From the NCBI RefSeq assembly GCF_011405515.1, contig NZ_AP022671.1, positions 2,542,001 through 2,606,000 on the forward strand: a DNA stretch of 64,000 nucleotides. The letters are read 5' to 3'. The stretch comes from Nitrospira sp. KM1. Its GTDB lineage: Bacteria; Nitrospirota; Nitrospiria; Nitrospirales; Nitrospiraceae. The notes beneath the pieces are model-generated. The model searched no databases. It was not told the origin of the DNA and was given only the letters and a program-made list of their open reading frames with translations. Positions 1 to 64,000 of the stretch are shown one piece after another. A program made the position numbers and the translations under genes. How positions within the stretch are numbered: position 1 is the stretch's first letter; each line of letters starts with the position of its first letter.

Positions 1-26
1 AATAGGAAACTGCGACGGGACCTCGA

Positions 27-1229
27 ATGATGAACACACGCGTGAAGATGATAGGTCCCGGCGTTCAGCCGCGCATGCTGATGCTCGCGGTGGCCGTGGT
101 TCTTGGACTGAGCGGTTGCAGGCAGGAGGCCGGCTCTGCCCCCCCGCAGCAGCTGCCTCAGGTTGAGGTGGTCACCGTGACGACACAGACGGTGCCCGAT
201 GAGCCGGAATTTATCGGCCAGGCGGAAGCCTCGCGCCCCGTGGAGATCCGATCGCAGGTCACAGGCATTTTGAAGGCCGTGCTCTATCCCGAGGGGCGCG
301 ATGTGAAAAAGGGAGACCGGCTGTATCAAATCGATCCGGTTCCATTTCAAGCGGCCGCGGCCGGCGCCAAGGCCAAGATCGCGCAAGCCGAGGCAAAGGT
401 CGTTCAGGCAAAGCAGGATCTTGCGCGAGTCAAGCCCCTCTTGGCCGATCAGGCCGTGAGTCAGAAAGATGTCGACGATGCCATTGCCGCGGATCTCTCA
501 GCCAAGGCTGCGGTTCAAGGTGCCAAGGCCGATCTGATCAAAGCTCAATTCGATTTGGACAATACGCTGATCATCGCGCCGATCGCCGGGTTGATCGAGC
601 GAAGCCGCTACTACGAAGGCCGTCTGGTCTCGGCTCAGACCGATTTGCTGACCACCATTCATCGTGTCGATCCGATGTACGTTGTCGTGAGCGTTCCGGA
701 GACGTTCCTTTTGAAACGTCAGCGCGATATCGAGCAAAAGAAGATCGAACATCCCGGCGTCTATCAACTGCGGGGCGTCCTGAAGCTGATGGACGGGACT
801 CTTTATCCGCAGGAAGGTGTGCTGGATTTGATGGAACCAGGCTTGCGGACGGAGACCGGATCGCGCCAGGTGCGCATGACATTCGCCAATCCGAAACGAG
901 CGTTGCTGCCCGGTCAGTTCGTCAACGTGAAATTCAAGGGAGATGCAAAGCCCAACGCGGTCCTCATCCCGCAGCGCTCGGTCCAACAAGGTCCCCAGGG
1001 GCCGTTCGTCTATGTGGTCGGTCCGGAGGACAAGATCGAAATCCGAAATGTCCAGGCTTCGGCCTGGCAGGGTGACCAGTGGCTCATCGATTCGGGGTTA
1101 CAAACAGGCGAACGCGTGGTCGTCAACGGGTTGATGAAGATTGGACCTGGCGCTCTCGTCAATGCCGTGCCTCTTGGAGCGGTGCCATCGACTGAAACGG
1201 CCCCTCCCACCGAACCGAAACAGGGATGA
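27..1229 (+). CDS. RND efflux periplasmic adaptor (MexA/AcrA type)
   Basis: This 400-aa protein is the membrane-fusion subunit that links an inner-membrane RND pump to an outer-membrane channel. The N-terminus has a hydrophobic stretch ending in a lipobox (LSGC, Cys about residue 31), so it is probably a periplasmic lipoprotein. It then shows the typical order: barrel/lipoyl half (VEIRSQVTGILKAVLYPEG), an Ala/Lys/Gln-rich alpha hairpin at about residues 105-170, the second lipoyl half (APIAGLIERS) and a beta-barrel plus membrane-proximal domain. Length is normal for the family. The pump gene follows 3 bp after the stop, so the two are co-transcribed. Start could be ATG 27 or the adjacent ATG 30. 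Substrates cannot be told from sequence. Confidence 0.95.
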   Translation: MMNTRVKMIGPGVQPRMLMLAVAVVLGLSGCRQEAGSAPPQQLPQVEVVTVTTQTVPDEPEFIGQAEASRPVEIRSQVTGILKAVLYPEGRDVKKGDRLYQIDPVPFQAAAAGAKAKIAQAEAKVVQAKQDLARVKPLLADQAVSQKDVDDAIAADLSAKAAVQGAKADLIKAQFDLDNTLIIAPIAGLIERSRYYEGRLVSAQTDLLTTIHRVDPMYVVVSVPETFLLKRQRDIEQKKIEHPGVYQLRGVLKLMDGTLYPQEGVLDLMEPGLRTETGSRQVRMTFANPKRALLPGQFVNVKFKGDAKPNAVLIPQRSVQQGPQGPFVYVVGPEDKIEIRNVQASAWQGDQWLIDSGLQTGERVVVNGLMKIGPGALVNAVPLGAVPSTETAPPTEPKQG

Positions 1230-1232
1230 GCC

Positions 1233-4200
1233 GTGACTTCACACGTCTTCATTGATCGGCCGATTCTGGCCTCCGTCGTATCCATCATCATCGTCGTCAT
1301 GGGACTGCTTGCCGTGCAGTTTTTGCCGATTGCGCAGTTTCCTGAAATCACCCCACCGGTGGTGCAGATCGATGCGGACTATCCCGGCGCCAGCGCGGAG
1401 GTCGTCGCAGAATCTGTCGCGCGGGCGATCGAGGTCCAGTTGCCGGGGATCGACAACCTCGTCTACTTTGACAGCACGAGCAGCAACGACGGCCATGTGA
1501 CCATCAAGTTGACGTTCGAAATCGGGACCGATCCGGACATCGCGCAAGTCCAAACCCAGAATAGAGAAAAATTGGCGGAGCCCCAGCTGCCTCCAGAGGT
1601 GATCCGGCAGGGCGTCAGTGTCAAGAAGATGTCTCCTGATCTGGTGGCCGTGATCGCGCTCAAGTCCACCGATCCGAATCACGACGCGGTCTTCCTGTCC
1701 AACTACGCCATCTTGCGTTTGGTCGACAACGTGCGTCGCGTCAAGGGAGTCGGAGATGCGATGGTGTTTGGACAGCAGAACTACAGCATGCGCATCATCC
1801 TGAATCCGCTGCACATGGCCAAACTGGGACTGACGCCGACGGATATCGCTGCCACCATCCGCGAGCAAAACAGGGACTATCCGGCCGGCACCATCGGACG
1901 CGAGCCAGCTCCAAAGGGTACCGAGATGACCATTCCGGTGATCACGAAGGGCCGGCTGACCGAGGTCCAGGACTTTGAAGAGCTGATCGTCCGCGCGATG
2001 CCGGACGGCTCGCTCGTGCGTTTGAAAGACGTGGCACGCATCGAGCTCGGCGCACAATCGTATGCGCTCGAGGGGCGATGGAACAGTAGCCCGACGACCT
2101 TCATTGTCACGTTTCTCGCCCCCGGGGCGAACGCCCTGGATACCGTGCGGCGCACGCGTGCGGAGATGGACTCGATGGCGAAGAGCTTCCCTCCCGGCGT
2201 CTCCTACGATATTCCTTACGACACCACGCGGTTCATCGAGGTCTCGATCAAGGAGGTCGTCAAAACGCTTCTGGAGGCCATGGTGCTGGTCGTACTGGTG
2301 GTCTATGTGTTTTTGCAGAGCTGGCGGGCCACGATTATTCCCACCGTGGCAGTCCCTGTGTCGCTGATCGGCACGTTTCTTGGTCTTTATGTCCTGGGCT
2401 TCTCGATCAACACCATTACCCTTTTTGGCATGGTCCTCGCCATCGGGATCGTCGTCGACGATGCCATTGTGGTTGTCGAAAACGTCGAACGTCATATGCG
2501 GGAAGACCGTGTGTCCCCCAAAGAAGCGGCAAAACGGGCGATGAGTGAGGTGACCGCCCCGGTCATTGCCATCGTGCTGGTGCTGGTGTCCGTGTTCGTT
2601 CCGGTGGGATTCGTAGGCGGCATCACCGGTCAGCTTTACAAGCAATTTGCCGCTACGATCGCAATTTCAGTGACATTTTCAGGGTTCGTCGCCTTGACGC
2701 TCAGCCCGGCCCTATGCGCCATGGTCCTCGTGCCGCAGCATGGCGAACGGGGAAGATTTTGGGTCTGGTTCGACCGAGTATTCGGCAAAACGCAACATGG
2801 CTACACGAGCATTGTCGGAAGCCTGGTGCGAAGGCCTTTCCGTGTAATGCTGGTATTCGGCGTATTGCTCCTGTTCACGTTTGGAATGTTTAACACCCTG
2901 CCGCGCAGCTTTTTGCCCGAAGAGGACCAGGGATATTTCATCGTCGTGGCTCAATTGCCGGATGGTGCGTCCAAGCAGAGGACGGATGCGGTGTTGGATC
3001 GGATCGAGCGGTTTCTGCAGGCTAATCCTGCCGTGCATTCGACCGACGCCATGTCGGGGCAAAACTTTGTATTCGGAACGAGGGGACCGAATTCGGCCAC
3101 CATGTTCGTGCCGCTGCATTTGTGGGATGAGCGGAAGGAGCCGCAATTTCATGTGAAGTCGCTGATCGGCCAGGCGTTCGGGGAATTCGCCAAGATCCCG
3201 GAAGCGCTGCTCTTGGCCTTCAATGCGCCGTCGCTCCGCGGAGTTGGAACGGTCGGCGGTTTCTCGGCACAGCTCCAAGACCCCGGAGGCGGAGATTTCA
3301 AAAAGTTTGCGGTGGTCGCTCAACAATTCATCGAGCGGGCGAAGAAGGAACCGGCCATCGGTCAGGTCGGAACCAATTTCCGCGTTTCGGCTCCACGGCT
3401 CTATGCCCATGTGAACCGGGAACGTGCCAAGTCTCTTGGTGTGCCGATCTCGGATATCTTCGATACGTTGCAGGCCTACTTCGGCACATACTACATCAAC
3501 GACTTTCTCAAATTCGGCCGCATCTATCATGTACAGACCGAAGCCGACGCGGAGTTCCGTTCGACGCCGCAGGATATCGCGAAGATCTACGTGCGGGCCC
3601 AGAATACACAAGGTATGCACATGATTCCGCTCAATACGGTCGTGACAACGGAATATCAGAGCGGACCGGATCCCGTGAATCACTTCAACGGCTATAACAC
3701 CGCGCTGGTGCTCGGGTCTGCCGCTCCCGGCTACAGCTCCGGCCAGGCTCTTGAGGCCCTCGACCACGTCGCGAAAGAAGTGTTGGAACCCCAAGGGTAT
3801 GCGATCGATTGGAGCAATATCTCCTTTCAGGAACGTCGCGTCGGCGGGCAATCAAATGTCGTGTTCATCATCGGCCTCTTGATGGTGTTTCTGGTCCTGG
3901 CCGCCCAATTTGAGAGCTGGGTGGTCCCCTTCGCCGTGATTTTGGCCGTACCGTTCGCCATTTTCGGCGCCCTCGCCGCCGTCTGGGTCAGAGGGTTTAC
4001 CAACGACATCTACTTTCAGATCGGGCTGGTCACGTTGATCGGTCTGTCAGCCAAGAACGCCATCCTGATCGTCGAATTCGCCAACACCCGCTACGAAGCC
4101 GGACGTCCGCTGCTCGATGCCGCCATCGAAGCGGCGCGCCTCCGGTTCCGGCCCATCATCATGACGTCCATGGCCTTCATCTTCGGGATGTTCCCGTTGG

Positions 4201-4397
4201 TCGTGGCTACGGGAGCAGGCGCCGCCAGCCGGCAGTCGATCGGAACGGGCGTACTGGGCGGCATGTTGGCGGCCACGTTCCTTGCCATCTTTTTCGTGCC
4301 GCTATTCTATGTTGTCGCCCGCCGATTGACTGCCCGGAAGCCGGTGAGGGCAGTGAATGAGCAGGTATTGCCGATGCTTCCGGAAGGAAAGGGCTAA
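1233..4397 (+). CDS. RND multidrug efflux permease (HAE1/AcrB family)
   Basis: This 1054-aa inner-membrane proton/drug antiporter is the engine of the tripartite pump. Length and layout match AcrB/MexB: one N-terminal helix, a large periplasmic loop, the central helices, and the same pattern repeated in the second half. The proton-relay acids are visible as GIVVDDAIVVVENVER (D409-D410), and the partner lysine is in SAKNAILIVEFAN (K941). The start is GTG at 1233, 3 bp after the adaptor stop. It sits between its adaptor and its outer-membrane channel, so this is a self-contained MexAB-OprM-like operon. No regulator gene is visible at the left edge of the window. Confidence 0.96.
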   Translation: MTSHVFIDRPILASVVSIIIVVMGLLAVQFLPIAQFPEITPPVVQIDADYPGASAEVVAESVARAIEVQLPGIDNLVYFDSTSSNDGHVTIKLTFEIGTDPDIAQVQTQNREKLAEPQLPPEVIRQGVSVKKMSPDLVAVIALKSTDPNHDAVFLSNYAILRLVDNVRRVKGVGDAMVFGQQNYSMRIILNPLHMAKLGLTPTDIAATIREQNRDYPAGTIGREPAPKGTEMTIPVITKGRLTEVQDFEELIVRAMPDGSLVRLKDVARIELGAQSYALEGRWNSSPTTFIVTFLAPGANALDTVRRTRAEMDSMAKSFPPGVSYDIPYDTTRFIEVSIKEVVKTLLEAMVLVVLVVYVFLQSWRATIIPTVAVPVSLIGTFLGLYVLGFSINTITLFGMVLAIGIVVDDAIVVVENVERHMREDRVSPKEAAKRAMSEVTAPVIAIVLVLVSVFVPVGFVGGITGQLYKQFAATIAISVTFSGFVALTLSPALCAMVLVPQHGERGRFWVWFDRVFGKTQHGYTSIVGSLVRRPFRVMLVFGVLLLFTFGMFNTLPRSFLPEEDQGYFIVVAQLPDGASKQRTDAVLDRIERFLQANPAVHSTDAMSGQNFVFGTRGPNSATMFVPLHLWDERKEPQFHVKSLIGQAFGEFAKIPEALLLAFNAPSLRGVGTVGGFSAQLQDPGGGDFKKFAVVAQQFIERAKKEPAIGQVGTNFRVSAPRLYAHVNRERAKSLGVPISDIFDTLQAYFGTYYINDFLKFGRIYHVQTEADAEFRSTPQDIAKIYVRAQNTQGMHMIPLNTVVTTEYQSGPDPVNHFNGYNTALVLGSAAPGYSSGQALEALDHVAKEVLEPQGYAIDWSNISFQERRVGGQSNVVFIIGLLMVFLVLAAQFESWVVPFAVILAVPFAIFGALAAVWVRGFTNDIYFQIGLVTLIGLSAKNAILIVEFANTRYEAGRPLLDAAIEAARLRFRPIIMTSMAFIFGMFPLVVATGAGAASRQSIGTGVLGGMLAATFLAIFFVPLFYVVARRLTARKPVRAVNEQVLPMLPEGKG

Positions 4398-4398
4398 C

Positions 4399-5835
4399 AT
4401 GAGAGCTTCAATTATCGCGTGTGTATCGGTGCTCCTGGTGTCCTGTGCGGTGGGCCCGGACTATGAGCGCCCCAAAGGCGATACCACCACTACGGATCAT
4501 TTCCGCATGGCCGAAGGACCGGAGGCGGCTTCTCTCGCCAATCTACCCTGGTGGCAGCTTTTGAAGGACGAGCAGCTTCAGACGCTGGTCCGCACGGCTA
4601 TTGAAGAAAACAAAGACCTGCGGCGTGCGGTCGCGACCGTTGAGGAATATCAAGCCCGTGCGTTCATCGCCCGGTCTGATTGGCTTCCTCAGATGAATGT
4701 GTCTGCCAGTGCGCCCTCGTTCGGACGCAAAACCGTCTTCTTGTTTCCCGGTTTCGCCAGTCCATTCAACTACTATATTCAGGGCAGTCTGAACTGGGAA
4801 CTCGACCTCTGGGGTCGAATCAGACGGTCGAACGAGGCGTCGCGGGCAGATCTGCTTTCCAGAGAGGAAAATCGGCGCGCAGTCATCTTGCAGCTTGTGA
4901 GCGGGGTGGCCGAGAGTTACTTCAATCTGTTGCAATTCGACACGCAGCTCGAGATCGCCAAGCGCACGCTCCAGTCCTGGGAAGAGTCGGTCCGGATTGC
5001 CCAGGCCCGTCTGCGCCAAGGCATGACCTCCAAACTGGATGCTGATCAATTCGAGTCGGAGCGGGCCAATGCCGCAGCTAGAATAGCTGAATTGGAACGT
5101 CAGATGGTCCAGACCGAAAATCAGTTGAGCATTCTCTTGGGACGCAGGCCCCATGCCGTGCCCCGCGGGAAATCGCTCGCCGAACAGGTCATGCCGCCGG
5201 AAGTTCCGCCCGGCCTTCCGTCTGAATTGTTGCAGCGGCGACCGGACATCTTACAGTCGGAACAGCTCTTGGCCGCCGCAACGGCCCGCATCGGCGCGAC
5301 GAAGGCGGAACGGTTTCCGAAGATTTCTCTCACCGGCTTACTGGGCGTCGCGGATCCGGGCCTGAAAAATCTCTTTACCGATCCCTCATCATTTGCAGTC
5401 GCAGGAGCCGGGCTCACCGCACCGCTGTTCAACGCTCAGATCCTGGGTTTTCAACAGGACGCCGCGGAAGCACAAACGAAGGAGGCCATCGCCCAATACG
5501 AGCAATCGGTCCTCATCGCGTTCAGGGAAGTCGAGGATGCATTAATTGCCGTGCGAACATCCCGTGTCCAAAATGAAGCGCAACAGCAGCAAGTCAATGC
5601 GCTCCAGTCTGCGCTCCGGCTGGCGGAATTGCGATATAAAGGCGGGCTGGCCAACTACCTCGATGTGTTGGTGGCGAGACGAAATCTGTTTGAAGCCGAG
5701 TTGGCCATGACGAGTTCTCGGCGTCTGCAACTGGTGTCGGTTGTTCAGCTGTACAAGGCGCTGGGCGGCGGGTGGTCCCCGGAGGTGGCTGCGACTAAGG
5801 AGAGGAAAGATCCTGGGGAGAAGAAGGAAGGGTAA
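4399..5835 (+). CDS. Outer-membrane efflux channel lipoprotein (OprM/NodT family)
   Basis: This TolC-like outer-membrane factor completes the RND system. The ATG at 4399 is preferred over an upstream in-frame ATG at 4357 because it gives a clean lipoprotein signal (IIACVSVLLVSCAVGPDYER, lipobox LVSC) and lies directly after the pump stop at 4397. The family signature is present in both repeats: LPWWQLLKDEQLQTLVRTAI near the N-terminus, and SLTGLLGV followed by an Ala/Gln-rich helical hairpin in the second half. About 478 aa, the usual length. The C-terminus is Lys/Glu-rich. The nitroreductase gene starts 8 bp later, so the transcript may continue into it. Confidence 0.95.
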   Translation: MRASIIACVSVLLVSCAVGPDYERPKGDTTTTDHFRMAEGPEAASLANLPWWQLLKDEQLQTLVRTAIEENKDLRRAVATVEEYQARAFIARSDWLPQMNVSASAPSFGRKTVFLFPGFASPFNYYIQGSLNWELDLWGRIRRSNEASRADLLSREENRRAVILQLVSGVAESYFNLLQFDTQLEIAKRTLQSWEESVRIAQARLRQGMTSKLDADQFESERANAAARIAELERQMVQTENQLSILLGRRPHAVPRGKSLAEQVMPPEVPPGLPSELLQRRPDILQSEQLLAAATARIGATKAERFPKISLTGLLGVADPGLKNLFTDPSSFAVAGAGLTAPLFNAQILGFQQDAAEAQTKEAIAQYEQSVLIAFREVEDALIAVRTSRVQNEAQQQQVNALQSALRLAELRYKGGLANYLDVLVARRNLFEAELAMTSSRRLQLVSVVQLYKALGGGWSPEVAATKERKDPGEKKEG

Positions 5836-5843
5836 TTCCTTGA

Positions 5844-6440
5844 ATGGAAAAACCGGCAGACACGCACCACCCCATCCATGATTTGCTGCGGCGACGTTGG
5901 AGCCCGCGCGCCTTTGCGGACCGACCGCTGGAACCAGACAAGCTCAAGAGCCTGTTCGAAGCCGCACGCTGGGCCCCTTCCTCAAACAACGAGCAGCCAT
6001 GGCGGTTTATTGTGACCGATCGCAAAGAGAATCGGGACGATTTCGACCGGCTGTTCGCCTGTCTCAGCGAAGGAAACAAAAAATGGGTTCATCTGGCCCC
6101 TGTGCTGATGCTTTCCGTAGCCAGTTTGAATTTCGAGGACGATGGCAAGCCGAATCGGCATGCGATGCACGACACCGGTCTGGCGGTTGAAAATCTCGTG
6201 TTGCAGGCAACGGCGCTTGGGCTTCAAGCTCATCAGATGGCCGGCTTCGATGTCGAACGGGCGCGAACAGATTGCGGGATCCCTCCTGGGTTCGAACCGG
6301 TCGCGATGATCGCGGTGGGTTACCCCGGTGATCCGGCTGTGCTGCCCGAGTATTTGCAGGAGCGGGAACGCAAGCCTCGCGAGCGAAGACCGATCGGAGA
6401 GTCCGTGGTCTCCGGCCAATGGGGCCGGCGTTTCGATTGA
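5844..6440 (+). CDS. Nitroreductase family protein
   Basis: This 198-aa flavoprotein of the nitroreductase fold probably uses FMN and NAD(P)H to reduce nitro, quinone or similar electrophiles. The N-terminal signature RRRWSPRAFADRPLEPDKL and AARWAPSSNNEQPWRFIV is diagnostic, with the Arg/Ser residues that hold FMN phosphate. The C-terminal half has the short core (HDTGLAVENLVLQATALGL and AVGYPGDP) seen in minimal family members. It starts 8 bp after the efflux channel gene and is close to the following glycosylase, which suggests read-through transcription. The substrate is unknown. Confidence 0.9.
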   Translation: MEKPADTHHPIHDLLRRRWSPRAFADRPLEPDKLKSLFEAARWAPSSNNEQPWRFIVTDRKENRDDFDRLFACLSEGNKKWVHLAPVLMLSVASLNFEDDGKPNRHAMHDTGLAVENLVLQATALGLQAHQMAGFDVERARTDCGIPPGFEPVAMIAVGYPGDPAVLPEYLQERERKPRERRPIGESVVSGQWGRRFD

Positions 6441-6450
6441 TCCTTTCACC

Positions 6451-7092
6451 GTGATCATCCATCTTCCTGCCGTCCAGCATCTCGCCGCTGTCGATCCGAT
6501 CATGGGGCGATTGATCGGTGAGGTCGGCCCGTGCACGCTCATGCCCAAGTCCAGGCGGTCGCCCTTCGAATCTCTGGTCCGGGCGATCGCGTATCAACAA
6601 TTACATGCCAAGGCAGCGGAAAGTATTCTCCGACGGTTCATCGCGCTTTTCCCAACCCGCCGGTTTCCACACCCTGCCGACCTGCTGGCCGTGAAGACCC
6701 GATCGGTCAGGCTGTCGGGATTTTCTCGGCCAAAGATAAAGGCGCTGCGGGACTTGGCCGCCAAGACCTTGGACGGGACTGTTCCGACCAGTCGGATCAT
6801 CAAGGCGTTGGAAGATGAGGTGATCGTCGAACGGTTGACCGGTGTGCATGGGATCGGGCGATGGACGGTTGAAATGCTCTTGATCTTTCAACTCGGCCGT
6901 CCTGATGTTCTTCCGGCCGACGATTTCGGCATCCGCAACGGATTTCGGATCGTGTTCAACCGACGCACCATGCCGACACCAAAGGACGTATTGCGGTATG
7001 GTGTACGATGGAAGCCGTATCGTACCGTCGCCTCATGGTATCTGTGGCGGGCAGCGGAACGTGGAAGCCTTAGGATCGTGCAGTCACGTTGA
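6451..7092 (+). CDS. DNA-3-methyladenine glycosylase II type HhH-GPD protein
   Basis: This base-excision repair glycosylase (AlkA-like) should remove alkylated purines. The helix-hairpin-helix signature is LTGVHGIGRWTVEML, followed by the loop DVLPADDFGIRNGF, which carries the catalytic Asp. LVRAIAYQQLHAKAAESI matches the start of the HhH-GPD core. A longer open frame begins at 6328 inside the nitroreductase gene, but its extra residues look unrelated. GTG 6451 gives a protein of 213 aa beginning with the family-like MIIHLPAVQHLAAVDP. The N-terminal AlkA wing domain is absent, as in many short family members. Confidence 0.88.
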   Translation: MIIHLPAVQHLAAVDPIMGRLIGEVGPCTLMPKSRRSPFESLVRAIAYQQLHAKAAESILRRFIALFPTRRFPHPADLLAVKTRSVRLSGFSRPKIKALRDLAAKTLDGTVPTSRIIKALEDEVIVERLTGVHGIGRWTVEMLLIFQLGRPDVLPADDFGIRNGFRIVFNRRTMPTPKDVLRYGVRWKPYRTVASWYLWRAAERGSLRIVQSR

Positions 7093-7109
7093 ACGTGCAA
7101 GGATCTTCG

Positions 7110-7988
7110 ATGGCGAACGCGAATAAGAGGTTGGATTCCAACGTGCAGGGCAATTTCTATGTGGATGCGACCTGCATTGATTGTGACACCTGCCGGCAAC
7201 TGGCACCCGATAGTTTCGAAGAGGTGGGCGACTATTCCGCCGTCACGCGCCAGCCGCAGGGTGAAGAGCAGACTCACCGGGCATATCAGGCGCTACTGGC
7301 CTGCCCTGTTGGTTCCATCGGGACCGAACAAAGCGAGAAAGGACTGTTGCATAGGGCCATGGACAGCTTTCCCCTGCCGATCGAGGCGGGGGTTTCCTAC
7401 TGCGGGTTCAATTCGGAAAAGTCTTTCGGCGCGAACAGTTTTTTCGTAGAACATCCCGACGGCAACTGGTTGATCGACTCCCCGCGCTACCTCAAGCATT
7501 TGGTCGAATCCTTCGAACAACGAGGCGGGATTGCCAACGTCTTTCTGACGCATCGAGACGATGTCGCGGATGCCGAGAGATATGCCAGACATTTCGGTGC
7601 GCGGCGCATCATCCATCGTGCGGATTCGTCGGCTGTCCCGGATGCCGAATGGGTCATCGATGCCGCCGATCCGGTCATGCTGGCGACGGGATTCGAGCTG
7701 ATACCGGTCCCCGGACATACGCCGGGCAGTTGCGCGCTGCTGTATGACGAGCGGTTTTTGTTCACCGGCGATCACCTCTGGTGGGAGCCTTCTTCTCGGC
7801 GCCTCGGAGCGCCACACAATCTGGTCTGGAATCGCCACGAACTGTATGAATCTATCGAGAAGCTCTTGGACCATCGATTCGAATGGGTGTTGGCCGGGCA
7901 TGGCGACCGGGTTCGGCTGATTCCAGAAGACATGAAGGCAAAACTTCGGGAACTCCTCCAAAGTCGGAGGCCCGGTCCAAGAGCATGA
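7110..7988 (+). CDS. Ferredoxin-domain MBL-fold hydrolase
   Basis: This is a two-domain protein of about 292 aa. Residues 15-80 look like a single-cluster ferredoxin: CIDCDTC followed by a distant ACPVGSIG. The rest is a metallo-beta-lactamase fold with PGHTPGSCALLY, FTGDHLWW and VLAGHGDRV. The usual HxHxDH zinc motif reads HRDDVAD here, so the first metal site is altered. ATG 7110 is preferred to TTG 7089 because AAGGA lies just upstream. Family members with this fusion occur in phototrophs and nitrifiers; the reaction is not known. It may couple an Fe-S redox state to hydrolysis or act as an oxidoreductase. The start lies 17 bp after the glycosylase stop. Confidence 0.85.
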   Translation: MANANKRLDSNVQGNFYVDATCIDCDTCRQLAPDSFEEVGDYSAVTRQPQGEEQTHRAYQALLACPVGSIGTEQSEKGLLHRAMDSFPLPIEAGVSYCGFNSEKSFGANSFFVEHPDGNWLIDSPRYLKHLVESFEQRGGIANVFLTHRDDVADAERYARHFGARRIIHRADSSAVPDAEWVIDAADPVMLATGFELIPVPGHTPGSCALLYDERFLFTGDHLWWEPSSRRLGAPHNLVWNRHELYESIEKLLDHRFEWVLAGHGDRVRLIPEDMKAKLRELLQSRRPGPRA

Positions 7989-8027
7989 ACCGGTATCTGT
8001 TCGAAGACCATGCAGGAGGCAGGGTTC

Positions 8028-8225
8028 ATGGTTGAACAAACCAGGGCTGTCGTCCATTTGGCGACGGGAATGTCACCGACCGCAAACGTGATGGCAGAAT
8101 CCTCCGTTGTGTTACGTGCGAAGTATACGGGCGCGCCGGGCGAAAACATTGACGGATACGTCGGTATCGCTCGGAACCGGCTGCGCTGGATGGTCTACGA
8201 CTCGACCGTCTCGGTCCTCGCATGA
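8028..8225 (+). CDS. Small hypothetical protein
   Basis: This 65-aa ORF begins at ATG 8028, with AGGAGG about 10 bp upstream. I recognise no domain. The sequence is soluble-looking with a C-terminal RLRWMVYDSTVSVL stretch. It lies between the ferredoxin-MBL gene and the SDR gene on the same strand. The good ribosome binding site is the main support; it may instead be untranslated leader. Confidence 0.45.
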   Translation: MVEQTRAVVHLATGMSPTANVMAESSVVLRAKYTGAPGENIDGYVGIARNRLRWMVYDSTVSVLA

Positions 8226-8247
8226 GTGCAATGAGAAAAGGAGATCC

Positions 8248-8979
8248 ATGCCATCATTGAGCGGCAAAGTGGCCATTGTCACGGGCGCCTCGAGCGGCAT
8301 CGGGCGCGCCATTGCGGAACGATTCGCCGAGGACGGAGCCATTGTCGTGATCAACTACTCACGGCATGCAGAACAGGCCCAGCAAGTGGTCACCGGCATA
8401 CAGGCCAAAGGCGGGAAGGCTGTGGCCGTGCAAGCCGACATGAGTATGGTCACGGAAGCGAGGCGCCTTGTGCGGGATACGGCGGCTCAATTCGGCCGCC
8501 TCGATATTCTTGTCAACAATGCTGGAAAGTTCACTCCAAAATCGTTGGAGGAGACCACGGAGGCCGACTTCGATCAGGTCGTAGCGCTTCATGCCAAAGG
8601 TCCATACTTTGCCATCCAGGAAGCGGCGAGCGTCCTACGGGAGGGAGGGCGCATCGTAAATATTTCCACGGCATTGACCCATTTTGCCTTTCCGGGTGCG
8701 ACGGCGTACCTTGGAAGTAAAAGTGCTCTCGAGCAGTACGCCAAGGGGATGGCGATTGAACTGGCGCCCCGCGGAATCACGGTCAACACGATCTTGCCCG
8801 GATTCACCGACACCGGAGCGCTTACGGATGAGGTTCGTGAGCGTGGAATTCGCATGTCTCCATTCAAACGGGTGGGTCAGCCCAAGGATATCGCTGATGT
8901 CGTCGCGTTTGTGGTGAGCGAAGAAGCCAGATGGCTGACGGGGCAGAATCTGCATGCGGGGGGTGGGATCACAAGGTAG
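8248..8979 (+). CDS. SDR family NAD(P)-dependent oxidoreductase (FabG-like)
   Basis: This 243-aa classical short-chain dehydrogenase has the cofactor loop VTGASSGIGRAIAERF, the structural NNAG motif (ILVNNAGKF), a catalytic Ser in NISTA and the YxxxK pair in YLGSKSALEQYAKG, then PG after ITVNTILPGF. It is a soluble cytoplasmic enzyme interconverting an alcohol and a ketone; the substrate is unknown. The start is ATG 8248 after AAAAGGAG; the open frame extends upstream to 8107 without similarity. It is followed after 9 bp by an NmrA-type gene, so the two are probably one transcript. Confidence 0.93.
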   Translation: MPSLSGKVAIVTGASSGIGRAIAERFAEDGAIVVINYSRHAEQAQQVVTGIQAKGGKAVAVQADMSMVTEARRLVRDTAAQFGRLDILVNNAGKFTPKSLEETTEADFDQVVALHAKGPYFAIQEAASVLREGGRIVNISTALTHFAFPGATAYLGSKSALEQYAKGMAIELAPRGITVNTILPGFTDTGALTDEVRERGIRMSPFKRVGQPKDIADVVAFVVSEEARWLTGQNLHAGGGITR

Positions 8980-8988
8980 GAGGGCTCG

Positions 8989-9939
8989 ATGCATCAGACA
9001 AAGATCGTCGCGATAGTCGGAGCGACCGGAGCTCAGGGCGGCGGGCTAGTCCGCGCCATCGTCAATAGTCTGGATAAGGAATTTAAGGCCCGTGCGTTGA
9101 CGAGGAATGAGGATTCCGACAAGGCACAAGCGTTGAAGACCCTCGGCGTCGACGTCGTGGCGGCTGATTTGGATGACATGCGGAGCCTCACACGCGCATT
9201 CACGGATACGTATGCGGCTTTTTGCCTCACGAACTACTGGGAACACTTTTCTCCTGAAAAGGAAATAACTCAGGCGCGACATATGGCTGAGGCTGCCCGG
9301 CAGGCTGGAGTCCAGCACGTGATCTGGTCCACGTTGGAGGACACGCGCCGATGGATGCCGTTGTCGGATGAGCGCATGCCGACGCTCATGGGAAAATACA
9401 AGGTTCCTCATTTTGACGCCAAGGGGGAAGCGGATCGAGAATTCCAAGCGCTGAATGTGCCCACCACATTTCTGCTCACGTCATTTTATTGGGACAATAT
9501 GATTTATTTCGGGATGGCTCCCAAGAAAGGACCGGACGGTACGCTGTTGTTTACGCTGCCGATGGGTGATAAGAAGCTCCCCGGGATCGCTGCCGAAGAT
9601 ATCGGAGGATGCGTGCTTGGCGTGCTGCAAAAGGGGCGTGAGATGATCGGGAAGACGGTGGGAATCGCCGGCGAGCATTTGACCGGTACGGAAATGGCCG
9701 CCACGATGAGCAAGGTATTTGGCCAGCCTGTTCGCTATAACGAAGTCTCTCCCGAGACGTATCGCGGATTCGGATTCCCCGGCGCCGACGATGTGGGGAA
9801 TATGTTTCAGTTCAAAAGGGACTTCAATGCCGACTTCCGAAAACCAAGAGATCCTGCCATCGCCCGGGCGTTGAATCCTGCTCTGCAAGACTTTGAAACA
9901 TGGCTTCAGAAGAACAAACAACGCATCCCTCTTGAATGA
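8989..9939 (+). CDS. NmrA-family NAD(P)-binding protein
   Basis: This 316-aa atypical SDR has an N-terminal Rossmann motif IVGATGAQGGGLVRAI, a VVAADLDDMRSL acidic turn and the sequence HVIWSTLEDTRRWM typical of NmrA/HSCARG-like redox sensors. These proteins bind NADP(H) but often lack the catalytic Tyr/Lys; none is evident here. ATG follows GGAGGGCTCG. It belongs to the small reductase group starting at 8248 and overlaps the decayed RidA gene by a few bases. Confidence 0.88.
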   Translation: MHQTKIVAIVGATGAQGGGLVRAIVNSLDKEFKARALTRNEDSDKAQALKTLGVDVVAADLDDMRSLTRAFTDTYAAFCLTNYWEHFSPEKEITQARHMAEAARQAGVQHVIWSTLEDTRRWMPLSDERMPTLMGKYKVPHFDAKGEADREFQALNVPTTFLLTSFYWDNMIYFGMAPKKGPDGTLLFTLPMGDKKLPGIAAEDIGGCVLGVLQKGREMIGKTVGIAGEHLTGTEMAATMSKVFGQPVRYNEVSPETYRGFGFPGADDVGNMFQFKRDFNADFRKPRDPAIARALNPALQDFETWLQKNKQRIPLE

Positions 9940-10336
9940 CGAAACAAGGAGAGCACATCGAACGACGCCATATTTCCACCGGCGGCCATTGGGAAGGCAG
10001 AATCGGCTATTTGCGAGCGCCGCGGGCCGTTCTTTCGTTCGTATCCGCTGATTCCACCGCCATGTCGCCATCCGGGACGTGGGCGAGATCCCTTTGCTCA
10101 GCCGTGGAGGCGTTGAAGACAATTGAATCGGTCTTCCAGCAGGCGAGAGCTTCTCTCGTTGACGCAGTCAGAACGCGTATTTCTCTGGCCTATCTGGATC
10201 AATGGCGGAGGTCTGCCGCGCCCATGGCGAGGTGTTCGGCGACATCCGGCCGGCCACGACGATGGTGGAAGTCTCGCGCCTGATCGATCCGGACATGTTG
10301 GTAGAAATTGAAGCGGATGCCGTCAGTCCGGTGTGA
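9936..10336 (+). pseudogene. RidA-family protein, frameshifted remnant
   Basis: Reading across frames recovers a RidA/YjgF enamine deaminase. One frame gives IERRHISTGGHWEGRIGY and later EALKTIESVFQQARASLVDA. From about 10205 another frame gives EVCRAHGEVFGDIRPATTMV, then DPDMLVEIEADAVSPV and a TGA at 10334-10336. The middle (about 10015-10110) is scrambled across frames. At least two indels separate these pieces, so no intact protein can be made. An uninterrupted 115-aa frame (9936-10283) exists but leaves family similarity at its end. Sequencing error could mimic one shift but hardly several. Confidence 0.8.
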
Positions 10337-10340
10337 GCCA

Positions 10341-11981
10341 ATGGACAAGTTCAATAGCCTGCTCACCTGGATCGATCAGAATATTCTGTCTCTCGGTCGA
10401 GAACTTCGACTCTCATACCTGCCTCCCCTCATGGTGTATGCCGCCTATGGAATCTCGGGGCTCACCGGCATCGTCGGGACGTTCTTCGTCAAAGATTACC
10501 TGGGTCTGTCCGCGTCATTCTTGGCGGCTTTGGGATTCTGGGCCGGGATTCCCTGGGCCCTCAAGGTCCCAATCGGACATACCGTCGACTTGATGTGGCG
10601 CTGGAAGAGCTCGCTTGTCGGTGTCGGCGCGCTGCTTCTTGCCATGAGCCTTGCCATTATGGCCGCTCTGATCGGCCATCGGGAGCCGATGACCGCAATC
10701 ATGCCGGCGGAGGTCTGGTTCGTGCTGAGTTCGTTGCTCGCGCCCATCGGCTACGTCATTCAGGATGCCGTGGCGGATGCGATGACAGTCGAAGCCGTAC
10801 CCCGGTTTGACGAAAATGGCGAACCGTTTAGAGAATCAGACCGTAAGCTCATGCATACCACGATGCAGACGCTCGGGCGGGTCGCCATTATCGGCGGGGG
10901 GGTTCTGGTAGCGTTGATCAATGTCTATGTCTTCAGCGACGCCGAGGGGCTGTCCCAGGCGGCGATGATCCGGTTGTACGAACGAGTCTATCTGACGGCG
11001 CTGGTCGTTCCCTTCGTTTCGGTCCTCGGCGTAGTGATGGCCTGGCTGCTGCGTCATCGCCAGCGGGCGAAACTGATCGGCAGAGGGTTCACCGATAGGC
11101 AAGCCCGTCAGATGACCGATATACATGATGAATTCATTGAACCGGCGAAACCCAATTGGTGGATCTTACTGGGGAGCCTGGCATTCGTCGTGTGTACGTT
11201 GACGGTCGGCCTTGGAGGATTTCAATACAGCGAGGAAATCGTATTTGGAGGCTCGATGGCGATCGTTCTCTTCCTGATGGCGCGCTTAGTGCGCGAACTG
11301 GACCCCGACAAACGGTTGACGCTGGTCGGGACCGCCGTCGTGGTGTTCATGTTTCGAGCCATACCAGGTTCCGGCCCGGGCACAACCTGGTGGATGATCG
11401 ATGAACTCAAGTTCGACCAACAATTTCTCTCCGTGCTGTCCTTGATTGGAAGCGCGCTGACGCTGGCGGGGTTGTTCCTGTTTCGACGGTTCATGGCCGA
11501 GCGGTCCATCGCCCATGTCGTCGGCTTTCTCACCATTGTGGGCACGCTGCTCAGCCTTCCGGTGGTCAGCATGTTTTATGGTCTGCATGAATGGACCGCG
11601 AAGATGACCGGCGGAGTCGTCGATGCCCGGTTCATCGCGTTGATCGATACAGCGTTGGAATCGCCGCTCGGACAGATCTCTATGATTCCGATGCTGACGT
11701 GGATTGCGAATTCCGCACCGGTCCAACTGAAGGCGACATTCTTTGCCGTGATGGCGTCCTTTACGAACCTGGCCCTCTCATTGAGTCAGCTCGGGACCAA
11801 ATACCTCAACGATCTGTTCGTCGTTACCCGCGAGGTCCGTGATCCGGTTTCAGGAGTCGTTCAGACGACGGCCGACTATACTCAACTGGGGCCGCTGCTC
11901 ATCATACAGCTCGTCATAGGCCTGACCCTGCCGCTCCTCGCAATCGCCTTCGCAAAGGTCACCCGCTTCAAGAGCGCTTGA
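10341..11981 (+). CDS. BT1/MFS-type multi-pass transporter
   Basis: This 546-aa integral membrane protein has about 12 hydrophobic segments. The first section (LPPLMVYAAYGISGLTGIVG, then WALKVPIGHTVDLMWRWKSS) resembles the folate-biopterin transporter (BT1) branch of the major facilitator superfamily, with cytoplasmic loops rich in Arg/Asp. ATG 10341 is chosen; an in-frame ATG at 10308 lies inside the RidA remnant. It starts 4 bp after the RidA remnant's stop. The substrate is not deducible. The C-terminal loop around residues 495-515 (VTREVRDPVSGVVQTTADYT) is soluble. Confidence 0.8.
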   Translation: MDKFNSLLTWIDQNILSLGRELRLSYLPPLMVYAAYGISGLTGIVGTFFVKDYLGLSASFLAALGFWAGIPWALKVPIGHTVDLMWRWKSSLVGVGALLLAMSLAIMAALIGHREPMTAIMPAEVWFVLSSLLAPIGYVIQDAVADAMTVEAVPRFDENGEPFRESDRKLMHTTMQTLGRVAIIGGGVLVALINVYVFSDAEGLSQAAMIRLYERVYLTALVVPFVSVLGVVMAWLLRHRQRAKLIGRGFTDRQARQMTDIHDEFIEPAKPNWWILLGSLAFVVCTLTVGLGGFQYSEEIVFGGSMAIVLFLMARLVRELDPDKRLTLVGTAVVVFMFRAIPGSGPGTTWWMIDELKFDQQFLSVLSLIGSALTLAGLFLFRRFMAERSIAHVVGFLTIVGTLLSLPVVSMFYGLHEWTAKMTGGVVDARFIALIDTALESPLGQISMIPMLTWIANSAPVQLKATFFAVMASFTNLALSLSQLGTKYLNDLFVVTREVRDPVSGVVQTTADYTQLGPLLIIQLVIGLTLPLLAIAFAKVTRFKSA

Positions 11982-11998
11982 GAGGAATCGGTGAGAAC

Positions 11999-12337
11999 GT
12001 GAATGCCCTGCAATTCCTCGTCGACCACGGTGCCTCGGTCCTCTTCTGGGTCGTGTTTATCGAACAGGTGGGACTGCCTCTTCCTGCGCTCCCGTTGCTC
12101 ATTGCGGCCGGCGCATTGGTCGGTGCCGCGCTGAGCGTCGACGTCCGCTTCCCCATTTCGTTGGAACTGGATCCTGAAACGATTCCCGGAGCCCTCAACA
12201 TGCTCATGGAGGAAATCGAGCATCCCTCCAAGGTTGACCGAAATCTTCTACTGGACTATAAAAGAGGCCCTACCCTCCTTCTCATCCGTGAGGTCCAGTG
12301 GACTTATTTTCACATGTTTCTTCCCTCCGAGAACTGA
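11999..12337 (+). pseudogene. Truncated DedA-family membrane protein
   Basis: The first 40 or so codons match the N-terminus of DedA/SNARE-associated proteins: LVDHGASVLFWVVFIEQVGL followed by PLPALPLLIAAGALVGA. After about position 12125 the frame stays open but the sequence (LELDPETIPGALNMLMEEIE) no longer resembles DedA, which is normally about 200 aa with several more helices. I read this as a stump left by a deletion or insertion whose breakpoint is near 12.13 kb. GTG 11999 is the likely original start. The gene-poor, differently composed stretch that follows supports a junction here. Confidence 0.7.
12234..12262 (+). promoter_or_regulatory. Near-consensus sigma-70 promoter before GNAT genes
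   Basis: TTGACC (12234-12239), a 17-bp spacer and TATAAA (12257-12262) make a strong housekeeping-type promoter. Transcription would start near 12269, about 30 bp ahead of the GTG of the first acetyltransferase-like gene. Confidence 0.7.
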
Positions 12338-13071
12338 ACATCCTTCCTCCTCCTGATTTCGATGGTGACTCGAAATCCTCTCTCGAGGCCGACCCACAAC
12401 ATGAAACGTCATCACCGTCTGTTGTTTGTTACCCCGCAACCTCTGCCGCCGCAAACGAAACGCTTGTGAAGCTTGTTTCAGGGATTTTCAATGAGAGCTT
12501 CGGCTTTCGACCGGATGGCAAACCCTATAGAATGGGCCCGAAATCGGTCACAGATCGTTTGCTGGAAACGGAATATCTTCTTGTAGCAGGAGATGAACAT
12601 TCCGGAATTGGCTACCTCTTTGGCAAAGAGATTCCTTCCTCCCAGGGAAGGATTGCTTGGATCGAATCAATGGCGGTTCTTCCCTTGTATCGTCGAAATG
12701 GGGTAGCAACAGCGCTTGTAAGATACTTCTATAGATTGACAAAAATGGCTCCCCGATTTGGGTTCGCCACACCAAATCCTATTGCGGCTCTGATTGCGAC
12801 CAGGGAAATTCCGGGCAAGATGTATCTCGGATCGTGCTACCCCCCTTATACCCTCAAGCTCCTCTTGAAGGAGATCCGGCAAAACTGTTTTGACCTACGG
12901 GGATGTCATATCGATGAAGACCACTTCAGAATTAGAACAGGCTTTAGCCCTCTATCCCGCTCGGACCAACGGGAATGGAGTCCGAGAGAAGATTTCCCAG
13001 AACCAGCTTGGTGGGGAGAAATTCAGCACCTGCCTAATGAATTTGAAGCCCTTCTTGTGATCGAGAGGTAA
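12298..13071 (+). CDS. GNAT-type acetyltransferase, tandem copy 1
   Basis: This 257-aa protein has a central GNAT-like core. The acetyl-CoA binding motif is visible as IESMAVLPLYRRNGVATALV (V/I-x-x-x-xRRxGxA form) at about residues 121-140. It is flanked by a conserved block (FRPDGKPYRMGPKSV) and a Cys-containing tail (PPYTLKLLLKEIRQNCFDLRG). The next gene repeats all these blocks, so the pair are paralogs. The N-terminal 55 residues are not shared and may not be translated; GTG 12298 has GAGG 4 bp upstream. Target unknown. The start overlaps the end of the DedA remnant frame. Confidence 0.75.
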   Translation: MDLFSHVSSLRELNILPPPDFDGDSKSSLEADPQHETSSPSVVCYPATSAAANETLVKLVSGIFNESFGFRPDGKPYRMGPKSVTDRLLETEYLLVAGDEHSGIGYLFGKEIPSSQGRIAWIESMAVLPLYRRNGVATALVRYFYRLTKMAPRFGFATPNPIAALIATREIPGKMYLGSCYPPYTLKLLLKEIRQNCFDLRGCHIDEDHFRIRTGFSPLSRSDQREWSPREDFPEPAWWGEIQHLPNEFEALLVIER

Positions 13072-13117
13072 CATTATCGTTAACGTAGTATCCCTTCCAA
13101 CTTCCCAGTCGTGACAT

Positions 13118-13801
13118 TTGAAAGATCTCTCCTCCTATCGATTCAAATCGTATCTCGGTTCTGAAGCATCAGCGATAGATCATCTCGTGAAAGGAGTGTC
13201 GTCGGTATTTAGTCACAGCTTCGGGGAGAATCCAAAAACAGGGAGACCGTATCGGCTCGGTCCAAAGACGACACGTGAGCGCCTGTCTAGCACCAACTAT
13301 CTGTTCGTGGGTCAGAGCTTGGAAGAGATGATCGCTTACCTTTATGCACGAGTCATAAACTCGGCATATGGGGCAGTCGGATGGATAGATTCTTTAGCGG
13401 TGCTTCCGTCTCACCGGAGAAAAGGAATTGCCACACAACTTGCTGGCGAATTCGTCGCTAAAGTAGCGACATGCCGATGGGTAGGTTGTGCCACACCAAA
13501 CCCAATTGCTGCGCTCGTCATCACCAGGTCAGTTCAAGGAACAACGTATATTGGAGAATGTCGTCCCCCACAAGAGGTTACATCAATGGTCGAAGAAATT
13601 CGCCCGAAATGCCCAGACCTGCGAGGAACAGACTTCAATCCCGCTCGCCTGTTGGTGAAAACCCGATTCACTCCAGTTATGAGCGAAGACTCAACAGAAT
13701 GGAAGCCTCCACAACCTGGAGAGCCTCCGCCGTGGTGGGCATCATTAGAAAATCTTCCGGATGATTATGAAGCATTGCTCATCATTGATCGTAGAAGCTA
13801 G
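13118..13801 (+). CDS. GNAT-type acetyltransferase, tandem copy 2
   Basis: This 227-aa paralog of the preceding gene shares GRPYRLGPKTTRERL, IDSLAVLPSHRRKGIATQLA (acetyl-CoA loop), ATPNPIAALVITRSVQGTTY, CPDLRG and the C-terminal PPPWWASLENLPDDYEALLI. The start appears to be TTG 13118, 46 bp after copy 1. Both copies keep an identical ATPNPIAAL segment, probably part of the fold or the acceptor site. No toxin-antitoxin partner is visible. Function is inferred only at the level of acyl transfer. Confidence 0.75.
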   Translation: MKDLSSYRFKSYLGSEASAIDHLVKGVSSVFSHSFGENPKTGRPYRLGPKTTRERLSSTNYLFVGQSLEEMIAYLYARVINSAYGAVGWIDSLAVLPSHRRKGIATQLAGEFVAKVATCRWVGCATPNPIAALVITRSVQGTTYIGECRPPQEVTSMVEEIRPKCPDLRGTDFNPARLLVKTRFTPVMSEDSTEWKPPQPGEPPPWWASLENLPDDYEALLIIDRRS

Positions 13802-13964
13802 AAAAAGTGAAATTATATCTCAGAGAAGAGCAATCCTTTCTCGGTCGGAGGTGGCATTGAGGCTCAGCCTGGACTGAAATTTTCAATGTAGCATCAAGCC
13901 AAGTGCAGTCGATTGGCCGGAGCACCTTCCTGATCACGCGCATATGGAGAAGGAATATAAATAA

Positions 13965-14381
13965 ATGGAGAGACCAAAAATCCCGACAGACCTCGAAATA
14001 CTTCGGGAAATCTACGATCGACACTATCAAACATACGTAAGCTTCTCGAAGGAATCCCCCAGCCGAAGCGCAAAGATTATGGTACCGATTGATATAGTGG
14101 AAATTGCAAAACACTTTAAGGTCGACGTCGACATAATTTTTGGAAGACTCTATTATCACCTTGAGGAGAAGTTCGGATTTACACGGTCTGATGGATCAAA
14201 AGTACATTTCTTTGCATTGAAAGCGGGGTCGGATATTGAATGCGTGAACTTCCCTCTAATGGCTTCGGTCCTGGCCGGATTGCACGAAGAACGTAAGAAA
14301 CATCTTTGGGCAATTTTGATAGCCGTTGGATCCCTGATCATAGCCATCGTGTCTCTAATTGTGTCGGCACTGTCAAAATAG
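13965..14381 (+). CDS. Hypothetical protein with C-terminal membrane anchor
   Basis: This 138-aa protein has a soluble N-terminal part (residues 1-112) and one strong C-terminal helix (HLWAILIAVGSLIIAIVSLI), so it is probably tail-anchored with its body in the cytoplasm. Residues 40-80 (MVPIDIVEIAKHFKVDVDII and GRLYYHLEEKFGF) look like a winged-helix-type fold, but this is weak. AGAAGGA lies about 10 bp before ATG 13965. It is AT-richer than the flanking chromosome and sits between the GNAT pair and ssrA, so it is probably accessory. No family name is recognised. Confidence 0.65.
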   Translation: MERPKIPTDLEILREIYDRHYQTYVSFSKESPSRSAKIMVPIDIVEIAKHFKVDVDIIFGRLYYHLEEKFGFTRSDGSKVHFFALKAGSDIECVNFPLMASVLAGLHEERKKHLWAILIAVGSLIIAIVSLIVSALSK

Positions 14382-14604
14382 CCGAGCGTGGACCGCTACA
14401 TTCCGGGAGTGCCAGGAGGGATTCTCACGGTTCTATCTCCTTCTTCTGTTTCTTTGTGCCTCTCTCTAGCATACTTTTTCCCGGTGCAGTATCATGAGCA
14501 TCAGGAAATATGGCCAAGTCGGAGATCCTTGAAGTATGAAAAGCTCTCTGGAACCACAAGTATGATCAAAATGACTGTCCAGCAAGGCACAAGCCGAAGA
14601 TCTT

Positions 14605-14730
14605 TGGGGATGTTCAAAAAGGTCTTCGGGCAAGGCCGCAACGAGCGAAGGGGCGAGGCGTACTGTTAGTATGTACGTTGAGCCTCGGAGCGAAGTGAGA
14701 ACGCAGCCAGAAGCCTTTTTCAACATCCGA
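14605..14730 (+). repeat. Short palindrome-ended repeat element (about 126 bp)
   Basis: It begins GGGGATGTTCAAAAAGG and ends CCTTTTTCAACATCC, which pair as imperfect terminal inverted repeats. The interior (GGCAAGGCCGCAACGAGCGA and GAGCGAAGTGAGAACGC) is built of short complementary pieces. The ends match those of the 351-bp element at 16141-16491. It stops 6 bp before ssrA and carries no ORF of its own. It looks like a MITE/REP-type intergenic repeat. Confidence 0.7.
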
Positions 14731-14736
14731 CAGAAA

Positions 14737-15085
14737 GGGGGCGACCGGTTTCGACGGGGATACAGATACCGCCGTGGCATGTCGAGCTCTCGGGGACTCG
14801 TAAAACTCCGGGAAAATGCAACTGCCAATCAAGAACTGGCACTCGCAGCTTAATTAAGCTGGGACGTCGTTCCATCTGAGGCCCGCGGGGGTGGAATGGC
14901 GCGATGCAGCGGGCTGGTCCCACGCCGGTGCTCAGCGGCCGAGGACGAGACAATACTGGGCTAGCGACCATTCTAAGCCGGCCGATGGGCGTGGATAGTC
15001 GCGAAACTTAAACTGTCGGCTACACATGTAGAAACGGTGTGTTGACGATCTTCGGACGCGAGTTCAACTCTCGCCGCCTCCACCA
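14737..15085 (+). ncRNA. ssrA: tmRNA (one-piece ssrA)
   Basis: The 5' end GGGGGCGACCGGTTTCGACG and the 3' end CGCCTCCACCA pair as a 7-bp tRNA-like acceptor stem with an encoded CCA (15083-15085). The T-loop GTTCAACTC is present. The internal reading frame encodes a tag ending ATANQELALAA, with TAA at 14851-14853, matching the usual ALAA degradation signal. Length about 349 nt is normal. It rescues stalled ribosomes. The 3' end is a classic integration site, but I find no second copy of the acceptor/T-arm in this window. Confidence 0.97.
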
Positions 15086-15628
15086 AACCGAGCTTGCTCG
15101 ACCCGGAGCCAGTATGATGGCTCTGGGCGACGGGATAAAACTCCTCCAGTTGTTCATTCCGTGGCACTTGGGGAGCTAGGCGAAGCCTCTCTTCCTTGGC
15201 GCTGCCGGATAAACCCTTCGGGATTCAGTGAACGTCCCGGTTGCCGTGAAGCGGTAGCCGGGTTTTCCCCTCCTCCAGAATTGGCTCACAGGTGATATAG
15301 CCGTCGAGTAGTTTGCGCAACATCTGTCGCCCCATGGGCACATGCCGACCGAATAAGCCGGTTAGATCCTTCAAACGTTCCTAGACCGCCTTCGTGAGCC
15401 GTTTCTCATCCAATGAGACTGTCTGTGTGAGAGATGCTAATCGGGTAAGCTCGGCGGTCAGTGCCTTTTCCCCCGGCTTCTTCCTTCTCGATTGCCGATA
15501 TCACGGCACTAGTGCCTCGACCAGTCGCGATGGGCTCCACTAAATGATGGACACGGGTTTTCATGAGAGACAACTCATGCTCGATCGATGATATCCTAGG
15601 CGCGTTTGCGGTTGTATGGCAGGGCGTC
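15086..15628. other. Intergenic stretch after ssrA
   Basis: No gene is supported here. Open frames on both strands are short and mutually overlapping. A small hairpin-like sequence (CCGAGCTTGCTCG) follows ssrA directly and may help termination. The composition looks like decayed DNA, as does much of 15.1-16.8 kb. Confidence 0.4.
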
Positions 15629-16141
15629 ATGAAACAGAATGCATTCACGAGTATCTCAGTAATCCATTCGTGGCTCATGCCTATAGCGGGACTCGCTGCG
15701 TTTATTTTGTGCGTTCCGTTCGTTATCGGATATGCGAACGGGCACTGGCGAATGTGGGGAGCCGTCTCCGGGGTCTCGGCTACCTGTCTTCCAGGCTGGA
15801 GCCTTACCAGGGTGTACGCGCAAGATGGAATGCTGATTCCTGTGGCGGATCTGCAACGATATCTTACCGAAAGTTGTCCGGACGATAAACCGAGATACGC
15901 GCCTACGCCGGACCAATTTATCAAGAACGAACTGTTTCATGTTGTTCGAAGACACGTGGACGCCGGATACTTTATTGGGTTTCGTGCTGCGGAGCATCAC
16001 GTCATGGACGTTATGGTTCCTGCATGGAATTGGACTTTTATGACCTACCCTTGGATGCGATCGACCGTTGTGCCAGTTCTGGTGTTCGTTACCATTGGTT
16101 GTCTCGCATGCCTCGGCTATCTGTTCGCCAGAGTGCTCTAG
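15629..16141 (+). CDS. Hypothetical two-helix membrane protein
   Basis: This is a 170-aa protein from ATG 15629 (an earlier in-frame ATG at 15563 adds 22 residues). It has a helix near the N-terminus (WLMPIAGLAAFILCVPFVIG), a soluble middle of about 110 aa, and a C-terminal helix (VVPVLVFVTIGCLACLGYLF). The middle contains the His-rich segment AAEHHVMDVM. This topology puts the loop on the far side of the membrane. The stop codon TAG shares its last base with the start of the repeat at 16141, so the gene end may have been created by that insertion. No family recognised. Confidence 0.55.
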   Translation: MKQNAFTSISVIHSWLMPIAGLAAFILCVPFVIGYANGHWRMWGAVSGVSATCLPGWSLTRVYAQDGMLIPVADLQRYLTESCPDDKPRYAPTPDQFIKNELFHVVRRHVDAGYFIGFRAAEHHVMDVMVPAWNWTFMTYPWMRSTVVPVLVFVTIGCLACLGYLFARVL

Positions 16142-16491
16142 CAGGATGCTGAAAAAGTCCGTCCAGCGGCGTTCTCACGGGACACTGCCGCCTCACCATC
16201 TCGGCGGCGTTCACAGGCGTGCCGTGCCTTATTCGGCACGGCGTGAACCTCAGAGGCTCAACGTACGGCCCGGGCAAACGACTGTTCCCACAGTCAGGGG
16301 GCGGGCGGGTGAGAAAGAATACGCCTCGCCTCAAGACAATGGGGCGTTCACCGACTCGCGCCCGTCCGCAAACGTGGCGCTCATTATTCTTCGCGCCGCG
16401 GACCTCGCTGCGGCCTTGTTCGCGGAATGGCGCGTCTTGGCGCGCCGGGGGTTGGGTGGGGTGAGAAATCTGGCCTTTTTGAGCATCCTGC
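16141..16491. repeat. 351-bp element with terminal inverted repeats (MITE-like)
   Basis: The left end GCAGGATGCTGAAAAAGTCC is the near-perfect inverse of the right end GGCCTTTTTGAGCATCCTGC (about 18 of 20 pairing). The interior is GC-rich with several nested palindromes, for example GCCGTGCCTTATTCGGCACGG. There is no transposase, so this is a non-autonomous element. The same ends appear in the shorter element at 14605-14730. It adjoins the stop codon of the membrane-protein gene. Confidence 0.75.
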
Positions 16492-16863
16492 ATGCGTACG
16501 CCTGTTATCCCAGACGTCTCGGCCAGTGCAATTCCGGCGTACCCACGGGGTTTTTCCGCAGCCTCCTAGATCTTATCTGTGCCAGAAAACCAACAGCCCC
16601 TACCAGAGTCTGTCAGTGATCCATGTCGATCGTGACGTGCTCGGTCTCGCTAGACATGGCAGGCAGGCGCTTGTCTCTAAAGCTTAGATTTGAATGCGCC
16701 ACATTATCATAACCGGATCGTAGGAATGCTCCGTACAACCGCCGAAATCCCTAATCCTTGTGTCAACGTGGGATATCATCTGCTCTAGATTTGTGCTCGC
16801 TCTTTGGTTACCCTAAAAAGGTGATTCAGGCTGCCTGATTGCCAATGGCTTCTTCGCCGTGAC
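16492..16863. other. Intergenic stretch before FGE-like gene
   Basis: I see no gene, RNA or repeat here beyond the end of the palindromic element. Short frames on both strands have no family resemblance. Confidence 0.4.
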
Positions 16864-17976
16864 ATGACACGTCTCATGCAGATGAAAGCATTAGGGCTGA
16901 TTGTGATCCTAGCCGTTGGGTCAGGGGGAGCTGCGTCGGCTCAGCCGAACGAACCGGTTTTGCCGAAATCGGAATCCCCCCAGAACGGCACCCCGTCGGG
17001 TTCGATCGCTACTCCACCCTCTTCGCCGATACCAGTACCGGTTCAGCCGAAACCCCGCGTTCCGGAAGTGGAGGGTAAGCCTCCGGCCAAGCCGATGACA
17101 CCCTCGGAATCGCCCGCAAAGGAAGTCCCCGCAGTCAAGTCGGATGCCCCCCCCGTGCAGCCCAAGCCCCGCACAGACAACGATACAAAAGGGCCAGCAA
17201 AGTCTCCTCCTCCCGGAAACGGATCCGTTGCGGCCAAAGCAGCCAGTCCGCCTCTACCCCCCTCTGAAATCACGGGGAAGGACGGGGCTCCCATGGTTCT
17301 GGTACCTGCGGGAGAATTTACCATGGGCAGCGACAAGGGTGATGACGACGAGCAGCCGGTGCATCGCGTCTTTCTAGACAGTTTCTATATAGACAAATTC
17401 GAAGTCACCAACGGACGTTTTGCGAAATTTGTCGAAGCGATTCAGAGCGAACCCCCATGGGGCTTCGCCGATAAAGAGACGCCGGTGACGCATCCTGATC
17501 AACCGGTTCGATGGGTCAACTGGATGGACGCGATGGGTTACTGTCTATGGGTCGGCAAACGCTTACCTACGGAAGCGGAATGGGAGAAGGCGGCCCGTGG
17601 GACCGATGGCCGGGTGTATCCCTGGGGGAATGACGTCCCAACACCCGCACACGCCGTATTTGGACTGAAGGAAGGCGCCGATACAGTGTCCTCGATCGGG
17701 AATCACGATAAAGGGAAAAGCCCTTATGGTGTCCATGACATGGCGGGAAACCTCTATGAATGGACGATCGATTGGTACGATGAGCAATTCTACACCAAGA
17801 ATCCAGCCATTAACCCTCGTGGACCGGTGGAGGGCACTGCAAAAGTACAACGTGGCGGATCTTACACGAATAGTGGATATCGTCTCCGGTCTTCGTTCCG
17901 AACGAAGGGGGATCCTACCGAGCACGATCCAAACGTTGGCTTTCGCTGCGCGCAAGACAGCCCGACTTCACCGTGA
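16864..17976 (+). CDS. Exported FGE-sulfatase/SUMF1-fold protein
   Basis: This 370-aa protein has a signal peptide (MKALGLIVILAVGSGGAASA), a Pro/Lys/Ser-rich linker (residues about 25-135) and a C-terminal formylglycine-generating-enzyme-like domain. Family blocks are clear: MVLVPAGEFTMGSDKGDDDE, RLPTEAEWEKAARG, VHDMAGNLYEWTIDWY and VQRGGSYTNSGYRLRSSFR. True FGEs carry two copper-binding cysteines in that last block; here they are absent, so formylglycine formation is unlikely. Such domains often serve as binding or structural modules in exported proteins. The linker suggests tethering in the periplasm. A weak ribosome site leaves the exact start open between ATG 16864 and ATG 16879. Confidence 0.85.
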   Translation: MTRLMQMKALGLIVILAVGSGGAASAQPNEPVLPKSESPQNGTPSGSIATPPSSPIPVPVQPKPRVPEVEGKPPAKPMTPSESPAKEVPAVKSDAPPVQPKPRTDNDTKGPAKSPPPGNGSVAAKAASPPLPPSEITGKDGAPMVLVPAGEFTMGSDKGDDDEQPVHRVFLDSFYIDKFEVTNGRFAKFVEAIQSEPPWGFADKETPVTHPDQPVRWVNWMDAMGYCLWVGKRLPTEAEWEKAARGTDGRVYPWGNDVPTPAHAVFGLKEGADTVSSIGNHDKGKSPYGVHDMAGNLYEWTIDWYDEQFYTKNPAINPRGPVEGTAKVQRGGSYTNSGYRLRSSFRTKGDPTEHDPNVGFRCAQDSPTSP

Positions 17977-18179
17977 CACGCTGGCACATTCGCTTCGTTT
18001 CCCCGCTCGATCATCCAGCTCAAAGATGTTTGAGCCACGCATCGGCTCTCGATAGGAGCACATTCCGGATCAGCGAAGCGCGAACGCAAACCTGTGGAAC
18101 CCGGCGAGCCTGCACAGTATAGTGTTGTTCGGGCACCGGCCGTCCCACAGAGGTACGACACGGTTGCGGAGGTCTCAGC

Positions 18180-18998
18180 GTGAAACGGCACCGAATCGAC
18201 TCCGGCAGTTCATGGTCTCTTGCCGACCATGACCCCGACAATACGGGAGATTTTGGAACTGATGAAGACGGCAAAGCCGCCGCAAAAGCCAAGACGGAAA
18301 AGCTGGTCTCCCAAATGGATCGCCTTCAAGTGCGGCTGTTTTCCAACCGGACCCGTGCCTTGTTGATCGTGTTACAGGGAATGGACACGAGCGGCAAGGA
18401 CAGCACGATCCGCCACGTCATGTCCGGCGTGAATCCGCAGGGATGCCGTGTCGCGGCCTTCAAGGCTCCGACGACCGATGAGCGTGCACACGATTTCCTC
18501 TGGCGCATTCATCGAGAGGTTCCCGCGAAAGGGTACATCGGAATTTTCAATCGTTCACACTACGAAGACGTGCTGATCACCCGTGTCAACGGATGGATTT
18601 CCTCCAAAACCGCGCGGCGCCGTTTCGACCAGATCAACGAATTCGAAGAACTGCTCACGGATAACGGAACCACGATCCTCAAGTTCTTTCTCTACATCTC
18701 CAAGGAAGAACAGAAAAAGCGGTTGGAGGATCGCATTCGCGATCCGGAAAAGCGCTGGAAGTGGGATTCCGGGGATCTTGAACAGCGGAAGCGCTGGCCC
18801 GACTATATGAAGGCGTTTGAAGAGGCCATCTCGGCCACGAGCACCAGGCTCGCCCCTTGGTATGTGGTGCCGGCAAATCGAAAGTGGTATCGCAACCTTG
18901 TGGTGGCGGATCGCACGGTAGATGCGTTGGAGAAGATGAACTTGACGATGGCTCCCGGCCCGCAGGGAGTGGATTTCAAGAAACTGAAGGTGGTGTAA
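18180..18998 (+). CDS. Polyphosphate kinase 2 family protein
   Basis: This 272-aa PPK2 transfers phosphate between polyphosphate and nucleotides. The Walker A motif is GMDTSGKDSTI, followed by the lid-region hallmark GVNPQGCRVAAFKAPTTDE, a Walker B-like YIGIFNRSHYEDVLITRV, and the C-terminal APWYVVPANRKWYRNLVVA. Single-domain length fits short PPK2s that use AMP/ADP or GDP; the subclass cannot be fixed by eye. GTG 18180 is the start, and there is about 200 bp of leader without other genes. Cytoplasmic; it links polyphosphate stores to nucleotide charge. Confidence 0.93.
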   Translation: MKRHRIDSGSSWSLADHDPDNTGDFGTDEDGKAAAKAKTEKLVSQMDRLQVRLFSNRTRALLIVLQGMDTSGKDSTIRHVMSGVNPQGCRVAAFKAPTTDERAHDFLWRIHREVPAKGYIGIFNRSHYEDVLITRVNGWISSKTARRRFDQINEFEELLTDNGTTILKFFLYISKEEQKKRLEDRIRDPEKRWKWDSGDLEQRKRWPDYMKAFEEAISATSTRLAPWYVVPANRKWYRNLVVADRTVDALEKMNLTMAPGPQGVDFKKLKVV

Positions 18999-19044
18999 AT
19001 GCAACACGCACCACAGCGGTGAACCTGTGTTGAGAGGAACAATC

Positions 19045-19884
19045 ATGCGGCAAGCCTATCGATGGGTGTTAGGTTGTACGATCGTGTTGGCATGGTCTGC
19101 GGGGGTGTCCGCCGGCGACTTCGAAGGCATTCTGCACATGAAGACCGCGAGGCCGACCGCCGCCGCTGAAAGCAGCACGACCACCTATTACATCAAGGGC
19201 GATATGGCTCGGTTCCAGTCGGAGCGTCATGATGGAGAAGGTCGAGTGGTGATTGTGGACGGTCAGAAGCATTCGATGATCATGCTGACTCCGGAGAAAA
19301 AGGTTGCGGTAGAGATCAGCCTTGAAAAACTGGGATCTGCGGCCGAGCACATGAAGGACACCCTCGACAATCTGGTTGTCGAGCGCACAGGCAAGACCGA
19401 GACGATTGCGGGCTATACTTGCAGTATCTGGCGAATCAGCGACAAAGAATCGAAGAGACTGGAGCACGAAGTCTGTGTAGCCAAGGGGTTCGGAAAGTCC
19501 TCTTCGTTTTTTCTTGACCCCAAGCGACTGCAGCAGTCATCCCAGCCTGCGTGGGTCAAACAATTAGTGAATGAAGGAGGATTCGCCCTTCGGTCACGGA
19601 TGTTCGACCATGATGGAAAGGAAATATCGCGCATGGAGGTGACGGCCATTGAGAAGAAATCCCTCGACCCCAGTCTCTTTACGGTTCCGAGTGATTATAC
19701 GCGTCAGGACATGAGCGAAATGGCCAATAGGATGAAGGCGATGCAGGAGCAGATGCGTCAGGCTCGAGAGCAGAACGAACGAGGCGCCCGCGAAGGGGGA
19801 GCGGACGCACAAAAGGACATGCGGGAGATGATGAAGCAATTCGGAGAGATGATGAAAAAGAAGCAGCCACAAAGCAGTCAGTAA
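19045..19884 (+). CDS. Exported DUF4412-type protein, copy 1
   Basis: This 279-aa protein has a signal peptide (VLGCTIVLAWSAGVSAGDFE) and a mature beta-rich domain starting DFEGILHMKT, with repeated lipoprotein-carrier-like strands (YYIKGDMARFQSE, HSMIMLTPEKKVAVEI). The C-terminal 45 residues are a Met/Gln/Glu-rich helix (ANRMKAMQEQMRQAREQNE). The next gene is a paralog without this tail. ATG 19045 is preferred over TTG 19027 because GAGAGG lies in between. The fold recalls LolA-like proteins that bind lipophilic ligands, an inference only. Probably periplasmic. Confidence 0.75.
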   Translation: MRQAYRWVLGCTIVLAWSAGVSAGDFEGILHMKTARPTAAAESSTTTYYIKGDMARFQSERHDGEGRVVIVDGQKHSMIMLTPEKKVAVEISLEKLGSAAEHMKDTLDNLVVERTGKTETIAGYTCSIWRISDKESKRLEHEVCVAKGFGKSSSFFLDPKRLQQSSQPAWVKQLVNEGGFALRSRMFDHDGKEISRMEVTAIEKKSLDPSLFTVPSDYTRQDMSEMANRMKAMQEQMRQAREQNERGAREGGADAQKDMREMMKQFGEMMKKKQPQSSQ

Positions 19885-19892
19885 CGTCATTC

Positions 19893-20567
19893 ATGCCTAG
19901 CAGGACAAAGAGGATGAGCGCGGGAGTATGGTTGACGGCTATCTGGATTTGTGTTCTCGTCTTTCCGGGAATTCCGACGGGCGGACAGGCCGGCGGATTT
20001 GAAGGTGTCATTACGGTCAATGAAACCTCGGAGGGCGCCGTCACGACTCAACGGTTTTATTTCAAAGGCGAGAAGCTGCGGCTCGATGATGGCGAGAATG
20101 GGTTTACAGTGTGGGATGCCCGACATCAGGGAGGATTCTACGCCGATCCTGAAGACAAGTCGTATACCGTCATGTCATCGAGCGAGCGGAACCTTCCGGA
20201 CGTGAAGAGCGCATTCGAGCAGCTCACCGTCACCAAAACGGGGAAAAGCGAGAAGATCGGTGGCCACGCCTGTGAGGTCTATCTCGCAACGGACACATCG
20301 GATGGCAGTACGAGCGAATTTTGCCTTGCCAAAGGACTGAGCAATGCCGCCTTGTATGCCATGATTGGCGGCGGACCGGGGGGAGCTGGATTCCCAGCCT
20401 GGGTTCACGAATTAACGAAAGACGGTGGTTTTCCTTTGCGCACGGTGGATCGCGACAAACATGGTAAAGAGGAATCCCGCTCCGAAGCCACTCAGATCGA
20501 ATCCAAACGTCTTGACGAGAGCGTATTTGCCCCGCCAGTGGGTTTCAAACGAATCGAAGCGCGCTAA
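19893..20567 (+). CDS. Exported DUF4412-type protein, copy 2
   Basis: This 224-aa paralog of the preceding gene is encoded 8 bp downstream, so the pair are translated together. It has a signal peptide (VWLTAIWICVLVFPGIPTGG) and the same order of blocks: GGFEGVITVNET, RFYFKGEKLRLDD, LTVTKTGKSEKIGGHACEVY, PAWVHELTKDGGFPLR and a C-terminal ATQIESKRLDESVFAPPVGF. The shared block containing the Cys pair (GHACEVY and SEFCLAKG) is conserved in copy 1 (GYTCSIW and HEVCVAKG), consistent with a disulfide. Function unknown. Confidence 0.75.
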   Translation: MPSRTKRMSAGVWLTAIWICVLVFPGIPTGGQAGGFEGVITVNETSEGAVTTQRFYFKGEKLRLDDGENGFTVWDARHQGGFYADPEDKSYTVMSSSERNLPDVKSAFEQLTVTKTGKSEKIGGHACEVYLATDTSDGSTSEFCLAKGLSNAALYAMIGGGPGGAGFPAWVHELTKDGGFPLRTVDRDKHGKEESRSEATQIESKRLDESVFAPPVGFKRIEAR

Positions 20568-20677
20568 GGACCGCTTCGCCCGTACTTTCGGTTTATCTGG
20601 ACCAGCATGTAGGATGATCGAAGCACAACGTTCGAACCTCTTTTCGGTTCCTTCACACCACTTGCTGCAGGAGCGTG

Positions 20678-21673
20678 ATGGCTAGAGTTGCCTCAAAAAA
20701 TCCCTCGAGCCGTAAACCGAAAAAACGGCGAAAACCCGCGGGGGCTTCGGTGGGGCTGACTGCCGGAGAGCTGCAATCGGCGGTTCCGCCTGATGGGGTG
20801 CCCCAGTTGCGCGGATTCATCGAGGCGGACGGGGGAGCCGTCCTGGCTGCATACCGTGAGCCTTACGGCGGCCGCTGGCTGATCTTGGCATCCTTGCCTA
20901 TCGACTTGGTTGAGCCGACCCCTTATCAACGGAATCTGTCAGATACCCATGTCCGAAGGTTGGAAGGAGTAATCGGAAAGATCGGCAGGTTCCTGGACCC
21001 GATCATTGCGGTGCGACTCCCGAAAGCGGGCCAAACGGCAAAGTACTGGACTCCGAACGGGAATCACCGGCTGTCGGCCATGCGAACACTGGGGTCTTCG
21101 AGTATCGTGGCGCTCATCGTGCCGGAACCCTCCGCCGCCTATCAGATTCTCGCGTTGAACACGGAAAAGGCCCACAATCTCCGCGAAAAGGCGATCGAGG
21201 TGGTCCGCATGTATAAGGAACTTGCGCAGCTTGGCGAGGCCACCGAGGCGGCCTACGCGCTGGAATTTGAGGAGCCCACCCTCATTACCCTTGGTCTGTG
21301 TTACGAAGAACGTCCCCGATTCAGCGGCGGGGCCTACCATCCCTTGCTCAAACGAGTGGAAACGTTCCTTGAGCAGCCTATGCGGACCGCCATTGAAGTA
21401 AGGAGAAAACGTGCGCTCACCCTACTCAACCTCGATGATCTTGTGATCAAACAGGTCGAGGCGCTCAAATCCAAGGGGCTAACGAGTCCCTATTTGAAAA
21501 GTTTTGTTGTGGCTCGGGTGAATCCGATCCGTTTTCGCCCCAAAGATGCCCCCGCCCTCTCTTTTGATGATGTCATGGAACGTATGATCAGTGCAGTTGG
21601 GAAGTTTAATCCCGACAAGATCAAGATGGACGACCTCGCCAAATCGGGAGGTGCGCCGGACGAGGCAGAGTAA
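20678..21673 (+). CDS. ParB/Srx-like nuclease-fold protein
   Basis: This 331-aa protein has a ParB N-terminal-like domain: PTPYQRNLSDTHVRRLEGVI, then FLDPIIAVRL and the CTP/nucleotide-binding-like box PNGNHRLSAMRTLG. The N-terminal 20 residues are very basic (SRKPKKRRKPAG). After residue 160 it is helical without a clear HTH, so it is not a standard chromosome-partition ParB. No parA neighbour is present. ATG 20678 has GCAGGAG upstream. Its role could be DNA-related regulation; the sequence supports only the domain. Confidence 0.75.
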   Translation: MARVASKNPSSRKPKKRRKPAGASVGLTAGELQSAVPPDGVPQLRGFIEADGGAVLAAYREPYGGRWLILASLPIDLVEPTPYQRNLSDTHVRRLEGVIGKIGRFLDPIIAVRLPKAGQTAKYWTPNGNHRLSAMRTLGSSSIVALIVPEPSAAYQILALNTEKAHNLREKAIEVVRMYKELAQLGEATEAAYALEFEEPTLITLGLCYEERPRFSGGAYHPLLKRVETFLEQPMRTAIEVRRKRALTLLNLDDLVIKQVEALKSKGLTSPYLKSFVVARVNPIRFRPKDAPALSFDDVMERMISAVGKFNPDKIKMDDLAKSGGAPDEAE

Positions 21674-21744
21674 GCCTTTTCCCACCTTGTTTCTCCGAGC
21701 AGCCGCCCCTTAGAATGATTGTTCTTTCCTGAAGGAGGCTCTCA

Positions 21745-22095
21745 ATGGCTCTAGCTGATCAGACATGTATTCCCTGTCGAGGCGGAATACCGCCTCTCCC
21801 TCAAGAACGGATCCAAGCACTACTTAAGGAGGTAGACAGAGGGTGGGCGCTCAACGCCAAGGGGCACCTCGAACGGGCCTACACCTTCAAGGATTTTGCC
21901 CAGGCACTTGCCTTTGCCAACGCCGTCGGTTCTATCGCCGAGGCCGAGGGGCATCACCCGGATCTGTACCTCGCCTGGGGCACCTGCAAAGTAGAAATCT
22001 GGACTCATAAGATCAACGGGATCACGGAAAGCGACTTTTATCTGGCCGCGAAAGCCGACCGGGCCTTCGAGCCGTTTCAGGCGAAGGGCGGCTGA
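21745..22095 (+). CDS. phhB: 4a-hydroxytetrahydrobiopterin dehydratase (PCD/DCoH)
   Basis: This 116-aa protein matches pterin-4a-carbinolamine dehydratase over its full length. The active-site block is EAEGHHPDLYLAWGTCKVEI (His-His pair), followed by THKINGITESDFYLAAKAD. The N-terminus has an extra CIPCRGGIPPL, also seen in bacterial homologs. It recycles the pterin cofactor of aromatic hydroxylases; no such hydroxylase is in the window, so it may serve molybdopterin-related chemistry or another pterin. SD GAAGGAGG precedes ATG 21745. The B12/radical SAM gene begins 33 bp later. Confidence 0.93.
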   Translation: MALADQTCIPCRGGIPPLPQERIQALLKEVDRGWALNAKGHLERAYTFKDFAQALAFANAVGSIAEAEGHHPDLYLAWGTCKVEIWTHKINGITESDFYLAAKADRAFEPFQAKGG

Positions 22096-22128
22096 CACAC
22101 CAACCAAGTGTTCAGGCGTGAGGGACCG

Positions 22129-23982
22129 ATGAGTGACGAAGCCCGTGTGGCCCTCGTCAACATGCCGTTTAGTTACTCCAAGTATCCTTCTATTCAACTC
22201 GGTGCTCTCTCTGCCCTCCTTAAATCTCAAGGCATTCCGGTCGATTGTCATCACTTGAATGTGCGCTTCGCGCACACGATTGGCGTGCCGTTGTATGAAA
22301 TGATCTGCGAGAAGCGGGCGCTGTTCGGTGAATGGCTCTTTTCCTATCTTTTGTTCCGCGAGAATCCGAAACGGGCTGAGTATCCGCGAGTCTTCAAGCC
22401 TGTCTTCGAGCAAATAGCCCAAGCCAGCGGACATGCCGTCGGCTATTTCGAAGACATGGCGACTCGCCTCGTGCCTCAATTTCTGACCGGTATGCTGACC
22501 TCAATTGATTGGAGCCGATACCAGCTGGTCGGTTTCACCTCCACCTTTGATCAGAATGTGGCCAGCCTGACCATGGCGAAGCTGATCAAAGATCTCTATC
22601 CCGATGTGATCACCGTGTTCGGAGGCGCCAACTACGACGGGGAGATGGGGTTGGAATATTTCAGGGCGTTTTCCTTCATCGACCACGTCGTGGTCGGCGA
22701 AGGGGAGGAGACGTTCCCGGCGCTGGTCCGACAAATTCTGGACGGGAAGACGGGCGGCTATCCTCACGGAGTCGCATATCGGGAAGACGGCCGGATCCGC
22801 TTCACTCCGAACACGTCTCTGTTTACGAATTTCACGAAGACCGGTCCCCCCGATTATGACGACTACTATCACCTTCTGACCGAGTTGGGAGATGCGGCCC
22901 AGGGTCTCGACCGTATCTTATTATATGAAGGTTCGCGAGGATGCTGGTGGGGGGAGAAGCATCACTGCACATTTTGTGGCCTCAACGCGCAAAGCATGAA
23001 GTTCAGGGCCAAAACGTGTGAACAGGCGGCGCAGGAAATGACCTACCTCTCCCATCGGTACGACACCGCCCGGTTTCGACTCGTCGATAACATCATTGAC
23101 ATGAGGTACATCGACAATCTGTTCGGGAAGTTTGCCAGCGATCATTGCGATCTGGACGTCTTCATCGAAACCAAGAGCAATCTTCACAAGAGTCAGATCA
23201 AAACCCTGGCGGCAGGCGGGGTCAAATGTATGCAGCCAGGGCTGGAAAGTTTGAGCCCGAACCAACTGAAGGCGATGGATAAGGGCGCCACGCCGATGCA
23301 GAACATCATCTGTTTGAAGTGGAGCTTTTATTACCGCGTGACGGTGTCCTGGAATATACTGCTGGGGTTTCCTGGTGAAACCAATGAGGACTATCGGCGA
23401 CAAATCGAATTGATTCCTTCCTTGTTGCATTTGCAGCCACCTGAATCGACCGGGAAGTTTTGGCTGGAACGATTCAGTCCGTATTTTTCACGACCCCATG
23501 AATATGGTGTTCGCATCACCGGCGCCGGCCTGGCCTATCAATACGTGTATGACGTGCGTCAGGTGGATGTGAAGAAAATCGCCTATGATTTTGAATATGA
23601 CCTCGAGAATTGGTCGGTCGACCCGCACGTCTATCAGGAATTAGTCTCGGTGATTGAAGGGTGGCAGCGACTGCACAGCTCGAACGATCGACCCTTCCTG
23701 TACTACTCGAAGGCGATCAATTATGTGACCGTCTATGACGGCAGAAATCCGAAAGCCCCGGTCCGGCGGCGCTACGATGGATTGGCGGCCCGAGTGATCG
23801 AAGTGTGCAACGAGACCGCAAAAAGCCCGGATCAGATTCGTACGGCCCTCTCAGATCAAGGGACAGGCGATCCGGTGCATGAGCTGTCTCTCGTCTTGAA
23901 CGATCTGGTCAACAGCCGGGTACTCTACGAAGAGCGCGAGAAGTACTTTACCTTAGCTGTTCCTGAATACCCGTATCTGTGA
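22129..23982 (+). CDS. B12-binding radical SAM, RiPP-maturation type
   Basis: This 617-aa enzyme has an N-terminal cobalamin-binding domain (LVNMPFSYSKYPSIQLGALS, later TVFGGANYDGEMG and VVGEGEETFPALV) and a radical SAM core. The cluster motif SRGCWWGEKHHCTFCGLN is the hallmark of the RiPP maturation radical SAM C-methyltransferase group (TIGR03975-like). The remaining core shows NIIDMRYIDNLF, CMQPGLESLS and NILLGFPGETNEDY. The C-terminal about 110 residues form a wHTH-like region. The known family modifies ribosomal peptides. I see no precursor gene beside it, so the substrate is open. ATG 22129 follows GAGGGACC. Confidence 0.88.
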   Translation: MSDEARVALVNMPFSYSKYPSIQLGALSALLKSQGIPVDCHHLNVRFAHTIGVPLYEMICEKRALFGEWLFSYLLFRENPKRAEYPRVFKPVFEQIAQASGHAVGYFEDMATRLVPQFLTGMLTSIDWSRYQLVGFTSTFDQNVASLTMAKLIKDLYPDVITVFGGANYDGEMGLEYFRAFSFIDHVVVGEGEETFPALVRQILDGKTGGYPHGVAYREDGRIRFTPNTSLFTNFTKTGPPDYDDYYHLLTELGDAAQGLDRILLYEGSRGCWWGEKHHCTFCGLNAQSMKFRAKTCEQAAQEMTYLSHRYDTARFRLVDNIIDMRYIDNLFGKFASDHCDLDVFIETKSNLHKSQIKTLAAGGVKCMQPGLESLSPNQLKAMDKGATPMQNIICLKWSFYYRVTVSWNILLGFPGETNEDYRRQIELIPSLLHLQPPESTGKFWLERFSPYFSRPHEYGVRITGAGLAYQYVYDVRQVDVKKIAYDFEYDLENWSVDPHVYQELVSVIEGWQRLHSSNDRPFLYYSKAINYVTVYDGRNPKAPVRRRYDGLAARVIEVCNETAKSPDQIRTALSDQGTGDPVHELSLVLNDLVNSRVLYEEREKYFTLAVPEYPYL

Positions 23983-24039
23983 CACGCGTACGATGTGGTG
24001 TTCTGGCGTGGGCAGGTCGGGGCTGAAGCAGCCGCTGTA

Positions 24040-24375
24040 TTACATCGAGAGCTTTTCAGCGACGTTGCGCATTTGCACGCCATGCACGAGAGAAGCTCCC
24101 CCACGGATGGCGCAGGCGACGTGAACGGCTTCCGTCATCTCTTCGACGTTTGACCCCTTTTCCAAGGAAGCCTGCGCATACGCGTCAATACAGTACGGAC
24201 ATTGCACCGCGTGGGCCACAGCCAAGGCAATCAGTGCTTTCTCCCGTTCGGTCAAGGCGCCTTCGGCAAATACGGCTGAATAATAGCCCATGAATTTTTC
24301 CCACAACGCCGGATTGCCTTTGCCCATGTCCCCAAACTTACCCAGATCATGCGGATGGTAATAGGTGTCCATCAA
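24040..24375 (-). CDS. Carboxymuconolactone decarboxylase/AhpD-like protein (arsenosugar-associated type)
   Basis: This 111-aa protein has the CMD redox motif CPYCIDAY and the following His in EAVHVACAIRGGASL. The N-terminal TYYHPHDLGKFGDMGKGNP and C-terminal VHGVQMRNVAEKLSM are typical of the peroxidase-like subgroup found near arsenosugar biosynthesis genes. Here no arsenic genes lie nearby; it is convergent with the radical SAM gene. It is probably a small thiol peroxidase or alkylhydroperoxidase-like protein acting as an oligomer. Confidence 0.88.
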   Translation of the reverse strand: MMDTYYHPHDLGKFGDMGKGNPALWEKFMGYYSAVFAEGALTEREKALIALAVAHAVQCPYCIDAYAQASLEKGSNVEEMTEAVHVACAIRGGASLVHGVQMRNVAEKLSM

Positions 24376-24438
24376 CAGCTCCCTCCGTCAATAAGTCGTT
24401 CTGGATCTGCCCATTTGAACGGTGAAGCGGACGAGGAG

Positions 24439-24723
24439 TCACGCATTGCTCGAAGGATCAGGCTCCGCCCGCGATAGCACCTGGGCAAAGCGATTTCCCA
24501 CGATGCCGGAGATCTTGCCCATCAAGTTCGTGATCTCCTGCCATTCATGCGGAAGCAAATCCTGCTTCAACTGAGGATGAATCGCCCATTGAGCGTCTAC
24601 CTGGGTGCCCTGGCGACTGACCAGCACGCGAAGCAGCTCGACATCCCATGTGGTCGATTCAGCTCCGGCTGGTTGGGACGGATTGCCATTGGACTGCCCG
24701 GACGGAGGGGTGGATGTTGCCAT
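24439..24723 (-). CDS. Hypothetical protein
   Basis: This 94-aa protein has a disordered Ser/Pro/Asn/Gly-rich first 28 residues, then a compact helical part (TTWDVELLRVLVSRQGTQVD and HEWQEITNLMGKISGIVGNR). There is no signal peptide or membrane segment. GGAGT just upstream may serve as a ribosome site. It is in line with the CMD gene 63 bp downstream and may be co-transcribed. No domain recognised. Confidence 0.65.
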   Translation of the reverse strand: MATSTPPSGQSNGNPSQPAGAESTTWDVELLRVLVSRQGTQVDAQWAIHPQLKQDLLPHEWQEITNLMGKISGIVGNRFAQVLSRAEPDPSSNA

Positions 24724-24818
24724 GCTCGATACTCCTTGTGAGTGGAATCTTTCGTAAGCATATCGTATCCGGATTCGTCCTGTACATCCTCAGAATGAGT
24801 CCGGTACCGAACGGCCAA

Positions 24819-25637
24819 TCAGTCTTGAAAAAGACTGTCCTTGATGACCCTCAACATGGCGGAGTGGATCAATCCATTACTGGCAACCAGTTCAGGCTGG
24901 TGGATCGAATGGGGGTTTCCGTGCAAGTCGGTGATCATTCCCCCGGCTTCACGAAGGATCAGGGTACCACCTGCCATATCCCACGGGCTGAGTTGAATTT
25001 CCCAGAAACCGTCGAACCGCCCCATTGCCACGTAGGATAGATCAAGGGCTGCGCTACCGGTTCGGCGCAGACCTTGGGCCCTGAGCGCGAAGCGTGAGAA
25101 ATGATCCAGATTGTTGCGAGGGGTCTCGCGGATATTGTAAGCAAATCCTGTGACCAAGAGGGCGCGATCAAGCACGTGAGTATCTGAAACCCAAACGGGG
25201 CGTCCGTTGAGACGGGCGCCACCGCCCGCGGTCGCCGTAAACAACTCGTCTCGCGTTGGATCAAAGACGACCCCCACCTGTCCCTGCTCATCATATTCAA
25301 TTCCAATCGAGACGGCATACATCGGAAAGTGATGGGCGAAGTTGGTCGTGCCGTCGAGTGGATCGATGATCCATCGATATCGTGAATCGGTCCGGGTAGC
25401 CGAACCGCGTTCTTCAGCAAGGATCCCGTGACTGGGAAAATGCGCATGGATGCAGTCGATGATACATTGTTCCGCGGCATGATCCGCGTCGGTCACCAAG
25501 TTGATCGGATTCTTATGCTCGATGCGAAATCCGGTCTCGGCGTAGTCCTGGAGCAGGGCGCCGGCCTTGCGTGCGGCTGCGACAGCCACAGACATCAATT
25601 GATCGGATGGAACGATCGGATCTGATTCCATGCGCAT
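24819..25637 (-). CDS. Inositol monophosphatase family protein (SuhB-like)
   Basis: This 272-aa Mg-dependent phosphatase has metal ligands visible in ILAEERGS (Glu), WIIDPLDGTTNFAHHFP (Asp-Pro-Leu-Asp-Gly-Thr-Thr) and LSPWDMAGGTLILREAGG (Trp-Asp). These are the three IMPase signatures at the right spacing. It hydrolyses inositol-1-phosphate or related sugar phosphates, and family members also act as rRNA-processing cofactors. The start may be ATG 25637 or the Met two codons later. It faces away from the hypothetical gene at 25814. Confidence 0.93.
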   Translation of the reverse strand: MRMESDPIVPSDQLMSVAVAAARKAGALLQDYAETGFRIEHKNPINLVTDADHAAEQCIIDCIHAHFPSHGILAEERGSATRTDSRYRWIIDPLDGTTNFAHHFPMYAVSIGIEYDEQGQVGVVFDPTRDELFTATAGGGARLNGRPVWVSDTHVLDRALLVTGFAYNIRETPRNNLDHFSRFALRAQGLRRTGSAALDLSYVAMGRFDGFWEIQLSPWDMAGGTLILREAGGMITDLHGNPHSIHQPELVASNGLIHSAMLRVIKDSLFQD

Positions 25638-25756
25638 GGCGACGAAGTGTCATCCTACCATGTTGAGACATGTTGAGAAGGGTCATGCCGTCCGGTCGTG
25701 CATCGTGATCGATGAACCGATCATGTCTTCGCAGGTGACAAATCCTGTGCCCTCTA

Positions 25757-25785
25757 TTGACATGCTTGGCCAGCAAGACTATAAA
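25757..25785 (+). promoter_or_regulatory. Consensus-like sigma-70 promoter
   Basis: TTGACA at 25757-25762, a 17-bp spacer and TATAAA at 25780-25785. This is the strongest promoter match in the window, with a predicted start near 25792. It drives the 98-aa gene at 25814 and the micro-ORF behind it. Confidence 0.75.
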
Positions 25786-25813
25786 GCAACAAAATCGTAT
25801 TGGGAGTCCATCG

Positions 25814-26110
25814 TTGGAAGAAGTCGCCGACACCATCGTCGGTCTGGTCCAGCGGATCAATGCCGATCAGTCCCGGCCGCTCCGGACTCAAGTTCTCTCA
25901 CGTCAACTATCCGAAGCGGCTCACTCAATTGCCTTCCGTGAAGATGTTGAGGCAGTTCTCAAATCATCTGAGATCACTTCTGACAGATTTCCAACATCGA
26001 TGCGAAGAGATGATACCGCTTACTCAATAATGAAAGTTGTGCGGTTCCAGGATGGACGCACTCTGAGGGGCGCTTGGTTGCAAGGTAATGTGTGGCTGTC
26101 GATCGAGTGA
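25814..26110 (+). CDS. Hypothetical 98-aa protein
   Basis: The start is set at TTG 25814 because the open frame further upstream would translate through the promoter, and GGGAG lies 7 bp before TTG. The protein (LEEVADTIVGLVQRINADQS... SIMKVVRFQDGRTLRGAWLQ) is small and soluble. No family is recognised. The strong promoter implies abundant expression. A lysine-rich micro-ORF follows 31 bp after the stop with its own strong ribosome site, suggesting a two-gene unit. Confidence 0.65.
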   Translation: MEEVADTIVGLVQRINADQSRPLRTQVLSRQLSEAAHSIAFREDVEAVLKSSEITSDRFPTSMRRDDTAYSIMKVVRFQDGRTLRGAWLQGNVWLSIE

Positions 26111-26141
26111 AATTCAACAATCGCGAAGGGAGGTGAGAGTC

Positions 26142-26180
26142 TTGGCGACGAAGAAAGCAGCAAAGAAGAAAAAGAAGTAA
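26142..26180 (+). CDS. Lysine-rich micro-ORF (12 aa)
   Basis: TTG 26142 is preceded by GGGAGGTGA at an ideal distance and encodes MATKKAAKKKKK then TAA. The peptide resembles the AAKK repeats of histone-like tails. It is followed by a GC-rich inverted repeat (GCCTCG to CGAGGC, about 26184-26212), which may act as terminator. It might instead be a decayed tail of a longer gene or a translated leader, but the ribosome site is better than that of most genes here. Confidence 0.5.
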   Translation: MATKKAAKKKKK

Positions 26181-26310
26181 CCCCGCCTCGATTCTAGCGT
26201 CGGGGGCGAGGCCACTCGTTCCCGACGTTATACTTCCTCTGATATGAATAACCGACAGACCGTTCGGGCGAAGCCTGTGGACTCGCCGTAGGCGATGGAA
26301 GCGCGTTTCC

Positions 26311-27252
26311 TTATGAGGCGGGCTGAAGCGTTGCGAGTGGAACCGGACGGGATCCAACTAAGACCGTGTGTTTGAGTTCCGACTGGGGAATCGAATGCTC
26401 AGCATTGAGCAGGACCCAACAATCAGGGTGCGTCAGGATCTGTTTCACCAGTTTGGTATGTAAGGCATGGCCGGACCGATCGGCAATGAGATGGCCGATA
26501 AAGGGAGCACCAAGGAGAGAAAAATCACCGATCAAATCCAAGACCTTATGCCGAACGAATTCATCGGAGAAGCGGAGCCCGGTTTCGTTCAACATACCGT
26601 CCTTTGAGAGGACGATCGTATTATCTAAATTTCCACCCCGGCCGAGTCCACGCGCCCAGAGCGCCTCCACTTCGTGCAAAAATCCGAATGTGCGGGCGGA
26701 AGCAATTTCAGACTCGAAGGCATCGGCAGAGTGTTCATATTCATAGGTTTGTGTGTCGATGAATGGGTGATTATACTGGATCGAATACGTGATTTTCGGC
26801 ATCGATGAAGGTTCAATACGAATTGAACGGACGCCATCCACAATTTCTAATGGCTGCGTAATCTTGATGTATGGTTGGCGCTTCGGTTGAGACACCAGGC
26901 CGGCTGCTTTGATCAAACGGACGAAGTGAGCCGAACTGCCGTCCATGACCGGAGCTTCTCCTGCGTCGATCTCCACGAAAACGTTATCGACATTCAAGCC
27001 TGCGAGGGCGGCCAAAACGTGTTCGATGGTTTTGACTTGAAATCCATTTCCGCTGATGGCGGTACATAATTCCGTGGGAACGAGGTGTTCGACGGATGCA
27101 GCCAGAGATGCTCCAGCATGCCCATTGCGGTTCACAAATACGACTCCCGTATCTACAGGAGCAGGGCGTAGCACCATTGTGACGGGGTGACCTGAATGAA
27201 GGCCAGTCCCTGTACAACTTATTGAATTGGCTAAAGTCTGCTGAAGTCTCAC
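26311..27252 (-). CDS. lpxC: UDP-3-O-acyl-N-acetylglucosamine deacetylase
   Basis: This zinc enzyme catalyses the committed step of lipid A synthesis. Zinc ligands and catalytic residues are seen in KTIEHVLAAL (His), VRHKVLDLIGDFSLLG (His and Asp) and DRSGHALHTKLV (catalytic His). GTGLHSG and EAPVMDGSS are further signatures. GTG 27252 is preferred over the in-frame ATG 27279 because GGAGG lies 7 bp before it and residues from VRLQQTLANS onward fit the family start. 313 aa is the usual length. It stands alone, outside a lipid A cluster, with an AT-rich leader. Confidence 0.95.
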   Translation of the reverse strand: MRLQQTLANSISCTGTGLHSGHPVTMVLRPAPVDTGVVFVNRNGHAGASLAASVEHLVPTELCTAISGNGFQVKTIEHVLAALAGLNVDNVFVEIDAGEAPVMDGSSAHFVRLIKAAGLVSQPKRQPYIKITQPLEIVDGVRSIRIEPSSMPKITYSIQYNHPFIDTQTYEYEHSADAFESEIASARTFGFLHEVEALWARGLGRGGNLDNTIVLSKDGMLNETGLRFSDEFVRHKVLDLIGDFSLLGAPFIGHLIADRSGHALHTKLVKQILTHPDCWVLLNAEHSIPQSELKHTVLVGSRPVPLATLQPAS

Positions 27253-27279
27253 AGTGCATCCTCCGTAAAAATCACCCAC

Positions 27280-27616
27280 TGGCTACAGCAACTCATGTGC
27301 CAACATTTTTGTCATAGTATTGGGATTTATAAAGCATTAATAATATTCATGTTTATGAACATTTATCTGAAATATAGCATTGTTGTAAAAACATTACACA
27401 TGTGACTTTTAAATGGATTTTGAAGAACTGATAATCGATCGCAAGCGAATATTAGAACTTCAAGGAATGGAATACTTCTCAATTTATACCAGAGGTTCCA
27501 GATGGTGGCTTGCCGTTCCTACTACTATTATCCTGCGCCGTCCACGGCAGGGTTCTCCTCTGTCCTAGAAAATTGGCCTGTGTAATACTGCGTATTAGGA
27601 AAGGTCTTTCAAAACA
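27280..27616. other. AT-rich divergent intergenic region (lpxC / GST)
   Basis: This stretch separates lpxC (minus) from the GST-type gene (plus) and must hold both promoters. It is much more AT-rich than its surroundings (27300-27430), with ATGTTTATGAACAT as an inverted repeat near 27349-27362. I could not pick a single convincing -35/-10 pair on either strand. No ORF is supported. Confidence 0.5.
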
Positions 27617-28561
27617 ATGATCGAGCACGCACAGTTTCCAGGCGAGCAAACCGAGGCGGGTGAATTCAAGCGACAAGACGACGTATTTCGTAACTGGGTA
27701 ACAGACGGAGGAGAGTCTGGCTATCCACCTGAGTCAAATCGCTACCATCTTTATGTCTCGTGGGCCTGCCCTTGGGCTCATCGCACCATTATTGCCAGGA
27801 AATTAAAGAAGCTTGAAGGCATAGTCGGAATGACTGTGGTGGACCCGCTGCGCAACGATCGGGGATGGGCATTCCGCGAAGGACCTGGTCATTCAGCCGA
27901 CACCATTAACGGATTCCGCTATCTGCGTGAGGCCTACCAGGCCACCGCTGATGATTACCGAGGGCGCGTGACCGTGCCAGTCCTATGGGATAGATCGACC
28001 AAACGAATCGTCAGCAATTCCGATGACGATATCATGCGAATGTTCAACAGCGCATTCAATCGATTGACGGACAGTCTCATCGATCTCTATCCGCCCCCAC
28101 TTCAACGAGACATCGATGCGATGAACGAGTTTATCTACGAGAATGTGAACGACGGTGTCTATCGGGCAGGATTTGCGACGGCGCAAGGGATCTATGAAAA
28201 AGCGGTGCGCCGACTATTTGATGCATTGGATCAACTTGAGGCAAGGCTTTCAAGCCGGCGTTATCTTTTCGGAGCTAAGGCTGTCGAGACCGACTGGCGT
28301 CTGTTCGTGACCCTTGTCCGGTTCGACGCGGTGTATCACGGGCATTTCAAGTGCAACATTCGAAGAATCATCGACTATCCGAACCTGTTCGGATATCTCA
28401 AAGACCTCTATCAAATTGACGGTATCGCCGATACGGTGAACTTCGATCATATCAAACGTCACTATTACATCACCCACGATGACATCAATCCGACGAGGAT
28501 CGTACCAGTCGGTCCTGACCAGAACCTCCGCGCGCCGCACGGACGCCACAAGCTGGTGTGA
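27617..28561 (+). CDS. Glutathionyl-hydroquinone reductase-type GST (xi class)
   Basis: This 314-aa protein belongs to the GST xi class. The catalytic Cys is in YVSWACPWAHRTII. Further marks are DPLRNDRGWAF, YRGRVTVPVLWD and SNSDDDIMRMFNSAF in the thioredoxin half, then an all-helical C-terminal domain with ETDWRLFVTLVRFDAVYHGH. Family members reduce glutathionyl-hydroquinones and other conjugates. It is cytoplasmic and a stand-alone gene. The start is ATG 27617; an AGGAAAGG sequence lies upstream at a slightly long distance. Confidence 0.93.
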   Translation: MIEHAQFPGEQTEAGEFKRQDDVFRNWVTDGGESGYPPESNRYHLYVSWACPWAHRTIIARKLKKLEGIVGMTVVDPLRNDRGWAFREGPGHSADTINGFRYLREAYQATADDYRGRVTVPVLWDRSTKRIVSNSDDDIMRMFNSAFNRLTDSLIDLYPPPLQRDIDAMNEFIYENVNDGVYRAGFATAQGIYEKAVRRLFDALDQLEARLSSRRYLFGAKAVETDWRLFVTLVRFDAVYHGHFKCNIRRIIDYPNLFGYLKDLYQIDGIADTVNFDHIKRHYYITHDDINPTRIVPVGPDQNLRAPHGRHKLV

Positions 28562-28722
28562 AGCAGCTGGTTACAGGGGCCTCATCCGGCTTCCATAGCG
28601 TTCATCCGCTTGGCGATTTCGCGCAGGTGGATGGACCTACAAGCGCAGCTCTCAGCCCTCTCTAGGTTGAGTTTGATTCGGCAAGTGGACCGGCGCCTGT
28701 CCGCAGTCCGTTGCGGTCCCGC

Positions 28723-29349
28723 TTACCGTAGAACGAAATGCGCGCGTCGGTTTTTCTGCCAACAGGTATCTTCGTGTTCTTTGCAGAAGGGCCTGATTTC
28801 TCCATAGCTGATGATTTTCATCCGTGAAGCAGGAACGCCGAGTTCTTCAAGATATTGTTTGGTCGAACGGGCACGCTTCTCACCGAGCACCAGGTTGTAA
28901 GCCAGGGTCCCACGTTCATCGCAATGCCCTTCAATCAATAACGTGTTCCCTTTAGAACGCATGAGCCGGGATGCGTTCGCTTCCAGAATCTCCTGAGCAT
29001 CTTTTCTGATCGTGAACCGGTCATAATCAAAATAGATATCATCGATATCCGTCTCCTCGGATTCCGCGGAGGCAGGACCCTGGCGCGACGACCCCCCAGC
29101 CGCGGAAGAGGAAGAAGGGGCCAATGGAGCCCGCGCGGTTTCCATGGAGGTGCGTGGTTCCTCCGGAATGGTCGCCATGCGGTCAGGCTGGATTGTTTCG
29201 ACCGGCGCCTCGGGCGCGGGACGTTTGGCGCCGGCAGCTTCGTCCCCCGCAGAAGAAAGGGCTCGCTTCCCGCACCCCGCAAGCAAGCCGAGTGCGCTCA
29301 GACATAACACGATTGCTGTAAGTTTTGGGCCGATCGAATCGCGCTTCAT
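28723..29349 (-). CDS. pal: Peptidoglycan-associated lipoprotein (OmpA-like)
   Basis: This 208-aa outer-membrane lipoprotein has a lipobox in LSALGLLAGCGKR, a Pro/Ala/Ser-rich linker of about 80 residues, and a C-terminal OmpA-like domain: DIYFDYDRFTIRKDAQEIL, LIEGHCDERGTLAYNLVLGE (peptidoglycan-binding Asp/Arg) and RMKIISYGEIRPFC. This matches Pal of the Tol-Pal system; tol genes are not next to it. GAGGTGACGC precedes ATG. Two C-terminal cysteines (CKEHEDTC) may form a disulfide. Confidence 0.93.
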   Translation of the reverse strand: MKRDSIGPKLTAIVLCLSALGLLAGCGKRALSSAGDEAAGAKRPAPEAPVETIQPDRMATIPEEPRTSMETARAPLAPSSSSAAGGSSRQGPASAESEETDIDDIYFDYDRFTIRKDAQEILEANASRLMRSKGNTLLIEGHCDERGTLAYNLVLGEKRARSTKQYLEELGVPASRMKIISYGEIRPFCKEHEDTCWQKNRRAHFVLR

Positions 29350-29667
29350 GCGTCACCTCGCAAGTGATGAGTTGGCATACAAATGTTCCGCTTTGTGTCA
29401 GCCTCCGCCGCACCGGCCATTCTGATTGGATGGTATTCCGGCCCGAGCCTATTCGGCATCTGATCCACTTGGGATCGATCACTCATGCCGACAGACATTG
29501 ATCTCGGGAGTGATATCGGATTCGTGGTTCGCCGGTCGCTGCGGGTGCGAAGACCTTATGCGGTACGATAGGACGACACAGGGATATCTGTCAATGTTCC
29601 AGTTCAGGTTCCAAATCGCAGGGTGGTTGTCCCATTGCGCCAGACACCAGATGGCCGCAGCCCTCTG
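29350..29667. other. Intergenic stretch between pal and otsB
   Basis: It contains the upstream region of pal (minus) and the downstream end of otsB (minus). Short frames on both strands show no coding character. No clear terminator or repeat is seen. Confidence 0.4.
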
Positions 29668-30495
29668 TTACAGATCGTTGGCCGCTTCTCTGGGCGCGTT
29701 CGGCTTTCGATCGTCTTCCTCGGCGGCCTCGGGGGTTCGGTCCATCCGGTGAACGAGAAAACGCAGAACCTCTTCTACCTCGCTCTGATGTTTCACATAA
29801 AACTTCGCATGTGACTCCGCGGCGCGCCCGACCCGGACTCCCATGATGATGCCGGTTTTCAGGGAGAACACGCTTTCATCGGTCTCATCATCACCCACGA
29901 AAAACAATCCGTCCCGTTTGAGCTGCTTGGTCAGTGCCAGGGTGGCCGAGCCCTTCGTCGCGTGCCCGGGAGGGAGGAGATTGACCGACCACTTGCCGGT
30001 AATGATGCGCGGAGCCGGCGTCAGTTGCTGAACGAGTCCCAGAATGGCGAGTTGCACTTTTGCAGGTTCTGCCGCATCCCGGAAGTGCAAGGTCAACGAG
30101 TAGCGCTTGTCCTCCACGTCGATTGACAAGGTCCGGAACGCTTCCGCAAGCTGCGTCGTCATGTGCCCTTTCCATTCAGCGCAGATACGTTCAGCAGTTC
30201 GTGCAAGCTGCGCGTCCGCAGCGGGACCTTCGATTCCATGATTACCGATCAAGTACGGAACGGTACCGGCAACTCGTGGCGTCAGATCCGCGACCGACCG
30301 GCCCGATACGATGGCGCACGGCGCTCGCTTGGCGAGTTCCTTCAGCCATTCGCTGACCGACCGAGGAATCTTCACGCCGTGACGGTTTGGTGAAAGAGGC
30401 GCCAGAGTGCCATCGAAATCGAAGGCATACAGGACCCGTTGTGACGCCACCGATCGCAACGCGCGACGGCCTTCAGCCGACAAGAGATAGATCAT
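29668..30495 (-). CDS. otsB: Trehalose-6-phosphate phosphatase
   Basis: This 275-aa HAD-superfamily enzyme removes phosphate from trehalose-6-phosphate. Motif I is YAFDFDGTLAPLSPN (nucleophile and acid/base Asp), motif II-like CAIVSGRSVADL, motif III/IV FVGDDETDESVF. A GNHGIEGP box is typical of OtsB. Its start overlaps the stop of otsA by 4 bp (ATGA), so translation is coupled and both enzymes are made together. The C-terminal tail is acidic and basic without structure. Confidence 0.95.
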   Translation of the reverse strand: MIYLLSAEGRRALRSVASQRVLYAFDFDGTLAPLSPNRHGVKIPRSVSEWLKELAKRAPCAIVSGRSVADLTPRVAGTVPYLIGNHGIEGPAADAQLARTAERICAEWKGHMTTQLAEAFRTLSIDVEDKRYSLTLHFRDAAEPAKVQLAILGLVQQLTPAPRIITGKWSVNLLPPGHATKGSATLALTKQLKRDGLFFVGDDETDESVFSLKTGIIMGVRVGRAAESHAKFYVKHQSEVEEVLRFLVHRMDRTPEAAEEDDRKPNAPREAANDL

Positions 30496-32741
30496 GCTTG
30501 TCCTCCAGTGGTCGTTCTGGCATCGCGAATGTTGGTCTGCCGTTCAATGCGGGCGCGCTGCCGCATCCGGGCGGCATCCATCAGCATCCGGCCCGCCCAT
30601 CGATACACGTTGAACTCCTGGACGATGCCCCGCATGCTGGCCATCCGGGCGCGCTGCTCGCTCGCCGGCATAGTGAGAGCCAGATGCAGCGCAGCGGCGC
30701 ACTGGTCGATATTGTACGGGTTCACCATCAGGGCGTCGGGAAGTTCGGTCGCCGCTCCGGTGAATTGGCTGAGTATCAGGACACCCTGTTCGTCATCCCG
30801 CGCTGCCACGAATTCTTTCGCGACGAGATTCATTCCATCATGGAGGCTGCTGACAATGCAAAAATCGGCTCCCCTGTAGTACGTCGTGACCTCCTCAGGA
30901 TCGTGGTGCTCGATTCGTAAGAGAATGGGACGATTGCCGACTTTTCCAAACCGTCGATTGATTCGATCGGCCGCGGCCAGTACTTGCCGCGTGAGCTGTT
31001 GGTATTCATCGATTTTGGAACGGCTGGGCGCCGCGATCTGAAGGAAGGAGAAGGCGCCGATCCATTCGGGTTGCAATTCGAGCAACCGTTCGACGGCCAG
31101 AAACCGCTCCAATATGCCCTTCGTATAGTCCAGACGTTCCACCCCGACGCCGACTCGATGCGAGTGCGGGAGTCCATTGATCGCCCGGATATGTGTGCGG
31201 CAATCTTGAACGGCCGGTTGTTGAGACAGCCACCGGGTTGGCCACTCGATCGAAATCGGATAGTGCTTCACGGCAGTTTGTTTGCCTCCATGGGTGATCG
31301 TGGAACTATCCCAGTCGATGCGTGTTTCCAATGAACGGTCCACGGTATTGATGAAATTACTGCAATGGAACCGTGTGTGAAATCCAAGGATGCTGCTTCC
31401 CAACAGACCTTCGAGAATTTCACGATACCATGGACAGATGGCATACCGTTCAGGGTTTGGCCAGGGAATGTGCCAAAACGTGATGATGGTGGCATTCGGA
31501 AGATGGTCACGCACCAGTTTGGGAACCAACGCCAGGTGGTAATCCTGCACCAGTACGACCGGGTTATCGGTCTTCGCTTCTTCGACCACAGCCATGGCGA
31601 AGCGCTCGTTCATCGCGTTGTACTGCTCCCAATCCAATGACCTGAATACTGGACGAACATGTGCAAGATGGCACAGCGGCCACAGTCCCTCGTTGGAGAA
31701 CCCGTAATAGTATCCCTCTTCCTCTTTTTGTGACATCCAAATTCGTCTTATGTCATACGAGGGCTGTGCGGGCGGCACCCGCACGTGATGACGCTCATCG
31801 ACGACCTCTCGATCGGCAGTCCCACTGCCGTGGGCGATCCAAACGCCGGAACAGGCCCGCATGATGGGCTCTAATGCGGTAACGACCCCGCTCGCCGGCA
31901 CCTGAACTTCGATATGTTGATCCCGCCGGTTGTGGATATAGGGCTGGCGATTCGAGACGATCAGCACTTCATCTCCCGCCAGATGGTCATGAAGGATGCT
32001 TCTCAGCGTCGCAGGGGTCCAGCTCATTTGACTCTCATCACGCATACGCTTGTCGGCTTCAAGGTCCTGGATCAGGCTCCTGAGATCCTGCGCGACCGGA
32101 TGCAGTTCCGGTCCGTGCCGGTGATCTTTGATCAAGGCCGCCAATCCTTCTCCACTCAGCATTGCCCGGACGCCCTCAACCCATCCGCGCCAGCTGAGGT
32201 GAGCGATGAGCACGGTCACCAATGAAATCACTCCTCCGATGACGGCAAACAAGTAGAACAGGTACCACCTGGTATCGTTGCTTCGCCGGTGCACCCAGCT
32301 CATGTCATGCACCAGCATGAGGCGGCCGAGATCGCGCCCATAGCCTTGGATGCCGACGGAGGATACATGCACTGCTCCGCGCTCCAATTGGAGCACGGCG
32401 GTCTGATCCGCTCGAATAGCGTCGGCTCCGTCGCAGGGAATGGAATCAGGATACGTTTGGGTTCGGTAGGTCAGCTGGTTCGCCTGGTCACAGAAGCCGA
32501 TGGCGAAAAGCCGCTCATCCTGAATGATCCGGTGAAAGTACGAGAGCAGTTTGGTCTTATTGTCCGTTGCCAGAAGTTCCGCAAGAGGACCCTCGGCAGT
32601 GCGGGCAATTAAGGTCGAGCGAATCTCGAGATCCCGCACAAACCATTTCAAGGTCAGCGAGTCGACCAGGGGGATGACACCATAGGCCAAGATAGCCAGG
32701 ACCAGGGCCAGCGGCAGGATAAATCTCAAGGAGAGCGACAT
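30492..32741 (-). CDS. otsA: Trehalose-6-phosphate synthase with N-terminal membrane sensor-like module
   Basis: This 749-aa protein is a fusion. Residues 1-30 form a membrane helix (FILPLALVLAILAYGVIPLV), 30-155 a periplasmic sensor-like region, about 163-185 a second helix (YLFYLFAVIGGVISLVTVLI), then a HAMP-like linker to about residue 250. The rest is a GT20 glucosyltransferase: LIVSNRQPYIHN, WIAHGSG, VLVQDYHLALVP, ITFWHIPWPNPE, VGVERLDYTKGILERFLAVE and LHDGMNLVAKEFVA. It joins UDP-glucose (or another NDP-glucose) to glucose-6-phosphate. The architecture suggests that trehalose synthesis is membrane-located and perhaps tuned by an external signal. Coupled to otsB. Confidence 0.92.
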   Translation of the reverse strand: MSLSLRFILPLALVLAILAYGVIPLVDSLTLKWFVRDLEIRSTLIARTAEGPLAELLATDNKTKLLSYFHRIIQDERLFAIGFCDQANQLTYRTQTYPDSIPCDGADAIRADQTAVLQLERGAVHVSSVGIQGYGRDLGRLMLVHDMSWVHRRSNDTRWYLFYLFAVIGGVISLVTVLIAHLSWRGWVEGVRAMLSGEGLAALIKDHRHGPELHPVAQDLRSLIQDLEADKRMRDESQMSWTPATLRSILHDHLAGDEVLIVSNRQPYIHNRRDQHIEVQVPASGVVTALEPIMRACSGVWIAHGSGTADREVVDERHHVRVPPAQPSYDIRRIWMSQKEEEGYYYGFSNEGLWPLCHLAHVRPVFRSLDWEQYNAMNERFAMAVVEEAKTDNPVVLVQDYHLALVPKLVRDHLPNATIITFWHIPWPNPERYAICPWYREILEGLLGSSILGFHTRFHCSNFINTVDRSLETRIDWDSSTITHGGKQTAVKHYPISIEWPTRWLSQQPAVQDCRTHIRAINGLPHSHRVGVGVERLDYTKGILERFLAVERLLELQPEWIGAFSFLQIAAPSRSKIDEYQQLTRQVLAAADRINRRFGKVGNRPILLRIEHHDPEEVTTYYRGADFCIVSSLHDGMNLVAKEFVAARDDEQGVLILSQFTGAATELPDALMVNPYNIDQCAAALHLALTMPASEQRARMASMRGIVQEFNVYRWAGRMLMDAARMRQRARIERQTNIRDARTTTGGQA

Positions 32742-33162
32742 CCCGCTACCTCACATGCCCTTGGAGCGAGGATCGTTTCTCGGATTCGCGGTGAAGGTGA
32801 TGCTCCACGTACAGTTCACAATTCTTCAATGCCTGGCCTTTGCACCTGGCTATCCCCTTGGGTCACCCGTGTACGTTACCGAATCTAAGGAGATTCTGCC
32901 ATAACAGATCGTCACATCCCGCATGCGTATCTCAGGTGACCATGTGCATTTCGCCGGCCTTGGAGTGAAATCGTCCTGCGACCGCTGAGACGCACGGCAT
33001 CGCGCGGCGCCCTTGATCGTGACATGAAACGCACGGAGGAACGACGGTGCGGATCCAACTACGAAATGCAGACCCTGGATAGCCGGAGACAGGGACATGG
33101 CACGGAGTCATGCCGGACGGCTGCACAGGAACAGCAATACGCGGTCGAGCCGCAGACGATGC
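32742..33162. other. Intergenic region with possible cytochrome c scrap
   Basis: No intact gene is supported. On the minus strand a 64-codon frame (32932-33126) contains MTPCHVPVSGYPG and PPCVSCHDQG, the latter a proper CxxCH heme-binding motif. It has no signal peptide or recognisable length, so at best it is a fragment of a decayed c-type cytochrome. The promoter of otsA should lie at the left end. Confidence 0.35.
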
Positions 33163-33834
33163 TCACGGACGCGGGTCCAGCTCGATGAGACCTTTTCGAA
33201 TTGCTAAAATGGCGGCCTGGGTCCGGTCGTAGACTTGGAGCTTGTGAAAAATATTTCGCACGTGGTTCTTGACCGTTTTTTCACTGAGGTCAAGGCTGTT
33301 CGCAATTTCTTTATTGGTCTTTCCATCTGCCACGAGCCGCAACACGGTGATCTCCCGCTCGGTGAGGTCATGTTCGACCCAGGCAGGCTTTTTCCCCTTC
33401 TTTTGTGCCATGAGTGAAAACTCAGCCAAAATCTTACTGGCGACCGAAGGATGAATGAGGGATTCTCCCCGGTAGATGGCCCGGATGGCGGCGACGATTT
33501 GCGAGGATTCTGAATCCTTCAGAAGATAGCCGGTTGCTCCGGCGCGGACCAGGTCGAAAATGTATTGTTGTTCCTCGTACATGGTCAATGCGACGATGCC
33601 GATGTGCGGGAATTCACGCTTGATCTGCCGGGTCGCTTCGACTCCGCCCATTCTGGGCATGCTGACATCCATCAGAATGACGTCTGGAAGCAGCGTCCGC
33701 GTCTTCTCGACCGATTCCATTCCGTCCTGGGCTTCGCCGACGACATGAATGTCGTCTTTGGTTTTCAAGATAGCGGCGAGTCCCTCCCGCACCACGCGGT
33801 GATCATCGGCAATCAGGACCTTAATCTTTTCCAT
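33163..33834 (-). CDS. NarL/FixJ-family response regulator
   Basis: This 223-aa regulator has a receiver domain with an acidic pocket (VLIADDHRVVREGL), phospho-acceptor Asp in DVILMDVSMPRMGG, Thr in IVALTMYEEQQ and Lys in YLLKDSE. The C-terminal LuxR-type HTH is LTEREITVLRLVADGKTNKE and LSEKTVKNHVRNIFHKL. It overlaps the upstream kinase gene by 14 bp, so they are a cognate pair. Targets are unknown. Confidence 0.95.
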   Translation of the reverse strand: MEKIKVLIADDHRVVREGLAAILKTKDDIHVVGEAQDGMESVEKTRTLLPDVILMDVSMPRMGGVEATRQIKREFPHIGIVALTMYEEQQYIFDLVRAGATGYLLKDSESSQIVAAIRAIYRGESLIHPSVASKILAEFSLMAQKKGKKPAWVEHDLTEREITVLRLVADGKTNKEIANSLDLSEKTVKNHVRNIFHKLQVYDRTQAAILAIRKGLIELDPRP

Positions 33835-34936
33835 TGTCCGGCCTCTCCTTTTTCCCTAGCGGCACGTCCACGATAATCGTCGTGCCACGCCCCTTCTTTG
33901 ATTGGATCGTCGCCTCGCCTCCGACCAGTTTGGCTCGTTCCACGATGCCTCGAAGTCCGAAATGATCCCATTTCTCGGGATCGTGTAGCACTTGATCCAT
34001 GTTAAAACCGATCCCGTTGTCGGCAATCGTCACGGTGAGCCGGTCAAAGTCGATGTCGAGCCGAACGGACACGCGATCGGCCTTGGCATGCTGAACCACA
34101 TTGCTCAATGCTTCCTGGACGATGCGAAAGAGAAAAATCTTGGTACGCGGAAAGAGAATCTGTTCATCCCCGGAGACGTGAAATTCCGTTTTGATGCGAT
34201 ATTGTGTTTGATAAGACTTCAGATAATTCGTCAATCCGGGAATGAGCTCCATCTTATCGTATTGCAGCGGCCGCAGATTGAAGATGACCTGTCTGGCTTC
34301 CTGGATTGCCAGTTTCAGCTGTTCCTTGCTTTCGCGAAGGGTGGCAAGGCTCGCCTTGGGATTCTTACGGATGAGTTGTTGAGACAACTCCAATTTGAAG
34401 TTGACCCCGGCCAGACTTTGAACCAATCCGTCATGGATTTCGCATGCGATGCGCGTCCGCTCCTCTGTGACGGCCGTACCGGTTTCCTTCACGTACAGCC
34501 GGTACAACGACTGGTATTTATTAAGCGTCTTTTCAATTTCGGTCGTCGCGCGGATGCGGGCTTCAATAAGTTCCCACATGAATTTGGCGCTGGCCCCTCC
34601 GATGATCGTGACACCCATGCGGTGGAAATCCCGGAGAAACTGACCCACCTCGACATTGCCGGAGACGTCGATGATCAGATCGACCTCCTCCATCTCCAAT
34701 AAGCGGCGGAAGTCCCGTGTGACGGGGATTTTCAATTGCTTGGCCAATATCAGCCCGCGCGCCTGAGGATCGTTATCGGCAATGCCGACGATTTTCACCA
34801 ATGGATCCGTCGCAAAGATTTCCATGAGCGCCGTTCCTCCACGGCCGGCGCCGATGATGGCGACGTGCGTGGAACTGGACGCTCCCTTTTTTCGCGCGGT
34901 CCGTGATGACGTTGTTGAACCGGTCGGCATGGTCAT
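33821..34936 (-). CDS. Sensor histidine kinase with N-terminal Rossmann domain
   Basis: This 371-aa cytoplasmic kinase without membrane helices has an unusual order. Residues 20-120 look like a Gfo/Idh/MocA-type NAD(P)-binding fold (HVAIIGAGRGGTALMEIF, VKIVGIADNDPQARG, VDLIIDVSGNVEVGQFLRDF). A coiled-coil linker follows, then HisKA_3 with the phospho-His in RIACEIHDGLVQSLAG, and HATPase boxes FRIVQEALSNVVQHAKA, VTIADNGIGFNM and HFGLRGIVERAKLVGG. It pairs with the NarL-type regulator. By inference it could sense NAD(H) redox state or a small ligand bound in the Rossmann cleft. Confidence 0.9.
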   Translation of the reverse strand: MTMPTGSTTSSRTARKKGASSSTHVAIIGAGRGGTALMEIFATDPLVKIVGIADNDPQARGLILAKQLKIPVTRDFRRLLEMEEVDLIIDVSGNVEVGQFLRDFHRMGVTIIGGASAKFMWELIEARIRATTEIEKTLNKYQSLYRLYVKETGTAVTEERTRIACEIHDGLVQSLAGVNFKLELSQQLIRKNPKASLATLRESKEQLKLAIQEARQVIFNLRPLQYDKMELIPGLTNYLKSYQTQYRIKTEFHVSGDEQILFPRTKIFLFRIVQEALSNVVQHAKADRVSVRLDIDFDRLTVTIADNGIGFNMDQVLHDPEKWDHFGLRGIVERAKLVGGEATIQSKKGRGTTIIVDVPLGKKERPDNGKD

Positions 34937-35029
34937 ATCCTGTAGGGATGCAGACGGCGGACTATCATGGTACGACGTGCGGCGGGAGACAAGAAAACGC
35001 GAGGGGTTCTCCGCCAGAAGGTTAGCCCG

Positions 35030-35494
35030 TCACCGTTCGCGGCGCTGCTGGGCCAGGGTTCTCAATTCGTCCATGAACTGATCGATGTCCTTGAACTCGC
35101 GGTAGACGGAAGCGAACCGAACGTACGCAACCTGATCCAGCTGATGTAGTTCCTTCATCAGTTCTTCCCCGACGATACGGCTCTCAATCTCGGTCTCTCC
35201 CATTTCCTGGATCCGCTTCTCGATGCGATCAGTCACGGCCTCGATCGTGGCGGTGCTGATCGGCCGTTTCTCGCATGCCTTCTTCAGGCCGGACAGGATC
35301 TTGGACCGGTCAAACCCCTCGCGACGTCCGTCCTTCTTCACCACGACCGGGAGGATTTCGTCGACCCGTTCATAGGTCGTAAAACGACGTTTGCATCCGA
35401 GGCACTCCCGACGCCGGCGAATCAATTCGCCTTCCTTCGCCATGCGCGAATCGACCACCTTGTCTTCCACCTCGTCACAAAACGGACATTTCAC
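35030..35494 (-). CDS. nrdR: Transcriptional repressor NrdR
   Basis: This 154-aa repressor of ribonucleotide reductase genes has an N-terminal zinc ribbon ([17 protein letters not shown] and [17 protein letters not shown]). The ATP-cone follows: [20 protein letters not shown], then [20 protein letters not shown]. It binds NrdR boxes when ATP/dATP fill the cone. It lies downstream of glyA in the same direction, a common bacterial arrangement. Confidence 0.97.
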
Positions 35495-35524
35495 CGGCGG
35501 CGATCCTGTCGGTTCGGTGCGCGT

Positions 35525-36793
35525 TCAGTAGGCGTGAAAAATCGGAAAGCGGTTACACAAGGCTTTGGCTTGCACGCGGACTTCCTCCAGAACTGCTGAA
35601 TCCTGGCGGTGTTGCAGGACCCGATCGACGAGCGCGACGATCTCGCTCATTTCCGATTCTTTCATGCCTCGGGTCGATACGATCGGCGTCCCCAACCTGA
35701 TGCCGCTCGCGATGGCAGGAGGCTTCTCATCGTAGGGCACGGCATTTTTATTGACGATGATGCCGGCGGCATCCAGAGCAGCGTCCGCTTCCTTACCCGT
35801 GATGTTCTTGTTCGTCAGGTTGACGAGCATCAAATGTGTATCGGTGCCGCCTGAGACGATCTTATAACCCCGGTCGAGAAGCCCTTTGGCCAATGTCTTG
35901 GCATTGGCCGTCACCTGCTGCTGATAACGCTTGAATCCTGGTGAGAGTGCTTCCTTAAACGCAACCGCCTTAGCGGCGATCACGTGCATCAGTGGGCCTC
36001 CCTGCATGCCGGGAAACACGAATTTGTCCACAGCTTTGGCGTGATCCGCCTTGCACATCACGACTCCCCCGCGGGGACCCCGGAGCGTTTTGTGCGTGGT
36101 TGTGGTGACAAAGTCTGCGTAGGGGACCGGACTTGGATGGAGGCCCGCTGCGATCAGACCTGCAATGTGGGCGATGTCCACCATCAGATAAGCGTTCACG
36201 GACTGTGCAATCGCCTGAAACTTTGGAAAGTCCAGTGTACGAGCGTAGGCACTGGCTCCAACCACGATCATGCGGGGCCGGCATTCTTCGGCCAGCTTCC
36301 GGACCGCCTCGTAGTCGATCGTTTCGGTCTGCCGGTCAACTCCATAGGAGAAAGCCCGGAAAATCGATCCGGAAAAGTTCACTTTGCTGCCGTGTGTGAG
36401 GTGGCCGCCCTGGGCCAGATCCATACCGAGAATCGTGTCTCCTGGCTTGAGAACCGAAAGGTACGCCGCCATATTTGCCTGGGAACCGGAGTGGGCTTGT
36501 ACGTTGACATGCTCGGCTCCGAACAGTTGTTTGCATCGTTCGATGGCGAGTTGCTCGACCGTATCGACGTGCTGACACCCGCCGTAGTAGCGCTTGCCTG
36601 GATAGCCCTCTGCGTATTTGTTCGTCATCAGGGAGCCTTGGGCGGCCAGTACCGCAGGACTGGCAAAGTTCTCCGATGCGATCAACAACAACTTATCCCG
36701 CTGCCGGACCTCTTCGGCCTCGATGGCGGCATACACATCGGGATCAGTGGCCTTGAGCGCGTCGAGTGAACCGACGGCGTCTTGCATGGACAT
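35525..36793 (-). CDS. glyA: Serine hydroxymethyltransferase
   Basis: This 422-aa PLP enzyme converts serine and tetrahydrofolate to glycine and 5,10-methylene-THF. Signatures are [55 protein letters not shown] and the PLP-lysine block [16 protein letters not shown]. Full length. It sits between rplI and nrdR on one strand; SD GAGG is present before ATG. Confidence 0.98.
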
Positions 36794-36809
36794 GGATTCC
36801 TCGTTATGG

Positions 36810-37277
36810 CTAGGCAGTGGCCGTTTCGGGCTCTTGCTTTTTGACCACCCGGACGGTCACCGCGGCGGTCACATCGCGTGGGAGTTTCACGGGAACGGTA
36901 AAGCTGCCGAGTTCCTTGATGGGGTGCGGCAATTGAATCTTGCGGCGGTCGACCTCATACCCCTGTGCGGAAAGCCCTTCCGCGATATCTTTGACGGTGA
37001 CGGAGCCGAACATCTTGTCGTCTTTACCGACTTGAGCCTCAACCGTCAACGTCACAGTGGAAATTTTCTTCGCATGCGCCTCGATCTCCAATTTCTCTTT
37101 CTTGGCCCGCTCGGTGGCAACCCGCTTGGCATGCTCGAAAGACTTGATATTCCGATCATTGGCAAGCACGGCCTTCTTCCGCGGAAGGAGAAAATTTCTC
37201 GCAAAACCGTCCTTGACGTCGATCAAGTCACCCAAGTGACCGACACCGTCCATCGTTTCTTGTAAGATGACTTTCAT
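36810..37277 (-). CDS. rplI: 50S ribosomal protein L9
   Basis: This 155-aa protein has the L9 start [20 protein letters not shown], followed by [19 protein letters not shown], a long connecting helix and a C-terminal rRNA-binding domain ([20 protein letters not shown]). ATG 37277 has GAAGGAG upstream; an open frame extends 20 codons further but is unrelated. The C-terminal tail is a little longer than usual ([10 protein letters not shown]). Confidence 0.97.
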
Positions 37278-37448
37278 ACCCCTAACTCCTTCTGTTGGAA
37301 AGTAAAAGAGGATACGTGGGGGTTTGGCAAAAGTCAATTCCGGTTCTTACCTGATCCCACTATCGGATGACCGGCCATCTGATCGATTGGCGCTGGACTA
37401 GGGTCGGACCAGGCCCGTATGATGCCCGCCGATTAGTCGTCCAGGAAC

Positions 37449-38885
37449 ATGATGATGAACGCGCGGGATCTCATCGACGTGTGGGTTGGGCAGCTGACCA
37501 CCGAACAACAATGTCTGGCCGGTACCACCACTGACCAGCCGATTGCACCCGTCGGAGGCCGCCTGGTGCAGACGGTCGGAACCTTGTACCTGTATGAGAT
37601 ACGACTTCCCGAAGGCTCCGCACTGACGGTCGATACACCGCTTTCGATCGTCCCGTCCGATGAGACCGAACCAGCCGAGGGAATCGCGCTCAGTTGCCGG
37701 GAAAGCACCGCGCTCGTTCAAACGTTCGAATCTTTAGGCCCAACGTTCGACGGGGCGACGATCATTCCAGACCGTGCGGGCCTGCTCCAGACCTACGCCT
37801 CCAGACTAAAGGATATGCTGACGCAGGCGGATGCATACAGACTTGGACCAGCCGACCGGCTCGCTCCAATGCTTGAGGCCGGGTCAGCGACCGATACAAG
37901 TAGTGGCTCCTCTTCATCGATTCTTGCAACGTATTGGGCCAACGATCCTCTCCAGCGTCGGCAAACCATTGCCACGATGATCGTCGAATTGATCCGCGCC
38001 AATAAGCGCGTGCTCTTGATCTCTCACGATCATCACGGAGCCGACGAACTGGCTGGTACGGTGGCCCGAGCAATGAAAGCCGGCGGCTTGACCTATCGGA
38101 CCTGGATGAGCCGCTACGAGATGAGCTTGGCACAACAGGCATCTGGCCTGTCCATTCAAGAATTGGGGTTTGAAGCGCAGATGCATCAATTTTACTCCAA
38201 GTCGCGGGCCGACAAAGCTGCGCTGCGGCGCAAGTATGAACGGTTTCGCGAGTTGACCCCTCTCCTCGCCCATAAGGCGCAGAAACAAAAAGATCTCGAC
38301 GAAGTGCGTCTGTTGGAATGGCGACTGCTCACCCAGCTTGGCGAGCTTCAAGCCAAGACGAAGGAGGCTGAAACAATACTGACGGAGTACGAATCACTGC
38401 CGTTGCTGCGGCGACTCAGTATGCAGGCGGTTGGAAAAAACGTGGACTCATTGCATCAGTACATCGAGATCTACCGGAATCAGATGAGAGGGCTCACGAA
38501 AGAATTGGATATAGCCAAAGCTCGAATTTCAGCGTTGGTTCCTGAAGCCGCGGTGCCGAAGGACCTTCGGCCGGAATTCGAGGAACTGAAGGAAGATATT
38601 GTCCATTTAGGCGGGACAAAGAAAATCCGCGAACTCCTGGCCGCCGAAGAGAATACCAATCGGCAGGCCTTCATTCAAAACAGACGCCTCGTCATTACTA
38701 CGGCCGCGCGAGTTCTGGGAGATTCTCTGTTCAGCCGGGTGAGGTTCGACGTGCTGATTGCTGACAATGCGCCATGGATATCTGCTCCCGGACTGCTTGG
38801 TGCAGCCGGGCTTGTGCGTGAGCGAATAGTACTCACCGGCGATCGACGTGACATCAATGTGGCCGGACAATGGGCGGCCACATAA
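37449..38885 (+). CDS. SF1 helicase-like protein lacking Walker A
   Basis: This 478-aa protein resembles the Upf1/IGHMBP2-like helicase fold with key parts missing. RRQTIATMIVELIRANKRVL followed by ISHDHHGADELAGTVARAMK matches the post-P-loop region of such helicases, but the expected GPPGTGKT is replaced by YWANDPLQ. Residues about 240-400 are a long coiled coil. RVLGDSLFSRVRFDVLIADN and APGLLGAAGLVRERIVLTGD correspond to motif II/III, with DEAS changed to DNAP. ATPase activity is unlikely. The N-terminal about 100 residues resemble a beta-barrel. ATG 37449 follows AGGA. It ends 128 bp before tRNA-Leu. Confidence 0.65.
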   Translation: MMMNARDLIDVWVGQLTTEQQCLAGTTTDQPIAPVGGRLVQTVGTLYLYEIRLPEGSALTVDTPLSIVPSDETEPAEGIALSCRESTALVQTFESLGPTFDGATIIPDRAGLLQTYASRLKDMLTQADAYRLGPADRLAPMLEAGSATDTSSGSSSSILATYWANDPLQRRQTIATMIVELIRANKRVLLISHDHHGADELAGTVARAMKAGGLTYRTWMSRYEMSLAQQASGLSIQELGFEAQMHQFYSKSRADKAALRRKYERFRELTPLLAHKAQKQKDLDEVRLLEWRLLTQLGELQAKTKEAETILTEYESLPLLRRLSMQAVGKNVDSLHQYIEIYRNQMRGLTKELDIAKARISALVPEAAVPKDLRPEFEELKEDIVHLGGTKKIRELLAAEENTNRQAFIQNRRLVITTAARVLGDSLFSRVRFDVLIADNAPWISAPGLLGAAGLVRERIVLTGDRRDINVAGQWAAT

Positions 38886-39013
38886 GCACGGTGGTTGAAT
38901 TGGATCTGGCATGATCATGCGCGGTAACTTGACGCAGGAGCTCACAATTCCGGATAATCCCTTCTGTTGAATCCTGGACCGGCTCACTGCACTCCATTTC
39001 AACACAGCATCAT

Positions 39014-39100
39014 GCCGAAGTGGCGGAACTGGCAGACGCACTAGATTCAGGGTCTAGCGCCCGCAAGGGTGTCCGGGTTCAAATCCCGGCTTCGGCACCA
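39014..39100 (+). tRNA. tRNA-Leu (CAG)
   Basis: The acceptor GCCGAAG pairs with CTTCGGC, followed by A and an encoded CCA (39098-39100). The anticodon stem CTAGA/TCTAG encloses TTCAGGG, so the anticodon is CAG. A long variable arm (GCGCCCGCAAGGGTGT region) marks a class II tRNA, and the T-arm CCGGG-TTCAAAT-CCCGG is canonical. Its 3' half is duplicated 20.5 kb to the right, marking it as an integration site. Confidence 0.97.
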
Positions 39101-39104
39101 CCCA
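39046..39104 (+). repeat. attL: 59-bp direct repeat in tRNA-Leu 3' half
   Basis: Identical over 59 bp to 59536-59594; flanking bases differ (A before and T after here, C before and C after at the right copy). It rebuilds an intact tRNA end, as is typical of attL/attB cores. Confidence 0.95.
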
Positions 39105-40241
39105 TCAATCCTCGCTCCTATCAATACGATTCACCGTTTCATCGCTTCCTGCCATCGCGCCGTTTAAGACGGGCTCTTGCGTCGTTTCATGGCGGATTGT
39201 CATGTAACTGTCATGTGAGCGTTCCGAATCGGGGTCCAAGACCCTCACGGCCGAGGTCAGGTGTTTGGGGGATAGGTGAGCATAACGCAGGGTCATGGTC
39301 GGGGAAGTATGGCCTAACAGGTTACTGACCGTGGCCAATGGGACCCCCCTCATAATCAGCCAGGACGCAAAGGTATGGCGAAGATCGTGGAAGTGGAAGT
39401 CCGTCAGTCCTGCCGCTTCACAGGCCCGATCAAACGGGTGTCGCACATCCTCCCATCGGTGCCCCGCAGGATCGTGAAAGACCCATGGCACATCCGCTCG
39501 GGTGCGAAGCCCGCTAAAGACTCCCCATAAGGTCTCATTCAACGGAAGCGCTCGCGCCTTACCGTTCTTCGTTTGCTTGAGACGGATAAAGCCATGAGTC
39601 ATATCAACACAGTCCCAGGTAAGTCCCAGCAACTCCCCTTTCCTCATCCCGGTATGAATGGCTGTCAGGACAATAGGCTTGAGCCAGCCTTCACAGGATT
39701 GGAGCAACCGTTCTGCTTCACTTTCCCCAGAGAGATACCGAAGCCGGCCGTCTGGCTCTTGATATTTCTTAATGGCGGTTAGTTCTTCCCGTGACATCTT
39801 CCGAAGGAGCTTCCACTCAACCGCCTTGCTCAAGGCATGCTTGAGAGTCGCCATTTCTCGATTGATGGTGGCCGGACCAACCTGTTCACTGAGTCGCTGC
39901 GCTCGGTATTGGTCGAGAACTTCCACCGTGAGGGAATGAATCGGAGGATTCCCCCACACGCGCTTGAAGTGGGCAAAGTGATATTTCTTCGTCGCCACTC
40001 CACGTTGGTGTTCGACAAAAGCGAGATACCGTGTCGCGAGCTCTTCTAGTCCTAGCGGCTTAATGGCTGGAGCAGGGAGAATGCCCTCCATGACTTCCCT
40101 CCGCCGCTCCGTGAGGCGGCCTCCCGCTTCCTTTTGATTGGAGGTCCTGCAGGATTCAAAACGCTGCTTCCCAAGCGCGTCAAAGTAGGTCATCCACCAG
40201 ACGCGCCCCCGCTTATAGAGTCCCCGTGTTGAACGGGCCAT
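39105..40241 (-). CDS. Tyrosine site-specific integrase
   Basis: This 378-aa phage-type integrase has an N-terminal DNA-binding strand (GLYKRGRVWWMTYFDALGKQ), a SAM-like core-binding domain (about 65-160), and a catalytic domain with Arg in HTGMRKGELLGLTWD, HDLRHTFASWL (His-x-x-Arg), LLGHTSPTMTLRYAHL (His and nucleophile Tyr). The stop codon begins exactly at the edge of attL. An XRE repressor gene lies 3 bp upstream, so repressor and integrase share a transcript. It should act on the tRNA-Leu repeat. A TGTCATGT direct repeat lies within its last codons. Confidence 0.96.
   Translation of the reverse strand: MARSTRGLYKRGRVWWMTYFDALGKQRFESCRTSNQKEAGGRLTERRREVMEGILPAPAIKPLGLEELATRYLAFVEHQRGVATKKYHFAHFKRVWGNPPIHSLTVEVLDQYRAQRLSEQVGPATINREMATLKHALSKAVEWKLLRKMSREELTAIKKYQEPDGRLRYLSGESEAERLLQSCEGWLKPIVLTAIHTGMRKGELLGLTWDCVDMTHGFIRLKQTKNGKARALPLNETLWGVFSGLRTRADVPWVFHDPAGHRWEDVRHPFDRACEAAGLTDFHFHDLRHTFASWLIMRGVPLATVSNLLGHTSPTMTLRYAHLSPKHLTSAVRVLDPDSERSHDSYMTIRHETTQEPVLNGAMAGSDETVNRIDRSED
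39196..39214. repeat. Putative integrase arm-type sites (left)
   Basis: Two TGTCATGT copies (39196-39203 and 39207-39214) with an 11-bp period, one helical turn apart, 92 bp inside attL. The same pair, AAC replaced by AAT between them, is at 59399-59417 near attR. It falls inside the integrase 3' coding sequence. Confidence 0.6.
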
Positions 40242-40244
40242 AGG

Positions 40245-40454
40245 TCACTCACCTTTCTGGGGAGCGTGGTCCCCGATTAACTGGTTGAGTGTAATGCGTA
40301 ACGCGCGACACAATTTCAGAACGGTGGACAGCTGCGGGTCGAGCTTGCCGGATTCCATTCTGACGATCGACACGTAATGCACCTTGGAGAGCTCCCCCAA
40401 GGCTCTGACGCTCAATCCCCGCTTCTGTCGCCATTCCTTCAGTCGAGTCTGCAT
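40245..40454 (-). CDS. XRE-family repressor
   Basis: This 69-aa protein is essentially one helix-turn-helix domain (MQTRLKEWRQKRGLSVRALG, KVHYVSIVRMESGK, LSTVLKLCRALRITLNQLIG). It probably binds as a dimer to the inverted repeat just upstream and controls its own and the integrase's transcription, thus island stability. Gene spacing to the integrase is 3 bp. Confidence 0.9.
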   Translation of the reverse strand: MQTRLKEWRQKRGLSVRALGELSKVHYVSIVRMESGKLDPQLSTVLKLCRALRITLNQLIGDHAPQKGE

Positions 40455-40460
40455 AGGTGT

Positions 40461-40489
40461 ATGGTAGCTATACGGCTACCATATGTCAA
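40461..40489 (-). promoter_or_regulatory. Promoter with overlapping XRE operator
   Basis: On the minus strand TTGACA (40484-40489), a 17-bp spacer and TACCAT (40461-40466) form a promoter for the repressor-integrase unit. The perfect 8-bp inverted repeat ATGGTAGC-N6-GCTACCAT (40461-40482) covers the spacer and -10, an ideal place for a self-repressing operator. Confidence 0.75.
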
Positions 40490-40501
40490 GGGGTGGGCGT
40501 G

Positions 40502-40840
40502 TCAGCTGGCATGGTCGTCTTCAGGTCCATCCTCTCCATTACTCGGCGGGTTAATAATAGTTGGAGGCTGAGACGGGCCATCCAGCTGGGGGGCCCGGTC
40601 GATGAGGACGCGAATGCTCTTGTCCGTCTCAATCTGGACCTTGGGCCGACCGTAGGCGTAGTAATGGAGGAGCACCTCCAGTTGCGGAGATTTCCCGCTG
40701 GCTAAGCGCTTGTGCAAACTAGCCTGGTACGCGGGGTCCTGGATGAATCCCAGGGCAATATTCTTAATATCGAGCGTGGCCCGGTTCTGCACGCCAGGTT
40801 TTCGGCCTCCGGTTTTCTGCTTTCCCTTCTGGAATGTCAT
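40502..40840 (-). CDS. Small phage-type hypothetical protein
   Basis: This 112-aa protein has a basic, glycine-rich N-terminus (KGKQKTGGRKPGVQNRATLD), then helices (IKNIALGFIQDPAYQASLHK, PQLEVLLHYYAYGRPK) and a disordered acidic tail. The GGRKPG...NKAT-like opening followed by AYGRPK recurs in many phage and island proteins near terminase or primase genes, but no firm function is known to me. Its ATG lies 4 bp after the stop of the PAPS-reductase-like gene, so it is in that transcription unit. Confidence 0.7.
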   Translation of the reverse strand: MTFQKGKQKTGGRKPGVQNRATLDIKNIALGFIQDPAYQASLHKRLASGKSPQLEVLLHYYAYGRPKVQIETDKSIRVLIDRAPQLDGPSQPPTIINPPSNGEDGPEDDHAS

Positions 40841-40844
40841 CGTT

Positions 40845-41573
40845 CTACTCGCTCTCTTTCTTGGAAGTTGAGCGTGGCTGCCTTTCTTGTCCGGTCGGCT
40901 TCACCGCCTCCTCCAGCGCCTCGTAGATCGCATGGTGTCGCACCGCGTAGGCCGCATAGGCCTCGGGGTACTTGGTCTTCATCCACGCCACTCGATTCTG
41001 TGAGGTCGCCTCGAAGGCTGGGCAGTCATAACAATCGAGGCTGGAGGAGTCGTGCACGCTGTAGAAGTGCTCCGGGACCTCCATCTTCGTTTCGAGGTAG
41101 GCGAGCACCTGTGGCGCGGTCCACTCAGCCAGGGGACACAGGACGGTCATGCCATCCTGGACCTGCTCGGCTTGCGTGTTGCTGTTCACCTCCTCATCCT
41201 TCCTGGCCCCGTAGACCAGGTGAGTCACGCCCAGGGACTTCGCTTTCCCCCACACGGGCAGATTGACGTTCTCGATATGACAGCGCACCCAGGACTGGAT
41301 TCTGAGCGCCTTCCGGCCAGAGAACAGTTCGGCCTCTCTCGTCCAGTCCACCGGCACGATATCGGCCGGAATCCCCCACTCCTCGTTCTGCCGATGACGA
41401 TCGGTTTTGACAACATGCATGACGGGCAAGAGCGAGGCGGCGTAGTTCACCATATGGATCGTCTCAGGGAGTAGGTACCCGGTGTCCACGAAGATCCCGC
41501 AGTCCAACTGGTCGCGCAGGAGATGCAGGCAGGCCATCGAGTCTTTGCCCCCACTGAACGCGAGAGCCATCAT
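40845..41573 (-). CDS. PAPS reductase/ATP-PPase (PP-loop) family protein
   Basis: This 242-aa protein has an N-terminal PP-loop (ALAFSGGKDSMACLHLL) that binds ATP pyrophosphate, then FVDTGYLLPETIHMV, LVYGARKDEEV and the C-terminal Cys pair DCYDCPAFE. It is related to phage and island PAPS-reductase-like proteins rather than to assimilatory CysH, which has an ECGLH tail absent here. Possible roles are adenylation-type base or sulfur modification. Its start overlaps the upstream gene by 4 bp. Confidence 0.85.
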   Translation of the reverse strand: MMALAFSGGKDSMACLHLLRDQLDCGIFVDTGYLLPETIHMVNYAASLLPVMHVVKTDRHRQNEEWGIPADIVPVDWTREAELFSGRKALRIQSWVRCHIENVNLPVWGKAKSLGVTHLVYGARKDEEVNSNTQAEQVQDGMTVLCPLAEWTAPQVLAYLETKMEVPEHFYSVHDSSSLDCYDCPAFEATSQNRVAWMKTKYPEAYAAYAVRHHAIYEALEEAVKPTGQERQPRSTSKKESE

Positions 41574-41965
41574 TGAGCGCTTCCTTCCCCATCCAGTCCA
41601 TGATGACGAACGGACCAGGCGGCGATGATCCGCCCCTCAGCGTTGACCCGTCCCACTGCTTGAATGATCGAAGCCGGCAGAGATTCACCATTGGTGAGAT
41701 CCACGACCCAACCATTGCCTTCCCACCGACACTCTTGGATGGTGCCAGCGGCTCGTTCCTCGAAGCCGCCCCTTAGCTTCCCGGTCCGGTCGCGGTACGC
41801 GACGAGCCAGCCGGGACGGAGCGGAGCAACAATCTCCGGAGCGGAAATTTCCGGCGATTCTTCCAAGTCAGGACCCGACAGACCCGACACACTGGACACA
41901 ATGTCGGGAATGTCGGGTAGTGAGTCCTGATGTTCGGCCAAAAATTGAGTGAGCCAGTTACCCAC
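41570..41965 (-). CDS. Hypothetical protein coupled to primase
   Basis: GTG 41965 overlaps the stop of the primase-helicase gene (GTGGGTAA), so translation is coupled; a longer frame to 42100 would lie inside that gene. 131 aa: an acidic N-terminal part (AEHQDSLPDIPDIVSSVSGL) and a C-terminal beta-rich section (LRPGWLVAYRDRTGKLRGGF, WEGNGWVVDLTNGESLPASI). No known domain; it may be a replication accessory protein. Confidence 0.7.
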   Translation of the reverse strand: MGNWLTQFLAEHQDSLPDIPDIVSSVSGLSGPDLEESPEISAPEIVAPLRPGWLVAYRDRTGKLRGGFEERAAGTIQECRWEGNGWVVDLTNGESLPASIIQAVGRVNAEGRIIAAWSVRHHGLDGEGSAQ

Positions 41966-44435
41966 GGCGTACCACCTTAGGGCTGATGGTGTATTCCGTT
42001 TTCCCCCGCTGCCCAAATGCTGGAGGAGTGACCGTTCCCCTGATCCATCCAAGGCTGACCAATTCTTCACAGGCGTTCTCGATGACATCCCGGTCATCAA
42101 GCAGGCTCCACTCCTTTCGATAAATATCTCGGACCGTGAAAGGGCTTCCTAGGCAGCCTTGCTCGATCTTCCCTGCTAATCGGCGGGCAGCCTGGGCAGT
42201 CACATTCGTGACCAGACCATAAATGCGCCTCGCATGACTCTCCAGGTAGTCACACCATGCTGCCGCTTGCATGGCATCGGCCTCACTGATCTGGCTCGAT
42301 GGCCGACCATCCGCAATGCCAATCAGATGAAAGATGAGCGCCATGGCCGGCATTAAGGAACGGTACTTTCCTAAATGCTCAAGCAGCACCGGTTCGTCTG
42401 TGTCTTGACGAAGCTTTGTTTCCAGCTCCTCAAGCCATCGATAGAAGACGGTTTGAGCCGCCGGATCGAATCGATAGTAGGGAATGCGCTGGGATTCTTC
42501 AGCGAACGCCCCATGCTGCCGGAAGTCCATGGTGGCGAGGCGCTCGATGACCCGGTAGGCTTGCTGCTTTGCTCCGGTGTTCACGGGGGTATCGGTAAGG
42601 ACCCAGTGCTTCATCTCATCGGGGTAAACGAGAAGTTGAAGCCGCTGCACCAGCCCATCATTGTTCCGGCCGCGCATCGCCGCATGCAGATACCCAATCA
42701 GTTTGGTCGGCTGAATCCCACCAAAGAGCGACAAGCAAAGGTTCTCGACATACAAAGTCCCCCGTCCAATACGATCGCTGGTATAGGGACGCACGCCATT
42801 CCACGCTTCGAGATAGAACGCTCGGTCTGATTCATGGCCGTCCTTATCCCAGGTGGAAAAAAGCCCGATCAGCTCATCTCGGAACAGCATGACCCCTCGC
42901 GGATTGTCGGCTTGCAATTCGGCCATCTTCTCAATGGTGGCATCATGGGTTTTGTATCGCCTCCAGACGGGAGGCTTCGGTTCTTCGAGCTGCGCGTAGT
43001 CATATTTCAGACTGTCCATTGAACAGACCGCAGTGCCCTTAGCGGATGTCTTGCCTTTGGCCACCTGCCGCATCTCACCCTGAAGCGCTTCTCGTTTAGC
43101 CTTGTGCGCTTCGAACTCTGCAAGATGATCCTTAATGGCCACGTCATAGGTTTGTTTGGCCGCACTCTCGAGGGACTCCATCGGCCGCAACGCTTCGCCA
43201 AGCGCCGGCGTCTTCAACATGCTGGGGCGCCCTACAACTGCACCCCAGAGATTCGGCACCACTGCCCAATCGTCATGCTGCTTCGGCCGAACGGCGCAAC
43301 CCGCCCCTATGATTGATCCGGCCATAACCAGCATGCCGGTCGCCACAAAATCAGGCGGGCATTGCATCCGTCCGGCAACATCGGAAATCCAGTCACGGAA
43401 GGCGTGGGGGATCATGGCCAGGGAAAGCGGCTCAACGGGTAAGAGGTCAGCTTTCACCGGCAATAATTCCGGCCAATCTTCTAGATGACTACCCGACACA
43501 CCCGACGTTCTGTCTGGTGAAGCCTTCTCAGTTGCGCTCTCCATCGCATAACTCTCCTTTAACGCGTCCAGAATCTCTGCTTCTACGGCTCCTAGACCGT
43601 CCCGCACGTGCACATCGTTCCAATCCATGGCGACATCGGGAGGAATGACCCAGCGCGTGCCGATGGCATGTGCGGCCTCGGCCGCCTTTTCCTGCCCAAC
43701 ACCGCTCTCATCGTGATCGCCACAGACAAGAATAGTGGCCGTAGGATGGTCCCGACGGAGACAGTGTGCCACTGTCAGAAGGTTTCCAGCATTAAAGGCG
43801 ACGATGACAGGAAGTCCCGTGGCTTCATGGAGGCTGGCTCCGGTTGCAAAACCCTCACAGAGCAAGATGGGGTGGCCGAGTCCCGATTCCCCTAGCGTGA
43901 ACGTTCCACCTTTCACTTCCCCGCCGGGCAGGAACTTCTTGGTGCCGTCGATCGCAATAAATTGCAGAGAACTGAGGACCTGATTGACGGTAATCGGAAT
44001 TACGAGGCAGTTGTTTGCATCTACCCGTAGGGCATGCGGTCGGGCCTGCTTCGCTTGGAGGTACGGATGCTCAGAGCCTGATGGCTGACACTGATCCCAT
44101 ATCGCTCTGGCTCGGATCGCCGCCTCAGCATGTCGGCGCTGTTCTTCGTGTTCTCGCTGGTGCTTGACGGTCTCCAGGCGGCGTCGATATTGCTGCCGCT
44201 CTGCATCCGTCATCTGTGCATCTGATTTGCTTGACCATTTGTATTTGACACCCGTCCGCCAGCACCCAAAGGCTCCCGCAGGCACTCCATCCTCAAAAAA
44301 TGTGTACCAGCCGGCATCGTCCTCAGGCTCCCCGTTGCTGGCGAAGCGACGGATCTTCCCATCAGCGTGAATGACAGACGGTGGGGTCAACCCTTTTTGT
44401 TGGATCGCCGTTCTAAAAGCCTCAGCCAGCAACAT
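41958..44435 (-). CDS. Toprim/DUF3987 primase-helicase
   Basis: This 825-aa replication protein of satellite type has an N-terminal primase-like part with a Toprim domain: LCEGFATGASLHEATGLPVI and TILVCGDHDESGVGQEKAAE (acidic metal residues). The C-terminal DUF3987-type ATPase has VVGRPSMLKTPALGEAL as P-loop and GVMLFRDELIGLFSTWD as Walker B, then LYVENLCLSLFGGIQPTKLI. It probably primes and unwinds island DNA during autonomous or helper-driven replication. Two overlapping genes flank it (41570-41965 and 44422-44616). Confidence 0.9.
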   Translation of the reverse strand: MLLAEAFRTAIQQKGLTPPSVIHADGKIRRFASNGEPEDDAGWYTFFEDGVPAGAFGCWRTGVKYKWSSKSDAQMTDAERQQYRRRLETVKHQREHEEQRRHAEAAIRARAIWDQCQPSGSEHPYLQAKQARPHALRVDANNCLVIPITVNQVLSSLQFIAIDGTKKFLPGGEVKGGTFTLGESGLGHPILLCEGFATGASLHEATGLPVIVAFNAGNLLTVAHCLRRDHPTATILVCGDHDESGVGQEKAAEAAHAIGTRWVIPPDVAMDWNDVHVRDGLGAVEAEILDALKESYAMESATEKASPDRTSGVSGSHLEDWPELLPVKADLLPVEPLSLAMIPHAFRDWISDVAGRMQCPPDFVATGMLVMAGSIIGAGCAVRPKQHDDWAVVPNLWGAVVGRPSMLKTPALGEALRPMESLESAAKQTYDVAIKDHLAEFEAHKAKREALQGEMRQVAKGKTSAKGTAVCSMDSLKYDYAQLEEPKPPVWRRYKTHDATIEKMAELQADNPRGVMLFRDELIGLFSTWDKDGHESDRAFYLEAWNGVRPYTSDRIGRGTLYVENLCLSLFGGIQPTKLIGYLHAAMRGRNNDGLVQRLQLLVYPDEMKHWVLTDTPVNTGAKQQAYRVIERLATMDFRQHGAFAEESQRIPYYRFDPAAQTVFYRWLEELETKLRQDTDEPVLLEHLGKYRSLMPAMALIFHLIGIADGRPSSQISEADAMQAAAWCDYLESHARRIYGLVTNVTAQAARRLAGKIEQGCLGSPFTVRDIYRKEWSLLDDRDVIENACEELVSLGWIRGTVTPPAFGQRGKTEYTISPKVVRRG

Positions 44436-44616
44436 GACGGGCCTCCTCCTCTCGCTGAATCACCATATCGAGGCGAAGCGACAGGACGGGATCAAATCTC
44501 GATGTCATGAGGGCTTCGAGAAGCGCTCGGCTAAGAATCGGTTTGATATGTTCGAAGCCGGTAGGCGGTAAAGGAGTCTGTTTACCGATCGACACTGTTT
44601 CTGGTATGGTCAGCAT
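44422..44616 (-). CDS. Small hypothetical protein
   Basis: This 64-aa frame ends 14 bp inside the primase gene, a typical coupled arrangement. It has a Pro/Thr-rich start and a helical remainder (ILSRALLEALMTSRFDPVLS). No domain recognised. It lies between the AlpA-type gene and the primase. Confidence 0.5.
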   Translation of the reverse strand: MLTIPETVSIGKQTPLPPTGFEHIKPILSRALLEALMTSRFDPVLSLRLDMVIQREEEARHVAG

Positions 44617-44635
44617 CCCATTGCCTTTCAGTTTT

Positions 44636-44675
44636 AACCGCCGGTGGAGTTCGTGGCTCCTTCCGGCGGTTTTTT
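44636..44675 (+). terminator. Rho-independent terminator on plus strand
   Basis: AACCGCCGG pairs with CCGGCGGTT, extended by GGAG/CTCC around a TTCGTGG loop, and is followed by a run of Ts (44670-44675). The T-run is only on the plus strand, yet all genes here are on the minus strand. It suggests an unannotated plus-strand transcript ending here. Confidence 0.7.
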
Positions 44676-44682
44676 ATTCCCA

Positions 44683-44880
44683 TTACTCTTCAGCCGATCG
44701 AAGTAGCGCCGCTTTTGCTGCCTCGATATCGATCCGTACCCCGCGCCCTCTGGCGCCAACTGCATATGACGGGATCCGACAGCTCTTCGCCAATCTGTAC
44801 AAACTCGAAGGAGCCATTCCTAATACAGACGCGGCCTGGCGGACCGTGACAAGCGGCTCAATACGGTGCGAGTTGCTCAT
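44683..44880 (-). CDS. AlpA/excisionase-type HTH protein
   Basis: ATG 44880 follows AAAGGAGG; an open frame extends to 44988 but lacks similarity. The 65-aa product has a MerR/AlpA-type helix-turn-helix (LVTVRQAASVLGMAPSSLYR, then SYAVGARGRGVRID). In satellites such proteins regulate integrase or act as excisionase. It heads the primase gene cluster. Confidence 0.8.
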   Translation of the reverse strand: MSNSHRIEPLVTVRQAASVLGMAPSSLYRLAKSCRIPSYAVGARGRGVRIDIEAAKAALLRSAEE

Positions 44881-45052
44881 ATGACCTCCTTTTGTGTGAC
44901 ACGCTCCACTGTGTTGCGCTCCTGCCTCGCTTATACATGCATGCGAATGTGAACTTAAGATGATGGAGCACGGCAGCGTCACAAACAATGCATGGATATT
45001 GACGAAACGGTGTTTATGAGACGAGTGGAGACGGAGGATCGCAGGCGGGTAT

Positions 45053-45724
45053 TTAAAAGGCTTTCTTGGATCCCTTCAATATTTCAAATAGATCCGCCCA
45101 TAACTGTAGCTGCAAGATGTCTGAGACTGATATTTCTTGAAGACTGGCATTGAGGTGATTCCCTTCGATCATCGTCAGCAGTTGACCGTTCTTCTTGTCC
45201 CATCGTGTATAAATCTTCTTTAGAGTTTCTGCAGTTGGTGGCTTCATGTAATACGATGACGGATTCCAGTCTCCTTTCAACTGCGCGCTGACGGTCTTGA
45301 AAGCTTCAGCGCGAGATTTTCCTGATTTGAGTAAGTGCCGCACTTGTAGGCATAGGTCATCGTGAAGATGGGCTTGCAGATTCTGTTGAACCGCTACGGC
45401 TTTCTTTTTTCCTTTTCCCCTTCCTTCGTACCCGAGGGAAACCCCAATATCGACAACCCCTTTGACTGCATCAATTGATGCTTGACGTAATAACTCAATT
45501 GCCCATTGCGGTGCTGGAATGCCCAACTGTCCAGCTAAGATGGTGGCTTGCCATGCGTCTGGTGTTGTCTTTTGTCCCTTTGTGTCAAGGCAGATTAGGG
45601 TCGTGAGAATTTCGGTTCGCTCATTTCCTTTTTCGTTCTTCCGCGTAGCTTTCTGAAGCTCTTCGTTTAGCTTCATGTCGAATGATTTATCTAGGGAAGA
45701 TTTTCGGCGCGATCCGTCAGGCAT
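45053..45724 (-). CDS. Hypothetical island protein
   Basis: This 223-aa protein starts from ATG 45724, which has AGGAGGGG just upstream (a longer frame to 45796 is less likely). It is Lys-rich and soluble: a basic N-terminus (DGSRRKSSLDKSF), a middle part (AWQATILAGQLGIPAPQWAI) and a C-terminal helical domain (ETLKKIYTRWDKKNGQLLTM). It resembles DNA-binding accessory proteins in composition, but no family is recognised. Confidence 0.65.
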   Translation of the reverse strand: MPDGSRRKSSLDKSFDMKLNEELQKATRKNEKGNERTEILTTLICLDTKGQKTTPDAWQATILAGQLGIPAPQWAIELLRQASIDAVKGVVDIGVSLGYEGRGKGKKKAVAVQQNLQAHLHDDLCLQVRHLLKSGKSRAEAFKTVSAQLKGDWNPSSYYMKPPTAETLKKIYTRWDKKNGQLLTMIEGNHLNASLQEISVSDILQLQLWADLFEILKGSKKAF

Positions 45725-45822
45725 GTCCCCTCCTGCAGGGTCCTGGTGAGGAAGGACGGCAGAGCGCCCAGGTAGCGCCCCCGGCCAAGGGATCAACTTG
45801 ACCGTTTGCCGTCCAGATTCAG

Positions 45823-46158
45823 CTATTCCACAGTCATTTTGCCGATGAAACGGATATAGGTACCGCCGTCATTGGTTTCACTGCGAGCATGTGCACGTGC
45901 GATGAAAGCGATGAGATCGTTGAGATGTCCGTGCAGATCTTCAGGGAGAGATGATTTGAGCTTCTCAAACTCCGCAATCAGGATGGGCAGCTGCAGGTGG
46001 TTGAATACCGTATGCCCGTACCAATCGATGAAACGGATGCAGCACCCTTCCTGTTCAGGGAAGCGATACACGAGGCTGCCATCGAAACCAGTCTCTCCGT
46101 TGAACCGCTCAATGACCTCTCCAGATTCAGTCTGAGACTCCACGCTCATATGCTGCAT
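45823..46158 (-). CDS. Hypothetical island protein
   Basis: This 111-aa soluble protein has an acidic N-terminus and an aromatic/Cys-containing centre (EQEGCCIRFIDWYGHTVFNH). It ends in HARSETNDGGTYIRFIGKMT. ATG 46158 is preceded by GGAGGAAG. It is the last of a minus-strand group reaching from 46.5 to 44.7 kb. No domain recognised. Confidence 0.65.
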   Translation of the reverse strand: MQHMSVESQTESGEVIERFNGETGFDGSLVYRFPEQEGCCIRFIDWYGHTVFNHLQLPILIAEFEKLKSSLPEDLHGHLNDLIAFIARAHARSETNDGGTYIRFIGKMTVE

Positions 46159-46217
46159 CGTATACTTCCTCCTTGGCCCATCGTCATGGCTCCATCAGGC
46201 GGCAGGTCCAACCCTCG

Positions 46218-46499
46218 TCATTCTGGCTGGATCTCAATGTCTTGCAACTCAACGCCTTCAAAGCGCATCGGAATAATACACTCCTGTTTGGCGTATTCAG
46301 TGGCGAGCGTCTTCTTCCGGTTGGAGCAGTTGGCAATTCTGGTAAACGCACGCGGGACGGGTATCAGCATGCTGTCGTTGACATACGACACGATCGTCCA
46401 TCGAGCCTGCACCCGCCATAGCCCAAAATTGGATTTGTACGAATGGATCTTGATGATACCCTTGCTGGCCAAATTGACGGTGCACAATTCGCAGGCCAT
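46218..46499 (-). CDS. Duplicated small hypothetical protein, island copy
   Basis: This 93-aa protein starting MACELCTVNLASKGIIKIHS has a close relative at 62917-63198, outside the island; both DNA and protein match along the whole length. Conserved points are the N-terminal CELC pair, a central RWTIVSYVND and CSNRKKTLATEYA. A CxxC near the N-terminus could bind metal. ATG 46499 is chosen because the two copies differ by one base further upstream and the shared frame begins near here. It may be a transposed accessory gene. Confidence 0.6.
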   Translation of the reverse strand: MACELCTVNLASKGIIKIHSYKSNFGLWRVQARWTIVSYVNDSMLIPVPRAFTRIANCSNRKKTLATEYAKQECIIPMRFEGVELQDIEIQPE

Positions 46500-46666
46500 G
46501 AAGATCGAGACCACGCAGAATCCATGGAGCAGCCGCTCCAATAGTGCCTCTCACATTTCGCGCAGGCTCGCGGTTCATTCACAACCCGCCTTCTTGATTA
46601 CATACAAGCACGTAATTGACATTGTCAGGTGGACTGTTATCCTGTCTGCCCCCGTATACTGTCGCG

Positions 46667-46933
46667 ATGAAACGGAAAGGCGATATCCCTCGAATTGGTC
46701 CTGGCGCCGAAGCGCTGTTCGCACGGCTCAAAGAGGACAAGCCCGAGACGGCCAAGTCAGATCTCAAAGCTCAACAGCTCGTCGCGAAGTTCCGATCGGC
46801 TGCGACTCCGCTGGAAAAGTATGTGGCTGACGGCGGGCTGCTTTCGGACCATCTCGTCAAGTCGCTTGTGGACCATATGCCTGCCGTTCGCAGGTTAATG
46901 AATGTCTGGGCTCGGAGGAACGGGCTGCAGTAA
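46667..46933 (+). CDS. Small hypothetical protein
   Basis: This 88-aa basic, helical protein from ATG 46667 (MKRKGDIPRIGPGAEALFAR, then LKAQQLVAKFRSAATPLEKY) has no recognised domain. It is the first plus-strand gene after the minus-strand cluster and lies 118 bp before the receiver-dioxygenase fusion. A TATACT box is 7 bp upstream, so the transcript could be nearly leaderless. Confidence 0.55.
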   Translation: MKRKGDIPRIGPGAEALFARLKEDKPETAKSDLKAQQLVAKFRSAATPLEKYVADGGLLSDHLVKSLVDHMPAVRRLMNVWARRNGLQ

Positions 46934-46964
46934 ACACCCTGTCCAAAGGGCGATTACAGACTTA

Positions 46965-46975
46965 CCCCCCCCCCC
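46965..46975. repeat. Poly-C tract (C11)
   Basis: Eleven consecutive C residues lie 76 bp upstream of the receiver-dioxygenase start codon. Such tracts can vary in length by slippage; they are also assembly-error prone. Confidence 0.8.
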
Positions 46976-47051
46976 TACTTTTGCGTCATACGCCAATTGT
47001 TGCGGCAACCACGCATATAGTCGATACTGATTCTCCGCGTGGAGGTGCGCC

Positions 47052-48158
47052 ATGGGAATAAACATTCTGTTTATCGATGGAGACACCGATGACCACAAAT
47101 ACTTCGTTGATCGTCTGAAGCGAATCTTTCCTGACGACCAGATTCTTGAAGCCTCCTCCGGGAACATCGGACGTGAGCTATTGCATCGCGAGCGCATCGA
47201 TTGTCTGGTGCTCGAACTCGATCTGCCCGATATGTCGGGATTCCAAATTCTAGTCGATGCGGTACCCGTTGCGAGTGCTCCCAGGCTGCCAGTCATTGTA
47301 CTTACCCGGCTCCCTAACAGGGACATTTGGGAACTCGCTAAAAGAAATGGGGCCTATGCCTGCTTATGGAAGCCCTGCACTACAGGTGATGTACTCGTCA
47401 GTACCATTGAACGGGGCCTTGCACAAATCGCCCCGCAAGGGAAAGAACCCAATTCACTACCACTGCCGCATATCGGGCAACGGCGCCTGACATCAGCGGA
47501 GATTGCAACATTTCACCAGGACGGGTTTCTCAGCGTTTCCCATCTGACCACTCCGAATGATATCGCCCACCTTCGGAGACTTATCGATCCGTTATTTAGA
47601 TCTTCCTGTCGTACGTTTGGCGTTATTGATCATGTACTGAAATTGGCTCCGGCTATTCGTCACAGCGCGGCGTTTCAGACGTGTCAGCGTATCGCGCAGC
47701 AGCTGGCCGGAATCACTACCCGTGTTTCATTCGATCAGGCTCTGTATAAGCGTCCTCATGAGCTACATGGGACACGCTGGCATCAGGATCAAGCCTTTCG
47801 CAACCGGCATTTCCCCATGAACACATTGCACTTTTGGATTCCCCTCCAACCGGTCACCACACACAACGGCTGTCTGCACTTCATTCCAGGCAGTCATCAG
47901 CAAGGCTTGCTGCCTCACTATCAAATAGACGAAAATGATCCCTACGCTATCACACCGCAGAAGGTCGATACCTCTCACGCCGTTCCCTGTCCCCTGTCTG
48001 TGGGCTCCGCGACCATTCACACTCCGCTGACGCTGCACGCTGCACTGCCGAACAACACTGAGGAGATCCGGCGCGCTTGGGCTTTGGTCTTCAGGCCCTT
48101 TGGCCGAATTGGCGCATTGAACCCCTTCCCCGCTGTCAGGCAACTATTTACACACTAA
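47052..48158 (+). CDS. Receiver domain fused to phytanoyl-CoA dioxygenase (PhyH) domain
   Basis: This 368-aa protein is a fusion. Residues 1-125 are a response-regulator receiver (ILFIDGDTDDHKYFVDRLKR, LELDLPDMSGFQILVD, VIVLTRLPN, Lys in LWKPCT). Alignment by eye places E55 at the phospho-acceptor Asp and G10 in the acidic pair, so normal phosphorylation is unlikely and E55 may mimic it. Residues about 145-368 are a PhyH-type Fe(II)/2-oxoglutarate oxygenase: HGTRWHQDQAF (H244, D246), LHFWIPLQPVTTHNGCLHFI, PGSH, distal H329 in LTLHAALPN and R341. GGAGGTG precedes ATG. The next gene is a stand-alone copy of the receiver. Confidence 0.88.
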   Translation: MGINILFIDGDTDDHKYFVDRLKRIFPDDQILEASSGNIGRELLHRERIDCLVLELDLPDMSGFQILVDAVPVASAPRLPVIVLTRLPNRDIWELAKRNGAYACLWKPCTTGDVLVSTIERGLAQIAPQGKEPNSLPLPHIGQRRLTSAEIATFHQDGFLSVSHLTTPNDIAHLRRLIDPLFRSSCRTFGVIDHVLKLAPAIRHSAAFQTCQRIAQQLAGITTRVSFDQALYKRPHELHGTRWHQDQAFRNRHFPMNTLHFWIPLQPVTTHNGCLHFIPGSHQQGLLPHYQIDENDPYAITPQKVDTSHAVPCPLSVGSATIHTPLTLHAALPNNTEEIRRAWALVFRPFGRIGALNPFPAVRQLFTH

Positions 48159-48180
48159 CTCTAGGCTTCATCTGGCAAAA

Positions 48181-48205
48181 TAAGGGTATAGTCTCTGTAC
48201 CCTTA
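48181..48205. promoter_or_regulatory. Perfect inverted repeat before receiver gene
   Basis: TAAGGGTA-N9-TACCCTTA (8-bp arms) lies 20 bp before GTG 48225 and includes a TATAGT -10-like box. It may be a protein-binding operator or a leader hairpin; which one is not decidable by eye. Confidence 0.6.
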
Positions 48206-48224
48206 CTAGAGAGGTGCGCTTCTT

Positions 48225-48653
48225 GTGATAACCATTCTTGTCATCGACGGACACGACGAAGACCGTTCGTATGTTGTGGAGCGCCTCAAGATTGCATTCC
48301 CCGACTATCGGATCGTCGAAGCCGATACGGGGGATGCGGGATGTGACATCTTGCGGCGAGAGGGCGCCCATTGCATCGTGCTTGAGCTCGATCTGCCTGA
48401 CCGCTCCGGGTTCCAAATACTGATCGATGTGGTTCCGCTGGTGAACTCCCCTGAAGTGCCGGTGATTGTGTTGACTCGCGTCCCCAATCGGGACGTGTGG
48501 GAGCTGGCGAGAACGAATGGGGCCCATGCCTGCCTCTTAAAGTCCAAGACTTCCGGGGACGAGCTTGCTCGGGTGGTCCAGACGGGGCTGGCCCGGATTC
48601 CTCCGGCGAAGGGTGAGGAGCCGAAACGATTCCCGCATGCCTGCTCCGAATAG
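48225..48653 (+). CDS. Stand-alone degenerate receiver domain
   Basis: This 142-aa paralog of the receiver half of the previous protein begins TILVIDGHDEDRSYVVERLK and contains CIVLELDLPDRSGFQILIDV, VIVLTRVPNRDVWELA and ACLLKSK. Again the acceptor position holds Glu (E54) and the second acidic-pocket residue is Gly. No output domain follows. The start is GTG 48225 after GAGAGGTG; the leader resembles the one before the fusion gene, which indicates tandem duplication. It may compete with or pair with the fusion's receiver. Confidence 0.85.
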   Translation: MITILVIDGHDEDRSYVVERLKIAFPDYRIVEADTGDAGCDILRREGAHCIVLELDLPDRSGFQILIDVVPLVNSPEVPVIVLTRVPNRDVWELARTNGAHACLLKSKTSGDELARVVQTGLARIPPAKGEEPKRFPHACSE

Positions 48654-48851
48654 CTGGTCAATCACGTCAGGCCAGGTAGTCAATGACCCCGCCGCTAAGG
48701 CACCGATCAGCGAGCTAGGTAGGTCCATCCCTCGGCGTAACCTTCCGCAACAAATATTCCAACCGATCCAGCCCAATAGCCCCTTGCCCGATCTTCGACA
48801 TCAGCCGGAACCCTCCATGCCCGTTAGCTGGTCTGCGGAATTGTTTCATAT

Positions 48852-49088
48852 TCATCTCTCGAAACTCGCCTGTCGTGGCCCACGCCACTTCGCGTCTTCT
48901 CGTATCGTGATCTCGGCCAGCCTCCGCATCACCGACTCGCGGGTGACGCGCCTCCGGTACCGAGGGCCAACCTGTTCGAGTTGCCCACGTTGGATCGCCC
49001 GATAGATCACGCTCCGTGCCATCCCGAGCATCACCATGGCTTCCTTCACCGTAGGGTCAACGAGAGCGAACCGATTCGGCGGCTCCAT
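48852..49088 (-). CDS. HTH/excisionase-type protein of second integrase module
   Basis: ATG 49088 follows GGAGG; the longer frame reads through the integrase gene. The 78-aa product has a MerR/excisionase-like HTH (ALVDPTVKEAMVMLGMARSV, then RYRRRVTRESVMRRLAEI). It starts 10 bp after the integrase stop and is probably the recombination directionality factor or a regulator for it. Confidence 0.7.
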   Translation of the reverse strand: MEPPNRFALVDPTVKEAMVMLGMARSVIYRAIQRGQLEQVGPRYRRRVTRESVMRRLAEITIREDAKWRGPRQASFER

Positions 49089-49098
49089 CGATCCTCCG

Positions 49099-50304
49099 TT
49101 ACCCAGGCCACTCGTCTTGAGACACAGGCTCCGGGTGGACATACGTCGGCTGAACCACCACGGCCTCCGCTGGTATGGGCTCAGGCTCCACGTGAACGGG
49201 CTCCGGGCGTACGGTCTTGGCATGAGGCGCAGGCCGCCGAGGTGGCTTCGGTGGCTGTGATCGTGCCCCAGAGCCATCATGCCTATCTGGTGGTGTCAGA
49301 TCTGGGTATAACCGCATGATCGATTCCGCCTGTTCATCGACGGCGGTTCGCAGAGAACTGACATCCAGACGGGCATAAATATGGACCTGCGAGAGATTGG
49401 CATGTCCCAACGCATTGGCAATCAACGTCGAAGACTTCCCGTTCATCGCCATGAATGAGGCGAAGGTCCTGCGGATATCGTGAATCCGGCAGTCTGGCAG
49501 GTGTGCCCGCTTCCGAATACGCGCCCATTGGTTCTGTGTGTAGATCTCCCCCCACCGACCGAGCTGATCCGGCCGCTCGAACACATAGGTGCTCAGCCGT
49601 GGCAACCAAGTGAGGAGCTTCACCAACTGAGCCGGGAGCGGCGTGGTCTGCGGACGCTTGGCTTTCGTCGTGCCCGCCGGCTTGTGCCAGAGTCCGTTCA
49701 CGAGATCAAGATCAGCCCACTTCATCCGCTGCGCTTCCCCTTTTCGGCAGCCGGTGAGAAGCAACGTTATGAAGAAGGTCTTGATGTCGTCCGGCTCCAT
49801 GTTCAACACCGTCATGAGCCGTTGCAGTTCCTCTCCAGGTTGAATAAAGCGTGTTCGCGGGAAGGGTCGGGGCCGCTTAATGCCTCGGGTCGGGTTCGCC
49901 TTGTCCCAGATCTCCCATTCCGCGGCCTTGAAGAAGAGAGCCTTGAGATTCTTGATGCACATGTACGCGACGACCGGGGAGGTCTTGGCGATTTCATCGG
50001 ACCAATGAATAATCCAACGCCGGGTGATGCTCTCGGGCTTCAGGTCCAACAGAGGTGTGAAGTGCTTCCCGATGCGCGCCTTGATCACCGTCGTGGTCGA
50101 ATCGGCCAATGTGGAGAGGTGATAGCGGTAGTAGAGCTCAATCCATTCCCGGATGCGCCACGTCTCTTTGCACCGCTGCCAGAGCTCATGGTCATCGGGA
50201 TCGGGAAAGCGACGGCCCGCCAGACACTCGGCTTCGTAGTCTTCAACGATCGAATTGAGGGCAGGCACAGCCGAGGAGGGCACGAGCGTGAAATTGGGAG
50301 CCAT
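49099..50304 (-). CDS. Second tyrosine integrase
   Basis: This 401-aa integrase is unlike the one at 39105. The core-binding domain occupies about residues 60-150 and the catalytic domain has LTGCRKGEAQRMKW (Arg), RIHDIRRTFASFMA (His-x-x-Arg), ALGHANLSQVHIYARL (His and Tyr). The C-terminal 70 residues are a Pro/Glu/His-rich tail not needed for catalysis. It implies a separate mobile unit nested or fused inside the island. No duplicated att site for it was found by eye. Confidence 0.93.
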   Translation of the reverse strand: MAPNFTLVPSSAVPALNSIVEDYEAECLAGRRFPDPDDHELWQRCKETWRIREWIELYYRYHLSTLADSTTTVIKARIGKHFTPLLDLKPESITRRWIIHWSDEIAKTSPVVAYMCIKNLKALFFKAAEWEIWDKANPTRGIKRPRPFPRTRFIQPGEELQRLMTVLNMEPDDIKTFFITLLLTGCRKGEAQRMKWADLDLVNGLWHKPAGTTKAKRPQTTPLPAQLVKLLTWLPRLSTYVFERPDQLGRWGEIYTQNQWARIRKRAHLPDCRIHDIRRTFASFMAMNGKSSTLIANALGHANLSQVHIYARLDVSSLRTAVDEQAESIMRLYPDLTPPDRHDGSGARSQPPKPPRRPAPHAKTVRPEPVHVEPEPIPAEAVVVQPTYVHPEPVSQDEWPG

Positions 50305-50321
50305 TCGGACACCTCCATCGG

Positions 50322-50633
50322 TTAGTGCGTGCGGTCTTTCTTCGCGTACTCCGGCACCGAGATACAGGCGTCGTAGGTGGCTTTCTGCTCACACAGGTGA
50401 ATCAGATGCAGCAGGTCCTCCTCGAACTCCCGTAGCTCTGACGCGAAGAGCATCTTGTAGGCACGGCGAAAGTCGCGGATGGCATGCGCCAAGAGATGAA
50501 GCTCGCCATAGTAATAGGCTTGTCGCAGTTCTTCGATGGGACGCGTGCGCCGATCTTCGGCGGCTCGCTGTTGTTCCTCGTTCTCGAAACAATCTGGCCC
50601 GGTGGCCCATCCTGGGGTGCTGTCGGCATCCAT
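50322..50633 (-). CDS. Hypothetical protein upstream of second integrase
   Basis: This 103-aa helical, acidic protein (EELRQAYYYGELHLLAHAIR, LFASELREFEEDLLHLIHLC) has no recognised domain. ATG 50633 is preceded by GGAGGAC. It lies between an RHH gene and the integrase, all on the minus strand, so it belongs to this module. Confidence 0.65.
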   Translation of the reverse strand: MDADSTPGWATGPDCFENEEQQRAAEDRRTRPIEELRQAYYYGELHLLAHAIRDFRRAYKMLFASELREFEEDLLHLIHLCEQKATYDACISVPEYAKKDRTH

Positions 50634-50667
50634 GGAAGTCCTCCTTCGTGGCTGAGGGTGGTGTGCG

Positions 50668-50808
50668 TTAGGCGGCCTTCTTGCCCTTGAAATGTTGCTC
50701 GAGCAAGTGACGAATCAATCCTGCTGCGGACGTGCCCTTGATCCGTTCGGCATCGAGCTTGGCTTTCAACTTGGCAGGCAGTTGGATGTTGAGACGTTGC
50801 ATTTTCAT
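50668..50808 (-). CDS. Ribbon-helix-helix protein (46 aa)
   Basis: This short gene encodes MKMQRLNIQLPAKLKAKLDA followed by ERIKGTSAAGLIRHLLEQHF, a clear CopG/Arc-type RHH domain (beta strand, two helices). AAGGAGG precedes ATG. It heads the integrase module and probably represses it by binding the repeated ATGGTCCC sites just upstream. Confidence 0.8.
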   Translation of the reverse strand: MKMQRLNIQLPAKLKAKLDAERIKGTSAAGLIRHLLEQHFKGKKAA

Positions 50809-50828
50809 TGAGCCTCCTTGCAGCTAGA

Positions 50829-50853
50829 ATGGTCCCATGGTCCCATAGGACCA
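50829..50853. promoter_or_regulatory. Putative RHH operator
   Basis: Two tandem ATGGTCCC copies (50829-50844) and an inverted AGGACCA half-site (50847-50853), giving the palindrome TGGTCC-CATA-GGACCA. It lies 20-45 bp ahead of the RHH gene's start. Tandem and inverted short half-sites are usual for RHH repressors. Confidence 0.65.
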
Positions 50854-50913
50854 CATATGATGTCAAGATGTGTGCGTTGACATCACTACAGCGTTTAGAT
50901 ACCGTGCGCCCCG

Positions 50914-51084
50914 ATGGAAGAGAATGAAGAGATAAAACAGCAGCTTGGCGTCCGGATTACTACGTCCCTTGTTGTAGAGAGTAAGGTCCTCGCAGCACGG
51001 CAGAAACGACGGCTTAATGATTTAATCGAGGAGGCCATTCGCGATCTGCTGAAGAAGTACAAGGAGAAGGGGAAAGGAAAATGA
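50914..51084 (+). CDS. Small RHH-type regulator
   Basis: This 56-aa protein begins MEENEEIKQQLGVRITTSLV and continues to RLNDLIEEAIRDLLKKYKEK, with an Arc/RHH-type layout. A TTGACA-N17-TACCGT promoter (50877-50905) would start transcription at or next to the ATG, so translation may be leaderless. ATGA overlap couples it to the exported protein gene. A second island protein (55706-55885) shares EEAIRDLLKKYK. Confidence 0.7.
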   Translation: MEENEEIKQQLGVRITTSLVVESKVLAARQKRRLNDLIEEAIRDLLKKYKEKGKGK

Positions 51085-51758
51085 GCAATACTAAAGCTCC
51101 TCGCTTCACAATCAATCAATTCCTTTCCTTCTTTTGCGGGATGACCATTTTTATAGGCGCTTCACTTCAGTCCGCAAACGGAGAGTCTCCTACAACTGTG
51201 AAAGTTGACACTGATTCAACCTCCTTCCATGTCGGGAATGTTCTAAATAGGATGGAAGCAATAAAGAAGCCACTGTTAAAACTATATGATCAGCCAACTG
51301 ATATGGGGTTTGACAGGAATGCTTCGAGCTACAACGGGAATTTATCTGTGAGTTGGTTCAGTCTGTACCACGGCTTTTTTGACAGAATTGAAGTTTCACC
51401 AGAGGAATTCAAGGTTCTTGGTGATCAGAACATTAAGCTAATCAGAGCGCTTGATGAGTCGGTAGATGCAAAATTTGAGCTGTGGACCGCAGTTTATCCA
51501 GAACGAGACCAATCTTCCGATCCTGTGATCAGGGCCAATACAAAACGCCAACTAAATATCTGGACAACGGCGATGTGTGGAGACTTCAAAGCCTTAGGGG
51601 AAGTTCTTTCTAAAGTGCATATAGAGAACGGAGGGTTTGTTACCGATTCGACGAATCTAGGTGAGAGAATAGAGACAGCATATGCACCTGTTATTTGGGT
51701 CTGTCAAAAGGCAGCTAGGGAAGCTTATTACGGAGAAGGGGGTAAGGAATGCCAATAA
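51081..51758 (+). CDS. Exported hypothetical protein, paralog A
   Basis: This 225-aa protein has a signal peptide (FLSFFCGMTIFIGASLQSANG). Its C-terminal half (LIRALDESVDAKFELWTAVY, PERDQSSDPVIRANTKRQLN) is repeated in the next gene, including two conserved Cys (AMCGDF and WVCQKA) that may form a periplasmic disulfide. ATG overlaps the RHH stop by 4 bp. The gene is AT-rich compared with the chromosome. No known domain; a secreted or periplasmic effector, immunity or sensing role is open. Confidence 0.75.
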   Translation: MSNTKAPRFTINQFLSFFCGMTIFIGASLQSANGESPTTVKVDTDSTSFHVGNVLNRMEAIKKPLLKLYDQPTDMGFDRNASSYNGNLSVSWFSLYHGFFDRIEVSPEEFKVLGDQNIKLIRALDESVDAKFELWTAVYPERDQSSDPVIRANTKRQLNIWTTAMCGDFKALGEVLSKVHIENGGFVTDSTNLGERIETAYAPVIWVCQKAAREAYYGEGGKECQ

Positions 51759-52321
51759 GAATTATACTAATCGTTCTTATCCTGATTGGCAATAATGTTC
51801 CGTCTGCATTTGCCAATACTCCAGCTCATTCAACAGTGCTAATCACCGATCCTGTAACTATAATCGCAGCTGTGGCAGGGGCTCTGACCGTGATGGGAAA
51901 GGTAGCAAAGCAAATTGAAGCTTGGTTCACAGGTAAACCGGAGAAACCTAGCTCTCCTGTTACTGCCGAACAGCAAAGCGGCAGCATCCTTGTAAAAGAA
52001 AATGGACAGATCATTGAGACCATTACATCTGATGAGCTCAACAGTTTAGATCAAAGAAGCAAAATGCTCATACGTGCGCTGAGCAAATCCATAGACAATA
52101 CATACGTCATTTGGGCTGCTGTTTATCCATATAGAAATGATTCTTCTGATCCCATTGTAAACGCCAAAACCAACAAGCAACTCAATGAGATTGCGAACAA
52201 TATGTGTTCAGATCTGACCCGTCTTCTAGACTATATAGAAGGTCTCGGAAAGAAAATGCCTACGGACTACACTTCTGTCCACCGGGTTTGTGAGGAAGTC
52301 GCTTCACGCCAGGGCAGTTAG
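51749..52321 (+). CDS. Exported hypothetical protein, paralog B
   Basis: This 190-aa protein has an N-terminal signal (IILIVLILIGNNVPSAFA). A second hydrophobic stretch (DPVTIIAAVAGALTVMGKVA) could be an anchor. Then comes the shared domain: LIRALSKSIDNTYVIWAAVY, PYRNDSSDPIVNAKTNKQLN, with Cys in NMCSDL and RVCEEV at the same places as paralog A. It overlaps paralog A by 10 bp; GTAAGGA serves as ribosome site. The pair plus RHH form a compact operon. Confidence 0.75.
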   Translation: MPIRIILIVLILIGNNVPSAFANTPAHSTVLITDPVTIIAAVAGALTVMGKVAKQIEAWFTGKPEKPSSPVTAEQQSGSILVKENGQIIETITSDELNSLDQRSKMLIRALSKSIDNTYVIWAAVYPYRNDSSDPIVNAKTNKQLNEIANNMCSDLTRLLDYIEGLGKKMPTDYTSVHRVCEEVASRQGS

Positions 52322-52524
52322 CCTATTCTCCGCCTTAATCAGCTCGTATTCTTCTTCGGGGCCGAGAGACGACCTCCAAGCCGCCGCCCAGCGAGGTCAT
52401 CTCAGCATTGCACCGCGGGCTTGCCCCTACGCTCTTGAACCGCTCGGATCCCTCATCATCAGGCTGAGTCAAAATGTTCTCGTTTTCGTTACAAAATGCC
52501 GATCGTGGGGTAGCTTGGCCGTCT

Positions 52525-52761
52525 ATGGCCAAAACCGTTCAGTATCACTACTACACGATCCGCTCGTTGCCCTGGCAATTGGTCAGCACCCACCAATGGA
52601 AACCACACATCGTGATTACGTGGCAGGATGATGGGAGAACGCACACACGGGAATTTTCCCCCGCAGTCACCTACCAGTCAGAGGAAGAAGCCGATGTCCA
52701 CAGCGTGACCTATGGTCAGCGCGTGGTCGATGGGAAAGTGCGCGGGCAATCCCTGACCTAA
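52525..52761 (+). CDS. Small hypothetical protein
   Basis: This 78-aa soluble protein from ATG 52525 (MAKTVQYHYYTIRSLPWQLV, then KPHIVITWQDDGRTHTREFS) is rich in aromatic and polar residues, with a beta pattern. No domain recognised; an upstream in-frame ATG at 52474 is less likely. It precedes a MarR-type gene on the same strand. Confidence 0.55.
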   Translation: MAKTVQYHYYTIRSLPWQLVSTHQWKPHIVITWQDDGRTHTREFSPAVTYQSEEEADVHSVTYGQRVVDGKVRGQSLT

Positions 52762-52862
52762 GCCACAGCCTGGCATTCCGTCATCCGACCCTAGATATCC
52801 TCGCATCCTGCTCCGTCCATCCTGCTCTTGCGCGGCTGCGAGAGATCACGCATATCTAGGCG

Positions 52863-53234
52863 ATGGGACCACAACCGACCATCCTTGAACAGATTCTGCG
52901 TCTTCACGCAGAGCTTCGAGAGCGGTTGTCCCAATTTCGCCTGACGCCGCTACAGGCCGCTGTGCTCCTCTACCTGCACCGCCATCCTGACGTGGGGACA
53001 ATGCGACTCGCGGAGGCGCTCCGGCTGAAGGCTCCGACCACGACGCCCGTGATCCAAGACCTTTTCCGTAAGCGACTCATTACGCGGAGTGCGCCCACTC
53101 GTGACGGACGAGCGCGCCCGGTCACGCTCACGAACAAAGGAGCGGTGCTCATTCCGCAGATTCTGAAGAGCATTGAAGGGATACGACTTGAGGAGGCGGA
53201 GCCGGCCGACGAGCAGGAGACATCGTGGGGCTGA
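52863..53234 (+). CDS. MarR-family transcriptional regulator
   Basis: This 123-aa winged-helix regulator begins ILEQILRLHAELRERLSQFR, has TPLQAAVLLYLHRHPDVGTM and a wing with ITRSAPTRDGRARPVTLTNK, the MarR signature (D-x-R-x-x-x-v-x-L-T). It probably controls a nearby operon as a dimer. No ligand is evident. Confidence 0.85.
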   Translation: MGPQPTILEQILRLHAELRERLSQFRLTPLQAAVLLYLHRHPDVGTMRLAEALRLKAPTTTPVIQDLFRKRLITRSAPTRDGRARPVTLTNKGAVLIPQILKSIEGIRLEEAEPADEQETSWG

Positions 53235-53389
53235 TCACACGAACACGGAGAGATTCAGACACGTGGAGGGCACGCGTGCCCTCAACATGGGGATGGGCCA
53301 GCGGAGATAGATGTCAGGCCGACACTTGACGTCTTGGCTTGCCACAAGATAATTAGCCTTCCTAATATACCGTTCGGCTGGAGGGACTC

Positions 53390-53671
53390 ATGGACGACTT
53401 TGACGCGCTGCTCTCATCACTCGAAGAACCGGACCCGTCCAGTAAGAATACCCTGTGCGACATCATCCTGGATCTGTGCCGGGACAATGCCGCCGTGAAC
53501 GTGATGGAACGGGAGGTCCCTGAGGTCTCATCCGAACTTCGCACGCTCCTGGTTCAAGACATTGTTCAATTGTTCATGACCCACCAGCTGACGAGTGATC
53601 AGTCGATTTACCTGCTCGATGAGGTGCGTCGCGTGATTGAACCACGGCATGCACAGCCGGCCAGGCGTTGA
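53390..53671 (+). CDS. Small acidic hypothetical protein
   Basis: This 93-aa protein from ATG 53390, with GGAGG 7 bp upstream, is acidic and helical (DDFDALLSSLEEPDPSSKNT, TLLVQDIVQLFMTHQLTSDQ). No family recognised. It converges with the next minus-strand operon. Confidence 0.6.
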   Translation: MDDFDALLSSLEEPDPSSKNTLCDIILDLCRDNAAVNVMEREVPEVSSELRTLLVQDIVQLFMTHQLTSDQSIYLLDEVRRVIEPRHAQPARR

Positions 53672-53723
53672 GGCCGCGCCGACAGATCGCGACAGAGCTG
53701 CATCCCTACGATTAAGAGAACGT

Positions 53724-54323
53724 CTAAGCACCAGAGGATCGTGGATATAGTTGAGACGATAATTCCTCCTCTGTTGGCCGTCCAAAGTGATTTGCCACCT
53801 TAAGCTTAAATGAAATTCGACATTCATCGGTCATCTGAAGGCGTTTATTTTTAAGGGCAATGGGATAATCATCCTGGTGGATGGAGAAAACTCTATTGAG
53901 GTTAACGAAGCTTGGCTCAGATATGAGATCGGTAGGTTCAATGTAAAAAAAGTTGGAATAGTCCGTCAAATTGTTCTGTTGAAATTTGGCTGTCTCGGAA
54001 GCATCTTTTGCGATTCGTAGAATGCGAAATGGCTCAATTGGAGCAATGACGAATGAAGGGGCTTCCAATTTCCCGTTTCTACCTTCTACATCGCAGCATT
54101 GAGAGACAACGATTGTAAGACTAGGCAGGAACTTAACGATTCCCTGAAAGTATTTTGTGTTTACCAGGGTGGGAGTGAGGCGAAGTGTTTCAGTAGAAGA
54201 GGAGTCTTCTCCTGTCAGTTTCCCAATTAGTTCGAGATCTCTGTTCTTTATAAACGGAACGTATAGACCGGAGATTATGTCGCCCTGCCGTAAGGCATTC
54301 TGGTCAGGAGAAGCAGTAAACAT
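53724..54323 (-). CDS. Hypothetical protein, third gene of TIGR04255-type operon
   Basis: This 199-aa protein begins with a LRQGDIISGLYVPF box and has SLTIVVSQCCDVEGRNGKLE, a Cys-Cys-Asp block that recalls uncharacterised RQGDI/SQxCD proteins of accessory regions. No catalytic family can be named. It starts 30 bp after the 170-aa gene and is probably the last gene of the operon. Confidence 0.65.
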   Translation of the reverse strand: MFTASPDQNALRQGDIISGLYVPFIKNRDLELIGKLTGEDSSSTETLRLTPTLVNTKYFQGIVKFLPSLTIVVSQCCDVEGRNGKLEAPSFVIAPIEPFRILRIAKDASETAKFQQNNLTDYSNFFYIEPTDLISEPSFVNLNRVFSIHQDDYPIALKNKRLQMTDECRISFKLKVANHFGRPTEEELSSQLYPRSSGA

Positions 54324-54353
54324 ATTTTATAGTGGCATAGTCTCCATTCCTTT

Positions 54354-54866
54354 TCATTCTATGTAAAGATTTCCATGCTTTTCCTTGTCTGGTTTGAAGC
54401 GGCTCGCAACCTCTAAAAAGGCCTGAGAGACCTGTGGAGAGGCGTGGCGGAATGAGAATATTACCTCATCGTCCTGGACGGTACCGTACCGCGTTTCTCT
54501 TTCGAGGTCTCCCGTGAAGGTCAACGATCCTGTTGGCAAAACCTCCGGTTGCCAGAGTCGTTCATGCAAAGAATTGCTTAAAGCGGTATATATCTGGCGC
54601 CTGGAGATAGTCCCAGCTTGGAACAACTGATCAACAGCCAGAGCCAATGCGTCAACAAAGGTGTGGGCAAGTTGCTGAACGAAATCCCTCGACTCAGGGT
54701 ATCTCGGTTTAGTAGCTCTCCAGCCAGCCGTTCCCTCTTCATAATGGAGCTCGCTCAGCGCTTCGTCTGCCCCGACAAAATCTTCGAATTCAAATCCTGT
54801 TCTGGTACGACCGCCTGTCCGATCGGTTGTTATGCTCCGCAAATGAAACTCTAATAAATCATTCAC
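54354..54866 (-). CDS. Hypothetical protein, second gene of TIGR04255-type operon
   Basis: This 170-aa soluble protein begins MNDLLEFHLRSITTDRTGGR and has helical parts (AHTFVDALALAVDQLFQAGT, ISRRQIYTALSNSLHERLWQ). ATG overlaps the TIGR04255-type gene's stop by 4 bp, so the two are translationally coupled and may interact. No domain recognised. Confidence 0.65.
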   Translation of the reverse strand: MNDLLEFHLRSITTDRTGGRTRTGFEFEDFVGADEALSELHYEEGTAGWRATKPRYPESRDFVQQLAHTFVDALALAVDQLFQAGTISRRQIYTALSNSLHERLWQPEVLPTGSLTFTGDLERETRYGTVQDDEVIFSFRHASPQVSQAFLEVASRFKPDKEKHGNLYIE

Positions 54867-55582
54867 GATTGCCCCCTCATCACCTTTTTATATTCGGCAG
54901 TGATATGGCTTAGGAATTCGAGTTGGATCTGATGATGTAGTTCTGCAGATGTTTTCCTTAAATCTTCAAGAGGGCAATCGCTTAAAACATAGGCATCAAG
55001 ATCCAGCAGATAGACTGCTCCAGGTTGATCCGGCGGTTTTCCCGAGAATGCGGTTCTTAACGTAATGAGGCATCCCGGCTTCTTCATAGTGACTTCGAGA
55101 GAAAATTTCATTGGGCCGGTTTGGGTCGCTCGCTTGATATCGAAAAATGGATTGATAAAGTTAGTGATTTTGTAGGTTAGGCCCTCTCTAGGCACTTCAA
55201 TATTGTTGACGTATCTCAGCCCCACACGCTGACAGTGGGTGATTTCGAATAAGTTGCAGACTTCTTTTGTAAGCTGTAATGCTTCGGCTTGGAACAATTC
55301 AAAAGTCTCATACTTAGTGAACAGTATTATTAGCCGATCTTCGCCAATTCTTATTGACCGCGTCCCCTCCACGTTCCAGAATGTATAGAGCTTAGCTAGA
55401 GAGCCTTCAATTAGCTCGATTTCATCTTTTTGAAATTTGGGATATGTGTCCTTGAGCTTCTTTTGTACAACACAAAGATCCCTTTGCACTTGTAGATTGA
55501 AAGGATAGCGTATTTCAAATGCTACCTGCTTCAATGGATTGAATGGAAAAACTTCATCAATGGCGTCCTGGTCAATCACCAA
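54863..55582 (-). CDS. TIGR04255-type family protein
   Basis: This 239-aa protein matches by eye the sporadically distributed TIGR04255 family: the opening FPFNPLKQVAFEIRYPFNLQ, CQRVGLRYVNNIEV, and a C-terminal helix ending EFLSHITAEYKKVM. These proteins are of unknown function and turn up in accessory and defence-rich regions with varying partners. The operon is clearly AT-rich, supporting acquisition. A distinct promoter was not found in the 120 bp upstream. Confidence 0.75.
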   Translation of the reverse strand: MVIDQDAIDEVFPFNPLKQVAFEIRYPFNLQVQRDLCVVQKKLKDTYPKFQKDEIELIEGSLAKLYTFWNVEGTRSIRIGEDRLIILFTKYETFELFQAEALQLTKEVCNLFEITHCQRVGLRYVNNIEVPREGLTYKITNFINPFFDIKRATQTGPMKFSLEVTMKKPGCLITLRTAFSGKPPDQPGAVYLLDLDAYVLSDCPLEDLRKTSAELHHQIQLEFLSHITAEYKKVMRGQS

Positions 55583-55705
55583 ACACCTCCAGTGGATAGT
55601 CTAGCCTCCCCACATTGACCATTTGAAGGGCCTCCCGCCTCTCAAACATTAGCTGATTGCGCCAGAATATCAATAATGTACGGGATCTCTGTGGAGACAA
55701 GCCCG

Positions 55706-55885
55706 TCATCGGGAATCTCGGCCCTTGTCTTTGTATTTCTTGAGGAGGTCGCGGATGGCTTCTTCGACCAGATCATTTACCCATTGCTCCTCGTCTACTG
55801 ATAAATGCTGGAGTTCCTTATACAGACTCTTGTTTAGACGGAGCCCATATGTTTTCCGTGACGAGTCGGGCTTGTCGGGGGGCAT
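55706..55885 (-). CDS. Small RHH-like protein
   Basis: This 59-aa protein from ATG 55885 (MPPDKPDSSRKTYGLRLNKS, then LVEEAIRDLLKKYKDKG) has a short strand then two helices, in Arc/RHH style. It shares EEAIRDLLKKYK with the protein at 50914-51084. It could be an antitoxin-like or autoregulatory protein, but no partner is adjacent. Confidence 0.6.
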   Translation of the reverse strand: MPPDKPDSSRKTYGLRLNKSLYKELQHLSVDEEQWVNDLVEEAIRDLLKKYKDKGRDSR

Positions 55886-56113
55886 GCATGCCAACAATAT
55901 GCTTGATCCATATAGCTAGTCAATAATATTGTTAGCTATTTAGTAGATGTATTTTTATATTTATATATATAGATATCTATATCATGGTGCCCAAGAATCT
56001 TTCCCGTGGGCCTCTTTATCTTCGCTTTTTGGCTTGTTCGTGTACGAGCTAGACTAACTATAACCAGACCTTCAGACGGGGAATTGGTTGGCAACCAAGC
56101 CCTTATACCTTTG

Positions 56114-56205
56114 GTCGTTTATGTCGTTTTGGTTGGACGTCAAAGGGAGTCGCTGGGGTGGGGACTTCAGTCGTTTTTGTCGTTTATGTCGTACCCTGAT
56201 GTCGT
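56114..56205. repeat. Iterated GTCGT repeats with 9-bp spacing
   Basis: GTCGTTTATGTCGT occurs exactly at 56114-56127 and 56179-56192. GTCGT units start at 56114, 56123, 56170, 56179, 56188 and 56201; the spacing is 9 bp within each cluster. The cluster overlaps the 3' end of the PIN-like gene. It looks like iterons or regulator-binding sites. Confidence 0.65.
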
Positions 56206-56891
56206 ATGAAAATTTGTTGCGAATACGGCCTTTGCCCAGTAGGTGCACATCCAATAGCAGCTATTGCTTGATCTTGAATTCTGACACAAAACGTCTCTAG
56301 ACCTTGTTCATACCCAGCGTTGAGAAAATCTCTAGGAAGCCACTCGCTGTGGGCCAAGAGCTTACTCCGTGTATCGTCACAGTCTTTGACAGAAAGAACC
56401 TCGCACTGATTGAAGAGCCCCAAAAGATCAAATACTCTAATGACTGGTTTCGGCACATTCATATTAAGGTTGAGGAGCGTATTCAAGGCTTGAGCGTCGT
56501 GACTTAAGGCAGGCACCTCCAATGATACAGCTGCTGCATATGTGTACGCCTCACCTGATCCTACTCGCAATTCGTATTGCTGTCCCATTGCCTGTATAGC
56601 ATCCCACGTTGCCTGGATCGTGGTTGCAGGTAGTCCAGACGTTTTCAGATGGGTTTGGAGAAAGAGGGAGTCGAAGATTTTTATAACTCCCGTTTGCAGA
56701 ACCTTATCGAACCTAGCGCCTATGTACGCTTTGTATTTCTTATTTTGCCTGATCTCATTTTCGACTTCATGCACAATGACAGGTTGAATGCTATATCCTG
56801 AGCTCAATAGCTTCAACAAATTGTGTCGGTCAGTTAGTAGGAGCTGAATAGTAGCATCAGAATCACAAAGAAGGAGGGAGGGATTATCCAT
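56184..56891 (-). CDS. PIN-like domain protein (putative toxin)
   Basis: This 235-aa protein has a PIN-like fold suggested by LLLCDSDATIQLLLTDRHNL (first Asp), VIVHEVENEIRQN, and RVGSGEAYTYAAAVSLEVPA followed by LSHDAQALNTLL (Glu and Asp at the C-terminal acid positions). It follows the XRE-ImmA/IrrE gene after 15 bp, the same pairing seen in known ImmA-PIN toxin-antitoxin-like modules. The C-terminal 60 residues are extra. It would act as a nuclease if the acidic residues are right. Confidence 0.7.
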   Translation of the reverse strand: MDNPSLLLCDSDATIQLLLTDRHNLLKLLSSGYSIQPVIVHEVENEIRQNKKYKAYIGARFDKVLQTGVIKIFDSLFLQTHLKTSGLPATTIQATWDAIQAMGQQYELRVGSGEAYTYAAAVSLEVPALSHDAQALNTLLNLNMNVPKPVIRVFDLLGLFNQCEVLSVKDCDDTRSKLLAHSEWLPRDFLNAGYEQGLETFCVRIQDQAIAAIGCAPTGQRPYSQQIFIRHQGTT

Positions 56892-56906
56892 AGAATAGCA
56901 GAAACA

Positions 56907-58127
56907 CTATTCTGAATAGGCGGGAACTTTATCATTAAATCTGGAGTAGAAAGTTCCTTCATCTATCATAAGAAGTTCAGCAGCTTTGCTGGTGCTAACG
57001 TTTCCTATGCGGAGAGCATCTAAGACCCTGAGAATATATGAGGAAGGCAATCGCAGCGTTCTTGTGGGAATGGTTGTGTTACGTTTGTTTTGCCACTCTG
57101 GCTTAATGCCTTTCTTTCTTATGAATTGGCCGGCACTTAAGGCCCGCTCGGAAACCTTAAGCAGGTCTTCCGAGATCTCCAAATTGATGTAATTGTTACG
57201 CTCATCTTCAGAAATGAGTTCATTGTCAACTGCTGCAGATAGCACGGTGCGTTGTTCGCAATGAGTCATACCCACGAGCTCAGCGAGTTTCTTGGAAGAA
57301 AGTGCGTGCCAATTGATTCCTAGCTTAGATGTCATATGAATCAATACTTCCCTCGGCACTAAACACTCTTTAGCAAAAGCCTCGGCCCGCTCTTCTGATA
57401 AGGAAGGTATCAAGTCTTTAGCTTCAAGAAAATCGATGGACGCTCCTTCTGTGCATGCATCAAAGATTGCGTGCGCAAGTTCATGCAACAAGACATGGTT
57501 TCTTCTGAACCATGTTCCCTTGTATGTGTTGGAGAACAAGCAAGGGCGATCAAGGGATGTTGCACCAAGATAAAAACAGCAACCTTCTAGGTTGGACTTA
57601 GGCAAGGGACTCTCGATAATGAGAACACCTTTGCTTCGCAGATTTCCTCTGAAAAGTTCTCCAATTCCGCCATGCCCTTTTTCTAAACCCGTATATTGGC
57701 GGAAGATACGCGCTGCTTGGCGCCCCTGTTCTCTAGGCGGAGCTTGCTTATCAGTCTCACGGCGTATTGCCTCAAAGAGAAGATCCCAACCTACATCTTT
57801 GGTACTAGTCACCTGCTCTAGTTGATCCACATAAAATCCTAGTTGGCGGATCAACAGGACGCATTCACGATCAGAGTCAGTCAACCCAGCACCTCTGAAC
57901 TTGAACCATATGGCTGGCGTGATGTCGGCCTGATGACCCTTGATTCTCTTAGAGCTTCGTAAGAGAGTTGGTGCGACGCCGAGAACGGCTGAGAGACGAC
58001 GAACCATTGAATCAGGGATCGAACGTTGTCCCGCCGCCCATTGCTGCAAGAGGTCTGGGCTGATACCAAGAAGGCCGGCGGATGTAGTTGCGTTTAAACC
58101 AGCGGAATCTAGAATCTGCTGTAGCAT
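56907..58127 (-). CDS. XRE-HTH and ImmA/IrrE (M78) metallopeptidase protein
   Basis: This 406-aa protein has an N-terminal XRE-type HTH (TTSAGLLGISPDLLQQWAAG, QRSIPDSMVRRLSAVLGV), then an ImmA/IrrE-type zinc peptidase with the motif VLLHELAHAIFDAC (HExxH-like HELAH) and ERAEAFAKECLVPREVL. The C-terminal part may be a second HTH (LDALRIGNVSTSKAAELLMI). Such proteins act as antitoxin and regulator, cleaving a repressor or partner. It is upstream of the PIN gene. ATG 58127 has no strong SD. Confidence 0.88.
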   Translation of the reverse strand: MLQQILDSAGLNATTSAGLLGISPDLLQQWAAGQRSIPDSMVRRLSAVLGVAPTLLRSSKRIKGHQADITPAIWFKFRGAGLTDSDRECVLLIRQLGFYVDQLEQVTSTKDVGWDLLFEAIRRETDKQAPPREQGRQAARIFRQYTGLEKGHGGIGELFRGNLRSKGVLIIESPLPKSNLEGCCFYLGATSLDRPCLFSNTYKGTWFRRNHVLLHELAHAIFDACTEGASIDFLEAKDLIPSLSEERAEAFAKECLVPREVLIHMTSKLGINWHALSSKKLAELVGMTHCEQRTVLSAAVDNELISEDERNNYINLEISEDLLKVSERALSAGQFIRKKGIKPEWQNKRNTTIPTRTLRLPSSYILRVLDALRIGNVSTSKAAELLMIDEGTFYSRFNDKVPAYSE

Positions 58128-58754
58128 TTAATACCCATAGTATAAGCATTCATTAATTGACTCATAGCATGCATGAAGACTGCCTCTTCACGTGCGAAAT
58201 TTTTATAGACAGTGTCACCGTGATGCGAGGGAAATCACACTTACAAGTATAGGCATAGGGGTATGCTACGGCATGCCATTGGAAAGGCGGTAGCAATTTA
58301 TCATTTGAAAACAATCACTTCAAGATATTGCAGCTAGGCCTATTCGTAGTTGTTGTTACTCCCCAGCACACAATAGTTAGTATAGGTCTCACTTTGTGGC
58401 ATAGACAAGGTGGATCTACGACAAAATTTGAATCGATTCCCGCGACAAGGGATCATCCATCCTATATTGTCGATTTTGCTTCATAACCCCACTCTCTCTC
58501 CATAGCCTCTTGCGCGAATTCTTGGCCGACCCACGGCGCGCTTTGGGACACAAGCTCGTCGGTGAATACCGAAGGGGCGGGTGCCTGTCTCGGCCTCTCA
58601 GAATCGAACGCTGTGCGCAGGAGGGGGCATGGCTGAGGGGTGGGAGAGACGAAGCGAACCTTTTCAACACCGTAAAAAGTCGAGGCCGGGTACCGAGGAT
58701 CCGGACGGGAGAGGAATGCGAAAGTGGAAAGGCCGGGGGGGGGCTCCCTCTGCC
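58128..58754. other. Intergenic stretch, mostly gene-free
   Basis: The left part (58130-58430) is AT-rich and must hold the promoter of the XRE-ImmA gene. The right part is GC-rich, with a G9 run at 58735-58743 just after GGCC. Short frames on both strands have no family resemblance. I see no RNA gene. Confidence 0.5.
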
Positions 58755-59243
58755 TTAGTTGAGGTACTTTTCCATTCGAAAGTTGGTCATCGATACGCCC
58801 CTAACAGTGACAATCTGAGGGGCGATGCAATGGAATCCATGACCCTCAAAAACGGGGCGAGCGGTGATGCTGGCTTCCGTGTATAGACGAGTCAGTTTTC
58901 TTTGTCGAGCGACTTCCTCCAGGTAATCCAGCATCGCCCCAGCAACACCACGCCTTTGATGCTGTGGATGAACGTACAGCATGTCGATATGACCGTCATG
59001 CTCAAGATCGCAGAAGCCAATCACCCGCCCTAGGCTTTCCGCGACCCACGTCGCCTTTGCTTCACGTCGAGCCTTAAATTGCTCTAGGTCAATCAGCTCT
59101 GGAGCCCAAGCCATAACCTGCATTTCCGTATAGTCGTGAGGACTTGCGCTCCGTACTGAGTCACGGAATAGCGCGACAAGTGTGTCGGAATCGGCAACCA
59201 AAAATGGCCGTATACTTACAGGAAGCATTGCGCGCGAAGTCAT
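58755..59243 (-). CDS. GNAT-family acetyltransferase
   Basis: This 162-aa protein starts from ATG 59243 (MTSRAMLPVSIRPFLVADSD; a frame to 59291 is also open). The acetyl-CoA motif is IDMLYVHPQHQRRGVAGAML, with Q-x-x-R-x-x-G-x-A. RLYTEASITARPVFEGHGFH is typical of the C-terminal half. Substrate unknown. It is the last gene inside the island before the right repeat. Confidence 0.9.
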   Translation of the reverse strand: MTSRAMLPVSIRPFLVADSDTLVALFRDSVRSASPHDYTEMQVMAWAPELIDLEQFKARREAKATWVAESLGRVIGFCDLEHDGHIDMLYVHPQHQRRGVAGAMLDYLEEVARQRKLTRLYTEASITARPVFEGHGFHCIAPQIVTVRGVSMTNFRMEKYLN

Positions 59244-59398
59244 GGATACACAGAAGAGGATAGTCTCACTGGTCGATCGGGAGTCTAACAAGGGCCAATT
59301 CGCTGCTTCAATATAACGACGGGGCGTGTGTCTGGCTAGTCGTGGGGAGCCCTAATTGGCGGGGGGCACGTTGCCTTGAGGCCGGGGGGCTTCCTGAC

Positions 59399-59417
59399 TG
59401 TCATGTAATTGTCATGT
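59399..59417. repeat. Putative integrase arm-type sites (right)
   Basis: Two TGTCATGT copies (59399-59406 and 59410-59417), 11-bp period, about 120 bp inside attR. Except for one spacer base it is the same as the pair near attL. Confidence 0.6.
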
Positions 59418-59535
59418 GACTGCCCTACTCTCGCGTTGTCTGCTGTATCCTGGCGTATCGAGAATGACCGGTCTATACGATGGAAATGCAACGCCAGAAC
59501 ACAGCAAGCAACACTGAACCATATGCTGCGCTCCC

Positions 59536-59594
59536 TTCAGGGTCTAGCGCCCGCAAGGGTGTCCGGGTTCAAATCCCGGCTTCGGCACCACCCA
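59536..59594 (+). repeat. attR: 59-bp copy of tRNA-Leu 3' half
   Basis: Identical to 39046-39104. It contains the anticodon loop to CCA but lacks the 5' half of the tRNA, so it is not a working tRNA gene. Confidence 0.95.
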
Positions 59595-59604
59595 CCCATC
59601 CTGC

Positions 59605-60230
59605 CTAATTGTTCAATGAGTTAGAAATGCGAACGGAACGAGGTGTTACCGGGGTGTTAATCACAGCCTCAAGGCGCGTCATGGCCGCATCGAGTTTTCG
59701 GCCTTGACCGTCCGATAGCGCAGGAACATTTCGACAGAGGAATGCCCAACGATCTTCATGATCGTTTCCGTATCGACACCGGCCCTCAGCTAGATTGGTC
59801 GCGGCACAGTGTCGAAGATCATGGAAGACGAAGTCAGCAATCGATTGCTCCTCACAAAGCCGCTGGACCTCTCGGTACGTATGGTTCAGTTTCTCCCCGT
59901 CCTTCTGAAACACCAGCCCCTGAATGCGCATCACCCCATCGGCGCCTCTCAGCCGCTGGAATTCCCGACGCAGTCCCTTCTCAAGGTCAACCCGATCCCG
60001 CGTGACCGTAAGAATCTCTTCCAATCGCACCCGGTGTGATAGCCCGTCAGCAACACCGACTTGAACCAGGCCGGCGCCGCGTCATAGAGCCGTGTCCATT
60101 CTTCTGGCTCTAAGACCCCGTTCCTGGCGTTCTTAGGCTTGGGGGCGGCCACGAGACAGGCCACATTGCGGGTGATGAGATCCCGCTTCATCGCCTGCTT
60201 GAGATCGATAATCACCCGAACGCCCGAATG
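59605..60230 (-). pseudogene. Frameshifted tyrosine integrase remnant
   Basis: Two frames together give an integrase: LKQAMKRDLITRNVACLVAA and EWTRLYDAAPAWFKSVLLTG, YHTG in one; MRLEEILTVTRDRVDLEKGL and FVFHDLRHCAATNLAEG in the other. After that a third frame would give IMKIVGHSSVEMFLRYRTVK. So at least two indels disable it, and the N-terminal domain is missing. It ends 10 bp from attR with the same orientation as the intact integrase, as expected of an older island at this tRNA. Confidence 0.85.
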
Positions 60231-60483
60231 CGAGAGCCGCGACGGCGGGGGCTCTGGGGCGATTCCGCTCCCATGCCGCCGTGGGTGTATCGCAAGGCCA
60301 AAACGTGGGCAAGCCCCTGAATGGTTAGATCTGGAAACGTCACAAGGCGAACTGGTGCCTACTCAATAAGGGGTGATATGCTTGTCCTTCGTCGGACAAA
60401 CATGACGGTTTCCGCCTTCTCTGGTCGGATATTGACTAAGCCATCCCTCTTGCCCCATCTGTATATATTGTGACGGAGTGATA

Positions 60484-60873
60484 ATGGGAAGACGCTACGA
60501 TCATATCGACCTGCGGGTACGCAGTCTGGCCAATGTGCAAGACTTCTATGCGACCCTCATGCCGGCGCTGGGATTTACCCACAAGGTCGAAGTAGCAAAT
60601 TGGCTGGTGTTTGAAGGGCCGACCTTGACCGGGATGCCGGACTTCTTCGGCCTTACGGAATCACCGCAGCATGTACCCAATGAATGCCGGATCGCTTTCT
60701 GGGCTGAGAGCACGGTTGAAGTGGATCGGCTGGCCGCCCTTGCGATACGTGCCGGCGCCCAAAGGGTGGAGGGGCCGGGCTACGATGAAGGGCCCGGCTA
60801 TTACGCCGTCTTCTTCGAGGATCCCGATGGGAATCGTCTGGAAATCTGCCATCGTACCAAGCACGCACAGTAA
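60484..60873 (+). CDS. VOC/glyoxalase family protein
   Basis: This 129-aa protein has a typical VOC start (MGRRYDHIDLRVRSLANVQD, FYATLMPALGFTH) and end (YYAVFFEDPDGNRLEICH), with a His and a Glu as expected metal ligands. It probably folds as a metal-binding dimer; the substrate is unknown. ATG 60484 is likelier than GTG 60478. Confidence 0.88.
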   Translation: MGRRYDHIDLRVRSLANVQDFYATLMPALGFTHKVEVANWLVFEGPTLTGMPDFFGLTESPQHVPNECRIAFWAESTVEVDRLAALAIRAGAQRVEGPGYDEGPGYYAVFFEDPDGNRLEICHRTKHAQ

Positions 60874-60942
60874 ACGAATTGAATCCCCATGCCTTGAGAC
60901 TTCGAATAACCGATCTCAGCCCCCTCTGAGATGGGAGGCGAA

Positions 60943-61332
60943 ATGACGGAAGACGAACGAGCGATCCGGCATGTCATTGCGACTTGGCTGCAGGCAAGCC
61001 AATCTGGCGACACGGCCACGGTGCTCTCGCTCATGACTGAGGACGTGGTATTCATGGTTCCCGGTCTGGAGCCGTTCGGCCGAGAGGGTTTCGAATCAAC
61101 CACCAACGAGCGCAGCACCACAGGGACACAGATCGATGGGACCAACGACATCGTCGAACTTCGGATCCCGAGAATTGGGAGTTCACGCGTAATCGGATCG
61201 CCCTGAGCATCACCCCATCAATCGGTAAGCCAGTGCAGCGCACCGCGCTACACCCTGACGCTATTCCGTAAGGAAGCGGACGGCCGTTGGCGACTTGCGC
61301 GTGACGCCAACCTATTGATGGCGAAAAACTAG
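60943..61332 (+). pseudogene. SnoaL/DUF4440-type protein, frameshifted
   Basis: The N-terminal part is good (MTEDERAIRHVIATWLQASQ, TVLSLMTEDVVFMVPGLEPF). The rest is split: WEFTRNRIALSITPSIG then, in another frame, YTLTLFRKEADGRWRLARDA and NLLMAKN with TAG at 61330-61332. Two indels are needed (near 61165 and 61245). GGGAGGCG precedes ATG 60943. Intact relatives are small NTF2-like proteins of about 130 aa. Confidence 0.8.
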
Positions 61333-61483
61333 GAAGCGAGAAAGCTGTGGAATGGTCGGAAGCTGAAAATCACTTCATCGCATCAAGACTTTCCCGCTCC
61401 CACTCCAGTAATAGAACACAGAAACATTCGGAAAGATCGAAGCCGCCGTGTTCTGTCCGGCAACCGGACTACCAAGTCGCTTC

Positions 61484-62167
61484 TTATTTCAAGAGCGTTT
61501 CTGCCGCAGTACGAAGGGTTGTTGCCTGAGGATTACTCACCTCTTTTTTGACGATGATATCGATCGGGCGTATAGGCCGTCCATAATAGGCAGCATTAGA
61601 GTCGTTTGACACGAAAATACGGGCACCTTCTACTGCGAGGCCCGCGAACGCTCCCTTCGTTCTGGCATATGAAACGACATCGGCCGTAACTCCTTGACCC
61701 GACATGCCTGCCCCGACAGGCCCGGCCGTAACCCCGACATTGGCGCCGAGCTTGAAGTCGTTCGAATAAAATTCCTCGAGCCCTTTCTGTGTCCGGACGA
61801 CGAGGACCATCTCGGAGACATCGCCCCCGGCCTGAAGGCCAAAGCTGACCGACCCCATGGTGTAGAAAACTGGCCCTCCCCATGTGTTGGTCCTCTCGTC
61901 TCGAACGAGCAGCACGCCGCTACCACCCGCTCCGCCGACGATGACGGCTCCTCGCACGAACTGCGGGACAATGAAGAGCCCTTTGGAGTCTTGCCCCAAT
62001 TGCTTCAGTGATCCCTTCATTCCGTCGTCGGCCGTAAATGCCTCCAATGTCAGCCGGGCTTTCTCAACCAGCTGCTGTTGCTCCAGCGGCTCTGCGGCGA
62101 GTGCGGGGGTTGTAACAAAGACAGAGAATATTCCGAGTGCACAAAGGAGTGCTCTAAGGGGTGACAT
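61484..62167 (-). CDS. Exported SYLF/YSC84-domain protein
   Basis: This 227-aa protein has a signal peptide (LLCALGIFSVFVTTPALAAE). The mature part matches the SYLF lipid-binding domain: DSKGLFIVPQFVRGAVIVGG, SGVLLVRDERTNTWGGPVFY, GSVSFGLQAGGDVSEMVLVV and YGRPIRPIDIIVKKEV. In bacteria such proteins are periplasmic or outer-membrane associated, of uncertain function. A good ribosome site (GAGGAG) lies before ATG. Confidence 0.92.
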   Translation of the reverse strand: MSPLRALLCALGIFSVFVTTPALAAEPLEQQQLVEKARLTLEAFTADDGMKGSLKQLGQDSKGLFIVPQFVRGAVIVGGAGGSGVLLVRDERTNTWGGPVFYTMGSVSFGLQAGGDVSEMVLVVRTQKGLEEFYSNDFKLGANVGVTAGPVGAGMSGQGVTADVVSYARTKGAFAGLAVEGARIFVSNDSNAAYYGRPIRPIDIIVKKEVSNPQATTLRTAAETLLK

Positions 62168-62289
62168 TATAGGCTCCTCTTTGGACTAGAAGTTAAAGTG
62201 GATCCGCGAAGTCTTCATCCTTCTTTTTTGGCAGAAGTCCGTTTACATATCGAGGTACTGCTGTCACGTACGAGCAGACCCAAAACGGC

Positions 62290-62499
62290 TCACCCAAACA
62301 CCCCTCCATAGTCCACGGACCTAATGGTGCCTCCATGAACCACTGATCTGGCGGTTCGTGAGGGCTGCTTTTGACAGCCGGGGTGATCGCACGGACACTT
62401 CGTGACCGTTTTAGCCGCTCGTTGGCATTGATCACTGCAAAATGCCTCGCCCGCCACCTGGCACGAACAAGAATCATGTGCACATTTCTGTTGTGACAT
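62290..62499 (-). CDS. Bacterial metallothionein-like protein
   Basis: This 69-aa protein has a Cys-rich first 43 residues: CAHDSCSCQVAGEAFCSDQC, then KCPCDHPGC. The order and spacing recall the bacterial (SmtA-type) metallothioneins with Zn/Cd-thiolate clusters. The tail after residue 45 lacks Cys. GGAGGTGTGCG precedes ATG 62499. It would bind Zn, Cd or Cu in the cytoplasm. No SmtB-like regulator is adjacent. Confidence 0.8.
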   Translation of the reverse strand: MSQQKCAHDSCSCQVAGEAFCSDQCQRAAKTVTKCPCDHPGCQKQPSRTARSVVHGGTIRSVDYGGVFG

Positions 62500-62916
62500 C
62501 GCACACCTCCACGGTTAGAACTGCCAGTATGAGATGGAGCGGAGGCTTGGGCAATGGGAAGCTGCTCCTTTTGGTCGTTGAATCGTGAATGTCGTAACCC
62601 ATGGCTGGTAGCAAGCTGGGTACCATGACCGCGACAGGGGCTCCCAAACACAGATCACCAATCAGGATTTCGAAATGCTCCAGAGTGGGATCAACCGGGG
62701 TCCTTGTGCCATGTCCGGATGCCCTGCGCTCTCGGCGGCGTTTACCCATGGAGCGATGGATATTTCGTTGATCCCGGTACGAAGTAGCTCTTCTCAGGCA
62801 AATCCATTTCCTCAGCACTGCGCAGCTTAGCGTGAGCTCTTCGGGATGTTGCATCAGATACTTCCTTCTTGGGAGACCACAGGCATGGTTCTATCACGCG
62901 ACAGGCGTGAATCCAT

Positions 62917-63198
62917 TCATTCCCGCAGGATCTCTATGCTGTTCACTTGCACCCCTTCAAAGCGCAGGGGAATGATGCAGTCGCGTGTGGCGTATTCAAT
63001 CGCGAGAGCCTTCTTCCTATTCGAGCAGGTCTCAATGTTGGTAAATGCACGTGGAGGGGGAATCGGTAGGCGGTCATTTACAAAGGACACGATGGTCCAG
63101 CGGGCCTTCACGCGCCAGATACCCCGGTTGGATTTGGACAAATGAATCTTGACGATCCCTTTGCTGGCCAAATTGACGGTGCACAATTCGCAAGCCAT
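62917..63198 (-). CDS. Duplicated small hypothetical protein, outside copy
   Basis: This 93-aa protein starting MACELCTVNLASKGIVKIHL is a close paralog of 46218-46499; DNA similarity runs across at least 62920-63270. RWTIVSFVND, CSNRKKALAIEYA and the C-terminal IPLRFEG are conserved. It is probably accessory DNA of the older island. Function unknown; a CxxC is near the N-terminus. Confidence 0.6.
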   Translation of the reverse strand: MACELCTVNLASKGIVKIHLSKSNRGIWRVKARWTIVSFVNDRLPIPPPRAFTNIETCSNRKKALAIEYATRDCIIPLRFEGVQVNSIEILRE

Positions 63199-63569
63199 GG
63201 AGGTCGAGACCACGCAGAATCCACGGAGCAGCCGCTCTCTAGCGCCTCCCGCATTTCGCGCAGGCTCTTCATTCAATAACAACCCGCCTTCCTAACTACA
63301 AAGCTGTACGTACTTGACCCAGACCAGCTTCAGCCCCCATGGGTTTCGGTACTTCCCTGTGTGCCCCGTATCGTCAGACTCGCAAGTTGGAAGGGGACTT
63401 GGCAGAATAGTTCTCGATCTTACGATTAGGGACACCCTTCTTTATGGCGCGATCGCTTTTCCGCCGATCTCATTCGGCTGTTCCGAAGCTCAGCTCATCT
63501 TTCGGTCGGTCGCCATGCTCCGTGAACTCCCAGTTTCGTAGCCCGCTCGCACGTGCTAACCTTATTCTC

Positions 63570-63818
63570 ATGGACGTACGTGTCACGAGGACAGCACCCG
63601 ATGCCGTCGATCAACGACGGAGATTCGACCAACGATCCGCTTTGTGGATTGGCATTTCGGTTGTCATCGCGGTTCTTGCGGTTCTTATCGTCGCTGTATT
63701 CATCTTCGGAGAAAGCTTCACCTCGATCTATCACCCTCAACCAAAAGCTTCGGTGATTCCCCAGCCGCGCGTCCCGCCCAATGCGCCGGTTCCTGCAGTC
63801 CCTTCCACCTTGCCATAA
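63570..63818 (+). CDS. Small single-pass membrane protein
   Basis: This 82-aa protein from ATG 63570 has a basic N-terminal part, one helix (ALWIGISVVIAVLAVLIVAV) and a Pro-rich C-terminal tail (PQPRVPPNAPVPAVPSTLP), probably facing the periplasm. No domain recognised. A longer frame from 63444 is less likely. Confidence 0.55.
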   Translation: MDVRVTRTAPDAVDQRRRFDQRSALWIGISVVIAVLAVLIVAVFIFGESFTSIYHPQPKASVIPQPRVPPNAPVPAVPSTLP

Positions 63819-64000
63819 GAGATTGCTTCATTTGTGCGAGAGAAGTGAACAGCTGGAAGTAGATTTCCAATCATCCAGATCTCGAGTAAGCAAGCCACGT
63901 GAGTTGAGACATTAGAGAGCACCATAATGCGAGGATCACGTCCCGCCGACCGGTGCGCCAAGCGGGAATCGACGGTGTTACTCTTTTGTTAACTTTGCAG

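Follow-up and report, generated by a model that had tools for sequence, protein, structure and literature searches.

A receiver domain that lacks its phospho-acceptor Asp cannot take part in normal phosphotransfer. Receivers with this residue replaced (aspartate-less receivers, ALRs) are a described class. In the parts of PMC4395418 drawn on here, the Asp is most often exchanged for Glu (26%), ALRs as a rule retain the first acidic residue and the Lys, and rare and enzymatic outputs are over-represented among them. The same parts propose a constitutive role or an alternative input for them, and state that an Asp-to-Glu change alone is often insufficient for receiver activation. Receivers joined to metabolic enzymes form another described class, usually narrow in distribution (PMC5847659). 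The word 'dioxygenase' is absent from the text of PMC4395418, and 'oxygenase' has no occurrences in the text of PMC5847659. No description of a receiver with a PhyH output was found in the literature searched, and an earlier listing may exist in the Galperin 2006 and 2010 output-domain censuses, which lie outside the search. The first-pass annotation of the gene described here had proposed an undescribed system. This is an overstatement: the general class of receiver and metabolic enzyme is known (PMC5847659), and no multi-gene system was seen beyond a neighbouring receiver paralogue.

The gene lies in a window of 64,000 nt, the whole stretch of DNA analysed, from Nitrospira sp. KM1 (genome of 4,509,223 bases in a single contig). 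Its frame (P0001) is uninterrupted from an ATG at 47052 to a stop codon ending at 48158, and a ribosome-binding site (GGAGGTG) is found 4 nt ahead of the ATG. The annotation had read the 368-aa product as a receiver fused to an oxygenase, and had suggested a Pfam search over the protein as a check. Both domains were recovered above their gathering scores: Response_reg (PF00072) with 41.0 bits against a cut-off of 30.2 (aa 13-114), and PhyH (PF05721) with 89.9 bits against a cut-off of 22 (aa 188-342). The numbering given for H244, D246, H329 and E55 is correct in the sequence. A generic consensus promoter scan listed no promoter upstream of the gene. A run of 11 C residues (46965-46975) precedes the promoter-like site by about 25 bp, and a second copy of the gene has 5 C at this place; the run is possibly a slippage-prone tract. 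Coordinates of these and other features are given in Table 1.

Table 1. Features of the fused gene and its island (positions are those of the window).
Feature	Position	Strand	Evidence
Fused gene, ALR and PhyH-type Fe(II)/2OG oxygenase, 368 aa	47052..48158	+	Single open frame; both Pfam domains; second intact copy
Receiver domain, aa 4-125	47061..47426	+	PF00072; alignment of 24 family copies; predicted (beta-alpha)5 order
Codon of E55, phospho-acceptor position	47214..47216	+	Sequence; Glu in 23/24 family members
Interdomain linker, aa 126-145	47427..47486	+	pLDDT <50 at 128-140; dN/dS by segment
PhyH-type oxygenase domain, aa 146-354, double-stranded beta-helix	47487..48113	+	PF05721; model; EvdO2 fold match
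H244-x-D246, proximal iron ligands	47781..47789	+	Invariant in 49/49 homologues
H329, distal iron ligand	48036..48038	+	Invariant in 49/49 homologues
R340, predicted 2-oxoglutarate-binding arginine, 11 residues past H329	48069..48071	+	Invariant in 49/49; EvdO2 spacing
Promoter-like TTGCGG-N17-GATACT (weak)	47000..47028	+	Kept in second copy as TTGCAG-N17-GATACT
Stand-alone Glu-type receiver, 56-57% identical, 66 nt downstream, possible partner	48225..48653	+	PF00072; alignment
HTH_17 excisionase-like gene and tyrosine integrase adjoining fused gene	48852..50304	-	Pfam
attL, 3' end of tRNA-Leu(CAG) (tRNA 39014-39100)	39046..39112	+	Repeat comparison
Tyrosine integrase at tRNA-Leu end of island	39105..40241	-	PF00589, 115 bits
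attR, 67-bp direct repeat of attL, 97%	59536..59602	+	Repeat comparison

The second full-length copy is located about 259 kb away in the KM1 genome (C1:2847923-2849017, minus strand), and is 83% identical over aa 1-366. The domain junction is identical in both copies, so that two adjacent genes joined by error can be rejected, and an indel artefact connecting two separate genes, which the annotation had named as a possible flaw, is very unlikely. Between the copies, dN/dS (Nei-Gojobori) comes to about 0.10 overall. Taken by domain, it is 0.11 for the receiver and 0.08 for the oxygenase; the latter value is rough because dS in that domain (1.34) is near saturation. The linker is looser, and is the least conserved segment (63% amino acid identity between the copies). 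These ratios rule out a chance open frame, and since they are low in both domains, the fusion is not a pseudogene and an assembly error is very unlikely. The fused gene is under purifying selection in two intact copies; which of its activities is selected does not follow from these two copies. The dS values themselves differ between the domains (0.54 in the receiver, 1.34 in the oxygenase), which may mean gene conversion among receiver paralogues.

Fe(II)/2-oxoglutarate (2OG) enzymes couple the decarboxylation of 2OG to the oxidation of a substrate, and the fused protein carries the HxD...H triad and 2OG arginine of PhyH-type oxygenases. The three iron ligands were identified correctly at the outset and are invariant among the 49 homologues compared. 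The 2OG-binding arginine had been placed at R341, but that residue is kept in only 43 of the 49, whereas R340 is invariant and matches the spacing of EvdO2, so R340 is likely the ligand. A single-sequence AlphaFold prediction was poor (pLDDT 40) and was replaced by a model whose underlying alignment comprised 50 sequences (48 oxygenase relatives, together with the fused protein and the window's second receiver). This model has a mean pLDDT of 81 and values above 90 over most of the oxygenase. The solved structure closest to the model is that of EvdO2 in complex with 2OG (4xac; Z 28.1, rmsd 2.3, 215 residues, ~30% identity), consistent with the beta-helix fold, and Foldseek and sequence search (E 5e-26) agree on this protein. 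In the oxygenase tree, EvdO2 clusters with Micromonospora/Dactylosporangium homologues (100/99) and the KM1 pair stands alone outside this clade on a long stem (2.57 changes per column). The substrate of EvdO2 is therefore not transferable to the fused protein, and the length of the branch suggests that the chemistry may have shifted. No orthosomycin-type gene cluster was identified between about 30 and 64 kb of the window.

The long branch would also fit an oxygenase half that is a pseudo-enzyme or binding module, the whole protein being only a scaffold. So would A330 and L332 near the distal His, since Tyr and Gly occupy these positions in the majority of homologues. However, the iron and 2OG residues are all invariant and kept in both copies, and dN/dS of the domain is 0.08, making loss of catalysis improbable.

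The receiver half carries D9, G10 (for Asp), E55 (for the acceptor Asp), T85, C104 (for the switch Tyr/Phe) and K107. Compared to a canonical phosphorylatable response regulator, the switch Thr and conserved Lys are present (T85 and K107, in 24 copies), while the acceptor Asp and the acidic pair are not (E55, G10), nor is the aromatic switch residue three positions before the Lys; the Gly and Cys substitutions are shared by both fused copies. As a PF00072 domain with a replaced acceptor and the (beta-alpha)5 order, it belongs with the ALRs. The elements predicted in the model are E4-9, H14-25, E30-35, H38-46, E51-56, H62-74, E81-85, H90-98, E101-106 and H112-126. The fold-search listings were filled by the oxygenase domain, and support for the receiver fold comes instead from sequence and from this predicted order of elements.

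Glu at the acceptor position is the family state, being found in 23 of 24 aligned KM1 copies (Asp in the other one). With Asp9, Thr85 and Lys107 kept, and in agreement with the ALR class, this implies that the receiver should be phospho-independent, as the annotation had suggested from E55. Together with C51, these three residues are invariant in all 24 copies, indicating that the receiver pocket is kept and not left to decay. Such invariance would suit a receiver that is a true sensor of some other input, for example thiol redox at C51 or a metabolite in a remodelled pocket, and that switches the oxygenase on and off allosterically; other inputs have been proposed for ALRs in the parts of PMC4395418 used here. 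C51, however, is in predicted strand beta3 and may be buried and structural, and the locus is without a linked sensor gene, so that a sensor function seems unlikely.

Glu-type receivers are numerous in KM1 (25 copies), with 6 copies in N. japonica, 12, 3 and 1 in genomes G005, G004 and G006, and 1 each in two other genera. The family is Nitrospira-restricted and scarcely seen elsewhere in its bacterial family, with no match in 111 of the 118 sampled genomes (E 1e-22). In a receiver tree, the two fused copies group together (99/96) and fall outside a clade that unites 20 other members (99/99). They sit among a few KM1 copies, the stand-alone receiver just downstream being one of them, in an order that the tree does not resolve. 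Most simply, a stand-alone receiver gave rise to the fusion in a single event, and the fused gene was duplicated later. A PHROGs search gave weak receiver matches only, and no Glu-type receivers were confirmed in viral contigs.

The genes surrounding members of the receiver family include CheB/CheR-type genes in some cases, and no universal partner. Several stand-alone members of KM1 and N. japonica lie near such genes (L044, L156, L157), a hint at partners. One KM1 copy (C1:2203179-2203599; L046, ~3179-3599) is frameshifted into two pieces and is an apparent pseudogene. KM1 encodes four instances of a 71-aa module (L040, 2986-3759; L039, 3143-3937; C1:1791530; C1:3261680). Two of them share an open frame with a Glu-type receiver, the module lying N-terminal to the receiver in one case and C-terminal in the other. 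The module has no Pfam match outside the receiver, and was not found in four relatives.

The Glu-type receivers (25 in KM1) could make up a network for signalling or docking that works without phosphorylation and is confined to some Nitrospira. It would have a non-phosphate input and, as its enzyme output, the fused oxygenase, spread by an integrative element. This wider reading is doubtful. Histidine kinases are unlikely to drive the 25 or so Glu-type receivers of this genome, and such a set suggests a different signalling mode in an environmentally important nitrifier, a nitrite-oxidising bacterium.

The fused gene resides on a mobile island of about 20.5 kb in tRNA-Leu, confirming its earlier assignment to such an element. 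The tRNA-Leu(CAG) gene lies next to an integrase gene, and its 3' end is repeated at the far end of the island (67 bp, 97%; 59536-59602). Related genomes share the 36.0-39.1 kb flank and the tRNA, and almost nothing of the island, which is absent from the same site; the sequence just past attR is partly common to one relative. An N. japonica integrase is 59% identical, and no fused gene is found beside it. Decayed remnants of the HTH/integrase pair that adjoins the fused gene also adjoin the second copy (L038, 4311-4853), where the fused gene alone is intact. The recurrence of this pair at both copies, and the absence of the island from relatives, are what would be seen if a mobile element had merely put an oxygenase beside a receiver gene, with no host role beyond the element. 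That the fused gene has stayed intact and constrained at the second locus, where integrase and HTH gene have decayed, speaks against a simple passenger and leaves this explanation with little probability.

Several other sequences of the island and its borders were recorded. A 450-bp segment just upstream of the fused gene (46150-46593) is repeated at 77% identity 16 kb away, past attR (62846-63291), and a further partial copy is found at C1:2362493. An integrase C-terminal fragment directly past attR (59605-60030) points to an earlier or additional island at this tRNA-Leu. At 56184-58127, the island carries a gene for an XRE/ImmA-type peptidase (PF06114) and an unassigned 235-aa partner. PADLOC matched the pair weakly to PDC-M69B/C and RmrA, and it is possibly a stress or defence pair. 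For the fused protein, PADLOC gave no anti-phage defence match.

Searches of 270 genomes of the class, and of 396 phylum genomes with the oxygenase as query, did not find the fusion elsewhere, and in the phylum set all other oxygenase matches had local identities of ~38% or less. It was also absent from 84 loci with oxygenase homologues; of 218 oxygenase relatives from contigs, 80 were kept, none with a receiver upstream. Long frames upstream of the oxygenase, such as those at L088 and L084, look like read-through. Sequence patterns made from the fused protein alone retrieved no relative of the full fusion in genome contigs, and none of 72,556 plasmid records covered 80% of it. The best oxygenase relatives elsewhere are stand-alone proteins with 34-36% identity, and viral contigs gave four distant stand-alone oxygenase matches. 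The fusion is known from one strain, KM1; the sets searched are samples, and its absence elsewhere is unproved.

The explanation preferred here, with a probability of about 0.6, is that the protein is an Fe(II)/2OG oxygenase of PhyH/EvdO2 type, catalytically competent by prediction, which carries an ALR as a fixed docking or dimerisation module acquired by gene fusion. An ALR of the Nitrospira-expanded family would have been joined N-terminally to the oxygenase and, rather than serving as a phosphorylation switch, would hold a fixed, active-state-like form with the Glu opposite the retained Lys and Thr. In this form it could dimerise or bring the oxygenase to a partner, for which the stand-alone receiver next to the gene is a candidate, and the oxygenase would hydroxylate or otherwise oxidise a small molecule. 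Domain scores above cut-off, the 83% identical second copy, low dN/dS, invariant Fe and 2OG residues, the fit to EvdO2, the Glu that 23 of 24 aligned paralogues carry beside invariant D9, T85 and K107, and the published traits of ALRs and of narrowly spread receiver-enzyme fusions all count towards this explanation. The missing switch aromatic (C104), the frequent insufficiency of an Asp-to-Glu change for activation and the long branch of the oxygenase count against it. If active, the protein would be the first findable receiver with a 2OG oxygenase output, and a compact test of how a receiver locked out of Asp phosphorylation affects an attached enzyme.

Among proteins of solved structure, the oxygenase of KM1 is closest to EvdO2 (4xab/4xac), an oxygenase of the everninomicin pathway with the same HxD...H...R site, but EvdO2 is a stand-alone enzyme and the two lie on separate branches of the tree. 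Other PhyH family members (human PHYH, 2a1x; PHYHD1, 3obz/2opw; EctD; proline hydroxylase H11) share the fold and cofactor residues with KM1, at only ~15-22% identity and without a receiver. The receiver resembles the ALRs RitR, ChxR and FrzS in having lost the acceptor Asp and the second acidic residue while keeping the first acidic residue, the Thr and the pocket Lys, as far as the parts of PMC4395418 used here describe them, and departs from them in the missing switch aromatic. ALR outputs given in those parts are DNA-binding, GGDEF, ANTAR, kinase/phosphatase, HDOD, PPDK and CbiA-type domains, in contrast to PhyH in KM1. In overall plan, the KM1 protein is like the receivers joined to BcsA-like glycosyltransferase, thioredoxin reductase and pyruvate phosphate dikinase (PMC5847659), each of which combines a receiver with an enzyme and, like the KM1 fusion, has a narrow spread.
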